Source: Muricea muricata
Taxonomy: Eukaryota > Cnidaria > Anthozoa > Malacalcyonacea > Plexauridae
Length of the DNA stretch: 64,000 nt
NCBI GenBank assembly: GCA_963855995.1
Contig: OY979716.1
Location: 23,736,283 to 23,800,282 of the forward strand
Reading direction: 5' to 3'
Part shown: positions 1 to 64,000 of the stretch, piece after piece
Layout of the letters: every line of letters starts with the position of its first letter
Numbering within the stretch: the stretch's first letter is position 1
Made by a program: the position numbers and the translations under genes
The notes under the pieces: generated by a model
The model's input: only the letters and a program-made list of their open reading frames with translations
The model's database searches: none
Told to the model about the DNA's origin: nothing

Positions 1-468
1 CTTATTACTGTATTTCAAAATATTGACGAACTTTACATGTAGAAGAATATGAGCGAAGATACAAAATTGGCTTGAAACGGTTTTATTTCAAACTCAAAGT
101 TTATGTAGATAAAAATTTAGTTTCATAAATATTTCAAAACGTCTAATATATGTAATTAATAGGTCGTATTTTATACCAAATTTAAGCTTACATTAGGCGT
201 AATAACATACCGATGACAAATGTTGTGCAAAGTAAAACAAGGATTAAAAACTGACATTTTGTCATTGTGAAAAAATATACAGAAAGAATAACAATTGTCG
301 TGTTGCTACGACAACAACCTAAAATAACTAGTACTTCATGTAATTGCGAAAATATAGTTGCATGCTCTTAGTTAGTGGCGAGGGTTTGCTGCATGCATGT
401 ATTTTTAGTTTATAATTCATACCTGCGGCATCTATAAACAGTCCTTCTTTGTCTTATAACAGATATTA

Positions 469-884
469 GGGCCATTTATACGAGCGAAAATAAGCCGCGG
501 CTTAAATAAGTCGAGATCGTCGGTATAAACGTACAATTTCTTTGCGACTAAAATAAGCCGCGGCTAATTTTAGCCCAGGGTTCGGGCCTCGTCTTAAATT
601 GACCACGGCCAATTTTAGGCGGGAAAACCTTGTAAAAACGCTTCGTTCGCGACCAAGGCAAGTCCAAAGTAAAATAGCAAATGAATAGAAAATTTTCCTT
701 TTGTTGTCATGGTAATGGGTGTTTAAAATTTCGGTGACCTCGTTATGGTCTATTTATACGAGTGTTACGTTTTGGGCTATTTTAATAAATTTAGTGAAAC
801 TGGCGTATAAAAGGCTGTGTTCTCGACTTATTTAAGCCGCGGCCAATTTAAACCGCGGCTTATTTTCGCTCGTATAAATAGCCC
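469..884. mobile_element. MITE with terminal motif GGGC..ATTTATACGAGCG
   Basis: The ends are inverted copies: GGGCCATTTATACGAGCG on the left and CGCTCGTATAAATAGCCC on the right, each followed inward by AATAAGCCGCGG or its complement. A dinucleotide TA flanks both sides. The third base differs (TTA left, TAA right), so the TSD could be TA or a decayed 3-bp site of the PIF/Harbinger type. A further end-like sequence (TCTATTTATACGAGTG) lies inside near 748-763, which suggests a nested or rearranged copy. There is no coding capacity. Confidence 0.7.
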
Positions 885-2590
885 TAATGACATTATAAGC
901 CCTAAGAAACGCACAAACCTTGAGGCCGAAGGTCACAACCAGCTAATAAACAACAGTGTTTCCGCTGATCCATGGCATCGACTATGCACAAACATGAAAC
1001 TATTACATCAGCAGAGTGAACATACTCATTATTTCTACATTTGACTGGGATTTCTAATTTCTGCTGTGTACTACCTTTTTTATATCACAACACAATAGCA
1101 ACACAATACTAAGCAATGTGTTTACTGTCTGTGAATTATTTATCCCCAAGCCAGCGGCGCTAAGACGGGCGTAAAACTCCTAGAAAAGTAGAAAAGACAC
1201 TTTGCATAGCATCATTAGCATGAGAACGTATGTTTCATAGTTAAAACGTGATGGGTTTAAAATTATGCTGAATCGCCGATACCAGTTGCTTCCACCCAAA
1301 AATCCTGGCTACATATATACAATTCCGCATGTTCAGAAATTTTCAAACAGATTAACAGCAACATTTTTAAAGGTGCAAAATTTAAAATTGATTAAAACAT
1401 AAGCAATCATTAATCAAAATTTTATGCAACAATTCTGGACTAGTTTTAGATTTTGTTACTAGCTAAGATGGTAAACTATTGTAGTTAGGCATTAGCCAAT
1501 GAAAGGAAAGAATATCGTTTCATATATAATTATACACTCGTGATATTTTTCCATTAAATTAAATAATATGGCATAATGTTTATTATTATTTATTGAGAAT
1601 ATTTTAGGAGTTTTGATTGGTTAATAGCTAAAGGTGAAATCATCATACCCGCTTGGTACGTGCAGTTGCCCAAATTTGCGGTTGAAAATAGATATACGGC
1701 ATTATGACTCATTACGTCGTATCTGAAAAACAAAGATATGACGTTAGTATAATGTCTGAGAAGGTTTTTGATTGGCTGACTGACTATTAAATTTAAAGCA
1801 TTATTTACTGGGAGAGCAAGAAATAATGCATTCAAAATGGCCGCCAATAAAAATCGTTTTGATGTTTTATAATTTTGACGAATTTAAAACAAATGGAGGA
1901 GAAAGGAATTACTACAAAGTACAAAGACAGCAACAAATTGGATGTTTAGCTTTTTTAGAGGAGAAATTTTCGACAATTAGTTCATTAAATACTTTTTCAC
2001 GATTTAAAACTTACGAAAAACAGTAAAAGAGGGGCAGATTTTTTAAAAATTACCAAATTTTTCAACAGACCTTCCCAACGAACTATTTTTCATGTTTAAC
2101 ATGAACATAAACAACAAATAACCCTTTGTTAAACGTTTTAAATTGTTTAGTTTGAATAATGATCAATTTTTGTTGTAAATTTTCACTGCCGTTTTACAGA
2201 CATTTGTTTACGAATTTTCCAAGCGCTACTATATTCATAACAGAATTGCATTTTATATGAATATTGCACTTTATTATACATATATTACTATTGAAATTAT
2301 ATTAAAACAATTAGTTACCGAAGGCAACGTAATTATAATTCATTTTATCGTATATTTAAAAAAGATATGACGTCCAGCTGTAATTTAAGCGGCTTTTGAC
2401 TGACCTTGTAGCTGTAATCTGACAATTGCTTTAAGAATATTTTTCCGTAGTCTGATTGGCATATTAAAGTTTCCGAACAATTTCATGCTGTTCCATTATT
2501 AGCAGCTTGTGTCTTCTTACTTACAAAGCAAGCGTTTAAATAAAGTTTAAAATATTTTGAAAAATAATAAAACAATTATTGAATTCGGTT
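885..2590. other. No gene seen
   Basis: AT-rich sequence with only short open frames and no recognisable protein motif, splice-consistent exon or long repeat. It lies inside the large inverted-repeat element. Confidence 0.5.
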
Positions 2591-2596
2591 CTTGCA

Positions 2597-2696
2597 GGAT
2601 ATGAGGAATTATTAAGGTCTCGGTTTGTGTTATCTGCTTCAGCTTTGGGCTTCGGCAGATAACACAAACCTCTTCCTTAATAATTCCTCATATCCT
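2597..2696. repeat. Near-perfect hairpin with 42-base arms
   Basis: AGGATATGAGGAATTATTAA at the left is mirrored by TTAATAATTCCTCATATCCT at the right. The inner GTTTGTGTTATCTGC pairs with GCAGATAACACAAAC around a loop of about 17 bases. This fits a small MITE or foldback remnant; no TSD is obvious. Confidence 0.6.
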
Positions 2697-3083
2697 GTTC
2701 GACCTTATTCAATAATTGTACGCACAATAGCGAGAAATTTTGTGCTCAGGACCTTCATATGCTCAACTTCTGTACTGCTGCTTAAAATCTAGCGAAGCAG
2801 CCTGTAGAACTCGCCTATCTAAACAGACTGTGTGGAAACCTGGATTATCTGTTATCATATGGCAGGGTTGGTTTAGTGTATTCTATGACTTCTTGATTTT
2901 TGTTAGCGACCTGTTCGATTTCATGAAAACAGACGCATTCCTCTTGCCTGTCCATTATCTGCCATTATCTGGCAATGTTCGCATAAACACCGAGTAATAA
3001 TAATTTATTTTACTACGAATGACACAATAGACGAACACGAAAATACAACTTGTCAATATAAACTATGAAGTATGAAGTTTTAC

Positions 3084-3327
3084 CAGTCAAGGTTGCCCAA
3101 ACGAACGACAGATTCGTCCTCGTCAGAAGAAATATTTTGGTCGTGTGCCATGTCTGCTGATTCACCACTGCCATTGTTACTATCTCGTCTAGGTTCAAAT
3201 TGATAGCCTAGAACTTCGCCACCTTGTAAAATTTCCTATGAAATTCATCTAAACTCTCACGTGAAAAACTAGAAGTTTCCGAATCTGATGAAACAACGCT
3301 CGACGAACGTACAGCATCGACATTCAT
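3084..3327 (-). pseudogene. P2X7-type ballast-domain protein, first exon, broken (copy A)
   Basis: Read on the minus strand from ATG at 3327, the exon encodes a Ser/Glu-rich leader and then, after a frameshift near 3215, an acidic stretch with the motif GYQFEP. It ends RLGNLDW at a GT donor (3083-3082) that splits the Trp codon as TG|G. P2X7-like ballast (P2RX7_C) proteins of cnidarians have this layout: an acidic leader with YQFEP, then W followed by a Cys cluster in the next exon. The copy at 48.8 kb splits its Trp codon at the same place. No second exon with the Cys cluster is visible downstream, so this is a remnant. The foldback element 3371-5148 starts 43 bp upstream of the ATG. The family assignment is from memory. 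Confidence 0.5.
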
Positions 3328-3370
3328 GATGAACTCTAATACAAAGTACTTGCAATTCGAGAGCAACAAC

Positions 3371-5148
3371 CATAGACATAGTAGGTCTAGATTGCTGACT
3401 CATAGAATCGGAGGCGTGACCTGTATGATAAACCCAAGATGGCGCGGGAACCGGGCAAAAAACTATAAGACTCTACAGGGAAATCAATGTTTTTCACGAT
3501 TTAAAACGTCTCGTTGCTTGGAATCGCTTCGAATCAACATTTTTTGGAAACAACTAATTATTGCGGTTGTTTTGAGCACTATTTGTGTAATTTCTGCTGA
3601 ATTCCTCGTGAAAATCTCGCTCGTAAAATATGTTGTAAATTGGTCACTTGGTAAGTTCGAGACATTTGTTGTCCAAAATATGAATTTTTGACCGACTTTG
3701 GCCTCCTGGGTGTTATTGTGACTCACAGCTATTCTAAATTAAACATTTACAAAACGATGGAACAAGATCTTCGCGTACAAATCGATTGTTCGCTTGATTT
3801 GTGTGGTGTGTGATACCTGATACGTTAGTAATATTTACTACATAAATACGACTTCAAGCCAACGTACTGTTTTCGAACTTCAAAGACGGATAGGTTATCA
3901 AGTAAATATTGTCTGAACTATGTGATATGCATTAACAAAATATAATCGAAAACTGGTGCTACAGCTACTAGTTTCGTTCGTGTGAATCGTGTGTGAAATG
4001 TGGATAGAATTAACTGAACAGTCCAAAGTTTAATGACCGACATTTTTTTATTTGAACTTAAACTATATGTTTACTTTAAAATTAACATAATGGTAAACTT
4101 TGGCATACTTTTGCATACACTGTACATAGAATGCAACATGCACCTGCTTGCTAGCTTGTGCAACATTGGAGCAAAGTCTGCAAACATGTTAGTATGATAA
4201 AGCAATATTCTAATGCCCGTTTGCTATATTCCAATGAACAATTAGTCGTGATTATAAAATCATTAATAATTCATGAAGAAATCTGCACAAATCATCAGAA
4301 AATCTAGGCTTACCTGCCAACTGTGCTCAATATTGATAATGATAAATTGATGATGATAAATTTATTTACTGAGTCTGAGGGTCATCAACTAAACTGAACC
4401 CAGACCACCTGATTAGACTCTAGAAGTTTTCTACATTTCTGCGCAAAATTCTCTGGTGAAAAGGATCTTTTATGCGCAAAATAAAACTTTTCAGTCTGGG
4501 GTCTGGGTTGTTTGCACACACTCAACACAAATTTAACCTAATTAAGCCTAATTAAGCATGAAAGACATTGTATGAAGTGAATACAAATACCGTTAGAATA
4601 ATTTTCAAATTGGCAACGTCAAAAAATGTATCATCTTGCTCCATAGATTCATCGACGTGACACTGCTTACAGTATACATGATTGTAAATGAAAATCACAC
4701 ACCACACAACTCAAGCGAATAATCGATTTTCACGCGAACATCTTGCTCCATCGTTTTGTAAATGTTTGATTTAGGATAGCTGTAAGTCACAATAATACCC
4801 AAGAGGCCAAAGCTGGTCAAAAATACATTTTTTGGACAACAAATGTCTCGAACTTACCAAGTGACCAATTCACAACAAATTTCACGAGCGAGATTTTCAC
4901 GAGGAATTCAACAGAAATTATACAAATTGTGCTCAAAACTTTCGCAATAACTAGTTTTTGGGAAAAAATGTTCATTCGAAGCCATTCCAAGCAACGAGAC
5001 GTTTTAAATCGCAAAAAACATGGATTTCCCTTTAGAGTCTTATAGTTTTTTGCCCGGTTCCTGCGCCATCTTGGATTTATGATATAGGTCATGCCTACGC
5101 AATAGTAATTATACTATGAGTCAGCAAACTAGACCTACTATATCTATG
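3371..5148. mobile_element. Foldback (long-TIR) transposon with 8-bp TSD, hAT-like
   Basis: The left arm 3371-3814 and right arm 4694-5148 are imperfect inverted copies of about 450 bp. They encode mirror-image reading frames sharing SLGKFETFVVQ. The exact 8-bp direct repeat GCAACAAC flanks the element at 3363-3370 and 5149-5156. The termini read CATAGA..TCTATG. An 8-bp TSD is typical of hAT, though some Mutator-like elements also make 8-9 bp. No transposase is present, so it is non-autonomous. Confidence 0.75.
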
Positions 5149-5657
5149 GCAACAACAGTTCAGAAGCACTCAATGACGTCAAAAACAAGGGCGCTGACCA
5201 AATTCGCGTCTGCACGGAAAAGATCAATTTAGCGTCGGATTTTGCAAAAATCGCAAATTTTGACAGTCGATTTATGCTTTAAAAAAACGATTTGGGCCGA
5301 GATATTGGATAAGGTATTATCTTCTGTTTAAACACAACTTGTTTTGGGAGTGAAGTTCCCCCTTAATCCTTGTTTTATTGACAATTTTTTAAAATGGCAC
5401 AACATTTGTTATCGGTATGTTATTACGCCTAATGCAAGCTTAAATTTCGTATAAAATACGACCTATTAATAACCTATATTAGACGTTTTGAAATATTTAT
5501 GAAAATAAATTTTTATCTACATAAACTTTGAGTTTGAAATAAAAGCGTTTCAAGCCAATTTTGCATCTTCGCTCATATTCTTTTACATGTAAAGTCAGTC
5601 AATATTTTGAAATACAATAATAAGAAGACAGTCTTGCATTTACATACAAAGCACAAG

Positions 5658-6950
5658 CTTACTCTGGAATTTAAACAGTGAATAGACTGGAGGATTACGG
5701 TTACGCCGGCCTTTATAAAGCATTAAAACACAAGTATAGATACGTATTATCAACAAACTTGCCTTGTGTTTCACGCCATAGTCAATTCTTGGCGCTTCTC
5801 TGTATTTTCCCCGAATTAATCTTTCTTCAAGAGTCTTGTCGCAGTTGTTCTCGTCCCAGTTCTCGCCTTTTTGGATGCCTTAAGTGTTTGCTACTCCTGA
5901 TATTCCGCCATATTCTTGAGATCATAAATGACCACCCTTCGTTGGTTGTGAAATTTGCCAAATCTTTTTGCAAAAATACAATATATTGTAAAGCAAAAAG
6001 CAAATTTAGATATTTGCTGTCAGTTGAATTCGTGATTAATCAATCAACAATAAATTTTAAATCTGGCCAATAAGTGTTAGCCATTCATGATAGTCCGCCA
6101 TATTGTTGAGATCAGTGAGGATGACGTCATGACATACCACTTTTACTACCTACCTGTCACAAGCAACGACTTTGAACTCCGTTAGTGCGAAATTAGTAAC
6201 CCTCACCCCGGGCTTACGCCCGGAACGGCGCTTCGTGCCGTTGGCTCGGGGATTATAAAAGGCAGTCTTTACAAAACATAAACTTACTCTGGAATTTAAA
6301 CAGTGAATAGATCAGACTGGATGAGTACGGCTACGCCGGCTTGTATAAAGCATTAAAACACAAGTATAAATACGCATTATCAACAAACTTGCTTGTGTTT
6401 CACGCCATAGTCAATTGTTGGTGCTTCTCTGTATTTTCCCCGAATTATTCTCTCTTCAATCTTCTTCGGCAGTCTCCTCGAGCCTTTGTCGTCGTCTACG
6501 CTCGTTTCGCCTTGCTAAACGTTTAGCTTACTCGTTTTCCTTTCGCTGCTTGCTTGACTCCATATTTGTTGACCTGATAAATGCTTTTTATTTAATTTTT
6601 ACAACAATAAATTGTTGTTAAAGTTCCCAAAACGTTTTGCAAAAATACAAAATATTATAATGCAAAAAGCTAACTAAAGTTAAATATTTGCTGAAAGTTT
6701 AATATCTTGAATTCGTGATTAGGTTTATCAACAACAAATTTTAAATCTGACCAATCAGTGTTAGCCATTCATGATAGTCCGCCATATTGTTCAGATCAGT
6801 GTGACCACGACGTTATGACCTACCAAAAAAATCTCATCCCCTTCGCCCATGAACAGCGACTTTGAATTTCGCTTATGCACGATTAGTAACCCTTGCCCCG
6901 GGCTTATGCCCGGAACGGGGCTTAACGCCGTTGGCTCGGGGACCGGAACC
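5658..6950. repeat. Two-unit tandem duplication of about 630-690 bp
   Basis: CTTACTCTGGAATTTAAACA at 5658 recurs at 6283. The GC-rich hairpin motif CCGGGCTTACGCCCGGAACG at 6207 recurs, with one change, at 6899. Intervening sequence such as AGCATTAAAACACAAGTATA also recurs. The units differ by substitutions and indels, so the duplication is not recent. No coding function is seen. Confidence 0.7.
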
Positions 6951-7642
6951 ATACCAGATACACACTAATAAAACAACAGAAGAGCCTGCGGAGGAAGCAG
7001 GTGTTTTTCATGTGAATTTCTATTAAGCGGAGGTATTTGAATAGGTAATTTTTTTTTGCTTTTCTTGATAAATGTTGTCTTTCATTCTTACTGTGGCGAG
7101 TTTATATACTGAAACCTCGAAAAGCTACCAGCTTGCTTTGTGGTGTGATAAATGCGCGCTAATTAGCCAATCACATTGCCAATTTTACCCCACTTATATT
7201 GCAAATACACATACATGCATATAACTTTTAATAAGACCACTAAAACAATAGGGTATAAAAGAAATCTCATCAGTTACGCTTCGTTTTTTAGACGGAATGA
7301 TGATGTCTGATGATGCTTTAGAAATAAATGCTAAATATTACAGCTTTAATCGTCTCGTGTACTACCACCATTTGCGCTCTAGCTTGAGTCTTAAGAAAAA
7401 TCGCGTTCGTTTGCGTTTCAAAACGTTTCAAAGGTTATCGCGCCCGTTTGGTCAAAGAATTTGAATCGTACGAAAACGTGAAAAATATTTAATGTGGAAA
7501 CAAGAGAATATTTTATTCTTGCATTATCGCGATCCAAAAAGTGTACAAGTTATTTACTTTTTGTGGCTTAATTTTTAGGGATTTAAACCATGAAAATGCA
7601 CAAACGTCATCGAAAATCAAGCAAAACAATAAATAATTGCTT
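6951..7642. other. No gene seen
   Basis: AT-rich stretch between the tandem duplication and the RecQ-like remnant, without a recognisable exon or repeat boundary. Confidence 0.4.
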
Positions 7643-7852
7643 TTATTGAGCTTTCGACTCAGTTCTTCGAGCCTTCACCAGAATAATCTTTTTAGAGGGA
7701 ATTTTGAGTCTTCGCGCTTTTTTTTCTGTTGTTGTATTCGACGTGAGTTTAGTTTGCAAGTCACAAAAATTAAATTTTGTAAATTTATTACAATATGAAC
7801 GCGCTCCATCAACTCGAGAATTCTGAACTCGAGAAGCTGCATTATCAGACAT
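7643..7852 (-). CDS. Small unidentified Lys/Arg-rich open frame (69 codons)
   Basis: An ATG-started minus-strand frame with a basic C-terminal half (KKARRLKIPSKK). It is followed by an AATAAA-like sequence immediately after the stop (CTCAATAAAAGC on the minus strand). I do not recognise a domain. It lies directly before the acceptor-like CAG of the RecQ fragment on the other strand, so it may equally be random or an old promoter-side exon of another element. Confidence 0.2.
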   Translation of the reverse strand: MSDNAASRVQNSRVDGARSYCNKFTKFNFCDLQTKLTSNTTTEKKARRLKIPSKKIILVKARRTESKAQ

Positions 7853-8355
7853 TATTCTTAAGCCACAACAGGTGTAATGCTTTGAATATTTACTTCAAGG
7901 ATGTGATGTTATAGCTGCTCCTCCTAGCTATGGGATTTAAGAAGTCTCTGCTGTTTCATTTGCTTCCTGGGCATGTATTACCTACCATAGCTAGCTGTAA
8001 TATTGTTATTGTGGTATGCCCATTTCTTCAATTATTGAAGATATACTAAAACTGCTGAACATCATGAGTGTAAACGCTAGTAAATTTCATTCAAGAAAGA
8101 ATATATAGTAACGTTGATATAAATTTGTTCGATGATGCAACCATAGGAGACGGCGACTTTTTTAGCAATTGCGAAGCAACAGACTATAGTAAAAGCAAAA
8201 TAATATTCGCGCATCCAGAGGAACTTCTTTCAGATGTTGGCAGAACATTGATGAAATCTAATGTCTTTCAGAACAATGTTGTCACTTGTATGATCAACGA
8301 AGCGCATTGTGTACATACATGCAAAGTTCAAACGCTAAGAAGCTCGAAAATATAG
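7850..8355 (+). pseudogene. RecQ-family helicase fragment, decayed (copy 1)
   Basis: After an acceptor-like TATCAG the sequence reads, with two stops, ILKPQQ..CFEYLLQGCDVIAA (RecQ motif 0 and lead-in). It then gives a degenerate Walker A region (GFKKSLLFHLLP in a shifted frame), NIVIVVCP (motif Ia), KSKIIFAHPEELLSD, and MINEAHC where helicases have DEAH. Cnidarian RecQ-like proteins share this order of motifs. Several stops and frameshifts, and Asn in place of the catalytic Asp, show it is dead. A second copy in opposite orientation lies at 13.6-14.2 kb. Confidence 0.65.
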
Positions 8356-8730
8356 TTAAGCAAAATTGACTGTAAATATAAGTATTAAGTTGGTTGTTAT
8401 TTTTGCCATAATGCAGTGGAACAAAGTTTCATGGACCTAGATACCATTTAGACTTCTAAGCTGCTGTTGGCTGGTGAGAACTCGGAAAAGACGAATTCAA
8501 TACCAAGCCAATAGGAACTTAGATTTGCTTAGCCGAAGTTGTTTCCGATGGTGACGTTTGTAAGGCAATTTGCATCCCGCCTGTCAACACGGAAAATTTC
8601 GATCAAAAAACACTTTATATTGAACAAATTTAAGTATTTCCGAATCTTGTTTTTGTCTAGAAACTATCTAGAAATATAGCAGAGATATTAAAGGTCATTT
8701 GTATTTATTTTTTATACTCAAGGTTATTTG

Positions 8731-8778
8731 TATTCCGCAGCCAAGTCACATATTTGTATGTGACTTGGCTGCGGAAAT
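8731..8778. repeat. Short hairpin, arms about 21 bases
   Basis: CCGCAGCCAAGTCACATA and TATGTGACTTGGCTGCGG face each other around TTTG. One mismatch occurs at the outer end. This is a small palindromic repeat, unassigned. Confidence 0.6.
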
Positions 8779-9299
8779 AATTATACAAACATATTCATGA
8801 CCTAACAAAAGGAATATATTCCTTAAAGGACATTGGCAACGAAAATTTTTATTTCTTATACCCATTAAACTTAATTTTTAGTTTTTGTGCGTTTGTCGCG
8901 TTTAGGTCTTGCAAATAATTGTGAAAATGCTAAACAGTCGTCCGCCATTTTGAAAAAAAATACGCGTATGCTTATTTATGCTTGCATACATTTGTGCCGA
9001 CATAAGATGGGTTCGGGAAATCAGACAATATTGATTATTATTGACTTCACAACTTGTAGCATGAATATTTTGTTGAAATGGAAAATAACGGGGAAATCGA
9101 ATTGGATAACTGTACAGCAGCTCTACCTCATGGTCTTGCGGCCATATTTTAAAAAATATTTGCAATAAACGCGCGTATTTCATCTGTTAAAACTTTTACC
9201 TGTCATTAGACTCTTCAAAGAACGATGATTTTGCCGTGGCATAGCTCGGGTTTTACGCAACGCAAAAGAAAACAAATACCACCATTTCAATCCGCGTGT

Positions 9300-9733
9300 A
9301 AAGTGTATATGACACAAAATTTTATATTTTAGAATTACAGACTTCTTTCTGCGGTGATTATCCAAGAGTAATTTATTTTTTAAAAAACACGATGTCAAGG
9401 GAATTATTTGAATGTTTTAATACGTGGCCGTGAGGAAAGAACTGTCCTATGACTGGGAACGAAATTGCACCAAAATGACGTCACTGATGAAATGTATTTT
9501 ATGTTCATTGGCGCAATTTAACTGAGGGTAAAACCACTAACGTCATTATGACGTCATTTTGGTGCAAACTCGTTCCCATGCATGGGACAGTTTTGGCCTC
9601 ACGGTCATGTATTAAAACGTTTAAATACTCCCCTTAGCATCATCTTTTTGAAAAATAAATTAAACCACGATAATCACCGCACAATGTATTGTATGTTTCT
9701 AAAATATAAGATTTCGTGTCATATACACTTTAA
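9300..9733. mobile_element. Foldback element, arms about 185 bp
   Basis: The left arm 9300-9486 and right arm 9550-9733 are inverted copies. GTGTATATGACAC occurs at the outer left and GTGTCATATACAC at the outer right. Near the centre GCACCAAAATGACGTCA pairs with TGACGTCATTTTGGTGC. Arm divergence is moderate. No TSD was found and there is no coding region. Confidence 0.65.
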
Positions 9734-10245
9734 AGCTTTATCAAAATGTCTCTTTGGCTTTTTTATACAGTGCAATGCAGCCAATGTACGGCTTTTTAGA
9801 CTAAATGAAATGTGATATCTTGTAAAATATTTGTAGTTTCATTGTCTGAATAAACATAGATTGTAAGCATTTACATTTCATTAGAAATATCTCCGCTTTT
9901 TCCACGGTTTGGCTCTTGGGAATTGCACCAGCAGAATCGCTTTGAAAACGTTTTTTAGAGAGTTATATTTCACAACTATTCGCTGAGAATAACGTGAGAA
10001 TAGTGTCAATAGCGTGTTCGTACGGAAATTTCCGACAATATAAAAGTGTTTGTGAATAAGCTTCTATTTCATGTATTCAATTTCAATCGAAATTTTCAGT
10101 ACAAAAGCGCTTGAACATAAGCTTTATTTCTTCACTAACAACCATTGCATGGAAGAATCGGTGTAACTTTAAGTGATACAAGTTAATGAGGGTAAGTTTT
10201 AATCAAATTTTAAATCTATTTGCAAGCATAGCGTTTAACAATAAT

Positions 10246-12430
10246 GCCTCAGTCATTTGTAACCACGCCCCCCTCACCCCCGGGACATAGCGGGGAACTT
10301 AACACTAACCAAGGGTTAAAAACTGTTAATTTCCCCACCCCTGGTGCAAAATTACTTGTTAAACCCCCAGTATGGCAGGGCTTCAAAACATCCAAATCAA
10401 CCCACTCAAACATTCATTTAAAACCTTATAAAGTGTTAAAAATATTACGCCAATATAACATGAAAATAGTAACAGTTAATATAACAAGTATATAAAGCTC
10501 GTGTTTATAAATTGCGTTCAATCATGCATATCAAATATTTAGAAATTTAGTCAAATTTTTTTTTGTCTATTATAAAGCATTAAGCAACTAAAAATAATGC
10601 TATGAATGTTTTACATCGAAAAGGGAACTTTTAATATGTTTTTAAAGTCTTTTTGGTGGAATTTAGAGCCGACCGCGTGGTATATTTCTGGTAACTAGTT
10701 TCGTTTTCTGACACTAGAGACAAAATGGCAGTTAGGAAAACAAGCTTTTCGAATCGTGAAGCTTGTAAAGTGTTTACTGCCTAGATTTAACCAGAATCAG
10801 TTGGGTGAGGACATCATAAAGTCCGAAGATCCCGATCTCTGTTGCACGAAGAAGTGTGCGATGTAAACACTACGTAAGTCGTCGAATATTTTACGAATTT
10901 TTACACGACTCGGTAGTGCTGAGAGGCTGATGTTAAATCTGTCCACAAGCATTTGAAATTATATGAAAACTGGCTACATATCCGTAAGTTAGAGGTGCTA
11001 AAGTAGCGCTCTAATGTTTCGAAATGTTTTTACTGTACAATGCTTGTGGACTTTTATATTTTCCTTGTTTAGGCAGGGGGCTATGGGTCATGCAAAAATT
11101 TTTCATAATTACCCAGAATCTTTTATGGTCGTAGTATTCTTTAATCACATTCAAAAGCCTTAAATGAAGTAATGCGCGAGTTCAAACCGATATAACCAAA
11201 AACTGTGTTTGTCGGAAGTGATACCCTGCATCTTGGCATTTATAATGCAGTGGCAACCTTCAATATTGGCTGTCAAGCATCATTAAATATTTTGAAGGAG
11301 GCAGGAATAGGGCCAGGGAAGTTCTGCACAAAGGAGATGAGATGCAATGATCTTGTGAGTGTAAAGAAAGCAAATTACAGAGCAAAGGATGATACGTAGG
11401 AAGATCATTAGAGCTGCACAGAAACATCATAGTGACAAAGCTGAGGAAAAAGAAGGTGTTACATATGCTCCAGGGTCATTTTAATGACTCGAACAGTTAA
11501 CAGTTGGTCGAAACAATATTGGTGACCAATAATCAGCTGTTTTTAGTGGGATATTCCGAATATTCCTTCAAATCGGAGAAGAAACATTTATGTAAACTTT
11601 ACACAAGGCTTTTTCTCAATACTGCATATTTCCCACAGTCACAAATTTAAAACACAATATCTGAAGCAGTATTTAACACCTGCTAATGAAATTTCTCCAG
11701 TTATTAGCTGCGCTACTACTCCAGGGTCTAGACCTAAAATATTCGAGACTTTGTAAATTTTGGCAACTTTCTAGCTGCTCGAACAAAAGTCCGAGGCAGC
11801 AGTTTAAAGTTTTTAGCCTCAATTTGCCAATCATATAATAAATGCAGCATTTTTTTAGGTCTAGACCCGAATTAGATATAAACTTGATCTAAAAACACTG
11901 TTTTGAAGTTCCTGTATTGGCTAGATTTTCTTTAAACTTGTTTTAAAAATTGGCTATTTTACCCCCTGTTGTGCCAAATATATCGTAACCATGGTAACGG
12001 ATTTGTCTGAAAAGTATATTTTTGTGTAGGAGAAATTTTGTTTGTTACTTCTGAATATTTCACATGACAAAGTAAGCATTTTTAAGAAAAAATATAATTC
12101 CTGTGTGAGACCACCTTTTTCATTATTGCTGGAATAAATAAGGTAAAACCTGATTTGATTTATACCTACTGTAAGTTTATGAATTGCTAAGGATACATAA
12201 ACATATTAAAAATCTAAACACGTACCTTTCTACAAGTTGTTTTGTGGGACGCCATTTTAAGATCGGCTGTTAAATCCCGGTTTGTTTCCCCGGTGTCAAA
12301 ATTCGTAGTTAATTCCATGGTACTACGGGGCATATTGCGCTGTTAAATGGCGTTAAATCCCCGTTATATTTTTGAACATCCCCGCTATGTCCCGGTGGTA
12401 GAGGGGGGCGTGGTTACAAGTGACTGAGGC
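10246..12430. mobile_element. TIR transposon (2.2 kb), internally decayed, Mutator-like
   Basis: The termini GCCTCAGTCA and TGACTGAGGC are inverted. Matching inner segments follow: ACCACGCCCCCCTC with GAGGGGGGCGTGGT, and GGGACATAGCGGGGA with TCCCCGCTATGTCCC. The TIR is therefore at least 50 bp with a few mismatches. Inside is the C-terminal part of a transposase-like protein (11205-11484). Flanks give no convincing TSD (TAAT occurs near both ends). The superfamily is inferred from the internal protein. Confidence 0.6.
11205..11484 (+). pseudogene. Mutator-like transposase (PF20700 type), C-terminal fragment
   Basis: The frame reads FVGSDTLHLGIYNAVATFN, then ILKEAGIGPGKFC and VKKANYRAK. After a one-base frameshift near 11397 it continues RKIIRA to the terminal GVTYAPGSF and a stop. 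This is the typical C-terminal end of the large Mutator-like protein family of cnidarians and insects. It would follow directly on the region that ends the minus-strand copy at 59.5 kb (LNGLIWDRCPKTIYV). The frameshift and the missing catalytic part make it a remnant. The family name is from memory. Confidence 0.6.
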
Positions 12431-12599
12431 GTAATCTCAACCCTCACATTCGAAAACTTGCTCTCAGACACTATATACCACACGCTGCCGCATAGGAAAT
12501 CGGACCAGTGTGCGATAGCATATATTACAAATGAAGTGTTGTGTTGCGGGAATACTTATGTACATATTCTGTACATATTCGATTATGAAAAATTAGTTT

Positions 12600-12905
12600 A
12601 ATATACAATGTAGGCGACAAATACTGCATGTAATTTGTACTACACGGTTTGCACTTCGTACTCCAGCGCCTTCGCGTAGCAACAAAAACATTACACAGCC
12701 TCAGTGGATAATGAGCAATGACTGCATTTGTACCAACTAAGATCTAAAAGGCGCCAAGCATTTGCTCATTTAAACTTGTGGTCGACATCCTCATCAGATG
12801 AGGCTGTAAAATCACTTTGATCAGTATCATTGTCGTCGCTAGCATCGCTTGTTTTTGTCGACGGCTCCGGCTCAAATTGATAGGGTAATATCACTCCTAC
12901 TTCGT
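12600..12905 (-). pseudogene. P2X7-type ballast-domain protein, N-terminal remnant (copy B)
   Basis: On the minus strand an acidic leader reads ILPYQFEPEPSTKTSDASDD and continues with Ser/Asp residues to a stop. After that stop comes WYKCSHCSLSTEAV and then CFCC. This is the start of the ballast Cys cluster (W-x2-C-x2-C ... C-x-C-C), found here without an intron between leader and cluster. Several stops interrupt it and the C-terminal part of the domain is absent. It lies just outside the right end of the 10246-12430 element. In intact P2X7 the domain is a cytoplasmic zinc- and nucleotide-binding region; the role of stand-alone copies is unknown. Confidence 0.5.
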
Positions 12906-13611
12906 TCCATGAATTATATCCATTAGCTCTGGTCAAAAACTACAAATTCTTTAATAGTAAACGCTTCAAACCACAATATACACTCTACTAAAATATATTG
13001 TTGTCTTTCGGAAACCCATCCTATGTCGTCACATCCGCCAACTTAGCTCACAGATAATTTTTTTTAGAAATTGATTCAAAATGGCGCCCAATTTAAAATT
13101 TGAAACGCGCATAACTCGTGAATAGAGGATTTTGATAGCGAATTGTTATCATATCCATTATAAGTTATCGTAACACTTTTAAAATAGCCAATAAAAATTT
13201 TCGTTGCCAATGTCCTTTAACAAACAAAAACGCTTGAATAAGACATATGGGTATGAAAGTTATGAGAACATACTAAGGCTAACTGCAAAATGAAAAAGTT
13301 TTCTCTTTTCTGCATACATCATGTTCCAAGACATGCTTATATAGTGATATCTAACAAGTGCTTTATGGATCAGGATCCCCTCTCCCTTTAGCTTTGCAGG
13401 GCTGCAAACCAGTCTGCAGCTGGTGATTTTGTGATGTTTTCGAAGGTCATGCCCTTTCAAAGGTCAATTATTCTTAATATGACTTTGGCTATTTTATTCA
13501 GGCGAATGATTTTGAAATGAAATGTAGGTTTATGAACTTTGTTCCACGGCATTATGACAGTCTTTGTTCCACTTTATTATGACAAAAATGTCAATCAACT
13601 TAATATTTATA

Positions 13612-14172
13612 TTAAAAGTCAATCGTGTTTGACCATATTTTCAAACTTTTTAGTGTTTTTACTTTGAATGTATGTACAAGTAATATTGAACATATGTACA
13701 AGTACTTACCACATTTCAGCACAATGAATGCGCTTCGTCGATCACACAAGGCAAAAACATTGTTCTCAAAGACATTAGATTTCATCAATGTCTTGCCAAC
13801 ATCTGAAAGAAGTTCCTCTAGATGCGCGAAAATTATTTTGCTTTTACTATAGTCTATTGCTTCACAATTGTTAAAAAAATCGCTGTCTCCTATGGTTGCA
13901 TCATCGAACAAATTTATATTAACTTTACTATGCATTCTTTCTTGAAAGCAATTTACCAGCGTTTACACCCAATGAGCTTTAACACTTTTAGTTTATCTTC
14001 AATAATTGAAGGAAGGGGCACACCACAATAACGATAATACAGCTGGCTCTCGTAAGTAATACATGAGGAAGCAACTGAGATAGGAAAGACGTTTTCAAAT
14101 CCTGTTAGAAGAACAGCTATATCATCATGTCCTTGAAGTAGATATTAAAGCATTGCGCTGCTGTGGCTTAAG
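13612..14172 (-). pseudogene. RecQ-family helicase fragment, decayed (copy 2, inverted)
   Basis: The minus-strand frame with FDDATIGDSDFFNNCEA and KSKIIFAHLEELLSDVGK matches copy 1 closely. The preceding exon start also matches (acceptor-like TACCAG, then ATTCTTAAGCCACA). The Walker A region is further decayed, and the DEAH region is frameshifted (CDRRSAF). The two copies form an inverted pair about 5 kb apart, and homology continues a little inward (13188-13218 against 8825-8855). Confidence 0.6.
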
Positions 14173-14212
14173 AATAATATCTGGTAATCCAATTGCAAAC
14201 AACAGCAAAATG

Positions 14213-14229
14213 CCCTGGGTACGAGGTTG
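14213..14229 (-). repeat. Solo terminus of the CAACCTCGTACCCAGGG element family
   Basis: CCCTGGGTACGAGGTTG is the reverse complement of the terminus seen at 61283 and resembles those at 37780 and 44194. The partner end is not found nearby. Confidence 0.4.
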
Positions 14230-14572
14230 AGTAATGGCGGCCAACCGGGGTATGCGCGTGAGGGTAGCGTCAAAAAGATTAAAGGAGTGATCCATTTATT
14301 ATTTAATCTATAGCAAAAATATTAAACATTAAAACGACTTTCTTTGGCGTCAATTTTGAATAAATGACATAATTATGTACCAACTTCGATTTGCGTTGTG
14401 AGCCGTGTTCGTAGATTTTTATGAGACAGCAATTTTCATGATTTCGAATGTGGCGGTAGTTATTGGGAAAAAGATTGTTCAAAAGAAAGGGAATTCTACA
14501 TTGTTGTTGAGTGTTGTCTGTATTCATCATACCTTTTTAAAGAAAACGATAATTTTTACTTATTAATTTCAG
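14230..14572. other. Sequence before the first CNTNAP-like exon seen
   Basis: No exon with a signal peptide or a phase-1 donor is convincing here, so the 5' end of the gene was not located. The tract just before 14573 is pyrimidine-rich and ends in AG. Confidence 0.4.
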
Positions 14573-14808
14573 ATGTATCTCGTCTAAAAACCAACATCAT
14601 TCAAGAATTCACGGAATCGATTTATGCCCTTTGTGCTCATCACTGCGTAGCGCATCGTTTCTGTGTGGCCACCAATTACAAGAGAAACGATGGGAAAGGA
14701 CCCAACTGTCAACTGACAAATACAACGAAACCTAAATTTGAGGAAAATGCACAGAAAAAAGACAAAATTTGGGTATTCCAAAAGGTTAATGCTGATCGAA
14801 GCATGTTG
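14573..14808 (+). CDS. CNTNAP-like gene, PAN/apple-domain exon
   Basis: The exon follows TTATTAATTTCAG and is read in phase 1 (two bases complete a codon). It encodes about 78 residues with CAHHCVAHRFCVATNYK, NCQLTN and a C-terminal IWVFQK. This Cys pattern (C-x3-C-x5-C, then a distal Cys) is that of PAN/apple modules in secreted or membrane-bound cnidarian proteins. A phase-0 donor TTG|GTAAAT ends it, matching the next exon. PAN domains mediate protein or carbohydrate binding outside the cell. Upstream exons (signal peptide, any discoidin or laminin-G modules) are not identified. Domain calls come from pattern recognition. Confidence 0.75.
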
Positions 14809-15147
14809 GTAAATATTTTAATCAAAAGATTTGGCAGCGTCATGCTCTAATATATAAGTAAATAGTCCAGTACCAACAATTAAAGTTTATGATAAATAAA
14901 ATTCCTAATTGCACTAACATAAGCAAAGCATGTCTGTTATTAAAAAAATTGTTCATCTCGTCTTTATACTGGGTGTCTCAAAAACAAAAACGGAGTCAAA
15001 TAGTACAACACATATTAATTGTACCGGTATATTCTATACTGCATAGTCATTTAATTATACTATTATATTTGCACGGGAATACATGATTATTCGTATCTGT
15101 TTCCAGCTATTGTTTTGGGTATAATTCTATATCTAATTATATTCCAG

Positions 15148-15265
15148 GTATCCTGCGGAAAGGAAACTAATGAATGTCATAACGGTGGAACAGCGATCTG
15201 GAATCCAGTTAAACCTTACTCCTGTCTATGTAAGGATGGATACGAAGGAGAGTTTTGTGAGAAAG
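15148..15265 (+). CDS. CNTNAP-like gene, EGF-like exon lacking one cysteine
   Basis: The exon starts after ATATTCCAG in phase 0 and ends AAAG|GTAAAG in phase 1. It encodes VSCGKETNECHNGGTAIW, then PYSCLCKDGYEGEFC. An EGF module normally has six Cys with the third in NGGTC; here that position is Ala, leaving five. The other spacing (C-x-C-x8-C with G and Y/F) is canonical. The loss would leave one Cys unpaired, so this may be a real variant or early decay. The splice phases on both sides fit the neighbouring exons, which supports the three-exon model. Confidence 0.8.
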
Positions 15266-15804
15266 GTAAAGAATAAATTGAAATTCGTATTTTAACAGTA
15301 AAATGCTAGTTGTGGGTAAATATTTGGTTTAAAACAAGTTAATTATTACTGGTCATATTACGAATTGTGTGCAAAGCAAGTATTCTTAAAAATTCTTATC
15401 GAGAATAAGAGTTAATTTTCGAATAACATTATTGCTAGTTTAAGAATAATATTGCAACGTAAAAAATTTCCAGCCTACAGCGAGAAAATATTTCCAATAT
15501 AGAGTTCCTACAAAATTATGAAGAGTTCTCATAAATGAAGCATTTTTCAATCTGGGCAGGAAACCTTGATTTCTTCTCCTGCTTAGGAGACGCAAATAGC
15601 AGCTCGCAAGTCTCTTAAACACTAGGTCGCCCATTTATGCAGTGATAAAAATTAGGGTAAACCATAAAAATATCTCGCATAGTCTGGAACCAATTTGGCA
15701 ATAGGTTACTGCCTTGTAGATGGAAAGTGGGAATCAGTCGAAACTTGTCGTTCAAAGTTTGACAAGGGAGTTAGGAAGTTTTGCATAACACATTACATTA
15801 CATA

Positions 15805-15833
15805 CCCCCCCCCTCCCCTCCCCTCCCCTCCCC
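15805..15833. repeat. (CCCCT)n simple repeat
   Basis: A C9 tract followed by CCCCT units. Low-complexity sequence in the intron. Confidence 0.8.
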
Positions 15834-15898
15834 GAATGCAAATCAGATTTCGTTTTTTTTTCGGGAGATCGTTTTATGGAAGCATGGACAAAAAAACT

Positions 15899-16772
15899 TC
15901 ATCCATGCGAACTTTCTGGGTGTGTTGTATAAATATGATCCAAACACGTATCAGAAACCAGTCTGGTAATTTCACCAACAATTTGTTTAACATTACAAGT
16001 CCCTGGTGTCTTAATGAGATCCTGTTTATAATAAGTAGTGGTGTCCAAAAAGTCATAATTTATGTCCCCCATAACAATCATTTCCAAATTTAACAAAAAG
16101 GCATCCTTGATGTATTTTCCCAAGTTTATATGATATTCCTTGTTCGCTGAAGGAGGGCAATAGACACCTGATTTTAATATAGGGCGCTTGGATTTATGAG
16201 GATAAACCTCGAGGCATAGGACTTCAATATGGTCAGCTTCAAGGTCAGTTCGACGTATGGAAATGATGTGCAAGTAAATGATTGCAAATGATTGCATATA
16301 CTAAAATACTGCCACCCTTCTTGCCCAATCTATCTTTTCGATGTAAGTTATATCCTCCAATACCATAATACTTATGTGGAACTTTACTCGTACAAAATGT
16401 TTCAGTTAAGATCAAGATATCGAGTTTTTGTTCAGGTCTCTTGTCGCTCATATGAAGTGCTACTGAAATTTCTTCAAACTTCGCATCCGTAAAGTATATT
16501 CCAATGACATAACCTAAACCCTCGCGACGCTGAATTTCAGAAAAGTTAATAGCACCTGGATTTGCAGCAATATCTCCACAGAGAAGATTACACTCAGCAA
16601 GCATGGTCATCCATACAAGACGCCGTAGACTTGAAATTTTACTTCCAATTGAATACGCCATCATTGGCTTGACTCGTGTGTGTTGTTTAATACCATCAAC
16701 ATAAGGTTGAGTTAACTCTTGAGAAACATATAACCGGTTTTCCAACGCCTTCACAGGTTGTGTACCAACCAC
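15899..16772 (-). pseudogene. Non-LTR retrotransposon endonuclease fragment with a 2A-like motif
   Basis: Minus-strand frames encode NLLCGDIAANPGAIN, then DILILTETFCTSK (catalytic Glu), a Tyr-Arg-Lys-Asp block (NLHRKDRLGKKGG), VYCPPSAN, VMGDINYDFL (GDxN) and CLDHIYTTHPE. These are the motifs of an AP-endonuclease domain of a CR1-like LINE. One frameshift near 16260 separates the two halves, and the sequence stops before any SDH motif or reverse transcriptase. The GDIxANPG motif near 16545-16580 resembles 2A ribosome-skipping sequences, which end NPGP, but here Ala replaces the last Pro. Confidence 0.75.
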
Positions 16773-16920
16773 ATTGAAGTTGTAAATCGTATCATATTAA
16801 GTTGAAACAGAATGATCAAGCACAGACTTTTAATTATCACGGACGACCAGAATACACGTTTGAACGCCATGATAAATTCTATCAAATAGATCATTCTGTT
16901 CAATTGTGAAAACTGGGGGC

Positions 16921-17073
16921 TTGTATAAATGATACTTTGATCTGGTGCACAAATACTGGTTTGGCATGTAATGCTGGTAAAACTGAAGTTGTCCATCTGT
17001 CCTCACGATTTGCTAAAAACTGTGACACTATTGCTTGAATTAACGTTGGAGGTACTTCACTTCATCCTAAAGA
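16921..17073 (+). pseudogene. LINE reverse-transcriptase fragment (post-palm region)
   Basis: The frame reads CNAGKTEVVHLSSRF and, after one stop, INVGGTSLHPK. This matches the ...NxxKTEVIHF... segment that follows the YADD box in CR1/L2-type LINEs. Only this short piece is visible. Confidence 0.5.
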
Positions 17074-17478
17074 GGCAGTACGAGATCTTAGTGTTAACAA
17101 GGGCAAATAATGTTCGCCAGTCAGCGCGTTTGTTGACATTTTGCGTAACTGACCAATCAGAATGCATGAAATTCACAATGTGTACACAAAAGGAGTGGGA
17201 AAATAGCACCTTGTTCTATGGCCCGTGCCATTCGTTATTGCACTTCTCACTTCAAAAACAACAAATTGTGAGAAAGCGTGATTTTTTTACAATTTCCTCG
17301 GGGAATTTTTTAAATTCGATCTAGAACGCGAAAGATCAACGTTTCAATAACCGTGTTTTTATGCGCGCAAGAAAGATACCAATCAGCTCTATCGATACTA
17401 TATGTAGACGTAGCTTTGTGTTACCTTACTTCCTTTATGCACACTTTATCCCGGAAATATGTCACTAGGTTTTGCAGG

Positions 17479-17845
17479 TTATGACTGGCCATCATCGTCA
17501 TCACAGCTAAACTCCAGCGTTCGCCAATGGCGAATTCTTTGTAAGAAAGTGTCAATGTTTATCGTTTCGCTTTGATCGTCGACCAGTTGGTCGTACTCAT
17601 CGTCATCATCGTCACTTAATTCCTCGTTCTCATCGCTTTCCTCACCAGCAGAGGGCACGGACACATTTGAAACAGAATTGTTTGCTGTTTGACCAAGCTC
17701 TTTAACTTTTGACAATAACGCTGTTTTACAGATCGGGCAATCTCCGATATTTGGGAGGATGCATGCGATGTGGAACGAATGCCCACATCCATGAAAAACC
17801 GTCCACATGGAGCTCTGTTTGTTGCAGTTGAGCAAATCGCATTTC
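17479..17845 (-). pseudogene. RING-finger C-terminal exon of a DUF6589-like gene
   Basis: After the acceptor CTTTTAG the exon reads KCDLLNC, FHGCGHSFHIAC and CPICKTALL. These form a RING-type zinc ligand set (C-x4-C, C-x-H-x2-H-x2-C, C-x2-C), followed by an acidic Asp/Glu-rich tail and a stop. The exon phase fits the donor at 18236 on the same strand: AG|G gives Arg and the join reads R-K-C-D. It is therefore the next exon after the left arm of the inverted duplication. RING domains usually act as ubiquitin ligases; activity here is not shown. The rest of the gene on this strand is missing beyond 18417. Confidence 0.65.
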
Positions 17846-18049
17846 CTAAAAGTTTTAAAATAAGTTTTATATTTTATAATTCATATTATTAAAATTTGTC
17901 ACGACTTAAAATATTAAATGAACTCTACTAAATATGTGAGAAATCATAGGGAGCAATGGGCTGCAGTACCCTGGCAACTTCTCTAAACTGCAACACTATA
18001 ATTTTACTGTAATAAGTAATATGGACAGGTCTACATTAGTTATATTGCA

Positions 18050-18417
18050 ATTCAATTCATTAACATGTTGCTAATTAAAGGTTGTCCCAACTCTACCCTC
18101 TATTCATCACATGTGTCTTTTTTAATAACATAGAGTGTGTTGTGTTTGTGTGAACCAAGATCTCTTTGAATAGTGAAATATTAAAGGCTTGGGGTTTTTA
18201 TTAATTGAGGTATGTAAGAATATTATTCCATTTACCTGGCTGGGTTTGGTTGGTTTTCCACAGACAAGAATCCTAGAGGTAGGACTTGATTGGTAACAAT
18301 TTTTGACCAAACATGTTAGGAAGTTTCCACTTGCTTGTGTGTTTAGGTTGACGGGGTGCCCGAGGTTGTTGAACAGCTTTGTTGGGGTTTGTATAGAGGG
18401 TCTCAAACTTGTTGGTT
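18050..18417 (-). repeat. Inverted duplication, left arm
   Basis: The reverse complement matches 19168-19535. Over 285 bases (18122-18406 against 19179-19463) the same 94-codon frame translates identically, so the arms are near or fully identical there. Read on the minus strand, this arm carries the end of the DUF6589-like core exon, its donor (18236/18235) and the start of the intron before the RING exon. Confidence 0.85.
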
Positions 18418-18420
18418 TTT

Positions 18421-19349
18421 TTCGGACAGCTGGTTTATTCTAATATTCCTACAGTACCTGCAGCACTGAAGAATGTAATCCCGTTGATCGGTCCATTACA
18501 TATTTCGTTGAATGCCAGAGAATGTGTTTTGTTACAATTCCATGAGGTATTTGCTGATCTCTACGCCTTTCTTTTTGGAAATAAAGCTAAGCTAGTCAAA
18601 AAACCAAAGCCTTGGAGAGTATCTTTATTGCTGGAAGTATTATATGGAGGGTGGACACTTGTGAGAGATATGATTTTCTCTGTCTTTTACAAGTGCAAAG
18701 ATATTGAGTTCCTCACACTGGTCAATCTCCTTGACAATTACATTCAATTGGTGTTGAGTATTTATTCCATAGTCTTCAAGTGCAACAAGTATGAACTGTT
18801 TTATAAATCATTAATCCACTGTTGGGTTATGTTTGTTGTGTTCCGCCGACGCCACTACAACAAAGCACTACTGGTGACACTTTCTGCATTCCTCCACTGG
18901 CAAGAAAATATCCCATCCATGTTCAACACCCTACATCAACACTTGTTGGCTTTTGACGAATATCCAGTGGAGAATTTTCATTCGGTGTTACGACGAAGAA
19001 CAAAAGAAACAGACAAGTGGTAAAGATCACATTGCACTCAAGGCCAAAGAGATTGATGCCTGCAAACCTGATCTAAATGCCTTTCAATCTGTATTCGTAC
19101 CACCTAGAAAGTTTAATTTCAGTGCAAAAAGAATAGATAAGTTGAAAACCAAAGCAGCCAAATTTCTAACCAACAAGTTTGAGACCCTCTATACAAACCC
19201 CAACAAAGCTGTTCAACAACCTCGGGCACCCCGTCAACCTAAACACACAAGCAAGTGGAAACTTCCTAACATGTTTGGTCAAAAATTGTTACCAATCAAG
19301 TCCTACCTCTAGGATTCTTGTCTGTGGAAAACCAACCAAACCCAGCCAG
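18421..19349 (+). pseudogene. DUF6589-like protein, core-domain fragment (plus copy)
   Basis: The frame contains PLIGPLHISLNARECVLLQ, FHEVFADLYAFLFG, KKPKPWRVSLLLEVLYGG, NLLDNYIQLVLSIYS and FDEYPVENFHSVLRRRTKET. After a frameshift near 19005 it continues KAKEIDACK and FVPPRKFNFS. I recognise this as the core of a family of large proteins common in cnidarians, with relatives in fungi, that I believe Pfam calls DUF6589. Function is unknown. A second frameshift near 19285 is needed to reach VLPLGFLSVEN and the donor at 19349/19350. The N-terminus and the RING exon are absent on this strand, so it is truncated at both ends. Confidence 0.6.
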
Positions 19350-19535
19350 GTAAATGGAATAATATTCTTACATACCTCAATTAATAAAAACCCCAAGCCT
19401 TTAATATTTCACTATTCAAAGAGATCTTGGTTCACACAAACACAACACACTCTATGTTATTAAAAAAGGCACGTGTGATGAATAGAGGGTAGAGTTGGGA
19501 CAACCTTTAATTAGCACATGTTAATGAATTGAATG
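19168..19535 (+). repeat. Inverted duplication, right arm
   Basis: Partner of 18050-18417. The match ends at AACCAACAAGTTTG on the inner side and near TTAATGAATTGAAT on the outer side. Beyond 19535 the two flanks are unrelated. Confidence 0.85.
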
Positions 19536-19783
19536 GACCTTTCCCCTTTTACATGAAATTTTGAGAAAATTCAAAATAGGCAAAAATATCACCACAGCTT
19601 GAAAGAGCATCCTAAGTTTAGTAAGATTGCAAAGTTCGGCTGTGAAATGTTGTAAAATGTAGAAAATATAGCCTTGCGAAGTTGGCAAATTTTGTATATA
19701 TTTGTATTCCGGGCGGAAAAGTGATAATCAGTTGATACTTTTGATTATCATTTTCCTACGCGTAATACAAATGTATACAAAAT

Positions 19784-19881
19784 TTGTCACAATGAAACTC
19801 TGCACACCATATATAAGGCTTTAATTCAACCGCATTTTGAATATTGCTCACCAGTGTGGGGAAATTGTGGAGTGTGAAAGA
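19784..19881 (+). pseudogene. LINE reverse-transcriptase C-terminal fragment
   Basis: The frame reads NETLHTIYKALIQPHFEYCS and then PVWGNCG before a stop. This is the conserved region after the catalytic palm in CR1/L2-type LINEs. It belongs to a different family from the element that follows. Confidence 0.6.
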
Positions 19882-20140
19882 AAGATTTCTTTATCTTAAA
19901 TAATGAACGCGACAGAGCGTTCCAAATTTCGATTACCTTTTTTATACATCAAACCAACATCCAGTGTGAATGAAACGACGTACGGTTCTTTCTTTATTAA
20001 TTGGTTCTAATTTAAGGAACATCAAGCTGCAACGAGTACTGTTGGCCAGGTTACTGTTGCTGATTTTAGGATCACGTGTGCATAAGTGCTCTGGATCAAT
20101 TGTAAATTAACGAAATTCTTCAAAAATTCTTAACGATTCT

Positions 20141-20770
20141 ATGGCTTTAGAACTTCGGACAGGATTGAAAATATGTTGGACGAAAGATTTTGCATTACTT
20201 CAACGTTTCGTGGCTGAAACTTTAAAACTTGACGGGGTCTGGCTTTCTCCTGGTGGTGATAAGAAAGTCTTTAACATGCAGGAATCTTCGCTTTCTTGGC
20301 GTAAAAGCAATAAAGTTTTATGCTTTAACGGTGACAATGGAGATGACCTAAAGTTTAAGTTCTGTTCTGTGATGTGTGAACCTGCTTCGACCGAAGAAAG
20401 CATACAGCGGGAATCGGACAGCAATAGTTTGAACAACACCTGTACCTCATATTGCCGCTGTAATTAAGTTATTCCTGATGTGGAGGGGCTAAAATTGGAT
20501 TTTGTTGTAACAGAGAAAGCAACCCAAATGAATGCTGAAAATTTGTGTGCAGTAAAAGGCGAATTAAAGAGGATATTTGAGCGACAAAATGATTTACAAA
20601 ACCAACTAGAAAACCTAAGGATGACAAAAATCACCGAAGCGCCTTCTTCCTCATTGGAATATGCAAATTCCGACCTTGCTGAAAACACAACGCCCACGGC
20701 TGCCTTTGTTACTTCTGTTAGTGAATGTAATAGCGGTATGAAAAGAACCTCATCTGTGTATTCTGTCTAA
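20141..20770 (+). pseudogene. LINE ORF1-like region
   Basis: An ATG at 20141 opens a 108-codon frame (WTKDFALLQRFVAE). A second frame from 20480 has a predicted coiled coil (LKRIFERQNDLQNQLENLRM) and is followed by repeated NTTPTAA/NTAPTTA motifs that continue to about 20930 in shifting frames. ORF1 proteins of LINEs bind nucleic acid; no zinc knuckle or RRM is evident. The assignment rests on position and the coiled coil. Confidence 0.5.
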
Positions 20771-20978
20771 ATTCTGAAATTCCTGACAACACAGCACCCA
20801 CAACTGCTCTTAAAGATTCAATAGCTGAAAACAATACTGTCGACATAAGTATGGCGTTAGAATATTTGGCTGATTCCGATGGTTTTGAAAACACAACGCC
20901 TACAGCTGCTCGTGATGTTTCAATAGTAGTGAGGGCGCCCTATCCAAATATACAAAAAACACCAATACAGAAAACCTC

Positions 20979-22094
20979 TTGGTCGCCCCCTCAGCAATTG
21001 CATCCACTATACACGATCTGCTAAACGACCGCAGTGAAACCTCAACGAATTGTAACGCTAACTTAAAGGAAATTAGGAATAAAAATGCATTAATTCGTAA
21101 ACATACCGATATTCACAATCGACAAAAACATAATAATAAGTTAGTTAACAACGGCGATATCCAAGATGTGCAAAGAATTCCAGTACGTATTACGCAGCGG
21201 AGTTACAAGAAGAATAAACCTAAAAGGAAATCCAACAGTAACATGCATCCTATTAGGCGTCATCGTTTGGGGTTTCACCGAATCTACGACAAAACATCAA
21301 AAACCTGGGCCAATCATCTGGATCTGATTCGCACAGTGACACACGAAACACTGGTTTTAACAGCACACAATTTATCTTGTCGAAAGAGATTGTCTGGCCA
21401 TAATCCTTATAACTGTATTTCTATCCCTTTACTACCAGCCACACAAACTTCTTTACCCTCCTTGTTCGTGTCAAACACTAGATCCCTCGTGAATAAAATT
21501 GAAGACCTAGAAATCGTAATTAAAAACGATGTCGATATTGCTTGTATTACGGAAACCTGGCTGACTGCTAATATCGCAGATCCAGTTGTTGATATAAGCG
21601 GCTATACAATAGTCCGTAAAGACCGTGCCATGCCTAAGCGAGGTGGTGGTGTCTGTGCCTTTGTAAAGTCATCCATAGGTTTTAGAACTATCGAAGAATT
21701 GGATAACCCATTATTTGAATGTCTTTGGTTGTATCTTCGTCCACCTAGACTCCCGCGTGGTTTCTCGTGCATAATTATTTGTATCATTTACCACCCCCCA
21801 CTCGACAATGAAGCTGGTTTGGCTGAGTATTTAATTTCATCATTAGATACTGTTCTTGATAAAATGCCAAACGCTAGAGTAATGTTAGTGGGTGATTTCA
21901 ACCGTTTCAATTTCCGGATACTGAGTAATAATTTTAATCTTCGTCAATTGGTAAAAGCCCCAACAAGAGGAAGCGCAACATTGGATTTAATTTTAACGAA
22001 CTTGTTCGAGCATTTTTGCAAACCTGACATCCTGGTCGGTATTGGACTAAGCGACCATAAATCGATACTTATCCGCCCGTTAATGCAAGTCTAG
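20979..22094 (+). CDS. LINE AP-like endonuclease domain, open frame
   Basis: A 371-codon frame. The N-terminal third is basic and Asn-rich. The endonuclease starts at about residue 158 with FVSNTRSLVNKIEDLE (catalytic Asn). It continues CITETWL (Glu), YTIVRKDRAMPKRGGGVC, CIIYHPP, VMLVGDFNRF (Asp, Asn) and SDHKSI (Ser-Asp-His). All signature residues are present, so this module looks intact although the frame ends before the reverse transcriptase. The enzyme nicks target DNA to prime reverse transcription. The frame has no good ATG at its start and probably continued from upstream sequence. Confidence 0.8.
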   Translation: MVAPSAIASTIHDLLNDRSETSTNCNANLKEIRNKNALIRKHTDIHNRQKHNNKLVNNGDIQDVQRIPVRITQRSYKKNKPKRKSNSNMHPIRRHRLGFHRIYDKTSKTWANHLDLIRTVTHETLVLTAHNLSCRKRLSGHNPYNCISIPLLPATQTSLPSLFVSNTRSLVNKIEDLEIVIKNDVDIACITETWLTANIADPVVDISGYTIVRKDRAMPKRGGGVCAFVKSSIGFRTIEELDNPLFECLWLYLRPPRLPRGFSCIIICIIYHPPLDNEAGLAEYLISSLDTVLDKMPNARVMLVGDFNRFNFRILSNNFNLRQLVKAPTRGSATLDLILTNLFEHFCKPDILVGIGLSDHKSILIRPLMQV

Positions 22095-22355
22095 AGGGAA
22101 AAGTCAAAAGTTATTTTTAGAAGTTCTGTAAAGCCATATATGAAAGTTGCGTTAGGAAGGTGGTTAACATCAACTGATTAATTCACATTCCTGGAAGCTC
22201 TCTCTTCGTGTTCTGAAAAGCTCGACGCGTTTCAATCGTTACTGAATTATGCAATAGATCTCTTCTTCCCGTTACTAAAAAGTAAGCAACATCCAAACGA
22301 TAAACCCTGGATAACCTTAGAACTCAGATCCTTAATCCAACAAAGGCAGCAAGCT

Positions 22356-23435
22356 ATGGATAAAGACCCGATAGCGTTTAGGAAATTGAGAAATAATGTT
22401 AATAGACTGAATAGCCGTCTTCGAAGCTCTTTTTTGGAAAAAAAAGTGAAGAATTGTGACGATGCAAGCTCGTGGTGGAAATCTCAAAAACAGCTCTCAG
22501 GTTCTTCTTCAAAAAAATCTGTATCATGTGTGATCGAAGCTGACAAAGAAATTAAGTCTACAGAATTGGCTAATACAATTAACAACAGGTTCTTGCTTGC
22601 TAACAATAGCCTTCCGCCATTACCTCTTCTGCATGCATAACGATTCGGACTTGGAAAATACGGAAGAAATTGCTCTGAAATATCAAATTTCCCCTGAAGA
22701 AGTTTATAAAGAATTAGTACATTTAAAACGCGGAAAGGCATCGGGGCCTGACAATCTACCCACGTGGATTTTAAAGGAATTTGCAATGGAACTGTCGTCA
22801 CCTGTCGCCCTAATCTTCAATGCTTCGATTCAAGAAATGTCAGTTCCAAATGTTTGGAAGTTAGCTGATGTTATACCAATCCCTAAACCAACCCAGTAAA
22901 AGAAATAGAAAAGGATCTACGGCCAATATCATTTTGTTGGACAGTTGTTCTCTCTAAAACAATGGAGCGCTTTGTCGTAAAGTGGATAACGTAACAAATT
23001 AGACAATTGACTGATCTGAACCAGTCTGGATCATTACCTGGTCTGTCAACAACACATGCCCTGTTATCGTTGGTCCATCACCTATATAAGGCTACTGACC
23101 AACGTGATCAATGTGTTCGCGTTTTACTTTTAGATTTCAGTAAGGCATTCCACCGAATAAACCATAATATTTTGTTAAGGAAGATGAGAGATATGGCCAT
23201 TGACCCTACCTTGATTGAGTGGGTAAGAAGTTTCTTACCCAATAGGAAACAGCGGGTAAGGATTGGTAGTTCAACTTCGTGTTACCAACAAGTACATGGT
23301 GGCGCCCCACAGGGAACCGTACTAGGTCCTATCCTCTTTATGATAATGATCAATGATTTATCAAAGAACTGGGAAAGCCAGTGGAAATATGTAGATGACA
23401 GAACTCTTTCGGAGACGGTTATTGTAAATGAGTAA
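22356..23435 (+). pseudogene. LINE reverse transcriptase, frameshifted
   Basis: Three overlapping frames are involved: 22356-22640, 22597-22899 (KRGKASGPDNLPTWILK, WKLADVIPIPKP) and 23007-23435. The last has LLLDFSKAFHRINHNILL (first catalytic Asp), GAPQGTVLGPILFMIMINDL, and YVDDRT in place of YADDTT. Stops occur at about 22640, 22899 and 23435, and the sequence between 22900 and 23007 is out of frame. The catalytic Asp pair is still present. Confidence 0.8.
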
Positions 23436-23489
23436 TCAGTTCTGCAATGTACTCTAGATGGAATAAATCTGTGGTGTGAAGAAAATGAT

Positions 23490-24027
23490 ATGGTCCTAAA
23501 CACCAGAAAGTGTAAGGAAATCCTAATCTGTTTTTTGAAAAAGAAACCCAACTTTCAACAACTGACCGTAAATAATTATCCTGTCGAACATGCAAATTCT
23601 GCAAAATTATTGGGTGTGATGCTTAGCAGTGACCTCATGTGGAATGAGCATGTATTATATATTGTTAAAAATCTTCGAGACGTCTCTACATGTTGCGTCT
23701 CTTAAAAAGAGCAAATGCAGACAAGAAAACGTTAATTACGGTACAGTATATAGAACATGTATTAGACCAATATTGGAATGTTGTAACCAAATTTGGCGTT
23801 TTAATATCCCAGAATATTTTTCAGATGACATTGAAAGGATTCAGCGTAGAGCTTTAAAAATTATCCACCCATCGCTGTCATATAACGAAGCACTAGTGGT
23901 CTGTAACATGTCAACCCTGTGCTTAAGACGTGAACAACTCTGTCGAACATTTTTCAAAAACAAGGTGGTCCCCAAGACCCAGTCCACTATCAGATTTGGC
24001 AGAGATTGCTGCAGATCCAGGATATGA
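23490..24027 (+). pseudogene. LINE reverse transcriptase, C-terminal region
   Basis: Two overlapping frames encode KLLGVMLSSDLMWNEHV, then YRTCIRPILECCNQIWRFN, ERIQRRALKIIHPSLSYNEA and LCLRREQLCRTFFK. This is the conserved thumb and C-terminal segment of CR1/jockey-type reverse transcriptases. One frameshift lies near 23690. Confidence 0.75.
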
Positions 24028-24548
24028 TCCACGTGCTGGAAGAAAATTTGAACCAATCAAATGTATGACAAATTGATTGACAAATCGATTTAAAAACTCT
24101 TCTATTCCATCGTCTGTTGAACAGTTTAATGCCTCTCGTACCTAGGTTTTAACTGACTATCGTATTTATGCATTTATTCAATAGTTATAGTAATTACTAT
24201 AAAACTCTTTGCTTGTCTTGTCCCGTTTTGCTCTGTTATTTAATATACTTTTAATGTTCTTAGTATCTATTGAGGTCTTTGACTTCTACTACCATTTTTA
24301 GGTTCTATTTTATATAATTTACATGTTAATACTAAATATGCATTAATGTGACTCTGGATGTATTTCAACTGTGTAGGTTACAAAATCCAAGATATTTTAA
24401 TAAAAGCATTTATTTATTTATTTATTTATACACCATGTAAAATAATATCCGTCACGGATCTCAATGACATGGATCAGACTATTCTCACCCAACTCTTGTA
24501 AATCGGTTAGGAATTTATTTAAGATAACGCTAAGTCGTCTTTTTACAG

Positions 24549-25171
24549 CTCTACCAGCAACATGTACATCATTACGAGAAAGAGATTCCTCCACTACAAG
24601 TGGAAACTACGTTATAACACCCAAAGAATATTCACCAGTTCAAGTATACTGTGACATGACCTCTAAGAGTGGTGTTGGTGTGACAGTGATTGGACATGAT
24701 AGCGAATCTGAAACCCTTGTGAATGGTTATGAAGACCGCAAATCTTACAAACGACCAATTCAATATGATCTAACCATGCAGCAAATTGTTGCCTTGATTA
24801 ATGAATCCACATCATGCGAGCAGTTTATTAGATATAAATGTTATAGTTCTACCATTTGGAATGCCAATGACCATCAAATGGCTGTCTGGCTGTCACGACA
24901 AGGACTAGCTATGAATTATTGGGGCGGCGCGGACGTCGACAGCGGAAAATGTGCATGTGGAATGAACAATACCTGTGCTGATAAAGCAAAAAGATGTAAT
25001 TGCGACAAGAATGACCCAGAATGGCGCGAAGACAGTGGATACTTGACAGACAAAAATACATTGCCTGTCACTGAGCTGAGATTTGGAGATACAGGCGGTG
25101 ACGACGAGGAAGGAGAGCACACGTTGGGAAAACTCCGATGCTGGGGACAAAAAGTCATCGAAAATGATTAA
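24549..25171 (+). CDS. CNTNAP-like gene, fibrinogen-like terminal exon
   Basis: The exon follows CTTTTTACAG in phase 1, which matches the EGF exon donor at 15265, and ends with TAA. It encodes about 206 residues: PVQVYCDMTSKSG near the start, then CEQFIRYKCYSS, MNYWGGADVDSGKCACGMN, CNCDKNDPEWREDSGYL and LPVTELRFGDTG, ending LRCWGQKV. This is the fibrinogen-related segment found in contactin-associated proteins (neurexin IV type), including the WGG...CACG and CNCD blocks. In animals these are cell-adhesion proteins at neuron-glia and septate junctions. No transmembrane helix follows, so this product may be secreted. The intron before it is 9,283 bp and full of transposons. Confidence 0.85.
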
Positions 25172-25309
25172 ATATGTTATCAAGTTTTCCAATTAATATC
25201 CATATCAATGTTTTTGTGGACATTATATAAAGTTGTACTTGTTGATAAAGATCAGTAGAAAAATTTGTCATGAAGTCATCTCATGAATCCAAACTAAAAT
25301 TGACAAACT

Positions 25310-25605
25310 TTTGAAATCGTAAAATTTATTATCACAGTTAGAAAGAGCATACTTAATTTAGTGAAATTCTAAAGTTTGGTTGGAAAGTATGGTAAACTGA
25401 AGAAGACAGAGTCCCGTGAAGTTTACGATACTTATATACTTTTTTATCAAGCGCAGAAAAGGCCTACCACATTGCAACATAGTGGTGAGCCTTTTCCACG
25501 CGTAATACAACATTTGCAAATTTCATTGGACTATGTTTTCCACTTTTATATAATATTTGGCAAGCCATTGGGATGCTCTTTCCAGCTTTACCAAAACATT
25601 TTCCC
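25310..25605. repeat. Foldback-like repeat related to 19595-19790
   Basis: AGAAAGAGCATAC at the left is mirrored by GATGCTCTTTCCAG at the right. The segment AAAGAGCATNCTNANTTTAGT and the internal ACGCGTAATACAA also occur at 19609-19770, so the same MITE family is present twice. The rest of 25172-26009 shows no gene. Confidence 0.45.
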
Positions 25606-26009
25606 AATTCAAATGTTTGAATGATCTATTGGTAAACTAAATTTTAAAATCCTCCTGCAAATCTAAATTTAATTGAAAACTGCAAATTTATATTTAAGCT
25701 GCACTATTTTTTTTTAATTTCTTATAGAGCTTGATTGTTTTCACAAGCTATATGAACACAGAAATATTCATATAGCATGTGACCGAGCTATCTGCCTGGC
25801 TTCTCCACCGATATTTTACCAGATATATAAACTTCTTGTTTATAATTTTCAGTATGATCTATGACCACGAAAATAATGTAGTTTCGTGATTAGCAATTTC
25901 TATTTAATACACCGAATTCGCCCGTTTGTCATCTTAGCCCAACTTCAGAGATTCTCCATGTAGATGGCGTTTCCTAAAGGTCTTCTAGCTTTTAAATACC
26001 CTATTATTA

Positions 26010-26328
26010 CAGTGCCTTTCATAATTACGCGGCCAAGACAAATTTGGCGCCAGTCTGAAACATGCGTTTTGGCTGCCGTCAATCAAAATTACGATAACTA
26101 CCGAATTATATCCGATCGACGACCCGTGCCGTATACTTCAAGATGGTAAGAGAATTTCCAAAATTTCTTCGTTGGAGAGTCGTCAATTTCGAAAGAAAGT
26201 GGAAAAAACAGTCGACCGTCGATCGGATTCTTTTCGGTAGTTATCGTAATTTTGATTGACGGCAGCCAAAACGCATGTTTCAGACTGGCGCCAAAGTTGT
26301 CATGGCCGCGTAATTATGAAAGGCACTG
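26010..26328. mobile_element. Tc1/mariner-type MITE, TA target site
   Basis: Inverted ends CAGTGCCTTTCATAATTACG and CGTAATTATGAAAGGCACTG lie directly inside TA dinucleotides at 26008-26009 and 26329-26330. The arms run about 120 bp with very few differences, for example GCATGTTTCAGACTGGCGCC. There is no coding capacity. Confidence 0.8.
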
Positions 26329-26598
26329 TAAAGCTTAAGTTTTTTACATCGCTATGCAACGTTTTAAAGAACGTTTATTTTAATCAACCAGATGACGTCA
26401 TGTCCGTCATTCATTTACAATCATCATAGAAACATTAGCATACTTGAAGCTACCGCGAAATGCTGAAATCATATTATATAGATAATTGTAGTAAACAGTT
26501 TGTGGTAACGTTAACTTGTTTAAAAATAGGCTTTTCCGGTAATTGCGGGAATACTACACAGAGAGGACATTCAGTATAGCGAGGTGTTATTATAGTGC

Positions 26599-26819
26599 AT
26601 GCCTGGTTCTTGCTGGTAACATAAGTACAGGCACAAGCCAAAACAAAAAAAAGGTAGTGAAATGTGCGACATGACCATGCAAAAGCACAAGCATAAGACT
26701 ACGAACGTGAGCTGAGAGAACAAAAGCAATTTGAAAGGAAAATCATTCTCCTTTGTCTTTAAAATCCTCAGACAAACATTTTCTTGTTTATGCTTATGTT
26801 TCTAGTGTGAACCAGCCTT
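26599..26819. mobile_element. Degenerate MITE
   Basis: Left end GCCTGGTTCTTGCTGGTAAC resembles the reverse complement of the right end, GGCTGGTTCACACTAGAAAC. CATAAG and ACAAG follow on both sides. Divergence is high and no TSD is visible. Sequence from 26820 to 27600 shows no gene. Confidence 0.35.
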
Positions 26820-27599
26820 CAGTCTTGCCTCCATGCAGTGGTGACTTAATTACCGAAAAGGTCTATTGTATGGGTAATCTTGTAGTGCTTGATTTGGATG
26901 ATAATATTTTGTAGTGGGTTATTTAGTATTTAATATTCGTAACAAGTGGTTGAATTAAAGTATCAATGCTTAACTTGCATACCACTTGTAGAGAAGTAGA
27001 TAATGTTTGTAGCAATTGCTAGTAGAATGTTTGTAGTGACTGGCAAGTGAATCCTCGCAGATGGTTGAGAGTCTTTGAAAGAGGAGTATTGTGAAAACAA
27101 GAGATATACCTAACTTGTATAAGTCTAAATTTAAAGCTTTTTGGATTAGAAAATAAATAGAAAATCACATATTACATCATTTATTACGTTATGTCAATTT
27201 TCCAAAATTATCAGGGAAAATCATTTCACAAACAGTTTGCAATTCACATTAGTCCTTTTTAGTTAGCAACCTTTCTTCTTTTTCTCTAATAAAGCCGCGA
27301 AAACGCGCATTAAATAATTTTTCCCACTTTTGCGTCTACGTTGCTAAGGGAGCATATATTAGTGAAAAATTGTTAAATTTTATCTGTTATAAAAATAAGG
27401 AACATAACAATGTGGCCAAGTCGCAATGTACAGACATATAGAAGTACTTCAAGCTGACTCCGGAGATGCGTAATATAACTTAGCTTCGTATGTTTATCAC
27501 TTCAATATGTTTTGACCAAGTCAAATCACTGAACACAAATGCACAATTACTTAAAGATCCTTCATCTGTGGTAGACATTCCAGTTGATGACCATCTAAT

Positions 27600-27950
27600 T
27601 CATATTAAGTTAAAATTTGAGATTTCCTTCTTGAAACATGCAATATCTCTGGCATTTTGACTTTTTAAACTCCATATCCCAGTCGAGACTCAATTTTTGT
27701 GTGCTGTTGATGTTAGCTTGGAGAACATTTTTTGCGCCAGGGAAGACAATGGATTTGTATAGTTTGTTTGTCATCAGCAAAAGAGCAATTGTACTTTGAA
27801 AGTGGATGTAGTTTTGGAATATCAATCACGTGGATTAGAAACAAGAGTGTATTGAGTATCGAACCTTGGAAAACACCTGATGTAATTAGCAGCCATTTTG
27901 AATATATACTACAAAGAACCACTTTTTTATGTCTTTATATAAGATAACTT
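27600..27950 (-). pseudogene. LINE reverse-transcriptase fragment
   Basis: On the minus strand GVFQGSILNTLLFLIHV (PQG box with Phe for Pro) and SFADDKQTI (ADD box) are separated by the usual spacing. They are followed by a frameshifted INSTQKLSLDWDMEFKKSKC. Neither end of the element is present. Confidence 0.65.
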
Positions 27951-28006
27951 CAAAATTTAACTACTAAACTACCGTCAAGGGAGAATGCAATACAATTATT
28001 ATCAGT

Positions 28007-28140
28007 TATAGACCCGAAGCGAGGGTGATTCGGCAAAATATTAACCCGAAGTGATGATATTTCCCGAGGGCTTTAGCCCGAGGGAAATATCATCACTGAG
28101 GGTTAATATTTTTCCGAATCACCCAAGCGGAGGGTCTATA
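28007..28140. repeat. Hairpin MITE-like palindrome
   Basis: TATAGACCC at the left and GGGTCTATA at the right bound arms of about 60 bases. The inner arms AGTGATGATATTTCCCGAGGG and CCCTCGGGAAATATCATCACT are near perfect around a CTTTAGC loop. Sequence from 28141 to 28835 has short repeated GGGAGATTCGGCCGAAT motifs near 28440-28500 and no gene. Confidence 0.6.
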
Positions 28141-28837
28141 AATGATATATTATACCGAAAATATAACTGTTCAAGTCCAGGACAACTTGTCAACATACCT
28201 TCGAGAATACGAGATTTCGTTTTTCACTCAAATAAACAATTTTTCCAAAGTTCTTTGCCAAATGGCATCAAGTAAATAGTGCTGAGTAATTTTGCCGTCT
28301 TTTGAACATCCTGTTTTGTAAAATTTCCAGTGAAACCACTTAAAAAACACCGTAGAATATCCATACACTCTTGTGTGCTCCTGCCATTTTTCATTGTTTT
28401 AATCGGCGCGTGTAGCTCTCGCGGGATGTCGCGTGAGATTCAAAAGTCGAATCTCCCGGGATATTCGGCCGAATCTCACGGGAGATTCGGCCGAATACCA
28501 TGCCTCGGGGAAAAAACCTAGGTCAGAATTTCCTATAGCATGGTATTCGCTGAAAAATACTATGGGCACGTGCTACTAATAGAACATTCTGATTGGACGA
28601 GCTAAGTATGAGGTATAATATAACAATAGATTTAATGTATTAGCAGTAGATGACTCAGTAGATGAAGCGGAACTGATTGTTCTATCATAAGGGATAACTT
28701 CCACTTTCACAAGTTTGCCTTCAACAAATTTACTCTCGATACCATATTCGATAATGGTAATAATTCTATGGCCTCCCGAACAAGAGGGCCTAATAACTCA
28801 ATCAAAGGGGATGCCGAGACTGTCGTTAGTGATGTTC

Positions 28838-29140
28838 AAACTAGCGCTTGTGACAACCTAGAGAGACTAATATTTATAATTGGTGACTCAATCATCAATC
28901 CCTAAAAATATCTAGAAAAACAGTAAAGAAGTATAAATTTGCAGGTAAAACGGCTAAGGAGATTTCTGAACAGCTGGACTTATAATGTGACTAAGGGAAA
29001 GCCCATCTCGTTTTATAATTCATGTAGGCACAAACAAGCTGCCCCCTGATACAGCGAAAACTGGCTCAACTAAAATTAGAAAACTTGCTATTTGCAGATC
29101 CTTAATAAATTCTCTTCTTGGCAATAATGTTATTGATGAC
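28838..29140 (+). pseudogene. SGNH-hydrolase-like domain, LINE ORF1 remnant
   Basis: Across three frames the plus strand reads LIFIIGDSIINP (GDS block), KYKFAGKTAKEISEQLDL, then FIIHVGTNKLPPDTA (GxN block). An esterase of the SGNH/GDSL type with these blocks occurs in ORF1 of many CR1-like LINEs. Stops and frameshifts mark it as dead. It directly abuts an integrase fragment on the other strand. Confidence 0.6.
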
Positions 29141-29244
29141 ACCAGGCGACAATTAGGTAAAAACATATTCCAAATAGAAAAAAACATCTTGAAATCCCAA
29201 GATATGGAATGATAAATACGACGCAAATTTAAATGGTTATATTT

Positions 29245-29560
29245 CGATCCTATTACAGAATCATCATGAGACCAAATGGTGATGGAAATTGAAAAGAGAC
29301 CCAAGCAATGCACTGCAAGACGATCAAAGGCATTTTCGACTGAGATGAGCTGGAGTGGGACTTTGTGTGTATTTCGTGGTGATTTCTTCACTGCACAGTC
29401 GACGCAACTCTTGCACCATTTGTAAATTTACGGAACATATTACGCCAGAAACAGCGACTACGGATCTTGCTATACGTCTTTTGTGTTCCTTGATGGGAAC
29501 CAGCGGTGACTTTGTCGTGAGTATAAACCAAAACTTCGTGCTTTAAAGTGTCTAAAATTA
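29245..29560 (-). pseudogene. LTR-retrotransposon integrase fragment (Ty3/Gypsy type)
   Basis: The minus strand encodes VYTHDKVTAGSHQGTQKTYS and FWRNMFRKF. After a frameshift it reads CKSCVDCAVKKSPR, completing an HHCC zinc-binding domain, then PLQLISVENAFDRLAVHCLG, the start of the catalytic core. The first catalytic Asp, expected in AVD, is His. The core is not continued. Confidence 0.7.
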
Positions 29561-30060
29561 TGAGTTGTGACAACCGCCATATGCAATAGCATGACGTTGA
29601 CCATCCAGGGTTTGGCACAGTGTGAAATCAATGGAAGTTGAAGAGGCGTCGGTGTTCATTTCCAATGGCAGAGAGAAACCAGGGTAAACCAAGATTGGTG
29701 GTGACGTAAGACATGATTTCAAGGTGTGAAAAATTTATTGCGAGAGTCGTCCCAATAAAAACCTACATACTTATTCATAAGCTTATGAGAAGGTGATGCT
29801 ATGAATGCAAGATTTTGCATGAATCTACGGGGATAGTTACCTATACCTAATTCTAAAAAACTTCTGACATCACGAAGGGAGCGTGGAACGGGAAATGTTG
29901 CGACTGACGTAACTTTACTAGGATAGGTAAGATAAGGTAAAAACTTTATTTTACTACGCTGACCCCTTCAGCAAGGGCTGATTTCCAAGGGGGGCGTAGT
30001 TTAGCAATCACATACATACATCTATTAAAAAAATAAGCTATTACAATATACAGACAATAC

Positions 30061-30690
30061 GTTACTACATGGGATATTTAAATGACAATAAAATGGAACT
30101 AAATGCAAAGAAAACTAAGGATATGTGGATATGCTTCCGTAAAGCGATGCGTGAACCTCCCAAATTAATGATAGGTAACAATGAAATCGAGAGAGTTGAA
30201 AATTTCAAATTTCTAGCGTTTGGCAACAAAATAACCTAAAATAGAACCGATGCATGTCTTCGAGATTATCCGTAAAGCTAACAAGAATCTCTACCATCTG
30301 AGAGAATGCAGACGATCGAAACTTCTTGTTGAAGTCGGACTTACGACCTATATCTCCAAAACTAGACCAATATTGGAGTATGCGTCACCGGTGTGGGGAG
30401 GCCTCCCTAAATATTTGGAGAAGGAAATTGAACAGGTGCAGATAAGAAGCATGAAAATCATTGGCCTTCCTAAAGATCATCTTCCCTCGCTTAAAGGAAG
30501 AAGTGATGAAGCCACCAGGAGGGAACTTCAAAAGATACAAAGAGACTCTGATCATCCATGTTTTAAATTATTACCAACAACCAAAACTCATAAATATAAT
30601 TTAAGAAATCAGGATAATGACTTGAATATGATCATATCGGGAACTGATCGGCATAAGAACTCTTTTGTTCCAAGAGCATGCCGTAACTGA
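30061..30690 (+). pseudogene. LINE reverse-transcriptase C-terminal fragment
   Basis: It begins DNKMELNAKKTKDMWICFRK and ERVENFKFL. After a frameshift near 30240 it continues open for 146 codons with YISKTRPILEYASPVW and EKEIEQVQIRSMKIIGLP, ending in a Arg/Asn-rich tail (YNLRNQDNDLN). This is the post-palm part of a CR1/jockey-type enzyme. A 3' UTR follows to about 30820. Confidence 0.7.
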
Positions 30691-30804
30691 ACTGTACATT
30701 TAATGTAGGTTAACGTTTTAATAGATATATTTTTATATAAGTATGAGTAATTAACCAAATATTATTGTAAATCCATTGTACTTTTAATGCTTTAGATGGA
30801 CCTC

Positions 30805-32345
30805 AAATAAAATATTAAAATGCACTTTAGGAGCATGAAATAAGTTATTTATGTTATGCCTTGATCCGATTAATAAATACTCAGTTTTGACAAGATTTAA
30901 TGATAATTATTTGCTATAGGCCATTGTTTGATATTTGCAAGATCCTGATTGATGGCCACCTCAGCACCAAGAACTGATTCACTAGAAGCAGTTAATGTAG
31001 TATCGTTTATATAGATTAAAAATAGAAGTGGACCAAGAATCGAACCTTGAGGAACTCCACACGTAACTGTTTTTGAACAGGACAATACGCCATTTACTCA
31101 GTACATCTGAGTTCTGTCTGTTAGGTAATTTCTTAAAAGATTCAACATAAAAGATCCCATGCCATACCTTTCTTTAATGGAATATCGTGATTATATTTAT
31201 CGTATCAAAAGCTTTTTGTAAGTCTGGAAATATATACTGCAATATTAATTTTATCACGGTCTATATTTAAAAACCATTCATTTGTGCTATCTAAAAGGGT
31301 TGATGCGTGAAAGGGTTGTTGAGTGGAGTGAAGCTGTCTAAAGCCAAATTGACGATCAGATAGCAAATTGTTTGAAACAAAATAATCATATAACTGTTCA
31401 TATACTAATTTTTCGAAGACTTTACTAATAGTAGATAAAATGGAAACAGGGCGATAATTATTAAACAAGTTTCGTAGACCACTTTTATGTAAGAGAATTA
31501 CTCTTGCTACTTTCCAATCAAAAGTAAGTGTCTCACTATAGATTGCTGTATTGAAAATCTTAGTTAAAGAATCAGAAATTACTGGAGCCGCAATACAAAA
31601 TATTTTGGCTGGAATTTTATGGATTCCAGTGGATTGATAAGGATTTAAAGACCGAAGCAATCCAACAACTTTTACCACAGAAATATCTAGGAATTTAAAA
31701 ACGTTTTTCGTTTTTGTTGTTGTTAATAATCCATAAAATTCGCGTCACTGTTTTCAATGGTGTTGGCAATATTAGGTCCAATTCTATTGACTTGACCGCT
31801 TTGAGAATTGATGCAATTTATTTCAGAGCTGCACTCTTGTTTGCGATTTAGGATTTTGTTAGCAGTTTTCCAAGCTTGCTTAGGATTGTTTTTGACACTC
31901 ACAAATTGTCTTTTATAATATGCTGATTTAGCTTCTCTTAATCAATGCTTGCGTTAAACGATTTCTGGATAACTTATCTGCGTTCCAGTAATATGCCGAA
32001 TTATTTTTTATAGCAAAAAGTTTGAGGCGATCTCGTTCACGTATTTGCAATTTAATTGAGCTGGTGAGCCAAGGCACGTTGGATTTATTTCATACGTTTT
32101 TTATTCTGATAGGTGCATGTTCGTTGAGAACTCTTGAAAAAAGCGTTTCCATGTTTCGCACTTCTTGTCAACACTAAAATCGCCATCACATAGATCCCAC
32201 CTTTGATCTTGTAAGTCATTTATGAAGCCTTCAGCATTGAAATGTTTAAAGCTTCGAATTTCAATTTTCTTATTGCGAATTTGATTAAGATGAACATTAA
32301 TTTTACGAATATTTAAGATCAAATAGTGGTCGAAATATATTTGTT
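30805..32345 (-). pseudogene. LINE reverse transcriptase with internal deletion
   Basis: From right to left on the minus strand: a linker (SFKHFNAEGFINDLQDQRWD), KNNPKQAWKTANKIL, LNPYQSTGIHKIPAKI, NNYRPVSILSTISKVFEKL and RQFGFRQLHST, then VPQGSILGPLLFLIYINDT. The next residues are TLTASSE, which normally follow YADD some 20 residues later. The catalytic ADD box is therefore deleted. The remnant continues NLVKTEYLLIGSRHN to about 30805. Several stops are present. Confidence 0.75.
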
Positions 32346-32824
32346 ATATCACAATTTCATTTCGTTAGGCAAGGGAGATTACCCTTCACGTAAAATACAT
32401 CATCAGTCTGATGTACATTTAAACTAAAATCAATATCTACAAGCTCAGGGTGTATACTGGTTTCCCTAGAAAATTGGGAATTATCAAACTTCTAATCATG
32501 CTCTTCCACTTAATCAATGTTTTAACTGGTACATCATTGAACTGGGTAGAGGTAGGTCATTATCATCCGTATCATTACTAAACATTTCGAAATCTTTATT
32601 TTCGCTATGTTCCTTTAAAATTTGTGCTTCTCTAATAAAGAAGCGGCAGTTAGTTTCACGACCCTGCATGGAATGGGTTGTTACAGGTATGCTTTAGTTG
32701 AGGAACGAATGTGTGTTAATTATGCGCAGGACTAACGTGTGGATTATACTATTGTGGCCTGTTGGGACGGACATGCAAAGGATACTGAGAAACAAGCATA
32801 GGCTGACGCTGCATGTTGCCAGTT

Positions 32825-33010
32825 CAACAATTACGGGCAATATGGCCAACCTTATCACACTTGTTACATATAGGAAAACCATCTGTTGTTCGACGGTTAC
32901 GAAATGACCGCACACCAGAGTTTGATGAGCGGCTAGTAGGACTTAAGAATTGAGTTTGTCTCCGTACCTCATCCCGAATTAATTTTTCGGTATGGTCTGA
33001 GTCATGCCTA
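32825..33010 (-). pseudogene. Gag-like fragment with a CCHC zinc knuckle
   Basis: The minus strand reads KLIRDEVRRQTQF, RNRRTTDGFP and then CNKCDKVGHIARNC, a perfect C-x2-C-x4-H-x4-C knuckle, followed by a stop. Such knuckles mark Gag or ORF1 proteins of retroelements. The matching polymerase was not found nearby. A related frame continues beyond the MITE at 33323-33607 but shows no motif. Confidence 0.55.
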
Positions 33011-33099
33011 AGTTTGGGTGGTGAGGACTGGTGTCAATAGTATGGCGCGTGCCTGTTGTTGTGTGCTTCATGACTTGATTGTGGTATCTTTGATTCTAA

Positions 33100-33323
33100 G
33101 GGCCTGTTCAAACGGATGCAACATTGTTGGACCAACAACACGCAACAATGTTGAAGCACGTTAATAAAGCGCTTCCTTAGCGTATTGCTTGACATTCCAA
33201 GGCAATCAATTGTTGTTGAGAATTTTTACCTTAAAATAACTGAGATTGATATAGCACAAAGCACTATTTGAAAAGTGTTGGATGATGTTGGTCCAACAAT
33301 GTTGCATCCGTTTGAACAGGCCC
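33100..33323. mobile_element. PIF/Harbinger-type MITE, TAA target site
   Basis: Inverted ends GGGCCTGTTCAAACGGATGC and GCATCCGTTTGAACAGGCCC are perfect and flanked by TAA at 33097-33099 and 33324-33326. Inner AACATTGTTGG and CCAACAATGTT continue the arms. A 3-bp TWA-type TSD is typical of Harbinger. Confidence 0.8.
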
Positions 33324-33609
33324 TAAGTAATTATTATAAGCTGCCAGATTTGGTGCCACATTTTGATGTGTATTACTCGTAAGTGTCTCCAAGCTTTTGA
33401 TGACAGAGTGAAGCTGCGACTCAAGTTTAAAGACAATCTAGGGGTGCTTATTGATACAGACTCTTTAAGATCAGCCAGGTTCTCTACTGTAGTTCTGCCA
33501 AGGTTTTTGGTTGCCCTAAAATCACATGGCTTTTTAAATCTGCGTGTAAGCCCTGAATGATATAATGCATTGCCCTCGTTTTCACAGCCACCGTATGTCT
33601 GCTGCATAA

Positions 33610-34658
33610 ATGCATAATTGGATACAGATTTCGTTTCCTGTTGTTTCCGGTGTCTAAAGTAGTCTAGACTAGGTTTATTCTGTAGATAGAGAGGTAAAAA
33701 GCTTGAAAATTGTTAAGCTAGAATCCCACCCACAAAATTTAGAAAACAGCTCAATGTGGCCGAGAAAGTTGTTACATCATCCGTGGGTTAACCTTACAAG
33801 GGTGCAGGGTGAAAAACAGGGAACACTTGTAAAGAGTTCTTGTTATTAGCGTTGCCAGTTGAGTTCTTTGTTGTTCCTGTAATGTCAGAGAGTCAGTTTG
33901 TGTGCGTATACCTTTTCCAGTCTTTTCAACAGTTGCTCGTGACTTTGCTTATTTCTCTTTGTAGATCTCTCTATAGCATTTAACAATTCGGGCAGTTTAT
34001 TTATAAGCTCAGTCCGCTCAGCCAAACCCACGCTAGTTTGGCCTTCAGACTGCCCCAATGAACTATCGGCACGACTACAACTACAGGTAACTGGACCGGA
34101 TACAACGAAATGTTTGCATAACTATGGTGCGCAATATAACTTAATGTCTGCAGTTTACACAAAACGGGACTAGAAGCATACAACGGGAAACAACGTATTA
34201 TATGGACAGCACAAATAAAATCTATTAGACTCGCAATAATTCATTCAATAAGGAAAAAAAGGGGGAAGAAAATATTTGTTTACTGACGCAACACGTGATT
34301 CGTAGTCAATTTCTAGCCATGACCAAATCGGGAGTAAATATCTCGTACCTGAAGTCGGAATTAATACTGTCCATTACTTAATAGTGGCTTCGTGTCTTCG
34401 TTCAAATTCCAATATCCAAACAATCTATTGACATCCAAGTGCTAGTCTGATCTTCCGCCTTTGTTTACTTTTTTGCCGTCTTTGCCCGCATCCTCCATCA
34501 ATGTTAAACGACTTTTTTCACGGCAAAACCCGGACCTCAAATTGACCAATCAGATTGCGCCATACGGCAAAACATTCGCTTGCCATTTAATACTAATAAT
34601 TAATTATAGTTTCGTTTGGCATAGTGTTAACGCAAATAATCTCGTATAACATAATAAT
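33610..34658. other. No gene seen
   Basis: Only short frames without motifs. Lies downstream of the minus-strand TPR-like gene. Confidence 0.4.
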
Positions 34659-34811
34659 TCAGTCCAAAAATTTCGAACTGAATACCTCACTTCCACTTTC
34701 TGAAGTTTCACTCTCACAACAACTCGAATTGCTACTAATTTGTTCTACAAAAGAGTTTTCTTCGACAATGTCAATTTTCTCATTCATAAGACGATTGATA
34801 TCTTCCATACG
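34659..34811 (-). CDS. TPR-like protein gene, copy 1, exon 2
   Basis: The exon follows CTCTTTCAG in phase 0 and encodes 50 residues, RMEDINRLMNEKIDIV, then a Ser/Glu-rich tail (CCESETSESGSEVF) to TGA. The homologous exon of copy 2 (45366-45518) has the same length and phase. The tail resembles a disordered acidic C-terminus. Confidence 0.75.
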   Translation of the reverse strand, partial: RMEDINRLMNEKIDIVEENSFVEQISSNSSCCESETSESGSEVFSSKFLD

Positions 34812-35498
34812 CTGAAAGAGAATAAAAAATACAAGAAAATACTGGAAACTAACTCGATTTAAAAAAGACAATTATATCACTTTCAAGAGGTCCAGCGAGG
34901 CGTCATACTGGCGTTCTTAAAGTTGTATTTCCATCCACACCGTATCTACGTGTAGGCGGCGGTTTTATTTTTATTTTATTTTTGTTTTACAAGATTCGCC
35001 ATACATTAGAATAACAATAAATCATTAAGCAACATAATTTTAAACAAATATAACACACAATGGCCGGAATGACCACGGAGTAGCAGACAAAGTGAATGAA
35101 TATTACTATTCTATGACTAAAAAAATTATGACCTATGCTTATAAGAAAGTGGAACAATCGACCTCGCCTAAGTGTAAAAAGTTTGCAGCGCTAAAAGTCA
35201 ACGGTGCGCTTGTAAACCAAACCGGTTTACTGATTAGTGATGATTCACGATCTACTACGGTATCGATTGAGCTACCCACAAGTTACCTACTGTTTAATTA
35301 TTGCTTTACTCGGAAACTGTTATAATGTACATTTTTTACTCGTAAAATGTATATTGTCTACCTCATGCAATCCTCAAATTCCATCGAAAAAATTAGCGCA
35401 CCATTCAAAAATCATTGGTTTTAGCAAGTATAAATTTTGTAGAAGAAAGCATACGAAGTTAGATCAAACTAAAAGCACCGCCCCTGTCCCGATAATAC

Positions 35499-36704
35499 CT
35501 GTGTTATTTTTGGTGCTTCTTTTCCATATCCAAATTCAATTGCCTCATCAAGAGACTTCTTCAACAATTCCATCGCATCTTCAAACTTGCCTTGCCTGTA
35601 ATACAGATCACTTTCCACCAATTGAAACTGAATCTTGGACCCACGTGGTATATTGCTCAGGAGATCACGCTTTATTGTCCCGAGGCACTCCGCGGCGAGG
35701 CGAATAGAATCTTTCGTCACAATTCGATCGCGCCGTCCAAACGATGAAGTGGAATCTAAGAGAACTCTTGCACTTTTAATCATAGCGTAAAGTCGTTGTT
35801 TGTCGCTCACGCGCTGTCGCGAATCTTGAACACTGATTTCGCCCATTTTCTGGAAATTGGTTAAAGCAAGTGCTTTTACCTGCTCGTCTGGCTTAGCCGA
35901 TATTCCAAGAAATTCACCAAGATAAGAACCTTTTAATTCATGTAATTGTGCGAATTCTTCCAAACTGTAGCCCGACTCAAAAGATTGCTCAGCTAGGTCC
36001 AAATATTTTTTCGTTTTTCCTAACTTCCGTTTTGTCCGAGACAGCGAACTCATAATGAGCCAGACTTGTGCATGGAAAAGCGGTGGGAAACGCGTGTGCT
36101 CCGCGACTTCGTGAGCTTCACGCGCGAGTTTTTTAGTCTTGTTCAAGTCGTTTCTATAAAGTGCACATCGTGCTTGCTCTATTTTGACGCCCGCGACAAT
36201 ATCGAAGTCTTTCTCTTTGAGATATTGCTCCACCATTTTGTTGGCATATGTGTTGAATTCTTCGAAGTCACCGTTGTCTTCGCATTGTATAAGTTTTGCC
36301 TTGATGTTCTCGTAAGTTGAACTTGGAGTATAAATGACTTTGGTCGGCCCAAGGAATAAATTTTGCGGAAACGATAAAAGTTTCGTGAAAAGTTCCAAAG
36401 TTACACTAGTATTGTCATCCCTAAAAAGCCTTTTAAAAACTTTCTTAAGATGATCTGTTTCGTCTTCTCCGTTCTCCGACGAGCCGCCAGCCTCGTTTTC
36501 ATTTTGGAGGTCTATGATGACCCCGCGTTTATTGGTGTCAGCAATATCTTCTGTCAAATCACGGCCATCTCTGCTACGTAACTTTTTAAGTGCTGTTGGA
36601 AATAAATTCAACAAATAGTTTAAAAATTCTTGAAAATTGCTTGATTCGTCCAAGTCTGCTTCAAAAGGTGTTATTGCGGCAACCTGTTTATATTCAAGCG
36701 CCAT
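35499..36704 (-). CDS. TPR-like protein gene, copy 1, exon 1 (open)
   Basis: From ATG at 36704, 402 codons run to a phase-0 donor (CAG|GTATTA at 35499/35498). With exon 2 the product is 452 residues. The N-terminal ~110 residues are helical and acidic (ETDHLKKVFKRLFRDD). The rest is a series of amphipathic helix pairs resembling TPR units, for example QARCALYRNDLNKTKKLARE, KTKKYLDLAEQSFESG and ESDLYYRQGKFEDAMELLKK. TPR arrays act as protein-binding scaffolds. I do not recognise a named orthologue; it may be a cnidarian-specific family. No stop or frameshift is seen. The ATG is preceded by GCTGGTTTAG, which could be a 5'-UTR intron acceptor. Confidence 0.8.
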
Positions 36705-37226
36705 GCTAAACCAGCGAAATATCTTGATGCTTCTTCAACTGTAAGAGAATGGACAATGCCCATTATTTTAAAGCAAAATCTTCTAGCGCATCTTCATACG
36801 TGCGTAGGATGTAGTGGTTCAAATGTGACTGAGCTTGTTCGCGTGTATAAATATAACATGCATATTTGAAAACTTCGCAATGTTATATTTTCCGTATATT
36901 TCGCAACCTTGCAAATTTTATAGTTTTGATAAATTTAAGGGGAGATAAATTAGTCATGATTTTTTGGCATTTGACTCCACAAAGAGCCTCGTGGAATTCT
37001 GTTTTTTTTTGTTCGAACTAAAAGGATATTTGTGGAAGAATGTAAATTACTCTGAGCCACTGAGTATTTTAATAAATAACAGAACAATAGTAACTGCGAA
37101 AACAGTAAACATAATTGAATTGCTTATTCTTCGTTTCGATTAAATTATAGTCTTTCAGAATGAATCAAGTTATTACATATCTGTTGGTATATATGCACAC
37201 AAGATGAAAAGATATAGATAGTCAAT
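36705..37226. other. Upstream region of TPR-like copy 1
   Basis: About 20 bases before the ATG match the same position in copy 2 (AAGATAT..TTTCG/CCGCTTTAG). Beyond that no similarity or promoter motif was recognised. Confidence 0.35.
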
Positions 37227-37453
37227 AGTTAAATATTATTAGTTGTTTAGAAGCTTTGGTCCGGTGATTAAGATTATGTTTCAGTCTGTGTATTGCAATT
37301 GATTCTTTGAACAATGATAATGGCCACTAATAATAATTGATAGATCTGACCAATGGTCGTTACTTTTTAAAAAGAATCATTTCCAATACGCAGACTGAAA
37401 CATAATCTCAATCACAGAACCAAAGCTCTCAAAGAACTAATAATATTTAACTA
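37227..37453. mobile_element. MITE, TIR about 70 bp
   Basis: TAGTTAAATATTATTAGTT at the left mirrors AACTAATAATATTTAACTA at the right. The arms continue with AGCTTTGGTNCNGTGATT and TTATGTTTCAGTCTG on both sides. A few mismatches occur and no clear TSD is visible. Confidence 0.65.
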
Positions 37454-37779
37454 ATGACCTTATGTAGGTATAGTTGTTCTACAATTTCTTTACTTGTTAC
37501 TTGTAACCCAGGAGGTTATGTGATTACACCAATTATGTGAAATAATTTGATTCATTCCTGGAGATGGCAATAATGTAGTGGAAACGAAAAATAAACAATC
37601 TTCGAACATGTTTATATTTTTTGAAGTTAATTTAATATTGTTTTGTATGCTTCCTTTGAACCTAAGTCTAATCGAACTAAAGGCTTTGCGATGCTGGAGC
37701 ACTGACTGCACTGTTGCGTGCAGCAAGCATATTATTTTAAGCCACACAACATCAAGCTTGATTTAGGTGTACTTAGGAA

Positions 37780-38293
37780 CAACCTCGTTCCCAGGGCATT
37801 TCCCTTGGTTGGAAATTGGGGGAATAGCCCTGCGATCGGCTTGTGGGTTCTTGGTTCTGATTGGTTACTGGATCGAGCTTATTCATTTATGCTTTTTCTG
37901 ACAAATATATTAGATGAAATACGTCTATTGTTCAAAACTGTAAATAGGTCTTCAATTATAGTGATTAATAAGCTGACAAACAACAAGCATAATATTTTTA
38001 GCTCTCTTGGCAAGAGAAGAAAAATAAGTAACCTCTGAAATCATGTGGGTAAAACTCCAATCATGTCATTACCCTTTAAAATGTACGCCAAGCTCTTTCT
38101 GAAAAGGCTTTAAATTTAAGGATGGAAATATAGCCTTATTTAATCCACATAAACACACCACTTTGAAAATTATTAAGTTTAATGATAATTTCTGTCAATT
38201 TGAAATACCCAAGAAATTTGGATATTTTGGAATGACGTGACCGGCTGATAGCATGGATATTTCCCCGAACAAGGGAAATGCCCTGAGAAGGAT
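37780..38293. mobile_element. TIR element of the CAACCTCGT family
   Basis: CAACCTCGTTCCCAGGGCAT begins the left end, and the inverted GGGAAATGCCCTGAGAAGG lies at 38275-38293. The shared core is CAGGGCATTTCCCTTG. The left terminus matches the family at 61283 and 14213. The interior shows no protein. Confidence 0.5.
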
Positions 38294-38796
38294 TTTACAC
38301 TTGCAAACAGAAAAATAAGCAACCTTAAGAGGTTAAGTCACATCATGTCACTAAAATAACAATGACATTTCCCGTTATAAAAATTCAGAGAAGATAGACT
38401 ATAACCTGGTACTAATTCTACTCATTCCAGCAAAAAACACATATTTATCCTCTAAGGTAGATGATTACTCATGAACAAGTGAAAAACATGCTTTTTCCAC
38501 TCTCACCTAATCTGTGGCTGTTAATTGGTGCGATTTATTTCTTGGTAATTTTGTTGCTCAAGGTGCCCTTGCATATCTGCTTCGCGTAACACAGTTTGAC
38601 CTTTTTCTTGTTGATAAAGTTTTCTAAAGTTTTTTAAAGTTTTTCTTGTTTCGCATTGTCTTAACAGTGTAAAAGCAAGCACAATTTTTCAGGCTGGTTA
38701 TATTTAAAAAAACCCATTCATTTGCATTTTAGAACTAAATTAGTCATAGTTACAGCACTAGTAAAACGGTTTAGTAAAAACATAATTCTTCCTAGA

Positions 38797-38895
38797 CCTA
38801 GTGTTTGTAATTGCTAATATTAGAATTTTTTAAAAATTTTAGCAGCTGCTCCGTCTGCCTTGAAATTTCTAATATTAGCAATTACAAACACTAGG
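38797..38895. repeat. Perfect 29-base inverted repeat
   Basis: CCTAGTGTTTGTAATTGC at the left and GCAATTACAAACACTAGG at the right; the palindrome continues inward through TAATATTAGAA. Small MITE-like hairpin. Confidence 0.65.
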
Positions 38896-41800
38896 AAGTT
38901 AGGAAATATACTGCCGTTTTAAAGTGGGACATAACTTATAACACATTTTAATACATAGCATTTGTAAATTCTGAACGTTCATTAGCTAAGACCCTTGTTG
39001 ATATAACTTTATGTCAACACGGAAAGTTTCCCGCCACTATTCTGTTAAAGTTCTTTGTGTTATATTATCAGACAAATATAAAACATTTTTTCCGTGTTGA
39101 TATACATTTTTATTTTTTTATTTGTGCACGACTAGTTATTTTGTAAATTCCTGCGACAAAAATGTGACTAAAACGAATCTTTCTTTCAGTTTCAGTTTCA
39201 CATCAAAACAAGGTTGCGGTTTATATAAAAATTCTCATGAATATACACAGCCAAAAATATAAAAAAAAACTTTAAACAGAAAATATATCGAAAACGTGTA
39301 ATTTATCTTAACTTAAATTTATTCTTTTATGAAGAATACCATAACCCGCGTTAATTTACTAAGTATACTTGTTAAGCTTTGTGGAAACACCACGTAAATT
39401 TATTATTGCAGAGCTTTCGATCCGTAAGCTCGGATCTTCATCAGTGCTACATATTGTATTCACCATGCAAACGCACAAGAAACTTAATTTACTAAGTTTA
39501 TAAGGATATTTCTGAGCTTATAATATCGGCAAATAATGTTATTGTAAACAAAACATTTTCGGCAAAATATATTGGCATCGATACGCATATTTTAGCCATG
39601 TTTTTATCACAAAATGAACAGGAAGACAACAAATTTTGATAGATTTACCTTTTTTCTTGTGATGTGGAGCGAAAAAGCGGCAATTACATCAAAACTAAAG
39701 GGTTTTTGTCGCGTCTTCTTGGCTGTTTGGCAGCCATACTTGCAATAAAGTAAACACAACTGATCTCAGGTAGTAGTTCGCAACACTGAAATTTCTTATG
39801 ATTTGAGCATCGCTTAGAAAAAATAAATAAATTATTTACCGTTTAGGTCGGTCTGTACTGGAAAAATATTTTGTGTCGGTCTTGGCCGTAGGCCGAGGGA
39901 CGTTTTTGAGACCGAGACATGTATACATCAACGCTGGTGAAAGTTGGAAAAACACAAACACACGCCTCCCCCAGAAAATTTTGAAAACTAGAACCCCGCA
40001 AATGCTATTTCCTGCGTTTTGGCGTGTCAATTTCAAACAATTAATAATTGACTGCCAAAACCTCCAAAAACATAGCAAAATTGGTTATTTATTCACATTA
40101 CTTTCTTATGTTAGGCATTAATTTCCACCCATTTACTCAGCATGCTAAACCCTTTGCGCACGGCGAGTGTTGGATTTTTTACGAGTGGCAAATCTAACAG
40201 GATACTGTAAGCCTGCCAGCGCTTTTTTAAATTTGAAAACTTCAATCAACTTTCTGCGCTAACTTTAAGTTTGAGCCGAAATTTACTGACACGGAAAACG
40301 CTACAAACAATAATAAAATACTGTACTCAATGCAAAGTCTAAAATGCACATCAGTAAAATTAAAGTAAAAGTAAAATCCTGTGCATTAAACTGCATGTGC
40401 TTCTTCAATAACTGCGTGCTGTAACAAGGCTTTGTGTTTCAAAAATAGAAAGGGCAGAATGAGACAATCAGATAGCAAAAGCATTTTAAATTGAAGTCAA
40501 TGCTCCTTTTTCATGCATCAATTGTTGGATGACTTCCATAATATTGAGCAGTTTCATACAACTTATGCAATACTTGATATATAGGCATCATAAAACAGCC
40601 GACACACATGAATCTCAGTAAGTGCCATGGAGCAAGCATTGTAGAATGCTACATTGATTTTATACAGAACAATTATTATGCAGGAGCTTTTATCATTCAT
40701 ATTCCAAGTACAAAGAACTAGTATTTGACTAACCATGAATTATCATGTCATTCCACACAATATCTCGTTTTTCGATTTTCCACTCGTGTTGATGTAACTG
40801 TATATTAACACGTAAAAAGCTTTATATTTCTTAAATGTAAGGTCGTAGTTTTGTAGCGAGAAATCTGATGGATTGGTCTAGACAGATCTCAATTTACTTG
40901 AAAATGACAAAGAAGAAAAAAATTGAGTCAGTGAGAGTAATGACCAATGACGTAAAATGTAATGAAGAACAAATTCACTGGTTGCAGCTGGGGTGAAAGT
41001 TATTCCTAAAATCAGCCAAGTATGGTCAAAACAATGTTTTAATTACTCTGTAGAACGTCAAAATTACAAAATTGCCCCCGCAAGCGGGATGAAACTTTCC
41101 AGTAATTACAAACACAAGCCGAATTCGTCTCGCTTACTAGTCTGTCTCGTTATGTGGGCCAGCCCAGCTTCAATATAAACAGTCCCTTAGCAAGCGATAA
41201 ATATAACGTCTCTTTTGCCTTAATTAGAGCTAGTCAACCAATAACTAACCAATATTTCTCCTTGCTTTAATACACGAAACGTGGACTGGTAAGTATAATT
41301 CCTTCGACATCAACGTCTGCACGCTGTGGAGTTTACAAACGTTGGGTAGCAAGGCCATTTCGAACATATCCAGAGCAGCAAGCGAAACATGATTAGAATG
41401 AAAACTAAGCTAGAATGAATCGATCTTCTTTGAATTTTCATAACAGGAAATGTTATTCTTATTGTTGCAACATGACGTCACTTAACCTCTCCTTAATGTG
41501 CCTCATAATTATGCAAAATAGTTATTTTTTGTTTACAAATGACATCATTCTCATGATATCAGAGGGAAAGCGATTTAAAATGTTGTCTTCGATCTGTGAC
41601 TGAAAATTGATTGCTAAAGAAACTAACAGTGCTAGCCGAAGTTCGTATGATGTTTGGGTGAGCTATAAGAAGAGACATTTGCCGAACATTTCGCATAATT
41701 TTATCAAAGGTAAGCACAAGGCACTTTAATGTAAGAATCCACCGGCCATATTCTGTCTCGCAAGCACATTAAACTATAAAGAAAACAAAACTAATAACAG

Positions 41801-42342
41801 AAATTAACAGAAAAGAAAGTAAAATATATAATGTGACAGGAAAGTTTAACTACTCATCAACTCTATATGGAGAAGTTATGCAGAAATACACACAAAGTTT
41901 AGTGTGTTTTTCGCGATGATTCAGTAATTGAATTTAATAATATGCTTGAATAATAATATGGCGTCTTGTTCTTATGGCTTCTGTAAATAGGCAGAGAAAT
42001 TATGCATTTTAGATTTAAAACACGCATTATTTTTCGAATTCGGATCTGTAATCGACGTTCCTAGACAAATTAAGGTCATTTAATTGTAGAACAGGACAAA
42101 CTGCTTAAATAACAATGAAGTTCAAAAGTCTATTTTCGGAACCCAAGTTTAACCCCCATGACCCTTGTTATTGTTGTGTGGCAGTACCACCAATTTAAAT
42201 GACTTACAGCTGTATTGCTGAACACTCCACATGTGAATGAAGACTGGACAATCTTGGCAATACAATAGTTACTTGAACTTGTCAAGGTTGCTACGTGTGC
42301 AAGTCTGATATGCTTGTTTTGAAATAATTTGCAATGAATACG
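38896..42342. other. No protein gene seen
   Basis: AT-rich DNA between the two TPR-like copies. Apart from the hammerhead-like core at 39414-39444, only short frames without motifs were found. Confidence 0.4.
39414..39444 (-). ncRNA. Hammerhead-ribozyme-like core
   Basis: Minus strand: CTGATGA, then stem GATCCG-AGCTTA-CGGATC, then GAAA. This is the conserved hammerhead order CUGANGA, stem II, GAAA. Stem III and stem I partners are weak, as is usual in Penelope-like retroelement hammerheads, which work as dimers. No Penelope reverse transcriptase is seen nearby. Identification rests on the core only. Confidence 0.4.
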
Positions 42343-42350
42343 CTCGGAAA

Positions 42351-42809
42351 ACATGCAGCTAGCGACAGGAATTGCGGCGGCCGCTCATTGGTCAATAAAT
42401 ATAGTCCATTACGTAATCATGAATTAATTATATCACAGTGGACTTAGACGTAAGCGTACTGTTTTGCTATATTAAACTTTACTAGCGAAAGGTATTATAT
42501 TTAAGACTATTCTCACTCACTGGGACTGTATCTACTTCACCAAATTTAGCTAAAGAGGGAGCGCGTAGCGCGACAATCATTATTACTCGCCCTTCGGGCT
42601 CGCGCTTTAGCTAAATTTGGTGAAGTAGATACAGTCCCAGTGAGTGAGAATAGTCTTAAATATAATACCTTTTGCTAGTAAAGTTTAATATAGCAAAACA
42701 ATACGCTTACGCCTAAGTCCACTGTGATATAATTAATTTATGATACGTAATGGAACTATATTTATTGACCAATGAGCGGCCGCAGCAATTCCTGTCGCTA
42801 GCTGCATGT
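42351..42809. mobile_element. Near-perfect palindromic foldback element with 8-bp TSD
   Basis: The ends ACATGCAGCTAGCGACAGGA and TCCTGTCGCTAGCTGCATGT face each other; arms of about 200 bp are nearly identical around a GC-rich loop of about 50 bases. The exact 8-bp direct repeat CTCGGAAA flanks it at 42343-42350 and 42810-42817. This suggests a hAT-type non-autonomous element. The right end is 104 bp before the ATG of TPR-like copy 2. Confidence 0.85.
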
Positions 42810-42912
42810 CTCGGAAACTACATCGTGTGCACGTGGCCAGAACCGTCATTATTCATAACAATAAACGTTTACTGTACAACGAACATTGACAAAGATATCT
42901 TTCCGCTTTAGA

Positions 42913-44109
42913 ATGGCGCTTGAAGGTAAACAGCTTGCTGCAATAACATCTTTTCAAGCAGACTTGAAAGAATCAAGCAATTTTCAAAAATTTGCAAACT
43001 ATTTGATGAACTTATCCCCCACGGTATTTAAAAAGTTAAGTTTAAAACTTGACCGGAATTTGACAGAGGACACGGATGCACGCGGACGCATCGTAGACCT
43101 AGTAAATGAAAAGGAAGCTAGCAGCACGTCGGAGAGCGAAGATGACGAAACAGATCATCTTCAAGAAGTTTTTAAAAGACTTTTTAGGGATGAAAATTCT
43201 AGTGTAACATTTGAATTTTTCACGAAACTTTTGACGTTTCCGCTAAATTTATTCCGTGGGCCGACCAAAGTCATTTATACTCCAAGTTAAACTTACGAGA
43301 ACATCAAGGCAAAACTTATACAATGCGAAGACTACGGTGACTTCGTAGAATTCGACACATATGCCAACAAAATGGTGGAGCAATATCTCGAAGAGAAAGA
43401 CTTCGATATTGTTGCGGGCGTCAAAATAGAGCAAGCACGATGTGCACTTTATAGAAACGACTTGAACAAGACTAAAAAACTCGCGCGTGAAGCTCACGAA
43501 GTCGCGGAGCACACGCGTTTTCCACCACTTTTCCACGCACAAGCCTGGCTCATAATGAGTTCGCTGTCTCGAACAAAACGCAAGTTAGGAAAAACAAAAA
43601 AATATTTGGACTTAGCTGAGCAATCGTTTGAGTCGGGCTACAGTTTGGAAGAATTCGCGCATTTCCATGAAGAAAAAGGCACTTATCTTGATAAATTTCT
43701 TGGAATATCTGCCAAACCAGACGAGCAGCTGAAGGCGCTTGCTCTGACCAATTTCCAGAAAATGGGCGAAATCGGCGCGCAGGATTCACGACAGCGCGTG
43801 AGCGACAAACAACGATTTTATGCTATGACAAAAAGTGCAAGAATCCTCTTAGATTCCACTTCATCGTTTGGACGGCGCGACCGAATTGTGACGAAAGATT
43901 CTATTCGCCTCGCCGCGGAGTGCCTCGGGACAATAAAGCGCGATCTCCTGAGCAATATACCACGTGGATCCAAGATCCAGTTTCAATTGGTGGAAAGTGA
44001 TCTGTATTACAGGCAAGGCAAGTTTGAAGATGCGATGGAATTGTTGAAGAAGTCTCTTGATGAGGCAATTGAATTTGGATATGGAAAAGAAGCACCAAAA
44101 ATAACACAG
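42913..44109 (+). pseudogene. TPR-like protein gene, copy 2, exon 1 with one nonsense codon
   Basis: From ATG at 42913 the frame equals 399 codons to the donor CAG|GTAGTA (44109/44110, phase 0). Codon 126 (43288-43290) is TAA where copy 1 has TCA: YTPS*TYEN against YTPSSTYEN. No other stop or frameshift is present. The first ~110 residues differ at many positions from copy 1, while the last ~90 are identical. With exon 2 the full product would be about 449 residues. The copy is either a very young pseudogene or carries a polymorphic or erroneous base. Confidence 0.8.
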
Positions 44110-44193
44110 GTAGTATCGGGAGAGGTGAGGGTTGATCCAGAAATAGGTAGATTACACTGCAGCTGCACGAGAGAAAAATATCGGGCATCATGG

Positions 44194-44927
44194 CAACCTG
44201 ATTCTCAGGGTCTTCACCTCCGCTACCCGCGCTACGGCGAAGACCCTGACACAGGCTGGTCACGTGGCACCCAAATTTTGGGTGCTTGACATTGGTACTT
44301 ACAGGGATAGGTAAAAACGCGTTATCACAAATTATTGTCAAACAACAAGGGAGACCGACGAAGCGGGAAGTCATCTGACACTAAAACCGTATCTTTGCTT
44401 TCTTCTGTGTTTGCATCACGCTGTTGTAATCTTAAAACCTGTTAATCTGAAAAGTGTAGTTTGCTTGTCTGTACAACATTTACTTTGATTTATGACCGTA
44501 TTATATCCCAAATTCCCCACAATTTCGTACTGTACAAATAGTTGTTAGTGAAATATTTTTTGTTTTTTAACCATGAATATCGTCTCAAGCTATGTTATCA
44601 TCCACCAATATTTGCTTGTAAAATGTTCGGATCAGATAAATTAATGATACGCCTTTTAATTTTAGATTTTAAGGATTAACAGGTTTTAAGATTACAACAG
44701 CGTGATGCAAACACAAAAGAAAGCAAAGATACGGTTTTAGAGTCAGATGACTTCCCGCTTCGTCGGTCTTCCTTGTTGCTTGACAATAATTGTGATAACA
44801 CGTTTTTACCTACCCCGGCTAAGTACGAATGTCAAGCACCCAAAATTTGGTTGCCACGTGACCAGCCTGTGCCAGGGTCTTCGCCGTAGCACGGGTAGCG
44901 GAGGTGAAGACCCTGAGAATCAGGTTG
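44194..44927. mobile_element. Mutator-like foldback element with 9-bp TSD
   Basis: Termini CAACCTGATTCTCAGGGTCT and AGACCCTGAGAATCAGGTTG begin arms of about 260 bp (44194-44449 and 44664-44927). The exact 9-bp direct repeat GCATCATGG occurs at 44185-44193 and 44928-44936. Nine-base TSDs and long TIRs point to Mutator-like elements. It lies inside the intron of TPR-like copy 2 and is absent from the shorter intron of copy 1. No transposase is present. Confidence 0.85.
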
Positions 44928-44944
44928 GCATCATGGAGTGTCAT

Positions 44945-45215
44945 AATGTTAATTACTCCGCCTGCCGTAGGCGAGGCGGAGTTTTAAATTCGCTCCGTTT
45001 CTGTTTTCTTTTTTTTCTTTTTCTTTTTATTTTTTTCGGGGTCGCAAGTAGGCGCAGCGCTCATGTGTGATACCGCTGGTCCAAGCGGTATCGAGCATGA
45101 ACACTGCACCAACTATGACACCGGAAAAAAAGTTTAAAAATAATAAGAAAAAAAAGAGAAATGGGGCGAATTTTAAACTCCACCGCGCTTACAGCAGGCG
45201 GGGCAATGAGGTGTT
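44945..45215. repeat. Imperfect inverted repeat with poly-T/poly-A arms
   Basis: GGCGGAGTTTTAAATTCGC near the left is mirrored by GCGAATTTTAAACTCCACC near the right, with a T-rich run and an A-rich run inside. A second MITE-like insertion in the same intron. No TSD was resolved. Confidence 0.45.
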
Positions 45216-45365
45216 GATTATTTGAAGTCGTAACACTGGTTGGATGAGTAAGAGATGTCACTTACTTGACACCTTAGCTAGAAGAAGAGCAGTTTAGAAA
45301 TGATGCATGCAGCTGTCTTTTGTAAATTCAATTAGCTTTCCAGTAATTTTTTCATTCTCTTTCAG

Positions 45366-45518
45366 CGTATCAAAGATATCGATCGTCTTATGAATGCGAA
45401 AGTTGACATTGTTGATGAAAATTCATTAGAGCGACAAAGTAGCAGCAGTTCGAGTTGTCATGAGAGTGAAACGTCACAAAGTGGAAGTGATATATTCAGT
45501 TCAGAATTTTTGTACTGA
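45366..45518 (+). pseudogene. TPR-like protein gene, copy 2, exon 2
   Basis: The exon follows CTCTTTCAG in phase 0 and encodes RIKDIDRLMNAKVDIVDENS, then a Ser/Glu-rich tail to TGA. It is 51 codons with the stop, as in copy 1, and open. It is listed as pseudogene only because exon 1 carries a stop. Confidence 0.75.
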
Positions 45519-46790
45519 TATGATGTCACTATGAAAAATTTTCTGCGACTCCATTTAGCAGGCTTTTAAAAGCTGCACAAATATGGCAGCCATCGATTTC
45601 TTGTTGTTTTCATGCAATCATCGTTTCAATTACTGAATTGTCTGTAGGCTGTTAACCATAACAGTTCGACGGTTGAGTTTGCAGTAAAGTGTGCTTTAAT
45701 CATATCGGCCTTCGGCAAAAAGTATGTGATCGATAAAAGCCTATCTATAACATCCGTTTTAAACCCCGCTAGCTATTATTTTTGTTAAGGAGTTAGGTTT
45801 GAACACAGTATATACTGTATCACGATCATTGACTATTGCGCATGCTTTATATTCGGCAACGGAAAATTGTATATACTGCTCATGATCATTGATGAATGAC
45901 AGCGTCCGTTGCGTAAACAAAACTTAAAAATTTCATGAAAATACCGTTAACTATCCTAGTTTTCCTTGGTTGTATGAAAACAAGAGGGGATCCTTTGGGC
46001 CACCCGGTATGCTCTCAAATATTTATCTTAATTATATAAAAGGATTATACTCAAAATTGAAAATAAGTAATTTTTTAAACGTTAAATAATATGGTGACAT
46101 CTTTTTAGAATTCTATTGATTTTTTGAAAGCTGCATACATTGTTGCTTTGTAATGTCTACAGACCTTCCGGACTTGTTTAGAAGACGGTTTAATGGGTGA
46201 TGAATGTTCTGAAGTGATACCAGTGAGAGGTGTTCTCCTTTACCATTTGTACGTGTACTGAACCAAAACTTAATCAACAGCTAGTCGTCCAGCTTCTCGT
46301 CACTGAGAGTGATCCATTCTTCATGATTTTCAATGTGGCAGGCATTCAAATACACCTTACACTTTCTTTTTGCATAATTCTCAAATTACATTTACGCTGC
46401 GATTGTTTGACGCCATTTTGAATAAATGACCGCGAAACAAAATCGTATTCTTTTAGAGCTATACAAGCCAATCAGCGTCATGCCAAAGTTGTATACCTTT
46501 GGAGCACACCAAAAATACGAGATTTTATCTGTTTCATCCAATCACATTTGTCTATCACTGTGAGGAGAGACAAAATGTTGTGTAGTGAACTGCCCCTGCT
46601 AATGACGTCACCGAACAGAATTATATCAGGTGAGTGCCGAGCGTTGGTGCTGAGTTATACACAATTCTCACTCCGATTCGAGGGAGACTTGTCACCTACA
46701 ATGAACTGTACACAACTGGAACGCTAACTCAATACAAAAGTTCAGTTGATGGGTGATATTTTCCTAGTTTTGAGACGAAACACTTAACCA
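45519..46790. other. No gene seen
   Basis: Noncoding sequence between the TPR-like copy 2 and the SINEs. GTATATACTG..TGATCATTGA recurs in diverged form near 45807 and 45870. Confidence 0.35.
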
Positions 46791-46792
46791 TC

Positions 46793-46915
46793 CCAGTTGA
46801 CTCGATAGCTCAATTGGTAGAGCGGCGGTCTAGAAACCAGAAGATGCGAGTTCGAATCCCGCTCGAGACAGCGAATTTCTCGTTGTTCTCTGCGGTGTCA
46901 GATTAATATGAATTC
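46793..46915 (+). repeat. tRNA-derived SINE, copy 1
   Basis: Box A (TAGCTCAATTGG, 46806-46817) and box B (GAGTTCGAATCCC, 46848-46860) have tRNA spacing. The ends (GACTCGA/TCGAGAC) nearly pair as an acceptor stem and the D-arm GCTC..GAGC is intact, but the anticodon arm does not fold well. The trailer GCGAATTTCTCGTTGTTCTC recurs in copy 2, so this is a SINE rather than a functional tRNA. Confidence 0.65.
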
Positions 46916-47050
46916 AGTTTTTCACATCTCTGAGGATGGTTCTGAAATAGAATTGAAACACTGGCACTGCGCGTCCTCGAAGACAAGCATTAAGTCCTCA
47001 CGAAATAAAATATTTCGTGCACTTAAATTGGACAAGACTCGCCACCAATC

Positions 47051-47200
47051 CCAGTTGAATCGATAGCTCATTTCTTTATTTTGGTAGAGCGGCGGTCTAG
47101 AAATCGGAAGATGCGAGTTCGAATCCTGCTTGAGACAACGAATTTTTCGTTCTTCTCTGCAGTGTCAGTGTGGTCAGATTAATATGAATTAATATGAAAT
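47051..47200 (+). repeat. tRNA-derived SINE, copy 2
   Basis: Same head and trailer as copy 1 (CGGCGGTCTAGAAA, GATGCGAGTTCGAATCC), with about nine extra bases (TTTCTTTAT) inside box A that would disrupt polymerase III binding. Ends near ATTAATATGAATT. Confidence 0.65.
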
Positions 47201-47325
47201 TTTTTTTCTTTTGCTTGAAGATTCAAATTTTTTTCATCAAATACAACTTTTTAATAGCTTTCACTTGATATAAAACCCAATTTTTGATGTTCAGTATTTC
47301 AACTCAAAACTCAAATTGGCTTCAA

Positions 47326-47345
47326 CCCCCCCCCCCCCCCCCCCC
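47326..47345. repeat. Homopolymer of 20 C
   Basis: A run of twenty cytosines; length in assemblies is often unreliable. Confidence 0.9.
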
Positions 47346-48514
47346 ACAGACACTTATCGTTCCAGTTTACTCCAGTTCAATGGTCAGTTGTGGCAAGAAG
47401 GCTACAGCAGAGTGTGAATATTGCTCTTAGAACCAAACTCGATCCGACGTTTAAAAACGCGTTTTAAATGTGAATTATGGAATGATTACGCAGAGTTGCA
47501 AATGAAAAATGTTTTCCTCTATTAAAATAGCGAGTTACATGGATATTTACTACAAAAGGTGAAGACGTATGTTTGTAAATCAACTGACGCCATGACAGCC
47601 CACGTGCTCGAGAATACAGCTATATTCAAGAGCCTGAATCATTTAGTATCTCAGCTGAACGTATTTCATAAGGTGAGAACTTACAAAGGTATTAACTTTA
47701 TTTAACAATATTTTGTAAGAGTTTAACAAACCAGTTGAAATCATGATCAAGACTTTCAATTGCACATGGCCCTCCACATGCTAGGATATAAATTTTGTTG
47801 TCCTGCCATAACCTCCAGCATTTACATGTTTGTGTGTTTCAGCGATCTCGTTAGTTTTATAGCAGGGGAGAAGCTCTGGTTGTAATTTTTTCAGATTTTA
47901 TCTTAATTTGGGTACTGGAATAACTTTAGAATACCTGACCTGACTGACTGAAATTCCACTGCATTTAATTGCAACTGACTAATAAAGCTATTTAAGCATG
48001 CACTGGTGTGACCATACATGCAAGTTTTTTTTTACCAAAGCTGCTTAGATTTGCTGGGACCACCCCGTCGTGTTCTAAATGTTGCAAATCTCTAAAGCAC
48101 AGGGGAATGTCCAAGCCCATCCAACTGGATCTGGTAAAAAAATATACTACATCTGGTCACACTGGCATACACCAATTCATGTATCAAAGTCAATCACGAG
48201 AAGGGAAGGCGGGTAGAGCAGAGCATCCTTCCCCCCACTCTGGGAATAATCATTCCTAATTTTATCTGAAGTATATATTTTTTAACAAATGTTTTTTTAA
48301 CAAATGAGTCAAGCTCCCCCCTCAGGCTTCATTTTGACACCTGTATAAATTGACTGATTACAGTGCAATGTAAACTATTGCCAGGAAACCAGCAATTAAT
48401 AATGCATTGTCTAACATCAAAATTTGCTTCATTTGAAATATTTTTTGCCTCTACTTTGCTATAGCAACATAAAGCTATCTAAGCGATAAATTTCTAGGTT
48501 TTGTTTGAAGTATA
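47346..48514. other. No gene seen
   Basis: Short frames only, without motifs, up to the TTAA target site of the next element. Confidence 0.4.
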
Positions 48515-48776
48515 TTAAAGTGCTTATAAACCCAAAATGGGTTATTGGTGATTCAGATAGAGCTAAAAAAGTTAGTTAGTAAGTTATTATTTAGTTTTTT
48601 CGTTAAGCGTTTAGTTACGGAGATAACCGGGCTCAAAGAAGCCAGCTCGTTGAAAAAGTGCGCGCCTGTGGGAGACTGGATCCCAGGAACATGTTTATGT
48701 AGACTTTATATACAATTACATAGTAATATTAGTCTCGAAGCTCAAAGATCAGCTATTTTTGCGTAAAAAAGTTGGA

Positions 48777-49744
48777 ATGTCTTCCTCAAATTCATTCTCA
48801 AGTACACATAGCAAGGCTTCTACGAGCATGCCTCTTGAAATCGAAAATGAACAGTACGAAAGTGAAATTTAATTGAAAAATCACACGATGAAGGCACTCA
48901 AGGTAGCCATGATGGCGAAAACTATTACATGGATGCTTACTCAGACGAGCCAATTGCTGACGAAAATTGGCTTCAAGAGTATTACCGGAGGCGGGAAGAG
49001 GAAGCTGAAAAAGTTAAGGAATTACAACTTCGATGGAAAGAGAGTAAACCTGTAACATCATGGTAATTTTCGTACAATTTTTATTTTTTGCCATGCGCGT
49101 CACTTGGTATGTGTTTTAAATCATATGCGCAAATTAAATTTTCAACAAACTGAGCTGAGAGTTGCCTTATCAATTAAACAGCATTGTCATTTACATTTCA
49201 TAATTACATTAAAGTGGGTTTTTTAAAATTCATTCTACCATCAATATTCGTTCCATAGGTGCACTGGTAGCACTGGATTGTTGCAAAATGCCAAAGAATG
49301 CTGTTGTTGCCTGGAGATCGAAAATTGCTTACAGTTCATTGAAGTTTATTGTAACGATGGTAAAGGAGCACTGAAATGTATAACAGATCACCCTGGTTTT
49401 CCAGCTGTTTGCCTCAACAAGTGGTCGTTATAGATTGCGGCTGATAATTGTAAAACTCGAGATGGTCAGCATTACAGACAGAGTGGTTCAAAAGAAAGGT
49501 AGACTTATTACCATTCATTTTAGCTGAAGATGTAACTATTATGTAACATTGATATGTATTTTTCTAATATAGGTATCTTCGAGGTGTTGCATATAGACAG
49601 TTCACACGGATGGTACATGGTCGGTTAAGGGATAAAAGAATACCATTGCCTTCTTGTGCATATACTGCTATTCGTTCCACTTTTAAGCTTGATCATGCAT
49701 TTACTGGCTATGATGATATTGAAACAGATGACGAGAATCAATAA
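48777..49744 (+). pseudogene. P2X7-type ballast-domain (P2RX7_C) gene, three exons, broken (copy C)
   Basis: Exon 1 (48777-49062) starts MSSSNSFSSTHSKAS, hits a TAA at 48870 and a frameshift, and resumes with DEPIADENWLQEYYRRREEE and KPVTSW. Exon 2 (49259-49498) completes the Trp and reads LLQNAKECCCCLEIENC, CITDHPGFPAVCLNKW, a TAG where Gln is usual, then IAADNCKTRDGQHYRQ. Exon 3 (49573-49744) reads YLRGVAYRQFTRMVHGRL, IPLPSCAYTAIRSTF and FTGYDDIE to a stop. Splice phases agree throughout. CCCC, HPGF.A.CLN, YRQF and LPSCA..IR are the hallmarks of the C-terminal ballast of vertebrate P2X7. No channel part is present. One frameshift and two stops break it. Confidence 0.8.
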
Positions 49745-50634
49745 TTATCTTTAAATTGGTACAGACATGTTTTTAATATGCTAGCTCACTATTAGAAGTT
49801 CAAAGACTTAAGTATCTGAAGTATATAAAATCTTTTAACAGCTGCAATAATTTCTGTTAATTATGTCTCTACACAATTGCAAGTAAATATTACATGTGCT
49901 CTGAGAAATAGCATCTTGCATAAAAATGAACAAACTTGTTTGACAATATTTTCTAGTTATACCACATGAAAATTAATTTTTACCTCAACGTTAACTTGAA
50001 TGAATTTGAATTTTATCATCATCCCCCTGCCCTCCCCCTACTAATTATTGATTCTATCGGCCACTCAAGAATTTTGAGTATCTCAAAATATACTGGGTCA
50101 AACAGTGTTATTATTAAGTTCTTCATAAGTTTGCATGGTGAGCATCAATATCAGTTATTATTACCTAAAGTTTGTTTTCATAACCCAGCTTGACAAGATG
50201 CTATCTTGGGAGTATATTTTCCATTGACTGGCAGATTTTTACATTCAGAGACATCTGTGTTGGATTAATGTGTGCATAATATATTATTTCATTAATAGAT
50301 TACTGCCACACCATGGCATTGTGTGCTCAATTTGCTTATGGCAGCCATTTTATCTGGGACACCAAGATAAAAACTTTTTATAATCCATCTAATAACAAAT
50401 CAATTTATTTTCAAATCTTTGCTTATTTAACCTTATTGCTACTGGTATGGAAGCAAACAAAGACTTTTTGATATTATTTTTAATTTTTGACAAAATATAA
50501 CAAAATGTAAACAATAACAAAAGCCTGCAATACTATGGTGTGACAGTAACCTTTAAACAAGAAAAATATTTTTGGTAAAATGGCAAACAAGTGCTTCTGT
50601 AATATATACATTCCAAGTGCAATGCAGTGCAACT

Positions 50635-51014
50635 TTAGTTTGTTTTATTTCTTGGACAGGAAGCTACATTTTTGTGGCCTTTCATAGGCTTATTGCACAT
50701 CTTGCATTTTGGTGCATTTCTTTTTGGTTTGGTGCTGGTAGTTGATGCAGTTGGAACCGTGTAAAATAACATATAAAGCATCAGTACTGGGTATAATACT
50801 CGAAACATTCTGGCGTAAAGTGTTTTGAGCAAACAACAGACGAACGTGTTGGCGTCCATTTATCTCGCCTCCGTCGAACGAAGTCCATCCATTTCTTCCT
50901 TCGTTTTACTGCGTCGGATGAGCTTTCATCCCAAAATGGTATCTGGTACAAGAATATATCATTTTCCTTGTCTGTAGTATTAGAACACCCGTAAACAACG
51001 CATCTTTCAAGCAT
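50635..51014 (-). pseudogene. THAP-domain protein with C-terminal zinc knuckle, frameshifted
   Basis: From ATG at 51014 the frame reads CVVYGCSNTTD, KKWMDFVRRRRDKWTPT and VVCSKHFTPECFE. This gives C-x4-C and C-x2-H zinc ligands with the invariant Trp, Pro and Phe of a THAP DNA-binding domain. After a frameshift near 50785 comes YTVPTAS, equivalent to the AVPTIF box, and then CKMCNKPMKGHKNVASC, a zinc-knuckle-like motif, before the stop. THAP domains are the DNA-binding part of P-element and Kolobok transposases. No catalytic domain follows, so this small protein may bind the element's own ends. That is inference. Confidence 0.75.
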
Positions 51015-51275
51015 TTTTCCACAAAAAACTGCGGTGACACATGCATTCGCAATACAACGCGCTTAGTGACTGTGAAAATTGGTTCCTGGGACCCAGGCCT
51101 CTAAGCATAAAATTTGGATGCGCACTTTTTTTCCCAAATGTGGCCAAACTAGCACGTTTGACTGCATTTATCTCCAGAACTAAACGCTCAACAAAAAAAC
51201 TAAATTATAACTTACTAACTAACTTTTTTAGCTCTATTTGGATCACCAAAAAACCATTTTGGGTTTATAAGCACT

Positions 51276-52049
51276 TTAAGCAATATAAAGCATTTCCATT
51301 CCTTGTTTTTCTGGGATTTTACGAAGGTTTGTTTTCAAGATTGTTTATATAGGCTCTTAGTTTTACTCTAGTTATACTGTAGATTTAAAATCATTATTAC
51401 TGTGATGTCCTCGAACATATTTTTACAAATATAGCAACTAGAAATTTTTCTTGCATGTGGCCCTTGTGGTACTATTAGAGAGAGAGGTTGGTTGTTCAGT
51501 GCCTGTTTCGCTGACTTTATTTGATCAGGATTGTTGGTATAGGTGTTTTGTTTTACTCTACTGTAGGTTTGGCTTGAAAGTTTAGATATTTAGTTTCAGA
51601 TATTTCTGGAATACAAGTGCAACTTTGGCTCTACTTGCTCGAAGTTTATATTATTGGGTTGTATTGAATATTTTGTTGCTAAGAATGGCAAATGACGTGA
51701 AGAAAGTCCCAGACCCACTTTATATGACATACTTGACCCAAGCAGAACTATTACTGCAGATTTAAGTCCATCTAATACAAGGAAATTTAGGCACAATGCT
51801 GGTATTAAAGCGGTGTGTTGCTATGTTGCTAATGTGGTATGATCATAGGCGGCCCATGCCTGGCGCACGCTCTGTTGTGTTCATTCGTATTATCCAGCAT
51901 GCTCTGTTTTGTTCAGGGTTATAATAATAATAATAGTAACTTTAATAAAGTGTTGATGTGTTTAGCTAGTACAACTAATTGAGGACACTATTTGTTAACA
52001 AATATTTACAATTATTAGATGTAAACATATTGCATTATTGCTCAATTTA
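51276..52049. other. No gene seen
   Basis: Only short frames; a brief AAT-rich simple repeat lies near 51916-51945. Confidence 0.4.
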
Positions 52050-52400
52050 GAGTATTACATAATATTTCATTACATTCTCACGAGCTGTATATACATACAA
52101 AGCACACCAATGAGCTCTGGCTCCAAAGAGAAAAAAATAGACTCATTAGTATGCTCCATATATAGCATACTAAATATTTAAATATTTTAGACTATAAGTT
52201 TCTTGACATCACGTGGGTATGTATAATAGCATTCACATCATAGAACACCGAGCTATCTATACAGAGCACACCAATGAGCTACTAAAACAAAAGAGCAAAA
52301 TGAGCTCACTCGTGTGCTCCATATAGAGCATGAATAATAAATATATATAAGAGAAAAATGGGCTAATTAGTATGCTCCTTATAGAGCAGGCTGATGTGTT
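52050..52400. repeat. Degenerate repeats built on AATGAGCT..GTATGCTCC
   Basis: AGCACACCAATGAGCT occurs near 52101 and 52265. Variants of AGCTCACTCGTGTGCTCCAT occur near 52143, 52303 and 52360, each followed by ATAGAGCA or similar. Many units contain the palindromic GAGCTC/AGCTC core. Old tandem or dispersed repeat. Confidence 0.5.
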
Positions 52401-52649
52401 AATATGATACACTATAAGCTAACTATCATTAGTATTTTCATGGTTATGATCATGTTTAAAGTTGGATAGATGACAATCACCTGTATTCAGTGGAAAATTA
52501 ACCCAAGTAAGACACACAGGCTTCGTGGCCATCATCCACATAACACCGAACACACATGATCATTGTCCATCTCATATATGAATTATCTTATATAACATTC
52601 ATTATATTAGCTTATTTAAGTTATGTTCAATTGAAAAAGGTATACTTTA

Positions 52650-53090
52650 ATGAGCTACAGAGTTCGCAACAATTACCATTATTGTTCATTGCACACTCTA
52701 AATCCGTGTTCCGTATTTTGTTCTCAAAAGATGATAAGCTTAGAGAATCTCTAACGTCAGCATCGAGTTTTGACCAAAAAGATGGTCCTAAATGTCTCAT
52801 GGAATGCTTTCCCTAGCATATAGTTTCAGTCCTTGGTATGTTAAAGTCACTGTTCCTCAGTGAATAGTTAACATTCTTGCAATTGAACAATTTGGAGACA
52901 GTACATGATACAAGTCCTTGTTTAGCTTTGTACATTAATGTGGCAATGTCCTGCAAACGCCTATTTTGCAGAGTTGGTAATTTGGCTTGGTGAAGTAATT
53001 CGTTGTATGATTCCGCCTTTATTTTGTACATTGCTCTAAAAGCCCGTTCTTGAATACTTTCTAGCTCCCTGCTATCTGATGCTTTACAAA
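52650..53090 (-). pseudogene. LINE reverse-transcriptase C-terminal fragment
   Basis: The minus strand encodes ELESIQERAFRAMYKIKAES, LPTLQNRRLQDIATLMYKAK, LRNSDFNIPRTETI and, after one stop, GKHSMRHLGPSFWSKL and VRDSLSLSSFENKIR. This is the conserved C-terminal tail of CR1/L2-type LINE polymerases. The 3' end lies near 52500 on this strand. Confidence 0.7.
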
Positions 53091-53840
53091 ATTGTCAGAC
53101 CAGGTTATTATCCAGCTCAGTCACTTTAAAAACTGAAGGCGGAGTGCAGAGCTTAAACTAGTCATAAGCATACTGCTCATAAATTAACTTATTGTACCCA
53201 GGAAATCATATAATATCCCAGGTACAATACGATAGTGTATTCATATTATCTCTCGAAGCACAGAGCAAAGTATTTGAAACAGGTGTGTTTGTATGAATCC
53301 GCCTATTCTTTACCCCTATGGGAATTTGCCTTAAGTATTTTGAACTTTGACTGGGGCATTTTAAAACCAAATACGTAATTACATTCTTGAAATAATAAAA
53401 TCACTTATTTCCCAATGATGAGTAGAGGTAAATAACCTATATTTACTATGAAACAAAAGCAGATTCACTTTTCGTCTAAACGAGCCAAACGTCGCACGTA
53501 GACGCATGTACGCGATAAGCGTACCTATTTTTCAAATGTGGGGTTGAAAATTTCCAGCTCTATCATAGGGGTGGAGTGTTGTTATTTGGACATATATCAG
53601 AGAAAACTCTTAAATAGATCTATATGTTTATTCAGATATGAAGAGCTAAGAGATCGTTTCTTATGATACCAGCAATGGAAAACTGTTACTGTGTAATATC
53701 AAGTGAGGATGAACCAAAATGAGTGCTTATCATGAAGTTAATTGGAATTTAAAAATTGGTAAGTGGAAACATAGAACTGCTACCTAAATTTTATAGTTAT
53801 TGAAATGTCGACATGCAAGAGAATAGAATTATTTTTTGTC

Positions 53841-54541
53841 AACACCGCGGAAAAACGTCTGCGCATGCGCAAGTACTTGAAAATATTGTGGGGAATTTAA
53901 ATCCCGTTTCCTGAAGCAAAATCTTTCCTTTTAATTGCTGAAGATAAGTGAAACAAACAAAACAACATTAGGACGAGTAGTTTGGCTATTAATAAGCAGT
54001 TTTCTAAGGTTAAGAACACAAAATTTAATTTAAAAATTGACGTTTGTGTCCGAGAGGCGTGCGAGTACTTCTTGAAAAATTCTCGAACACCGGATTAAAA
54101 CACAAGAGTTTTGCAAACTGTGAAAGAGTTTAGCATCTGCATATGCTTAAGTTGTATAGCAGGTCATTACCTTTAAATACAGTCAACGCAAAATTTTTTC
54201 ATTCTACGCCCAAAAGTTATTGGCAAAAATGTGGATAAAATTACCCTATGGAAAATTTCCTTTTTCATTCGGTCGAGTAGCTTTCATAAACAATAAATTT
54301 TTCATTACTCACCTTTGGCCTGCATCTAAAATACTATAATTTTCTAGGCATGTAAACTACAATTATTTCTTGTTTTTAAGTTCGTACGTTCGTTGGTTTG
54401 CTAATAATTTTACTCCAAAGGCACATATGTGAGGTACTTCTTTTCACCGCCATATTGCGAAATAAACAAGCTCGAAACACCCGATTTATCAAGCCAATCT
54501 CAATAAAATTGACGCATGCGCAGACGTTTTTCCGCGGTGTT
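53841..54541. mobile_element. Mutator-like MITE with 9-bp TSD
   Basis: Inverted ends AACACCGCGGAAAAACGTCT and AGACGTTTTTCCGCGGTGTT continue with GCGCATGCG/CGCATGCGC. The 9-bp direct repeat TTTTTTGTC lies at 53832-53840 and 54542-54550. The T run makes the TSD less decisive than a complex sequence would. No protein inside. Confidence 0.7.
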
Positions 54542-54550
54542 TTTTTTGTC

Positions 54551-55208
54551 CCGGTTGTCCTTAACTGCAGTTTTTTATGGGTCAATTTTAAAAAGCTGTT
54601 AATTAGGCTATGTTTAGTCAAGTATCACACATGAAAATAAATTATATTTCCCTACCGTTTAATAGAATAAGTTCTCGTTTTCTCGAAATATGTTTATGCT
54701 TGTTCTTGTTCAAAAATATAATATATGTACTTGGTTCATTAGTAACAAAGAATCACAGCTAAATATAAAGCATAGCTCTTAAGCCACTCTCACACGCTGC
54801 AGTTTTTCTTGCGGCTTTCAATGCAGTTCTACTCTTGAGCGATATAAAATTGGCCAATACGCGTCTTCATCGCATTTTGATGTCTTCTTCATAAATACCT
54901 ATTAAATATTTTTAACTAATTAACATGTCTTGAAAGTAGAATTGCTTTGCGAGTTTGAAAAAAATTTGTAGCTTATGACAGTGGCTATTGCAGCATATTT
55001 TAGAGCTTTTTGTTGCTAGAAAAAAATTACATCACTATTCTAATTTTGGCTAGAATCAAACTATACCAGTTTTTACCCTGAATATTGCAAATAGTTTTCA
55101 AGTTTCTAATAGTAATTTTTTTTAAAAACGTTGGGTTAGCTTGCTATAAAAACTGGCAACTAGCGTCGAAATTTTTTTTCCAATTTGTTTTTCTTTGAAT
55201 AGTAAACA
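54551..55208. other. No gene seen
   Basis: AT-rich, short frames only. Confidence 0.35.
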
Positions 55209-55600
55209 GTGAAGATCTAAAAATTGTCCAGGAGTCAAGTGATGTCAATTACAACTATCAAGGGAAATCTACTACTGACCATCGAGGAAAGTTTATTTAA
55301 ATCACCGGAAAAGGTCTCCAAAATCTTAACTTGTGTCGTCATTATTCTCGCAACGAGATTTATCAATCTCGTAGTAAAAGTGATGAACATTCATGAGCCA
55401 TGCGAAGTCCGTACGTGCCAAGATATGGAGTTAAAACGAAACTTAAATACTCTGGCTGATAAAACTTGTCACGGGATGTGTTGTCTCCCTGGACGTTGCT
55501 GAGTCCTCCCATAAGCCAGCTTCTGTGACAGCTAGGTTTGAAAGAATTCTACGCTCAATGTCGTAGGGTGGAAAAAGCAAAAACGTTCGACAAAATAACC
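55209..55600 (+). other. Possible decayed coding segment, unidentified
   Basis: After the acceptor-like TTTGAATAG the reading frame VNSEDLKIVQESSDVNYNYQ is open to a TAA. After a shift come GLQNLNLCRHYSRNEIYQ and SRSKSDEHS, then NLSRDVLS and TARFERILRSMS. Residue usage looks protein-like across frames, but I recognise no domain. Confidence 0.25.
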
Positions 55601-58600
55601 GTTGTTGCTATTAAAAACGTCCAAAGTTTATCCATATGTTTTCAGTCGACCTTCATATCACAACAACTACCGACACAGTCACGCCGCTGACCATTGATTG
55701 TCTATCATGTGGATTTTCATTCCCAACAGCATTTCGAATCCGTGTTCAGTGATGTTGTGGAATTATAGCTGGTATACCGCAATGACTGCCGTAAGTTTGT
55801 TTTAATTTACTCTAAAAAAATGCGTTCAAGCCTTAAGCTTAATTACGGTTTGTTTTTGAACATTGGTTTGTTTAATTAAAGTCACCTTTGACTCCTAAAA
55901 ATGTACACTTTGCTGGACTTTACATTTAATTAAAATGTATGATTAATTGATATAACGTACAGGTTTGGCATGTCAAAGGCGACGTTTTAATTGGGAAACT
56001 AATCTTCACAAAACCAAAAACAACGCTTAAATATAATTTCAATAATTTCGTTTAACGGTTATGATTACCGGTAATGAGTACGGTACAAAAAGAATTACTC
56101 CGGCGTTCCGTCATCCCGCCGTTCCGCAAAAGTGCTAGTTATATATACTATCCGATTTTCGATAGGCTGCTGAAAATAAGTGTAAACGTGCTGAAATCTG
56201 GTTAATATTTTAAATTTGTGGATGCAAAAGAAAACGGGATGAAACACATTCTGCTGTGTAAAGTTACGAAGGGAAAACTGTTGTTGGTGTACATGAACGT
56301 ACAGTACTCCTGTTTTAGTGAATAAAGGAAAACGCAATGAAGTCGGTACTGAAAAGGCAGATGCTTAAGACTTGATAGTTAGTAACTATAATTCTTTATA
56401 TCACTAAGTTTATGTCCTTTTGCAATAAAATATTAAAAGAAAACACGATGACCTTAAATCTTACTGTATTTAAGAGTTGGACCTGAACACAGATTTGAGT
56501 GTTTCTTGTATTTTATTGGAAGTCATCGTAAGCATATAAATCTCTTTTTTAAAAAAAAAATCGTGTTAGTAGTGTCTGTTGGATTGAGTTAATTTTGAGA
56601 AGTAAAGCCGGGTTGCTATTGTTATCAGAAGCAGATATTAACATTTGCAAACTTTCATCTACGCATATTAATGATTTTTTCTACTTTAGAAATCTGCTGT
56701 GTAATAAAAATGTAAACTGCGTTAAAAAGGAATGCTACCAAAGGCTAACAGAAACAATGGCAGAATTGGTAAAGACGATAGTGGCTGAAGTGTTGGAACA
56801 AAATTGAGGTACAAGATTATTATTTCTCTTCTGATGTTCACATGCATGGCAATGCTCGAAATATCGTGTCCATCTGTCACTGCTGCAGGTTTTTCCGGCA
56901 TGAATGTCAGTGTTTCCAAATGATATGTATGTCTTTCTTTTGTTTGCTGGAATACTCTTTGTAACTATGTCGTCTGATTACATAACTTTTGTTGTTTTAA
57001 CAGTTTCGTAATTCTGTTCCTTTTGTCTGTGTTTGTTGAGGTTGTTTTACTCTGTTTAGTTTTGTTCTGTCCATTTTTGTTTGTTTTAGTATATGCGTTT
57101 GTCTTTAATAACCAGGGTTGATTATGATAGCATTGCTGTTTTTGCTGTTGACAATTAACATATTGCTCATTGAAGATGCTCATTAAGCAATTATTTACAA
57201 CGGATTTTACAATAATTGTGCATTTCCCAAATACAGTACATTTGTTGGGTAAATTTCAGTACACAATTACAGCCGTGTAATCTCGCCTGTACTGTAATCT
57301 AAGCGGTTCACGGTTCGCTAACGGGGCAACCATTTGACTATTTCCAACACATCGTTTGAGTGATTTCGTGCAAGCGAAGGAAATATGAAACTTTCTTCGT
57401 CATAAAAAATGCGCGTATAAAATCCTTAGTTAATTCATTAAATTCCATTTGATTCAATGTCCATTAATTGGGGTAAGGTATAGTTGATTTAGTCTGATTA
57501 GAAATAGCTTCACAATTATTTCACATTGTAAGACTGGTTGACTTAATACCCATTAGCTCTTACCCTATATTTTAGTTATCAGGTCAGCCACATTGGGCTG
57601 GTGCGCGCGTATGTTGACCGGAAATGTTTCATGTTGAACGGATTACTGAAGTATGCTATAAGCTGGAACGTAACTGTTTTATGCGACTTCCTACCATGTG
57701 AAAGTAAAACTCCTTGAAGAAACTTCAACTCCCACTTTACACAGGCCTGCACTAATTTTCTGTTAGGTCTATACCTCGCGGGCTGTCTTTGTACTTTCTT
57801 CTTTCGATCATGATTTCCCCAGTTCGCTCAAAATAAACTCCATCCTTCACCCAAGCAAACACACTAATGAATACCAAAAGCAAAAATGTATTTATTTAGA
57901 ATAAAGTACATACACAAACGTGTCTCTTCCTCTTTGGTTTTGCATAAGCTGACCGGTTGCAGGAATCCGTCTTCCTCGAGGGCTCATTCGAAATGACCAC
58001 ACGAGTTCTGCCTCCCGTTGGACAGCAAAAGCACATACAACCCTATTCGCGAATCTACAACATACATCATTTGCGATCACATGTAGTTATCAATCTAATA
58101 TTCCCTGTCTTCTTTCCAGTAGGAAAGATAAATAGGAAAGATAGTTAACTCCGAGCCAAACTCAATAGTGCATTACGGAGTTCCATTAAGTTCCATTAAG
58201 GAGTAGACCACTCAGAGTCAGGATCGCATTTAAGATCGTTTAAATGGTCAACAATACCGTTATAGCACCCCACCAGCAACGCCTCTAGATACAGACGCGA
58301 TATCGTCCGCTCGTTTTTCTTCATCCGTCAACATATTAAGGCAATTACGGCGTAGTTGACTCGGATGTTCGTACTCAAACCCACAGCATTTTTCTGTGGA
58401 AAGCTTGCAAAGCAGCCCAAGCAAGTGTTATTTGTTGAAAGAGAAGTTTCTCGTTTACTAAAAGTGGGGCGTACAATTTGTAGTTTGATTGCAGGCGATG
58501 TGGTTCTCTGCGGGACCTACCCCACTGGAGCATGAACTACTTGTTCAAACAGTATTCCAAGACCCTTTGCACCCCATGTGTGTTTTTAAAAGTAGCGCAC

Positions 58601-59514
58601 AGAGACATGCCTAAATTAGAATTATATAGATACAACTTAAACTCGTATTTAAATTTAACTCCAAATCTTAGCAATTTTTGCATAAAGTCTTCTGAGCAGT
58701 TGTATATGCCGGTCGATCTTTCACTGTTTTATTACGATACTCCGCCTTGCAGTATGCATTGATGTCTTTTCAAAGTACGCTTGGGTAATTCCATTGAACA
58801 ATAAAACCGGCCCGCTAACTGAATGCCTTCCAAATTGTTTTGCCTCCTGCCTGAAAAAATCATGACCAATCAATGAATGGAGTTCTTGAACTAACATTTT
58901 TTTATTGAAGCCGACATATTTTACTGTGGCCACACAAAGTTAAAAGCCCCGACTACAATATTAACGTAAACTAGATAGACAACAATATTTTGTTGATCCT
59001 TATTAGTGCATAACAACACGTAAACACTAATGAAATTGTTTCATTTCCGTTTTCTTAAATTGTAGTACGTATATTTCTGTTTCTCAATAAATTATGAATA
59101 ATAGCAACTTTACATGGTAAAAGTGGTTGAAGACCATTAAATTCCCCTTATTAAATGGTCAGTGAGTCATTCGATCATTGAGTATGGGTCTCAGGGCTAG
59201 CTAGCTACATGGCTTCAAGTTTTAACAGTTTCATATGAACCCTACCTTGTAGATCGATCGCAGTTTAATAAAATTGAGCTAAATGCTATGTGTAAAGGAA
59301 AATGGAGGAAATGTATAATTTTAATCTATTTATTTCCAAATACGCGAGGGAAATTCAAATTTTAATTGTGGCACGAGTTTGTTTATAAAATTAACCACCT
59401 TCACTTGATCGCTGGTTATTTGTTATGTTCTTTAGTAATTTGTTTTCAAGTTTCATACCTTCATTTTAAAGTATATCATTGAAGCTATATTACTATAGTC
59501 TGATACTTATTATT
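55601..59514. other. No gene seen
   Basis: Nearly 4 kb of AT-rich sequence with only short frames and no domain, tRNA or clear TIR pair recognised. Confidence 0.4.
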
Positions 59515-61047
59515 GTTCCACGTAGATGGTTTTGGGACATCGATCCCAAATTAGCCCATTGAGACATTCGTTGACGTTCTGAGTCAAGCCATGAGTGCAT
59601 TTTTGTAGAAGGACATGGTTTCTCAGGTCATTGAACCCTGGCTTAAACTTGGGGATGCCATTCTTGTGTTTATAGGACTTCATGTCGCTCTATTTTCCAC
59701 ACCAACTGTCATTTTCGTCAGGGCAAAGGTGATGTTGTGGATCGGAATCAGTTGGTGCAACATGGTGTACCACTTGTCTGATGGCTGTTGCCATTTTGTT
59801 TACATCATCCAAGTTCTCTTTTACCGCCAAGCCATATAATTCTGCAACACATCAATCTTTCCATCCGTTAATCTTCCCTTACCACCTAAACCTTTCCCAT
59901 GACTTAGCTTCGCCCCTTTCGACGCATTCTTCACCTTTCGCAATCTAATGCCGACTCACTTTTGTACATGTCCTACGTACTCCAACTTGCTAGGAATACG
60001 CTCCTCACCATTGGGCTTGCTCTCTACAATATTATTGTATGTAGAAGAGTCACCGTCACCGAGCATGTTCTTGTATTTAAGTCCCCGCGATACCAAGGAT
60101 CGTTCAAACATCCGCAGAGCACCGGCTGCCTCCATGCTGTTTGCACTTCCAGTGTGGTTGATCTTGCACTGGTGGCTAGTTTTCCACTCTGGGTACTTAA
60201 CATCATTTACTCTTTTTTTTGCTATTTCTGGCATGCTTTGCATTTATCGGACATGATCTCCACAACCAAACATTTCTCCGTGTCTAGTAACAACACCATT
60301 ATGAGATGTATCTCGTTTTTGCCAACTTCCATCAAGGGAAATTCCACAATCACCCATATCATTTGCACAAACCTCTTTGACATTTATGGCATTGGTAACC
60401 ATCGTTTGCCAACTGCTTTACAGCATGCAGCAGTTTATTGTTTGGAATTATCATGCAATTAGAGAAGCTTGTTGGTGGTGGCATGTTCATAAGTTTAGCA
60501 AATATTACCATAGCACTGTGTCCACGACCAATTTCCCTGAAGGCCAAGACTGCTCTTGTGTTTACATTGTAAGATGGCCCTTGTTTCTGGGATGTATGGA
60601 ACCGATGCGTCCAGTCACATTCAGTATTGTCACATTGTAAAACGATGCAATGTGAAAACCCATTTTTCTTCGTCATGTCAATGTGAGAACTCATTTGTTT
60701 ACCAATGCGTCACCAAACACCCCAAACAATACTTCTGCGTTTATAAATATGGTGCCTTCTTTAACATAATCACTTTGACGATGATTCTCATCTAATTTTG
60801 CCGTGAAATCTCTAAGCTTCACCTCGAAAGGCTTTGCAAAGAAGATGGTTCGCCATCTTTGAATTTCTTGACTCCCCTTGATGGCGGAATTCTCTTCTTT
60901 TTTTCTCTTTCTGTTCTGCAGATTTCCCATTTTTTGCCAAAAAGTTTCATAAGATGACAAAATATCAGAACTGTAAAAAACGACAGTATATCTTCGATAA
61001 TTCTGCAGAAATCGCAGAGTCGAAAATGCTAAAATTGCAGCTAGCAT
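59515..61047 (-). pseudogene. Mutator-like transposase (PF20700 type), frameshifted
   Basis: From right to left on the minus strand: an N-terminal basic region, EGTIFINAEVLFGVFGDALV, FSHCIVLQCDNTECDW, VNTRAVLAFREIGRGHSAM, MNMPPPTSFSNCMIIPNN, then DGSWQKR. It continues YPEWKTSHQCKINHTGSANS, MEAAGALRMFERSLVSRGLK, MLGDGDSSTYNNIVESKP and LEYVGHVQK, then TQNVNECLNGLIWDRCPKTI. I recognise the order as the Mutator-like protein family widespread in cnidarians and arthropods. The GDGDSS block probably holds a catalytic Asp. At least four frameshifts or stops break it. The C-terminal end is missing here but is preserved as a separate fragment at 11205-11484. Confidence 0.75.
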
Positions 61048-61135
61048 TTACATTGTATTTCTATTCAATAAGTTAAAAATTGTCACCAGCTATGTACAAC
61101 GTAATCAAGTTCATAAAAGTTTTTTTACAAGACCT

Positions 61136-61165
61136 TTTTGATCAGAAACCTCCGATCTTCGTCAG
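61136..61165 (-). ncRNA. Hammerhead-ribozyme-like core, degenerate
   Basis: Minus strand: CTGACGA, then stem GATCGG-AGGTTT-CTGATC, then AAAA where GAAA is required. It resembles the core at 39414-39444 on the same strand. The altered GAAA and one stem mismatch suggest a dead copy. Confidence 0.35.
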
Positions 61166-61282
61166 TTGGTACTAAAAACTAAGAAGCTATCAACACGCTT
61201 CTACTAATTTGTAGTTTGTTCACCACTATTTATACTATTATCATCTTCTTCTGTCTATTTATGGAGACACTTGCACCACAAC

Positions 61283-61375
61283 CTCGTACCCAGGGTAATA
61301 ACTTCGCTTCGCTGCGGAATTACCCTGGTGCCGGCTGGTCACGTGGCACCCATATTTTGGGTGCTAAAAAAATTT
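61283..61375 (+). repeat. Solo end of the CAACCTCGTACCCAGGG transposon family
   Basis: CAACCTCGTACCCAGGGTAA is followed by an internal hairpin (CAGGGTAAT..ATTACCCTG) and by GGCTGGTCACGTGGCACCCA, which also occurs in both arms of the 44194-44927 element. No partner end was found nearby. Confidence 0.55.
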
Positions 61376-61613
61376 GTCACCTAGGGAGGTGTAGCATGTA
61401 AATGAATTGTTACATACGAAAACATTCTGAAATTTTGGTAAAATAAATGGTTACTTTCGAAGCGTTATAACAATATTTTACTGCTAATAGAAATTGCTTA
61501 AAAACCTACAAATAATTATGTGTCCGTGCCGAAAGAGTATCAAATTACTTGACAAGAAGATGAATGTATCACATTTCAGTGTATTCACACTTGTATTCGA
61601 CAAAGTTACGCTG

Positions 61614-62062
61614 ATGGCCAGCAAAAGCACGCCAAAGAAGGTTTATTCTACTTCAACTGAAAATAGTTCTCGTTGTCGGCTATGTAATGGTGTACAAGAT
61701 CAAAGACACGGCAAGAACCTATTCAACAAAAAAAATCAAATAATTTTGAAAAACGTGGAGTTAATTCATGGCGAGAATCTGCCGCATGTTGACGGTTTTC
61801 CGTCTTTAATCTGCCGACCTTGTGAACGAAGAGTGAATAATTCGATTCTTTTCAAGAATATTATCTCTGAAACACAGAAATCCTTATTAAAAGATTCTCG
61901 CTCAAAGCGATGTGTCGAACTATCTCCATCCGTCTTGAGACCTTCTGTCAAAGTTGCTGCAGTAGAAAGTCGATGTTTGACTCCGCAAACGTTGCTTCTA
62001 CTGGTGATAAATCATCATCCCTTGTACCAACCGAACAAATGTCATGGCCTATGCCCAAAAAT
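61614..62062 (+). CDS. DUF6589-like gene, exon 1 with a ZAD-like zinc domain
   Basis: ATG at 61614 opens MASKSTPKKVYSTSTENS, then CRLCNGVQDQRHGKNLF, LIHGENLPHVDGFPSLICRP and CERRVNNS. This is a C-x2-C ... C-x2-C arrangement like ZAD-type treble-clef zinc modules. Exon 2 requires a phase-0 donor. Two options exist: CTG|GTGATA at 62003 in the open frame, or AAT|GTGAGT at 62062, a better donor that needs a -1 frameshift near 61960. So either the exon is shorter than given or one indel is present. The start is the first ATG that gives this domain at the N-terminus. Confidence 0.65.
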
Positions 62063-62246
62063 GTGAGTCAATTGACTTCGAATCTCATAAATAATTCATT
62101 TGTATTAAATTCCTAAATAATAATGCATGCCTTTGTTGCAATCAATGCAACATCTGTTTTGTGTAATTTTATATGCTGTCTATTTCATATCCATTAAAAG
62201 TAGGACTGAATTCTTTGTATGATCAAATATGTTATTTGTTTATCAG

Positions 62247-62573
62247 GTTGATTCATTGGCTATAATAGATAAGGCTAACAAAGAGCTCGTAGAAGTTGCT
62301 CGACGAACTGAACCCTCGGTGTTACGAGAGAGGTCATATGAAGGAATGGCAACCGATAATTGGATGTCTGATGTAAAAAATGAATTGTCTACCAGATGTC
62401 CTGTGGTGAACAATATCCTGTCTGTGCTCCTGGACACTGGATATAAAAGTGAGGAAAAAGAGCCTGCCTTATGCTTAATTTATGGCATCATTATGTACCT
62501 AAGATGCCATGAGCTAAGTAGAATACAACGAATCAATTCCATTCTGCTTACCCATGGTCAAGCTCCTGTAAAT
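62247..62573 (+). CDS. DUF6589-like gene, exon 2
   Basis: The exon follows TTTATCAG in phase 0 and ends AAT|GTAAGT in phase 0, giving 109 open codons. It reads IIDKANKELVEVARRTEPSV, EGMATDNWMSDVKNELSTRC, ILSVLLDTGYK and CLIYGIIMYLRCHELSRIQR. This matches the N-terminal region of the cnidarian family whose core lies at 18421-19023. Function is unknown; large copy number and truncated copies suggest mobility. Confidence 0.75.
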
Positions 62574-62883
62574 GTAAGTTTGATTAATAATTGCATCTGT
62601 ATTTAACTTTGGCAAAACTTATTGAATCTTTTTATGCAAAAGAATGTTGTAGTTTTAATAAATTGTCTTAGCCATTATGATTCAGAGCTTCCCCATTGAA
62701 GAGTAAATAGAATAATCTGGCATTAGACAAGTAAAAAAAAAATATGAGTGAGCTGGACTGGGGTGCATTGTGGCTCGATTGATTTAATAGTAATAGAATT
62801 GCTTGTTCTGCAAATGCAATAAATGCAAGTCATTTCAAGTTTTTCTTCTACACAAGATCACGTCTAAATTTTGTTCATAAAAT

Positions 62884-63015
62884 AGCGCTTATGCGGGTTT
62901 TCCCTAATGCTATTGTCCTTACCACCAAGTCTCACTTTGATGTTAGGAAATTTGTCCGTCACTACGAGGCTTGGTGGTGAGCGTAATAGCCTTAGGGAAA
63001 ACCCGCATAAGTGCT
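62884..63015. mobile_element. Hairpin MITE in the intron between exons 2 and 3
   Basis: AGCGCTTATGCGGGTTTTCC at the left mirrors GGAAAACCCGCATAAGTGCT at the right with one difference; ACCACCAAG and CTTGGTGGT continue the arms. No exact TSD. Confidence 0.65.
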
Positions 63016-63297
63016 GTTGATGTAGTAATGACAGTGGTGATTAATAGTTCAAATCATCAAAGAACCCATTATTGCTATTCATTTTGACTATTTTAATGCT
63101 CTTCATTTGACAGCTGTTCTTGCATTAATCATTGTGCATTGTATACCTAATGGTAAATTGTCTAATTCCGAAGTTACTTGTATATACCAAGTCAATCCTT
63201 ATAATTTGACTGTGTATAAATACAACTACCTGGCCTGATTTTACTTTTATTATATATATAATTTCTTACTTAAGGTATAATGTATTCTCTTTTTTAG

Positions 63298-64000
63298 CTG
63301 ATTGATCGTTTAAATAAATATGGCATCTGTCTACATCCAAGAAAGAAGTATAACCTCCTTGATGACATTGGCCAAGGTTTCCTGGATCAGGCCATTGAAT
63401 TAGTCAAGTCTGGGTACAAATTTGTATTCGTTTTGGACAATATTGACTGGGACGAGAAGGTTCACGATATGAGAAAGGATACCCAAAACAAAAGTGTGCA
63501 TGCGATGGCAACAACTATTGTCTTCAATCGAATTCCTGATGAAAAATTACCTGATGTAGCCCCGCAGCAAGATTTGAGAAAATGTAATGTTCATCAGTTG
63601 GTTAAGGTCAACGTCTCAGAGATGGAGTGCATAAGAAAGCGTTATCGTGTTATCCTACAAAATCTACTGTTTGAACATTTTCCATTCTTCAGCTCCTTCC
63701 AAAACGATTTGTCTCCCCATATTACCCCTTGTCGTTATTCTGATGAAATGGCAGAGAAGTCAAAAACATTCACTATGCCCATTGTGATGAAGGACGAAAA
63801 GAAATATGCTGAATGTGTTGATCTGCTGGACCAGTTAGAACACTGGACACATCAAATATACTCTGCTGCTGGAATGTGCCATTTGAATGAATCAACCCAT
63901 TCAGATTCAGTTCCTGCTTCAGCCTCACCTACACCACCACCAATCACACCTACACCTCCCTCAGCCATACAACTGCATTCTAGACCTGATCAACCTGGCT
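63298..64000 (+). CDS. DUF6589-like gene, exon 3 (runs off the window)
   Basis: The exon follows CTTTTTTAG in phase 0 and stays open for 234 codons to the window edge. It reads LIDRLNKYGICLHPRKKYNL, FVFVLDNIDWDEKVHDMRKD, SVHAMATTIVFNRIPDEKLP, FTMPIVMKDEKKYAECVDLL and QLEHWTHQIYSAAGMC, then a Pro/Ser/Thr-rich linker. These blocks precede the PLIGPLHISLNARE core in family members as I remember them. The NIDWDEK and MKDEKKY acidic motifs are conserved-looking but no catalytic chemistry can be assigned. The missing C-terminus may include a RING exon like that at 17479-17845. Confidence 0.75.
   Translation, partial: MIDRLNKYGICLHPRKKYNLLDDIGQGFLDQAIELVKSGYKFVFVLDNIDWDEKVHDMRKDTQNKSVHAMATTIVFNRIPDEKLPDVAPQQDLRKCNVHQLVKVNVSEMECIRKRYRVILQNLLFEHFPFFSSFQNDLSPHITPCRYSDEMAEKSKTFTMPIVMKDEKKYAECVDLLDQLEHWTHQIYSAAGMCHLNESTHSDSVPASASPTPPPITPTPPSAIQLHSRPDQPG

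Follow-up and report, generated by a model that had tools for sequence, protein, structure and literature searches.

The window analysed here, a stretch of 64,000 nucleotides from the anthozoan Muricea muricata (contig OY979716.1), contains at positions 48515..51279 an element that was annotated as the short form of a non-autonomous Kolobok-type transposon, based on its termini, its arms, its copies, and its empty sites. These coordinates include the two TTAA target-site copies, which lie at 48515..48518 on the left and at 51276..51279 on the right and were assigned from the sequence and the empty sites. The left inverted repeat (48519..48637, plus strand) starts with AGTGCTTATAAACCC, and its counterpart on the right (51157..51275, minus strand) was delimited by comparison of the arms. 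With the TTAA included, the arms (48515-48637 and 51157-51279) have a length of 123 nt each and are 89% complementary. The bases just inside the TTAA are AG on the left and CT on the right, in agreement with the 5'-RR / YY-3' rule for Kolobok termini as worded in the part of Kojima and Bao (2022; PMC9587614) drawn on here. Two convergent genes, or what is left of them, fill the interior. Their ATGs at 48777 and 51014 are indeed 258 and 261 bp away from the respective ends, as had been stated in an earlier sequence-only reading of this DNA, and this spacing is compatible with putative promoters within or just inside the element ends.

Many further copies of the element exist in the genome. A search with positions 48500-51300 of the window as query gave 410 first-look candidates, and the 40 of them that were scored contained 130 matches. 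The comparison set consisted of 40 copies, i.e., 39 that were fetched together with their flanks and the one in the window, and it increased to 44 when L066-L069 were added. The latter four were fetched from 12 extra matches of at least 98% outside the first set, which had been found in a search with the left end (40 of 353 candidates scored); all four have the short-form junction, and L068 contains an insertion and ends before the right end is reached. TTAA is present at both ends of 36 of the 40 copies, and the remaining ones (L037, L041, L044, and L047) lack one end. The flanks of the 40 compared copies are unlike one another, with the exceptions of L027 and L028, which have the same flanks, and of L013 and L018, which reside in related repeats.

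When the flanks of the window copy were joined with one TTAA, the resulting sequence matched C1:22724656-22724910 and C1:22502717-22502971, at 98% each and over 255 of 255 bases. Both sites are read as paralogous empty sites, and the TTAA would have been duplicated upon insertion. The single TTAA in the two sites and the TTAA at both ends of the 36 copies correspond to the 4-bp TTAA duplication by which Kolobok elements are recognised. Two more diverged comparisons could be made. The joined flanks of L018 align with the repeats on either side of L013 at 84 and 81%, and the target reads TTTA. Conversely, the joined flanks of L013 align across the junction with repeats adjacent to L018, with identities of 82 and 81%; in the first alignment the junction is gap-free and the target reads TCAA, and the second has small gaps there. 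In their spacing, these comparisons appear consistent with the empty sites of the window copy. The proposal of a TTAA-flanked transposon with inverted ends, for which an alignment of empty sites had been suggested as a check, is thus borne out by the TTAA at both ends, the 123-nt arms, the copies, and the two empty sites with a single TTAA. The element in the window is one copy of a young transposon family without a transposase of its own.

The gene on the plus strand is of the ballast (KolX) type, and its three predicted exons are bordered by GT and AG. Exon 1 (48777..49062) runs into a stop and, at 286 nt, is one base short of the 287 nt that open-frame copies have. Exon 2 (49259..49498) has suffered a loss of 9 nt, by which two cysteines of a CxCxxC motif are gone; in its own frame it reads WCTGSTG in place of WCTCGNC, a motif that is seen in some of the copies and has WCQCGNC as its P2X7 counterpart. 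Exon 3 (49573..49744) was compared with the Pfam model P2RX7_C, which has a curated cut-off of 23.5 bits, and stayed below it with 18.3 bits (E 0.0023), as did a composite ballast sequence with 22.1 bits. Exons 2-3 of the open-frame copy L031 exceeded the cut-off with 24.8 bits. For the whole 232-aa translation of L031, no P2RX7_C match was listed by Pfam at E values up to 0.5, and exons 2-3 of L031 retrieved no P2X7 chain from the PDB at E values up to 1. The L031 ballast protein matches the KolX protein of one sister TTAA element (see below) with 28% identity (BLASTP E 3e-11). By these comparisons, the ballast domain is present in the family of the window element, yet diverged. Eight frames within the window element were scanned with Pfam, and none showed a P2X channel domain. 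The three-exon ballast gene described in the sequence-only reading is supported as to its type, though less firmly than the THAP gene, but it is broken by the stop in exon 1 and the 9-nt loss in exon 2, and the P2RX7_C search suggested for it succeeds with L031 exons 2-3, but not with exon 3 of the window or with L031 as a whole.

The other copies do not fare better. With the predicted exon model, the ballast frame is open in four of the 44 copies (L030, L031, L032, and L069), in all of which the third CxCxxC cysteine is missing. The complete motif occurs in the spliced translations of five copies (L029, L039, L045, L046, and L068), and all five carry stops, so that an open ballast frame together with a full CxCxxC was found in none of the 44. 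The four copies with an open ballast frame are also those in which both the ballast and the THAP frame are open, the former without one cysteine and the latter truncated. Copies with both genes intact, for which a genome search had been suggested, were absent from the 44.

On the minus strand, positions 50781..51014 are an open frame of 77 aa plus stop, which clearly matches Pfam THAP (E 3e-12), ends a few residues past the C2CH part, and would be the remnant of the first transposase exon. A zinc-knuckle remnant, PKCKMCNKPMKGHKNVASCPRN, was named by eye at 50635..50760 (minus strand) and has no Pfam match; it would stem from the last part of the transposase. The two parts lie in different frames on either side of a junction at approximately 50796..50799, at which 848 bp are deleted in comparison to the long form described below. 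The THAP domain of the proposed THAP/zinc-knuckle gene thus stands, but the gene is split across frames and its frame stops after 77 residues. Of the 44 copies, 29 have a THAP frame without interruption up to the end of C2CH, or 30 of 45 rows when the DDE-bearing locus described below is added; 10 of the 45 are broken and five are without a recognised start, among them L068, which is cut before that site.

Six copies (L041-L046) represent a longer form of 3.5 kb and retain the 848 bp that are absent from the window between the THAP and the zinc-knuckle parts. In this long form, additional exon-like pieces separate THAP from the zinc knuckle. A search with the long-form segment resulted in 16 matches, namely, eight contiguous ones (six of which are L041-L046), seven at three split loci, and a short one of 74% on C16. 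At the split loci (C1:44.14, C1:97.07, and C1:36.22-36.23 Mb), the segment breaks near query position 131 to 134 or 143, and at C1:97.07 Mb there is a second, smaller break. The gap between the pieces amounts to about 3.0 kb at C1:44.14 Mb and to 7.4 and 16.5 kb at the other two loci, where it presumably contains further insertions. On the transposase strand, translation of the 3.0-kb gap (L070) gives AGDGRHDSMGHSAKY, FVSDRHATI, FDIWHLKK, and SCLEGFHSVLNQ, and the sequence continues into LDKQSREEAIAKRKARDSMTCAD, an exon that the long form itself contains. Judged by eye, this is a DDE domain with a DxxH motif that is collinear with the element. When the beginning of this region was used in a protein search, matches also appeared at the remaining split loci, at C1:36233280 (93%) and C1:97072305 (76%), both inside the gaps. 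The DDE pieces of L070 are not recognised by any Pfam model, the best being Mutator with an E value of 0.04, under the cut-off, and the DDE frames at C1:44.14 and C1:97.07 contain stops. The C1:44.14 Mb locus also has the right inverted repeat with TTAA and THAP, and its left side is interrupted by another THAP-bearing stretch; an intact full-length copy was not found, this being the sole locus that was read.

Translations and Pfam scans of the frames of the window copy revealed no DDE with a C/DxxH signature. It had been remarked before that no catalytic transposase domain is visible, and this is correct, with DDE-like sequence sitting at the missing position in three relatives. Because the window copy has no catalytic domain, it can belong to Kolobok only as a non-autonomous derivative. 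The TTAA was duplicated, the inverted ends are common to a family that has spread to many copies, two size forms exist, and DDE-like sequence is present at three loci. With these observations at hand, we regard it as very probable that the element is an internally deleted, non-autonomous member of a Kol0-type Kolobok family and a derivative of two successive deletions. Our confidence is slightly lowered by the lack of a P2RX7_C match in the whole of L031 and of a P2X7 chain for its exons 2-3. The Kolobok name is a putative one in that its basis is the target-site duplication, the terminal bases, the presence of THAP and KolX, and motifs recognised by eye, and not an alignment to a named Kolobok transposase. 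The earlier suggestion that THAP together with TTAA fits Kolobok gains from the TTAA duplication, the AG...CT termini, the THAP match, and the DDE-like sequence in the relatives.

The full-length parent would have had a size of about 6.5 kb and two convergent genes, KolX reading from one end and a THAP-DDE-zinc-knuckle transposase from the other, and the arms of the inverted repeats probably carried their two putative promoters. In a first step, about 3.0 kb of catalytic sequence would have been lost, which would have yielded the 3.5-kb long form, and the loss of a further 848 bp would have led to the 2.76-kb short form of the window. Order and direction of the deletions are inferred, the simplest history being that the 3.0 kb went first and the 848 bp second. 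The short form may have moved by cut-and-paste, with full-length relatives providing in trans a transposase that recognises the common ends, and the gene remnants would have been passengers. For the THAP/zinc-knuckle gene, the best reading is a transposase minus its catalytic middle, and the view that two genes travel as working cargo is not supported.

Substitutions and indels in the copies bear on the question whether the remnants still have a function. Singletons were scored in 34 short-form copies, and ballast positions were taken from exons 1 and 3. Per 1000, codon positions 1, 2, and 3 have 3.38, 4.60, and 3.40 singletons in the ballast gene and 3.78, 3.78, and 4.20 in THAP, and the values are 3.53 for introns and 3.24 for intergenic DNA. 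By their singleton rates, the remnants look like neutral passengers. Relative to the window, the THAP exon has four indel events (0.56 per 1000), and intergenic DNA of four times the length has 83 (2.9 per 1000). The fewer indels in the THAP exon are a weak hint only, because the ruined ballast exons 2 and 3 are likewise low with 0.86 and 1.03 per 1000. In a single short comparison of THAP between the window and the DDE-bearing locus, dN is 0.035 and dS is 0.292, and therefore the THAP domain of the parent lineage was probably under constraint. Equally short comparisons of three derivative pairs gave dN and dS values of 0.041 and 0.046, 0.017 and 0.023, and 0.047 and 0.023, respectively.

One alternative would assign a role to the shortened THAP protein, which might bind to the ends and repress transposition, so that the deletion derivatives persist. 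The KP protein of the P-element, which represses transposition, offers a comparison. An intact C2CH frame in 29 of 44 copies, most of which have a ruined ballast frame, and the indel density of 0.56 versus 2.9 per 1000 would suit such a repressor. However, the THAP singletons do not reveal constraint, dN is about equal to dS or above it in the derivatives, unlike in the comparison of the window with the DDE-bearing locus, and, as the ruined ballast exons 2 and 3 are also poor in indels, a scarcity of indels does not signify function. Taken together, we consider a repressor unlikely. The same low probability is given to its extension, a self-limiting system in which repeated internal deletion would free a 77-residue THAP protein that binds the common ends and curbs the parent.

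A piggyBac-type element would also target TTAA and duplicate it, and a KolX-like protein has been reported for some piggyBac families. However, the AG...CT termini follow the Kolobok rule, which is contrasted with piggyBac in the part of PMC9587614 cited above, THAP stands at the start of the transposase, none of nine proteins scanned with Pfam had a piggyBac DDE match, and L070 contains, by eye, a DxxH motif; membership in piggyBac is thus very improbable. That the short form is autonomous and is moved by its THAP/zinc-knuckle and ballast proteins via a catalytic mechanism outside the known ones can be dismissed almost completely. In its favour, the 40 aligned copies contain DNA of both remnants, and THAP is open in 29 of 44 and both frames in four of 44. 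Against it, none of the 44 combines an open ballast frame with a full CxCxxC, THAP and zinc knuckle of the window are out of frame with each other, three relatives hold DDE-like sequence at the missing position, and singletons are about evenly distributed over codon positions, introns, and intergenic DNA.

The element of the window is not the only one with a KolX-type gene in this genome. A ballast search yielded 740 candidates, and all of the 150 matches that were scored exceeded the Pfam cut-off. The first twelve ballast loci were retrieved together with 1.5 kb of flanking sequence in both directions, and two pairs were extended to their ends, representing two families beyond that of the window. 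L056 and L057, once extended, share 99.3% identity over 7.0 kb, lie at different genomic places, and have TTAA plus AGCGGGGTTACAGTCC or a close variant at both ends. L051 is bounded on both sides by TTAA plus AGAGGGGGAAAAGTCCC, and for L050 the left end alone was identified. Genes at many loci without inverted ends or TTAA, by which host genes flanked by chance would have been recognised, were not seen; both extended families are TTAA elements with inverted ends, and for the families followed (two among the 150 scored matches) the ballast gene is not to be taken for a host gene.

In both sister families, KolX and a second gene, which contains the motifs GDGRNDSPGHS, VVTDGH, and NDVWHGG, lie on opposite strands and are convergent as in the window. 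The KolX protein of L056 reaches 129.1 bits with Pfam P2RX7_C and matches solved P2X7 chains with an E value of 3.7e-24. When five pieces of L070 were compared with the second gene, the piece that leads up to the first D and the one that surrounds it had 35-39% identity (E 3e-5 to 2e-12), and the other three (around the zinc-finger region, DxxH, and the final E) had E values of 0.02 or worse. At the position of the last E, the element of L051 reads TGFLESFH, and that of L056 reads TGFLKTFH, i.e., it has K instead. The transposase genes of both sister families have no THAP match, and pieces of the THAP/zinc-knuckle gene gave chance-level matches alone in the sister elements (best E 0.25). A seemingly giant ballast fusion, a frame of 2543 aa at C1:21231323, was an artefact of N, which make up 621 of 1401 bases, and stops are present in all six frames.

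KolX of the Kol0 lineage has been described as having the ballast fold, and it was concluded that KolX and a P2X4-like gene fused to give rise to P2X7 (Kojima and Bao, 2022; PMC9587614, in the part drawn on here). The idea that the P2X7 domain had a mobile source, which had been deduced from the window, is therefore a sound inference, but it was already in print. Kol0 elements of the Kolobok-1_XT type share with the window element the TTAA duplication, the RR...YY termini, and a layout of two genes, which in Kol0 encode a ballast-fold KolX and a DDE transposase (PMC9587614, same part) and to which the ballast-type gene and the THAP/zinc-knuckle remnant of the window would correspond. KolX of Kol0 is recognised as a second gene with the ballast fold and seven zinc cysteines, and THAP is usual, not universal, in Kolobok. 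In contrast to Kol0, the window element has no DDE core and a broken KolX, and its parent transposase appears to begin with THAP and to finish with a zinc knuckle.

A Xenopus Kolobok with THAP, DDE, and TTAA has also been described, and, in the portion of that study used here (PMC6004289), XKol and T2-MITE resemble the window element in TTAA and AG termini, XKol transposases have THAP, DDE, and H2CH, and the non-autonomous relatives are thought to be mobilised in trans. However, the inverted ends differ, and the non-autonomous form in the window retains recognisable pieces of both genes. What is added to the known picture is a THAP-headed family with a deletion series in a genome of 453 Mb. 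The empty sites and the deletion intermediates lend independent support to the published ballast-in-Kolobok view of the P2X7 domain, and the family exemplifies that a deleted transposase can pass for a separate THAP/zinc-knuckle gene. Some animal genes labelled P2X7-like may be transposon proteins. The animal ballast (ZCD) proteins are likewise short proteins with a cysteine-led zinc domain, and one from Ixodes is said to carry, ahead of the zinc domain, a domain printed as 'TAHP' (Rump et al., 2020; PMC7016195, in part). The words transpos- and mobile are absent from the main text of that article, and fewer than 10 genes per species are given in it, in contrast to the 150 of 150 scored matches above the Pfam cut-off in this one genome.

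In the genome of Muricea muricata, the profile search with PF20478 gave at least 150 matches to the ballast domain above the Pfam cut-off (150 scored of 740 candidates). This compares with the fewer than 10 ballast genes per species that are given in an earlier study (Rump et al., 2020; PMC7016195). When the 150 listed matches are tallied by contig, roughly 117 of them are located on a single one, C1, which represents 27% of the assembly; this excess may be biased, because the listed matches are only the scored part of the candidates. One match on C1 (21231323-21231646) seemed to lie in an open frame of 2543 aa, which was rejected as an artefact created by a run of N.

The KolX genes of two sister TTAA elements (L056, 164-535; L050, 1-450) were read by eye, and ahead of the ballast exon both apparently open with a separate region rich in cysteine (CSCRGNCLRESGRNFCPCRSLNHYCSSTCHD) and one rich in RG, whereas the ballast gene in the window has an acidic start. 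At a further ballast locus, L052, an integrase-core-looking frame of 292 aa (2374-3249, by eye) adjoins the ballast gene.

Visual inspection of related loci also uncovered interruptions. The short-form copy L068 contains an insertion (about 276-796) with helicase-like residues (QYEAVKAVVVDRKDTICILPIGHGKSLIYQ), which are perhaps RecQ-like. The DDE-bearing locus L071 is broken by a stretch that holds a second THAP-like frame and a frame of 356 aa, perhaps P-element-like.

Elsewhere in the window, two mutually similar frames in opposite orientation (35469-36734, minus strand; 42865-44289, plus strand, split into two frames) have weak TPR matches below the cut-off in the Pfam scan. Non-LTR retrotransposon frames occupy 20916-24027 (plus strand), with an Exo_endo_phos match in the Pfam scan (20916-22094, plus strand, E 3e-08) and, downstream of it, reverse-transcriptase-like residues recognized by eye. 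A tRNA gene match of 46.5 bits is present at 46799-46870 (plus strand).
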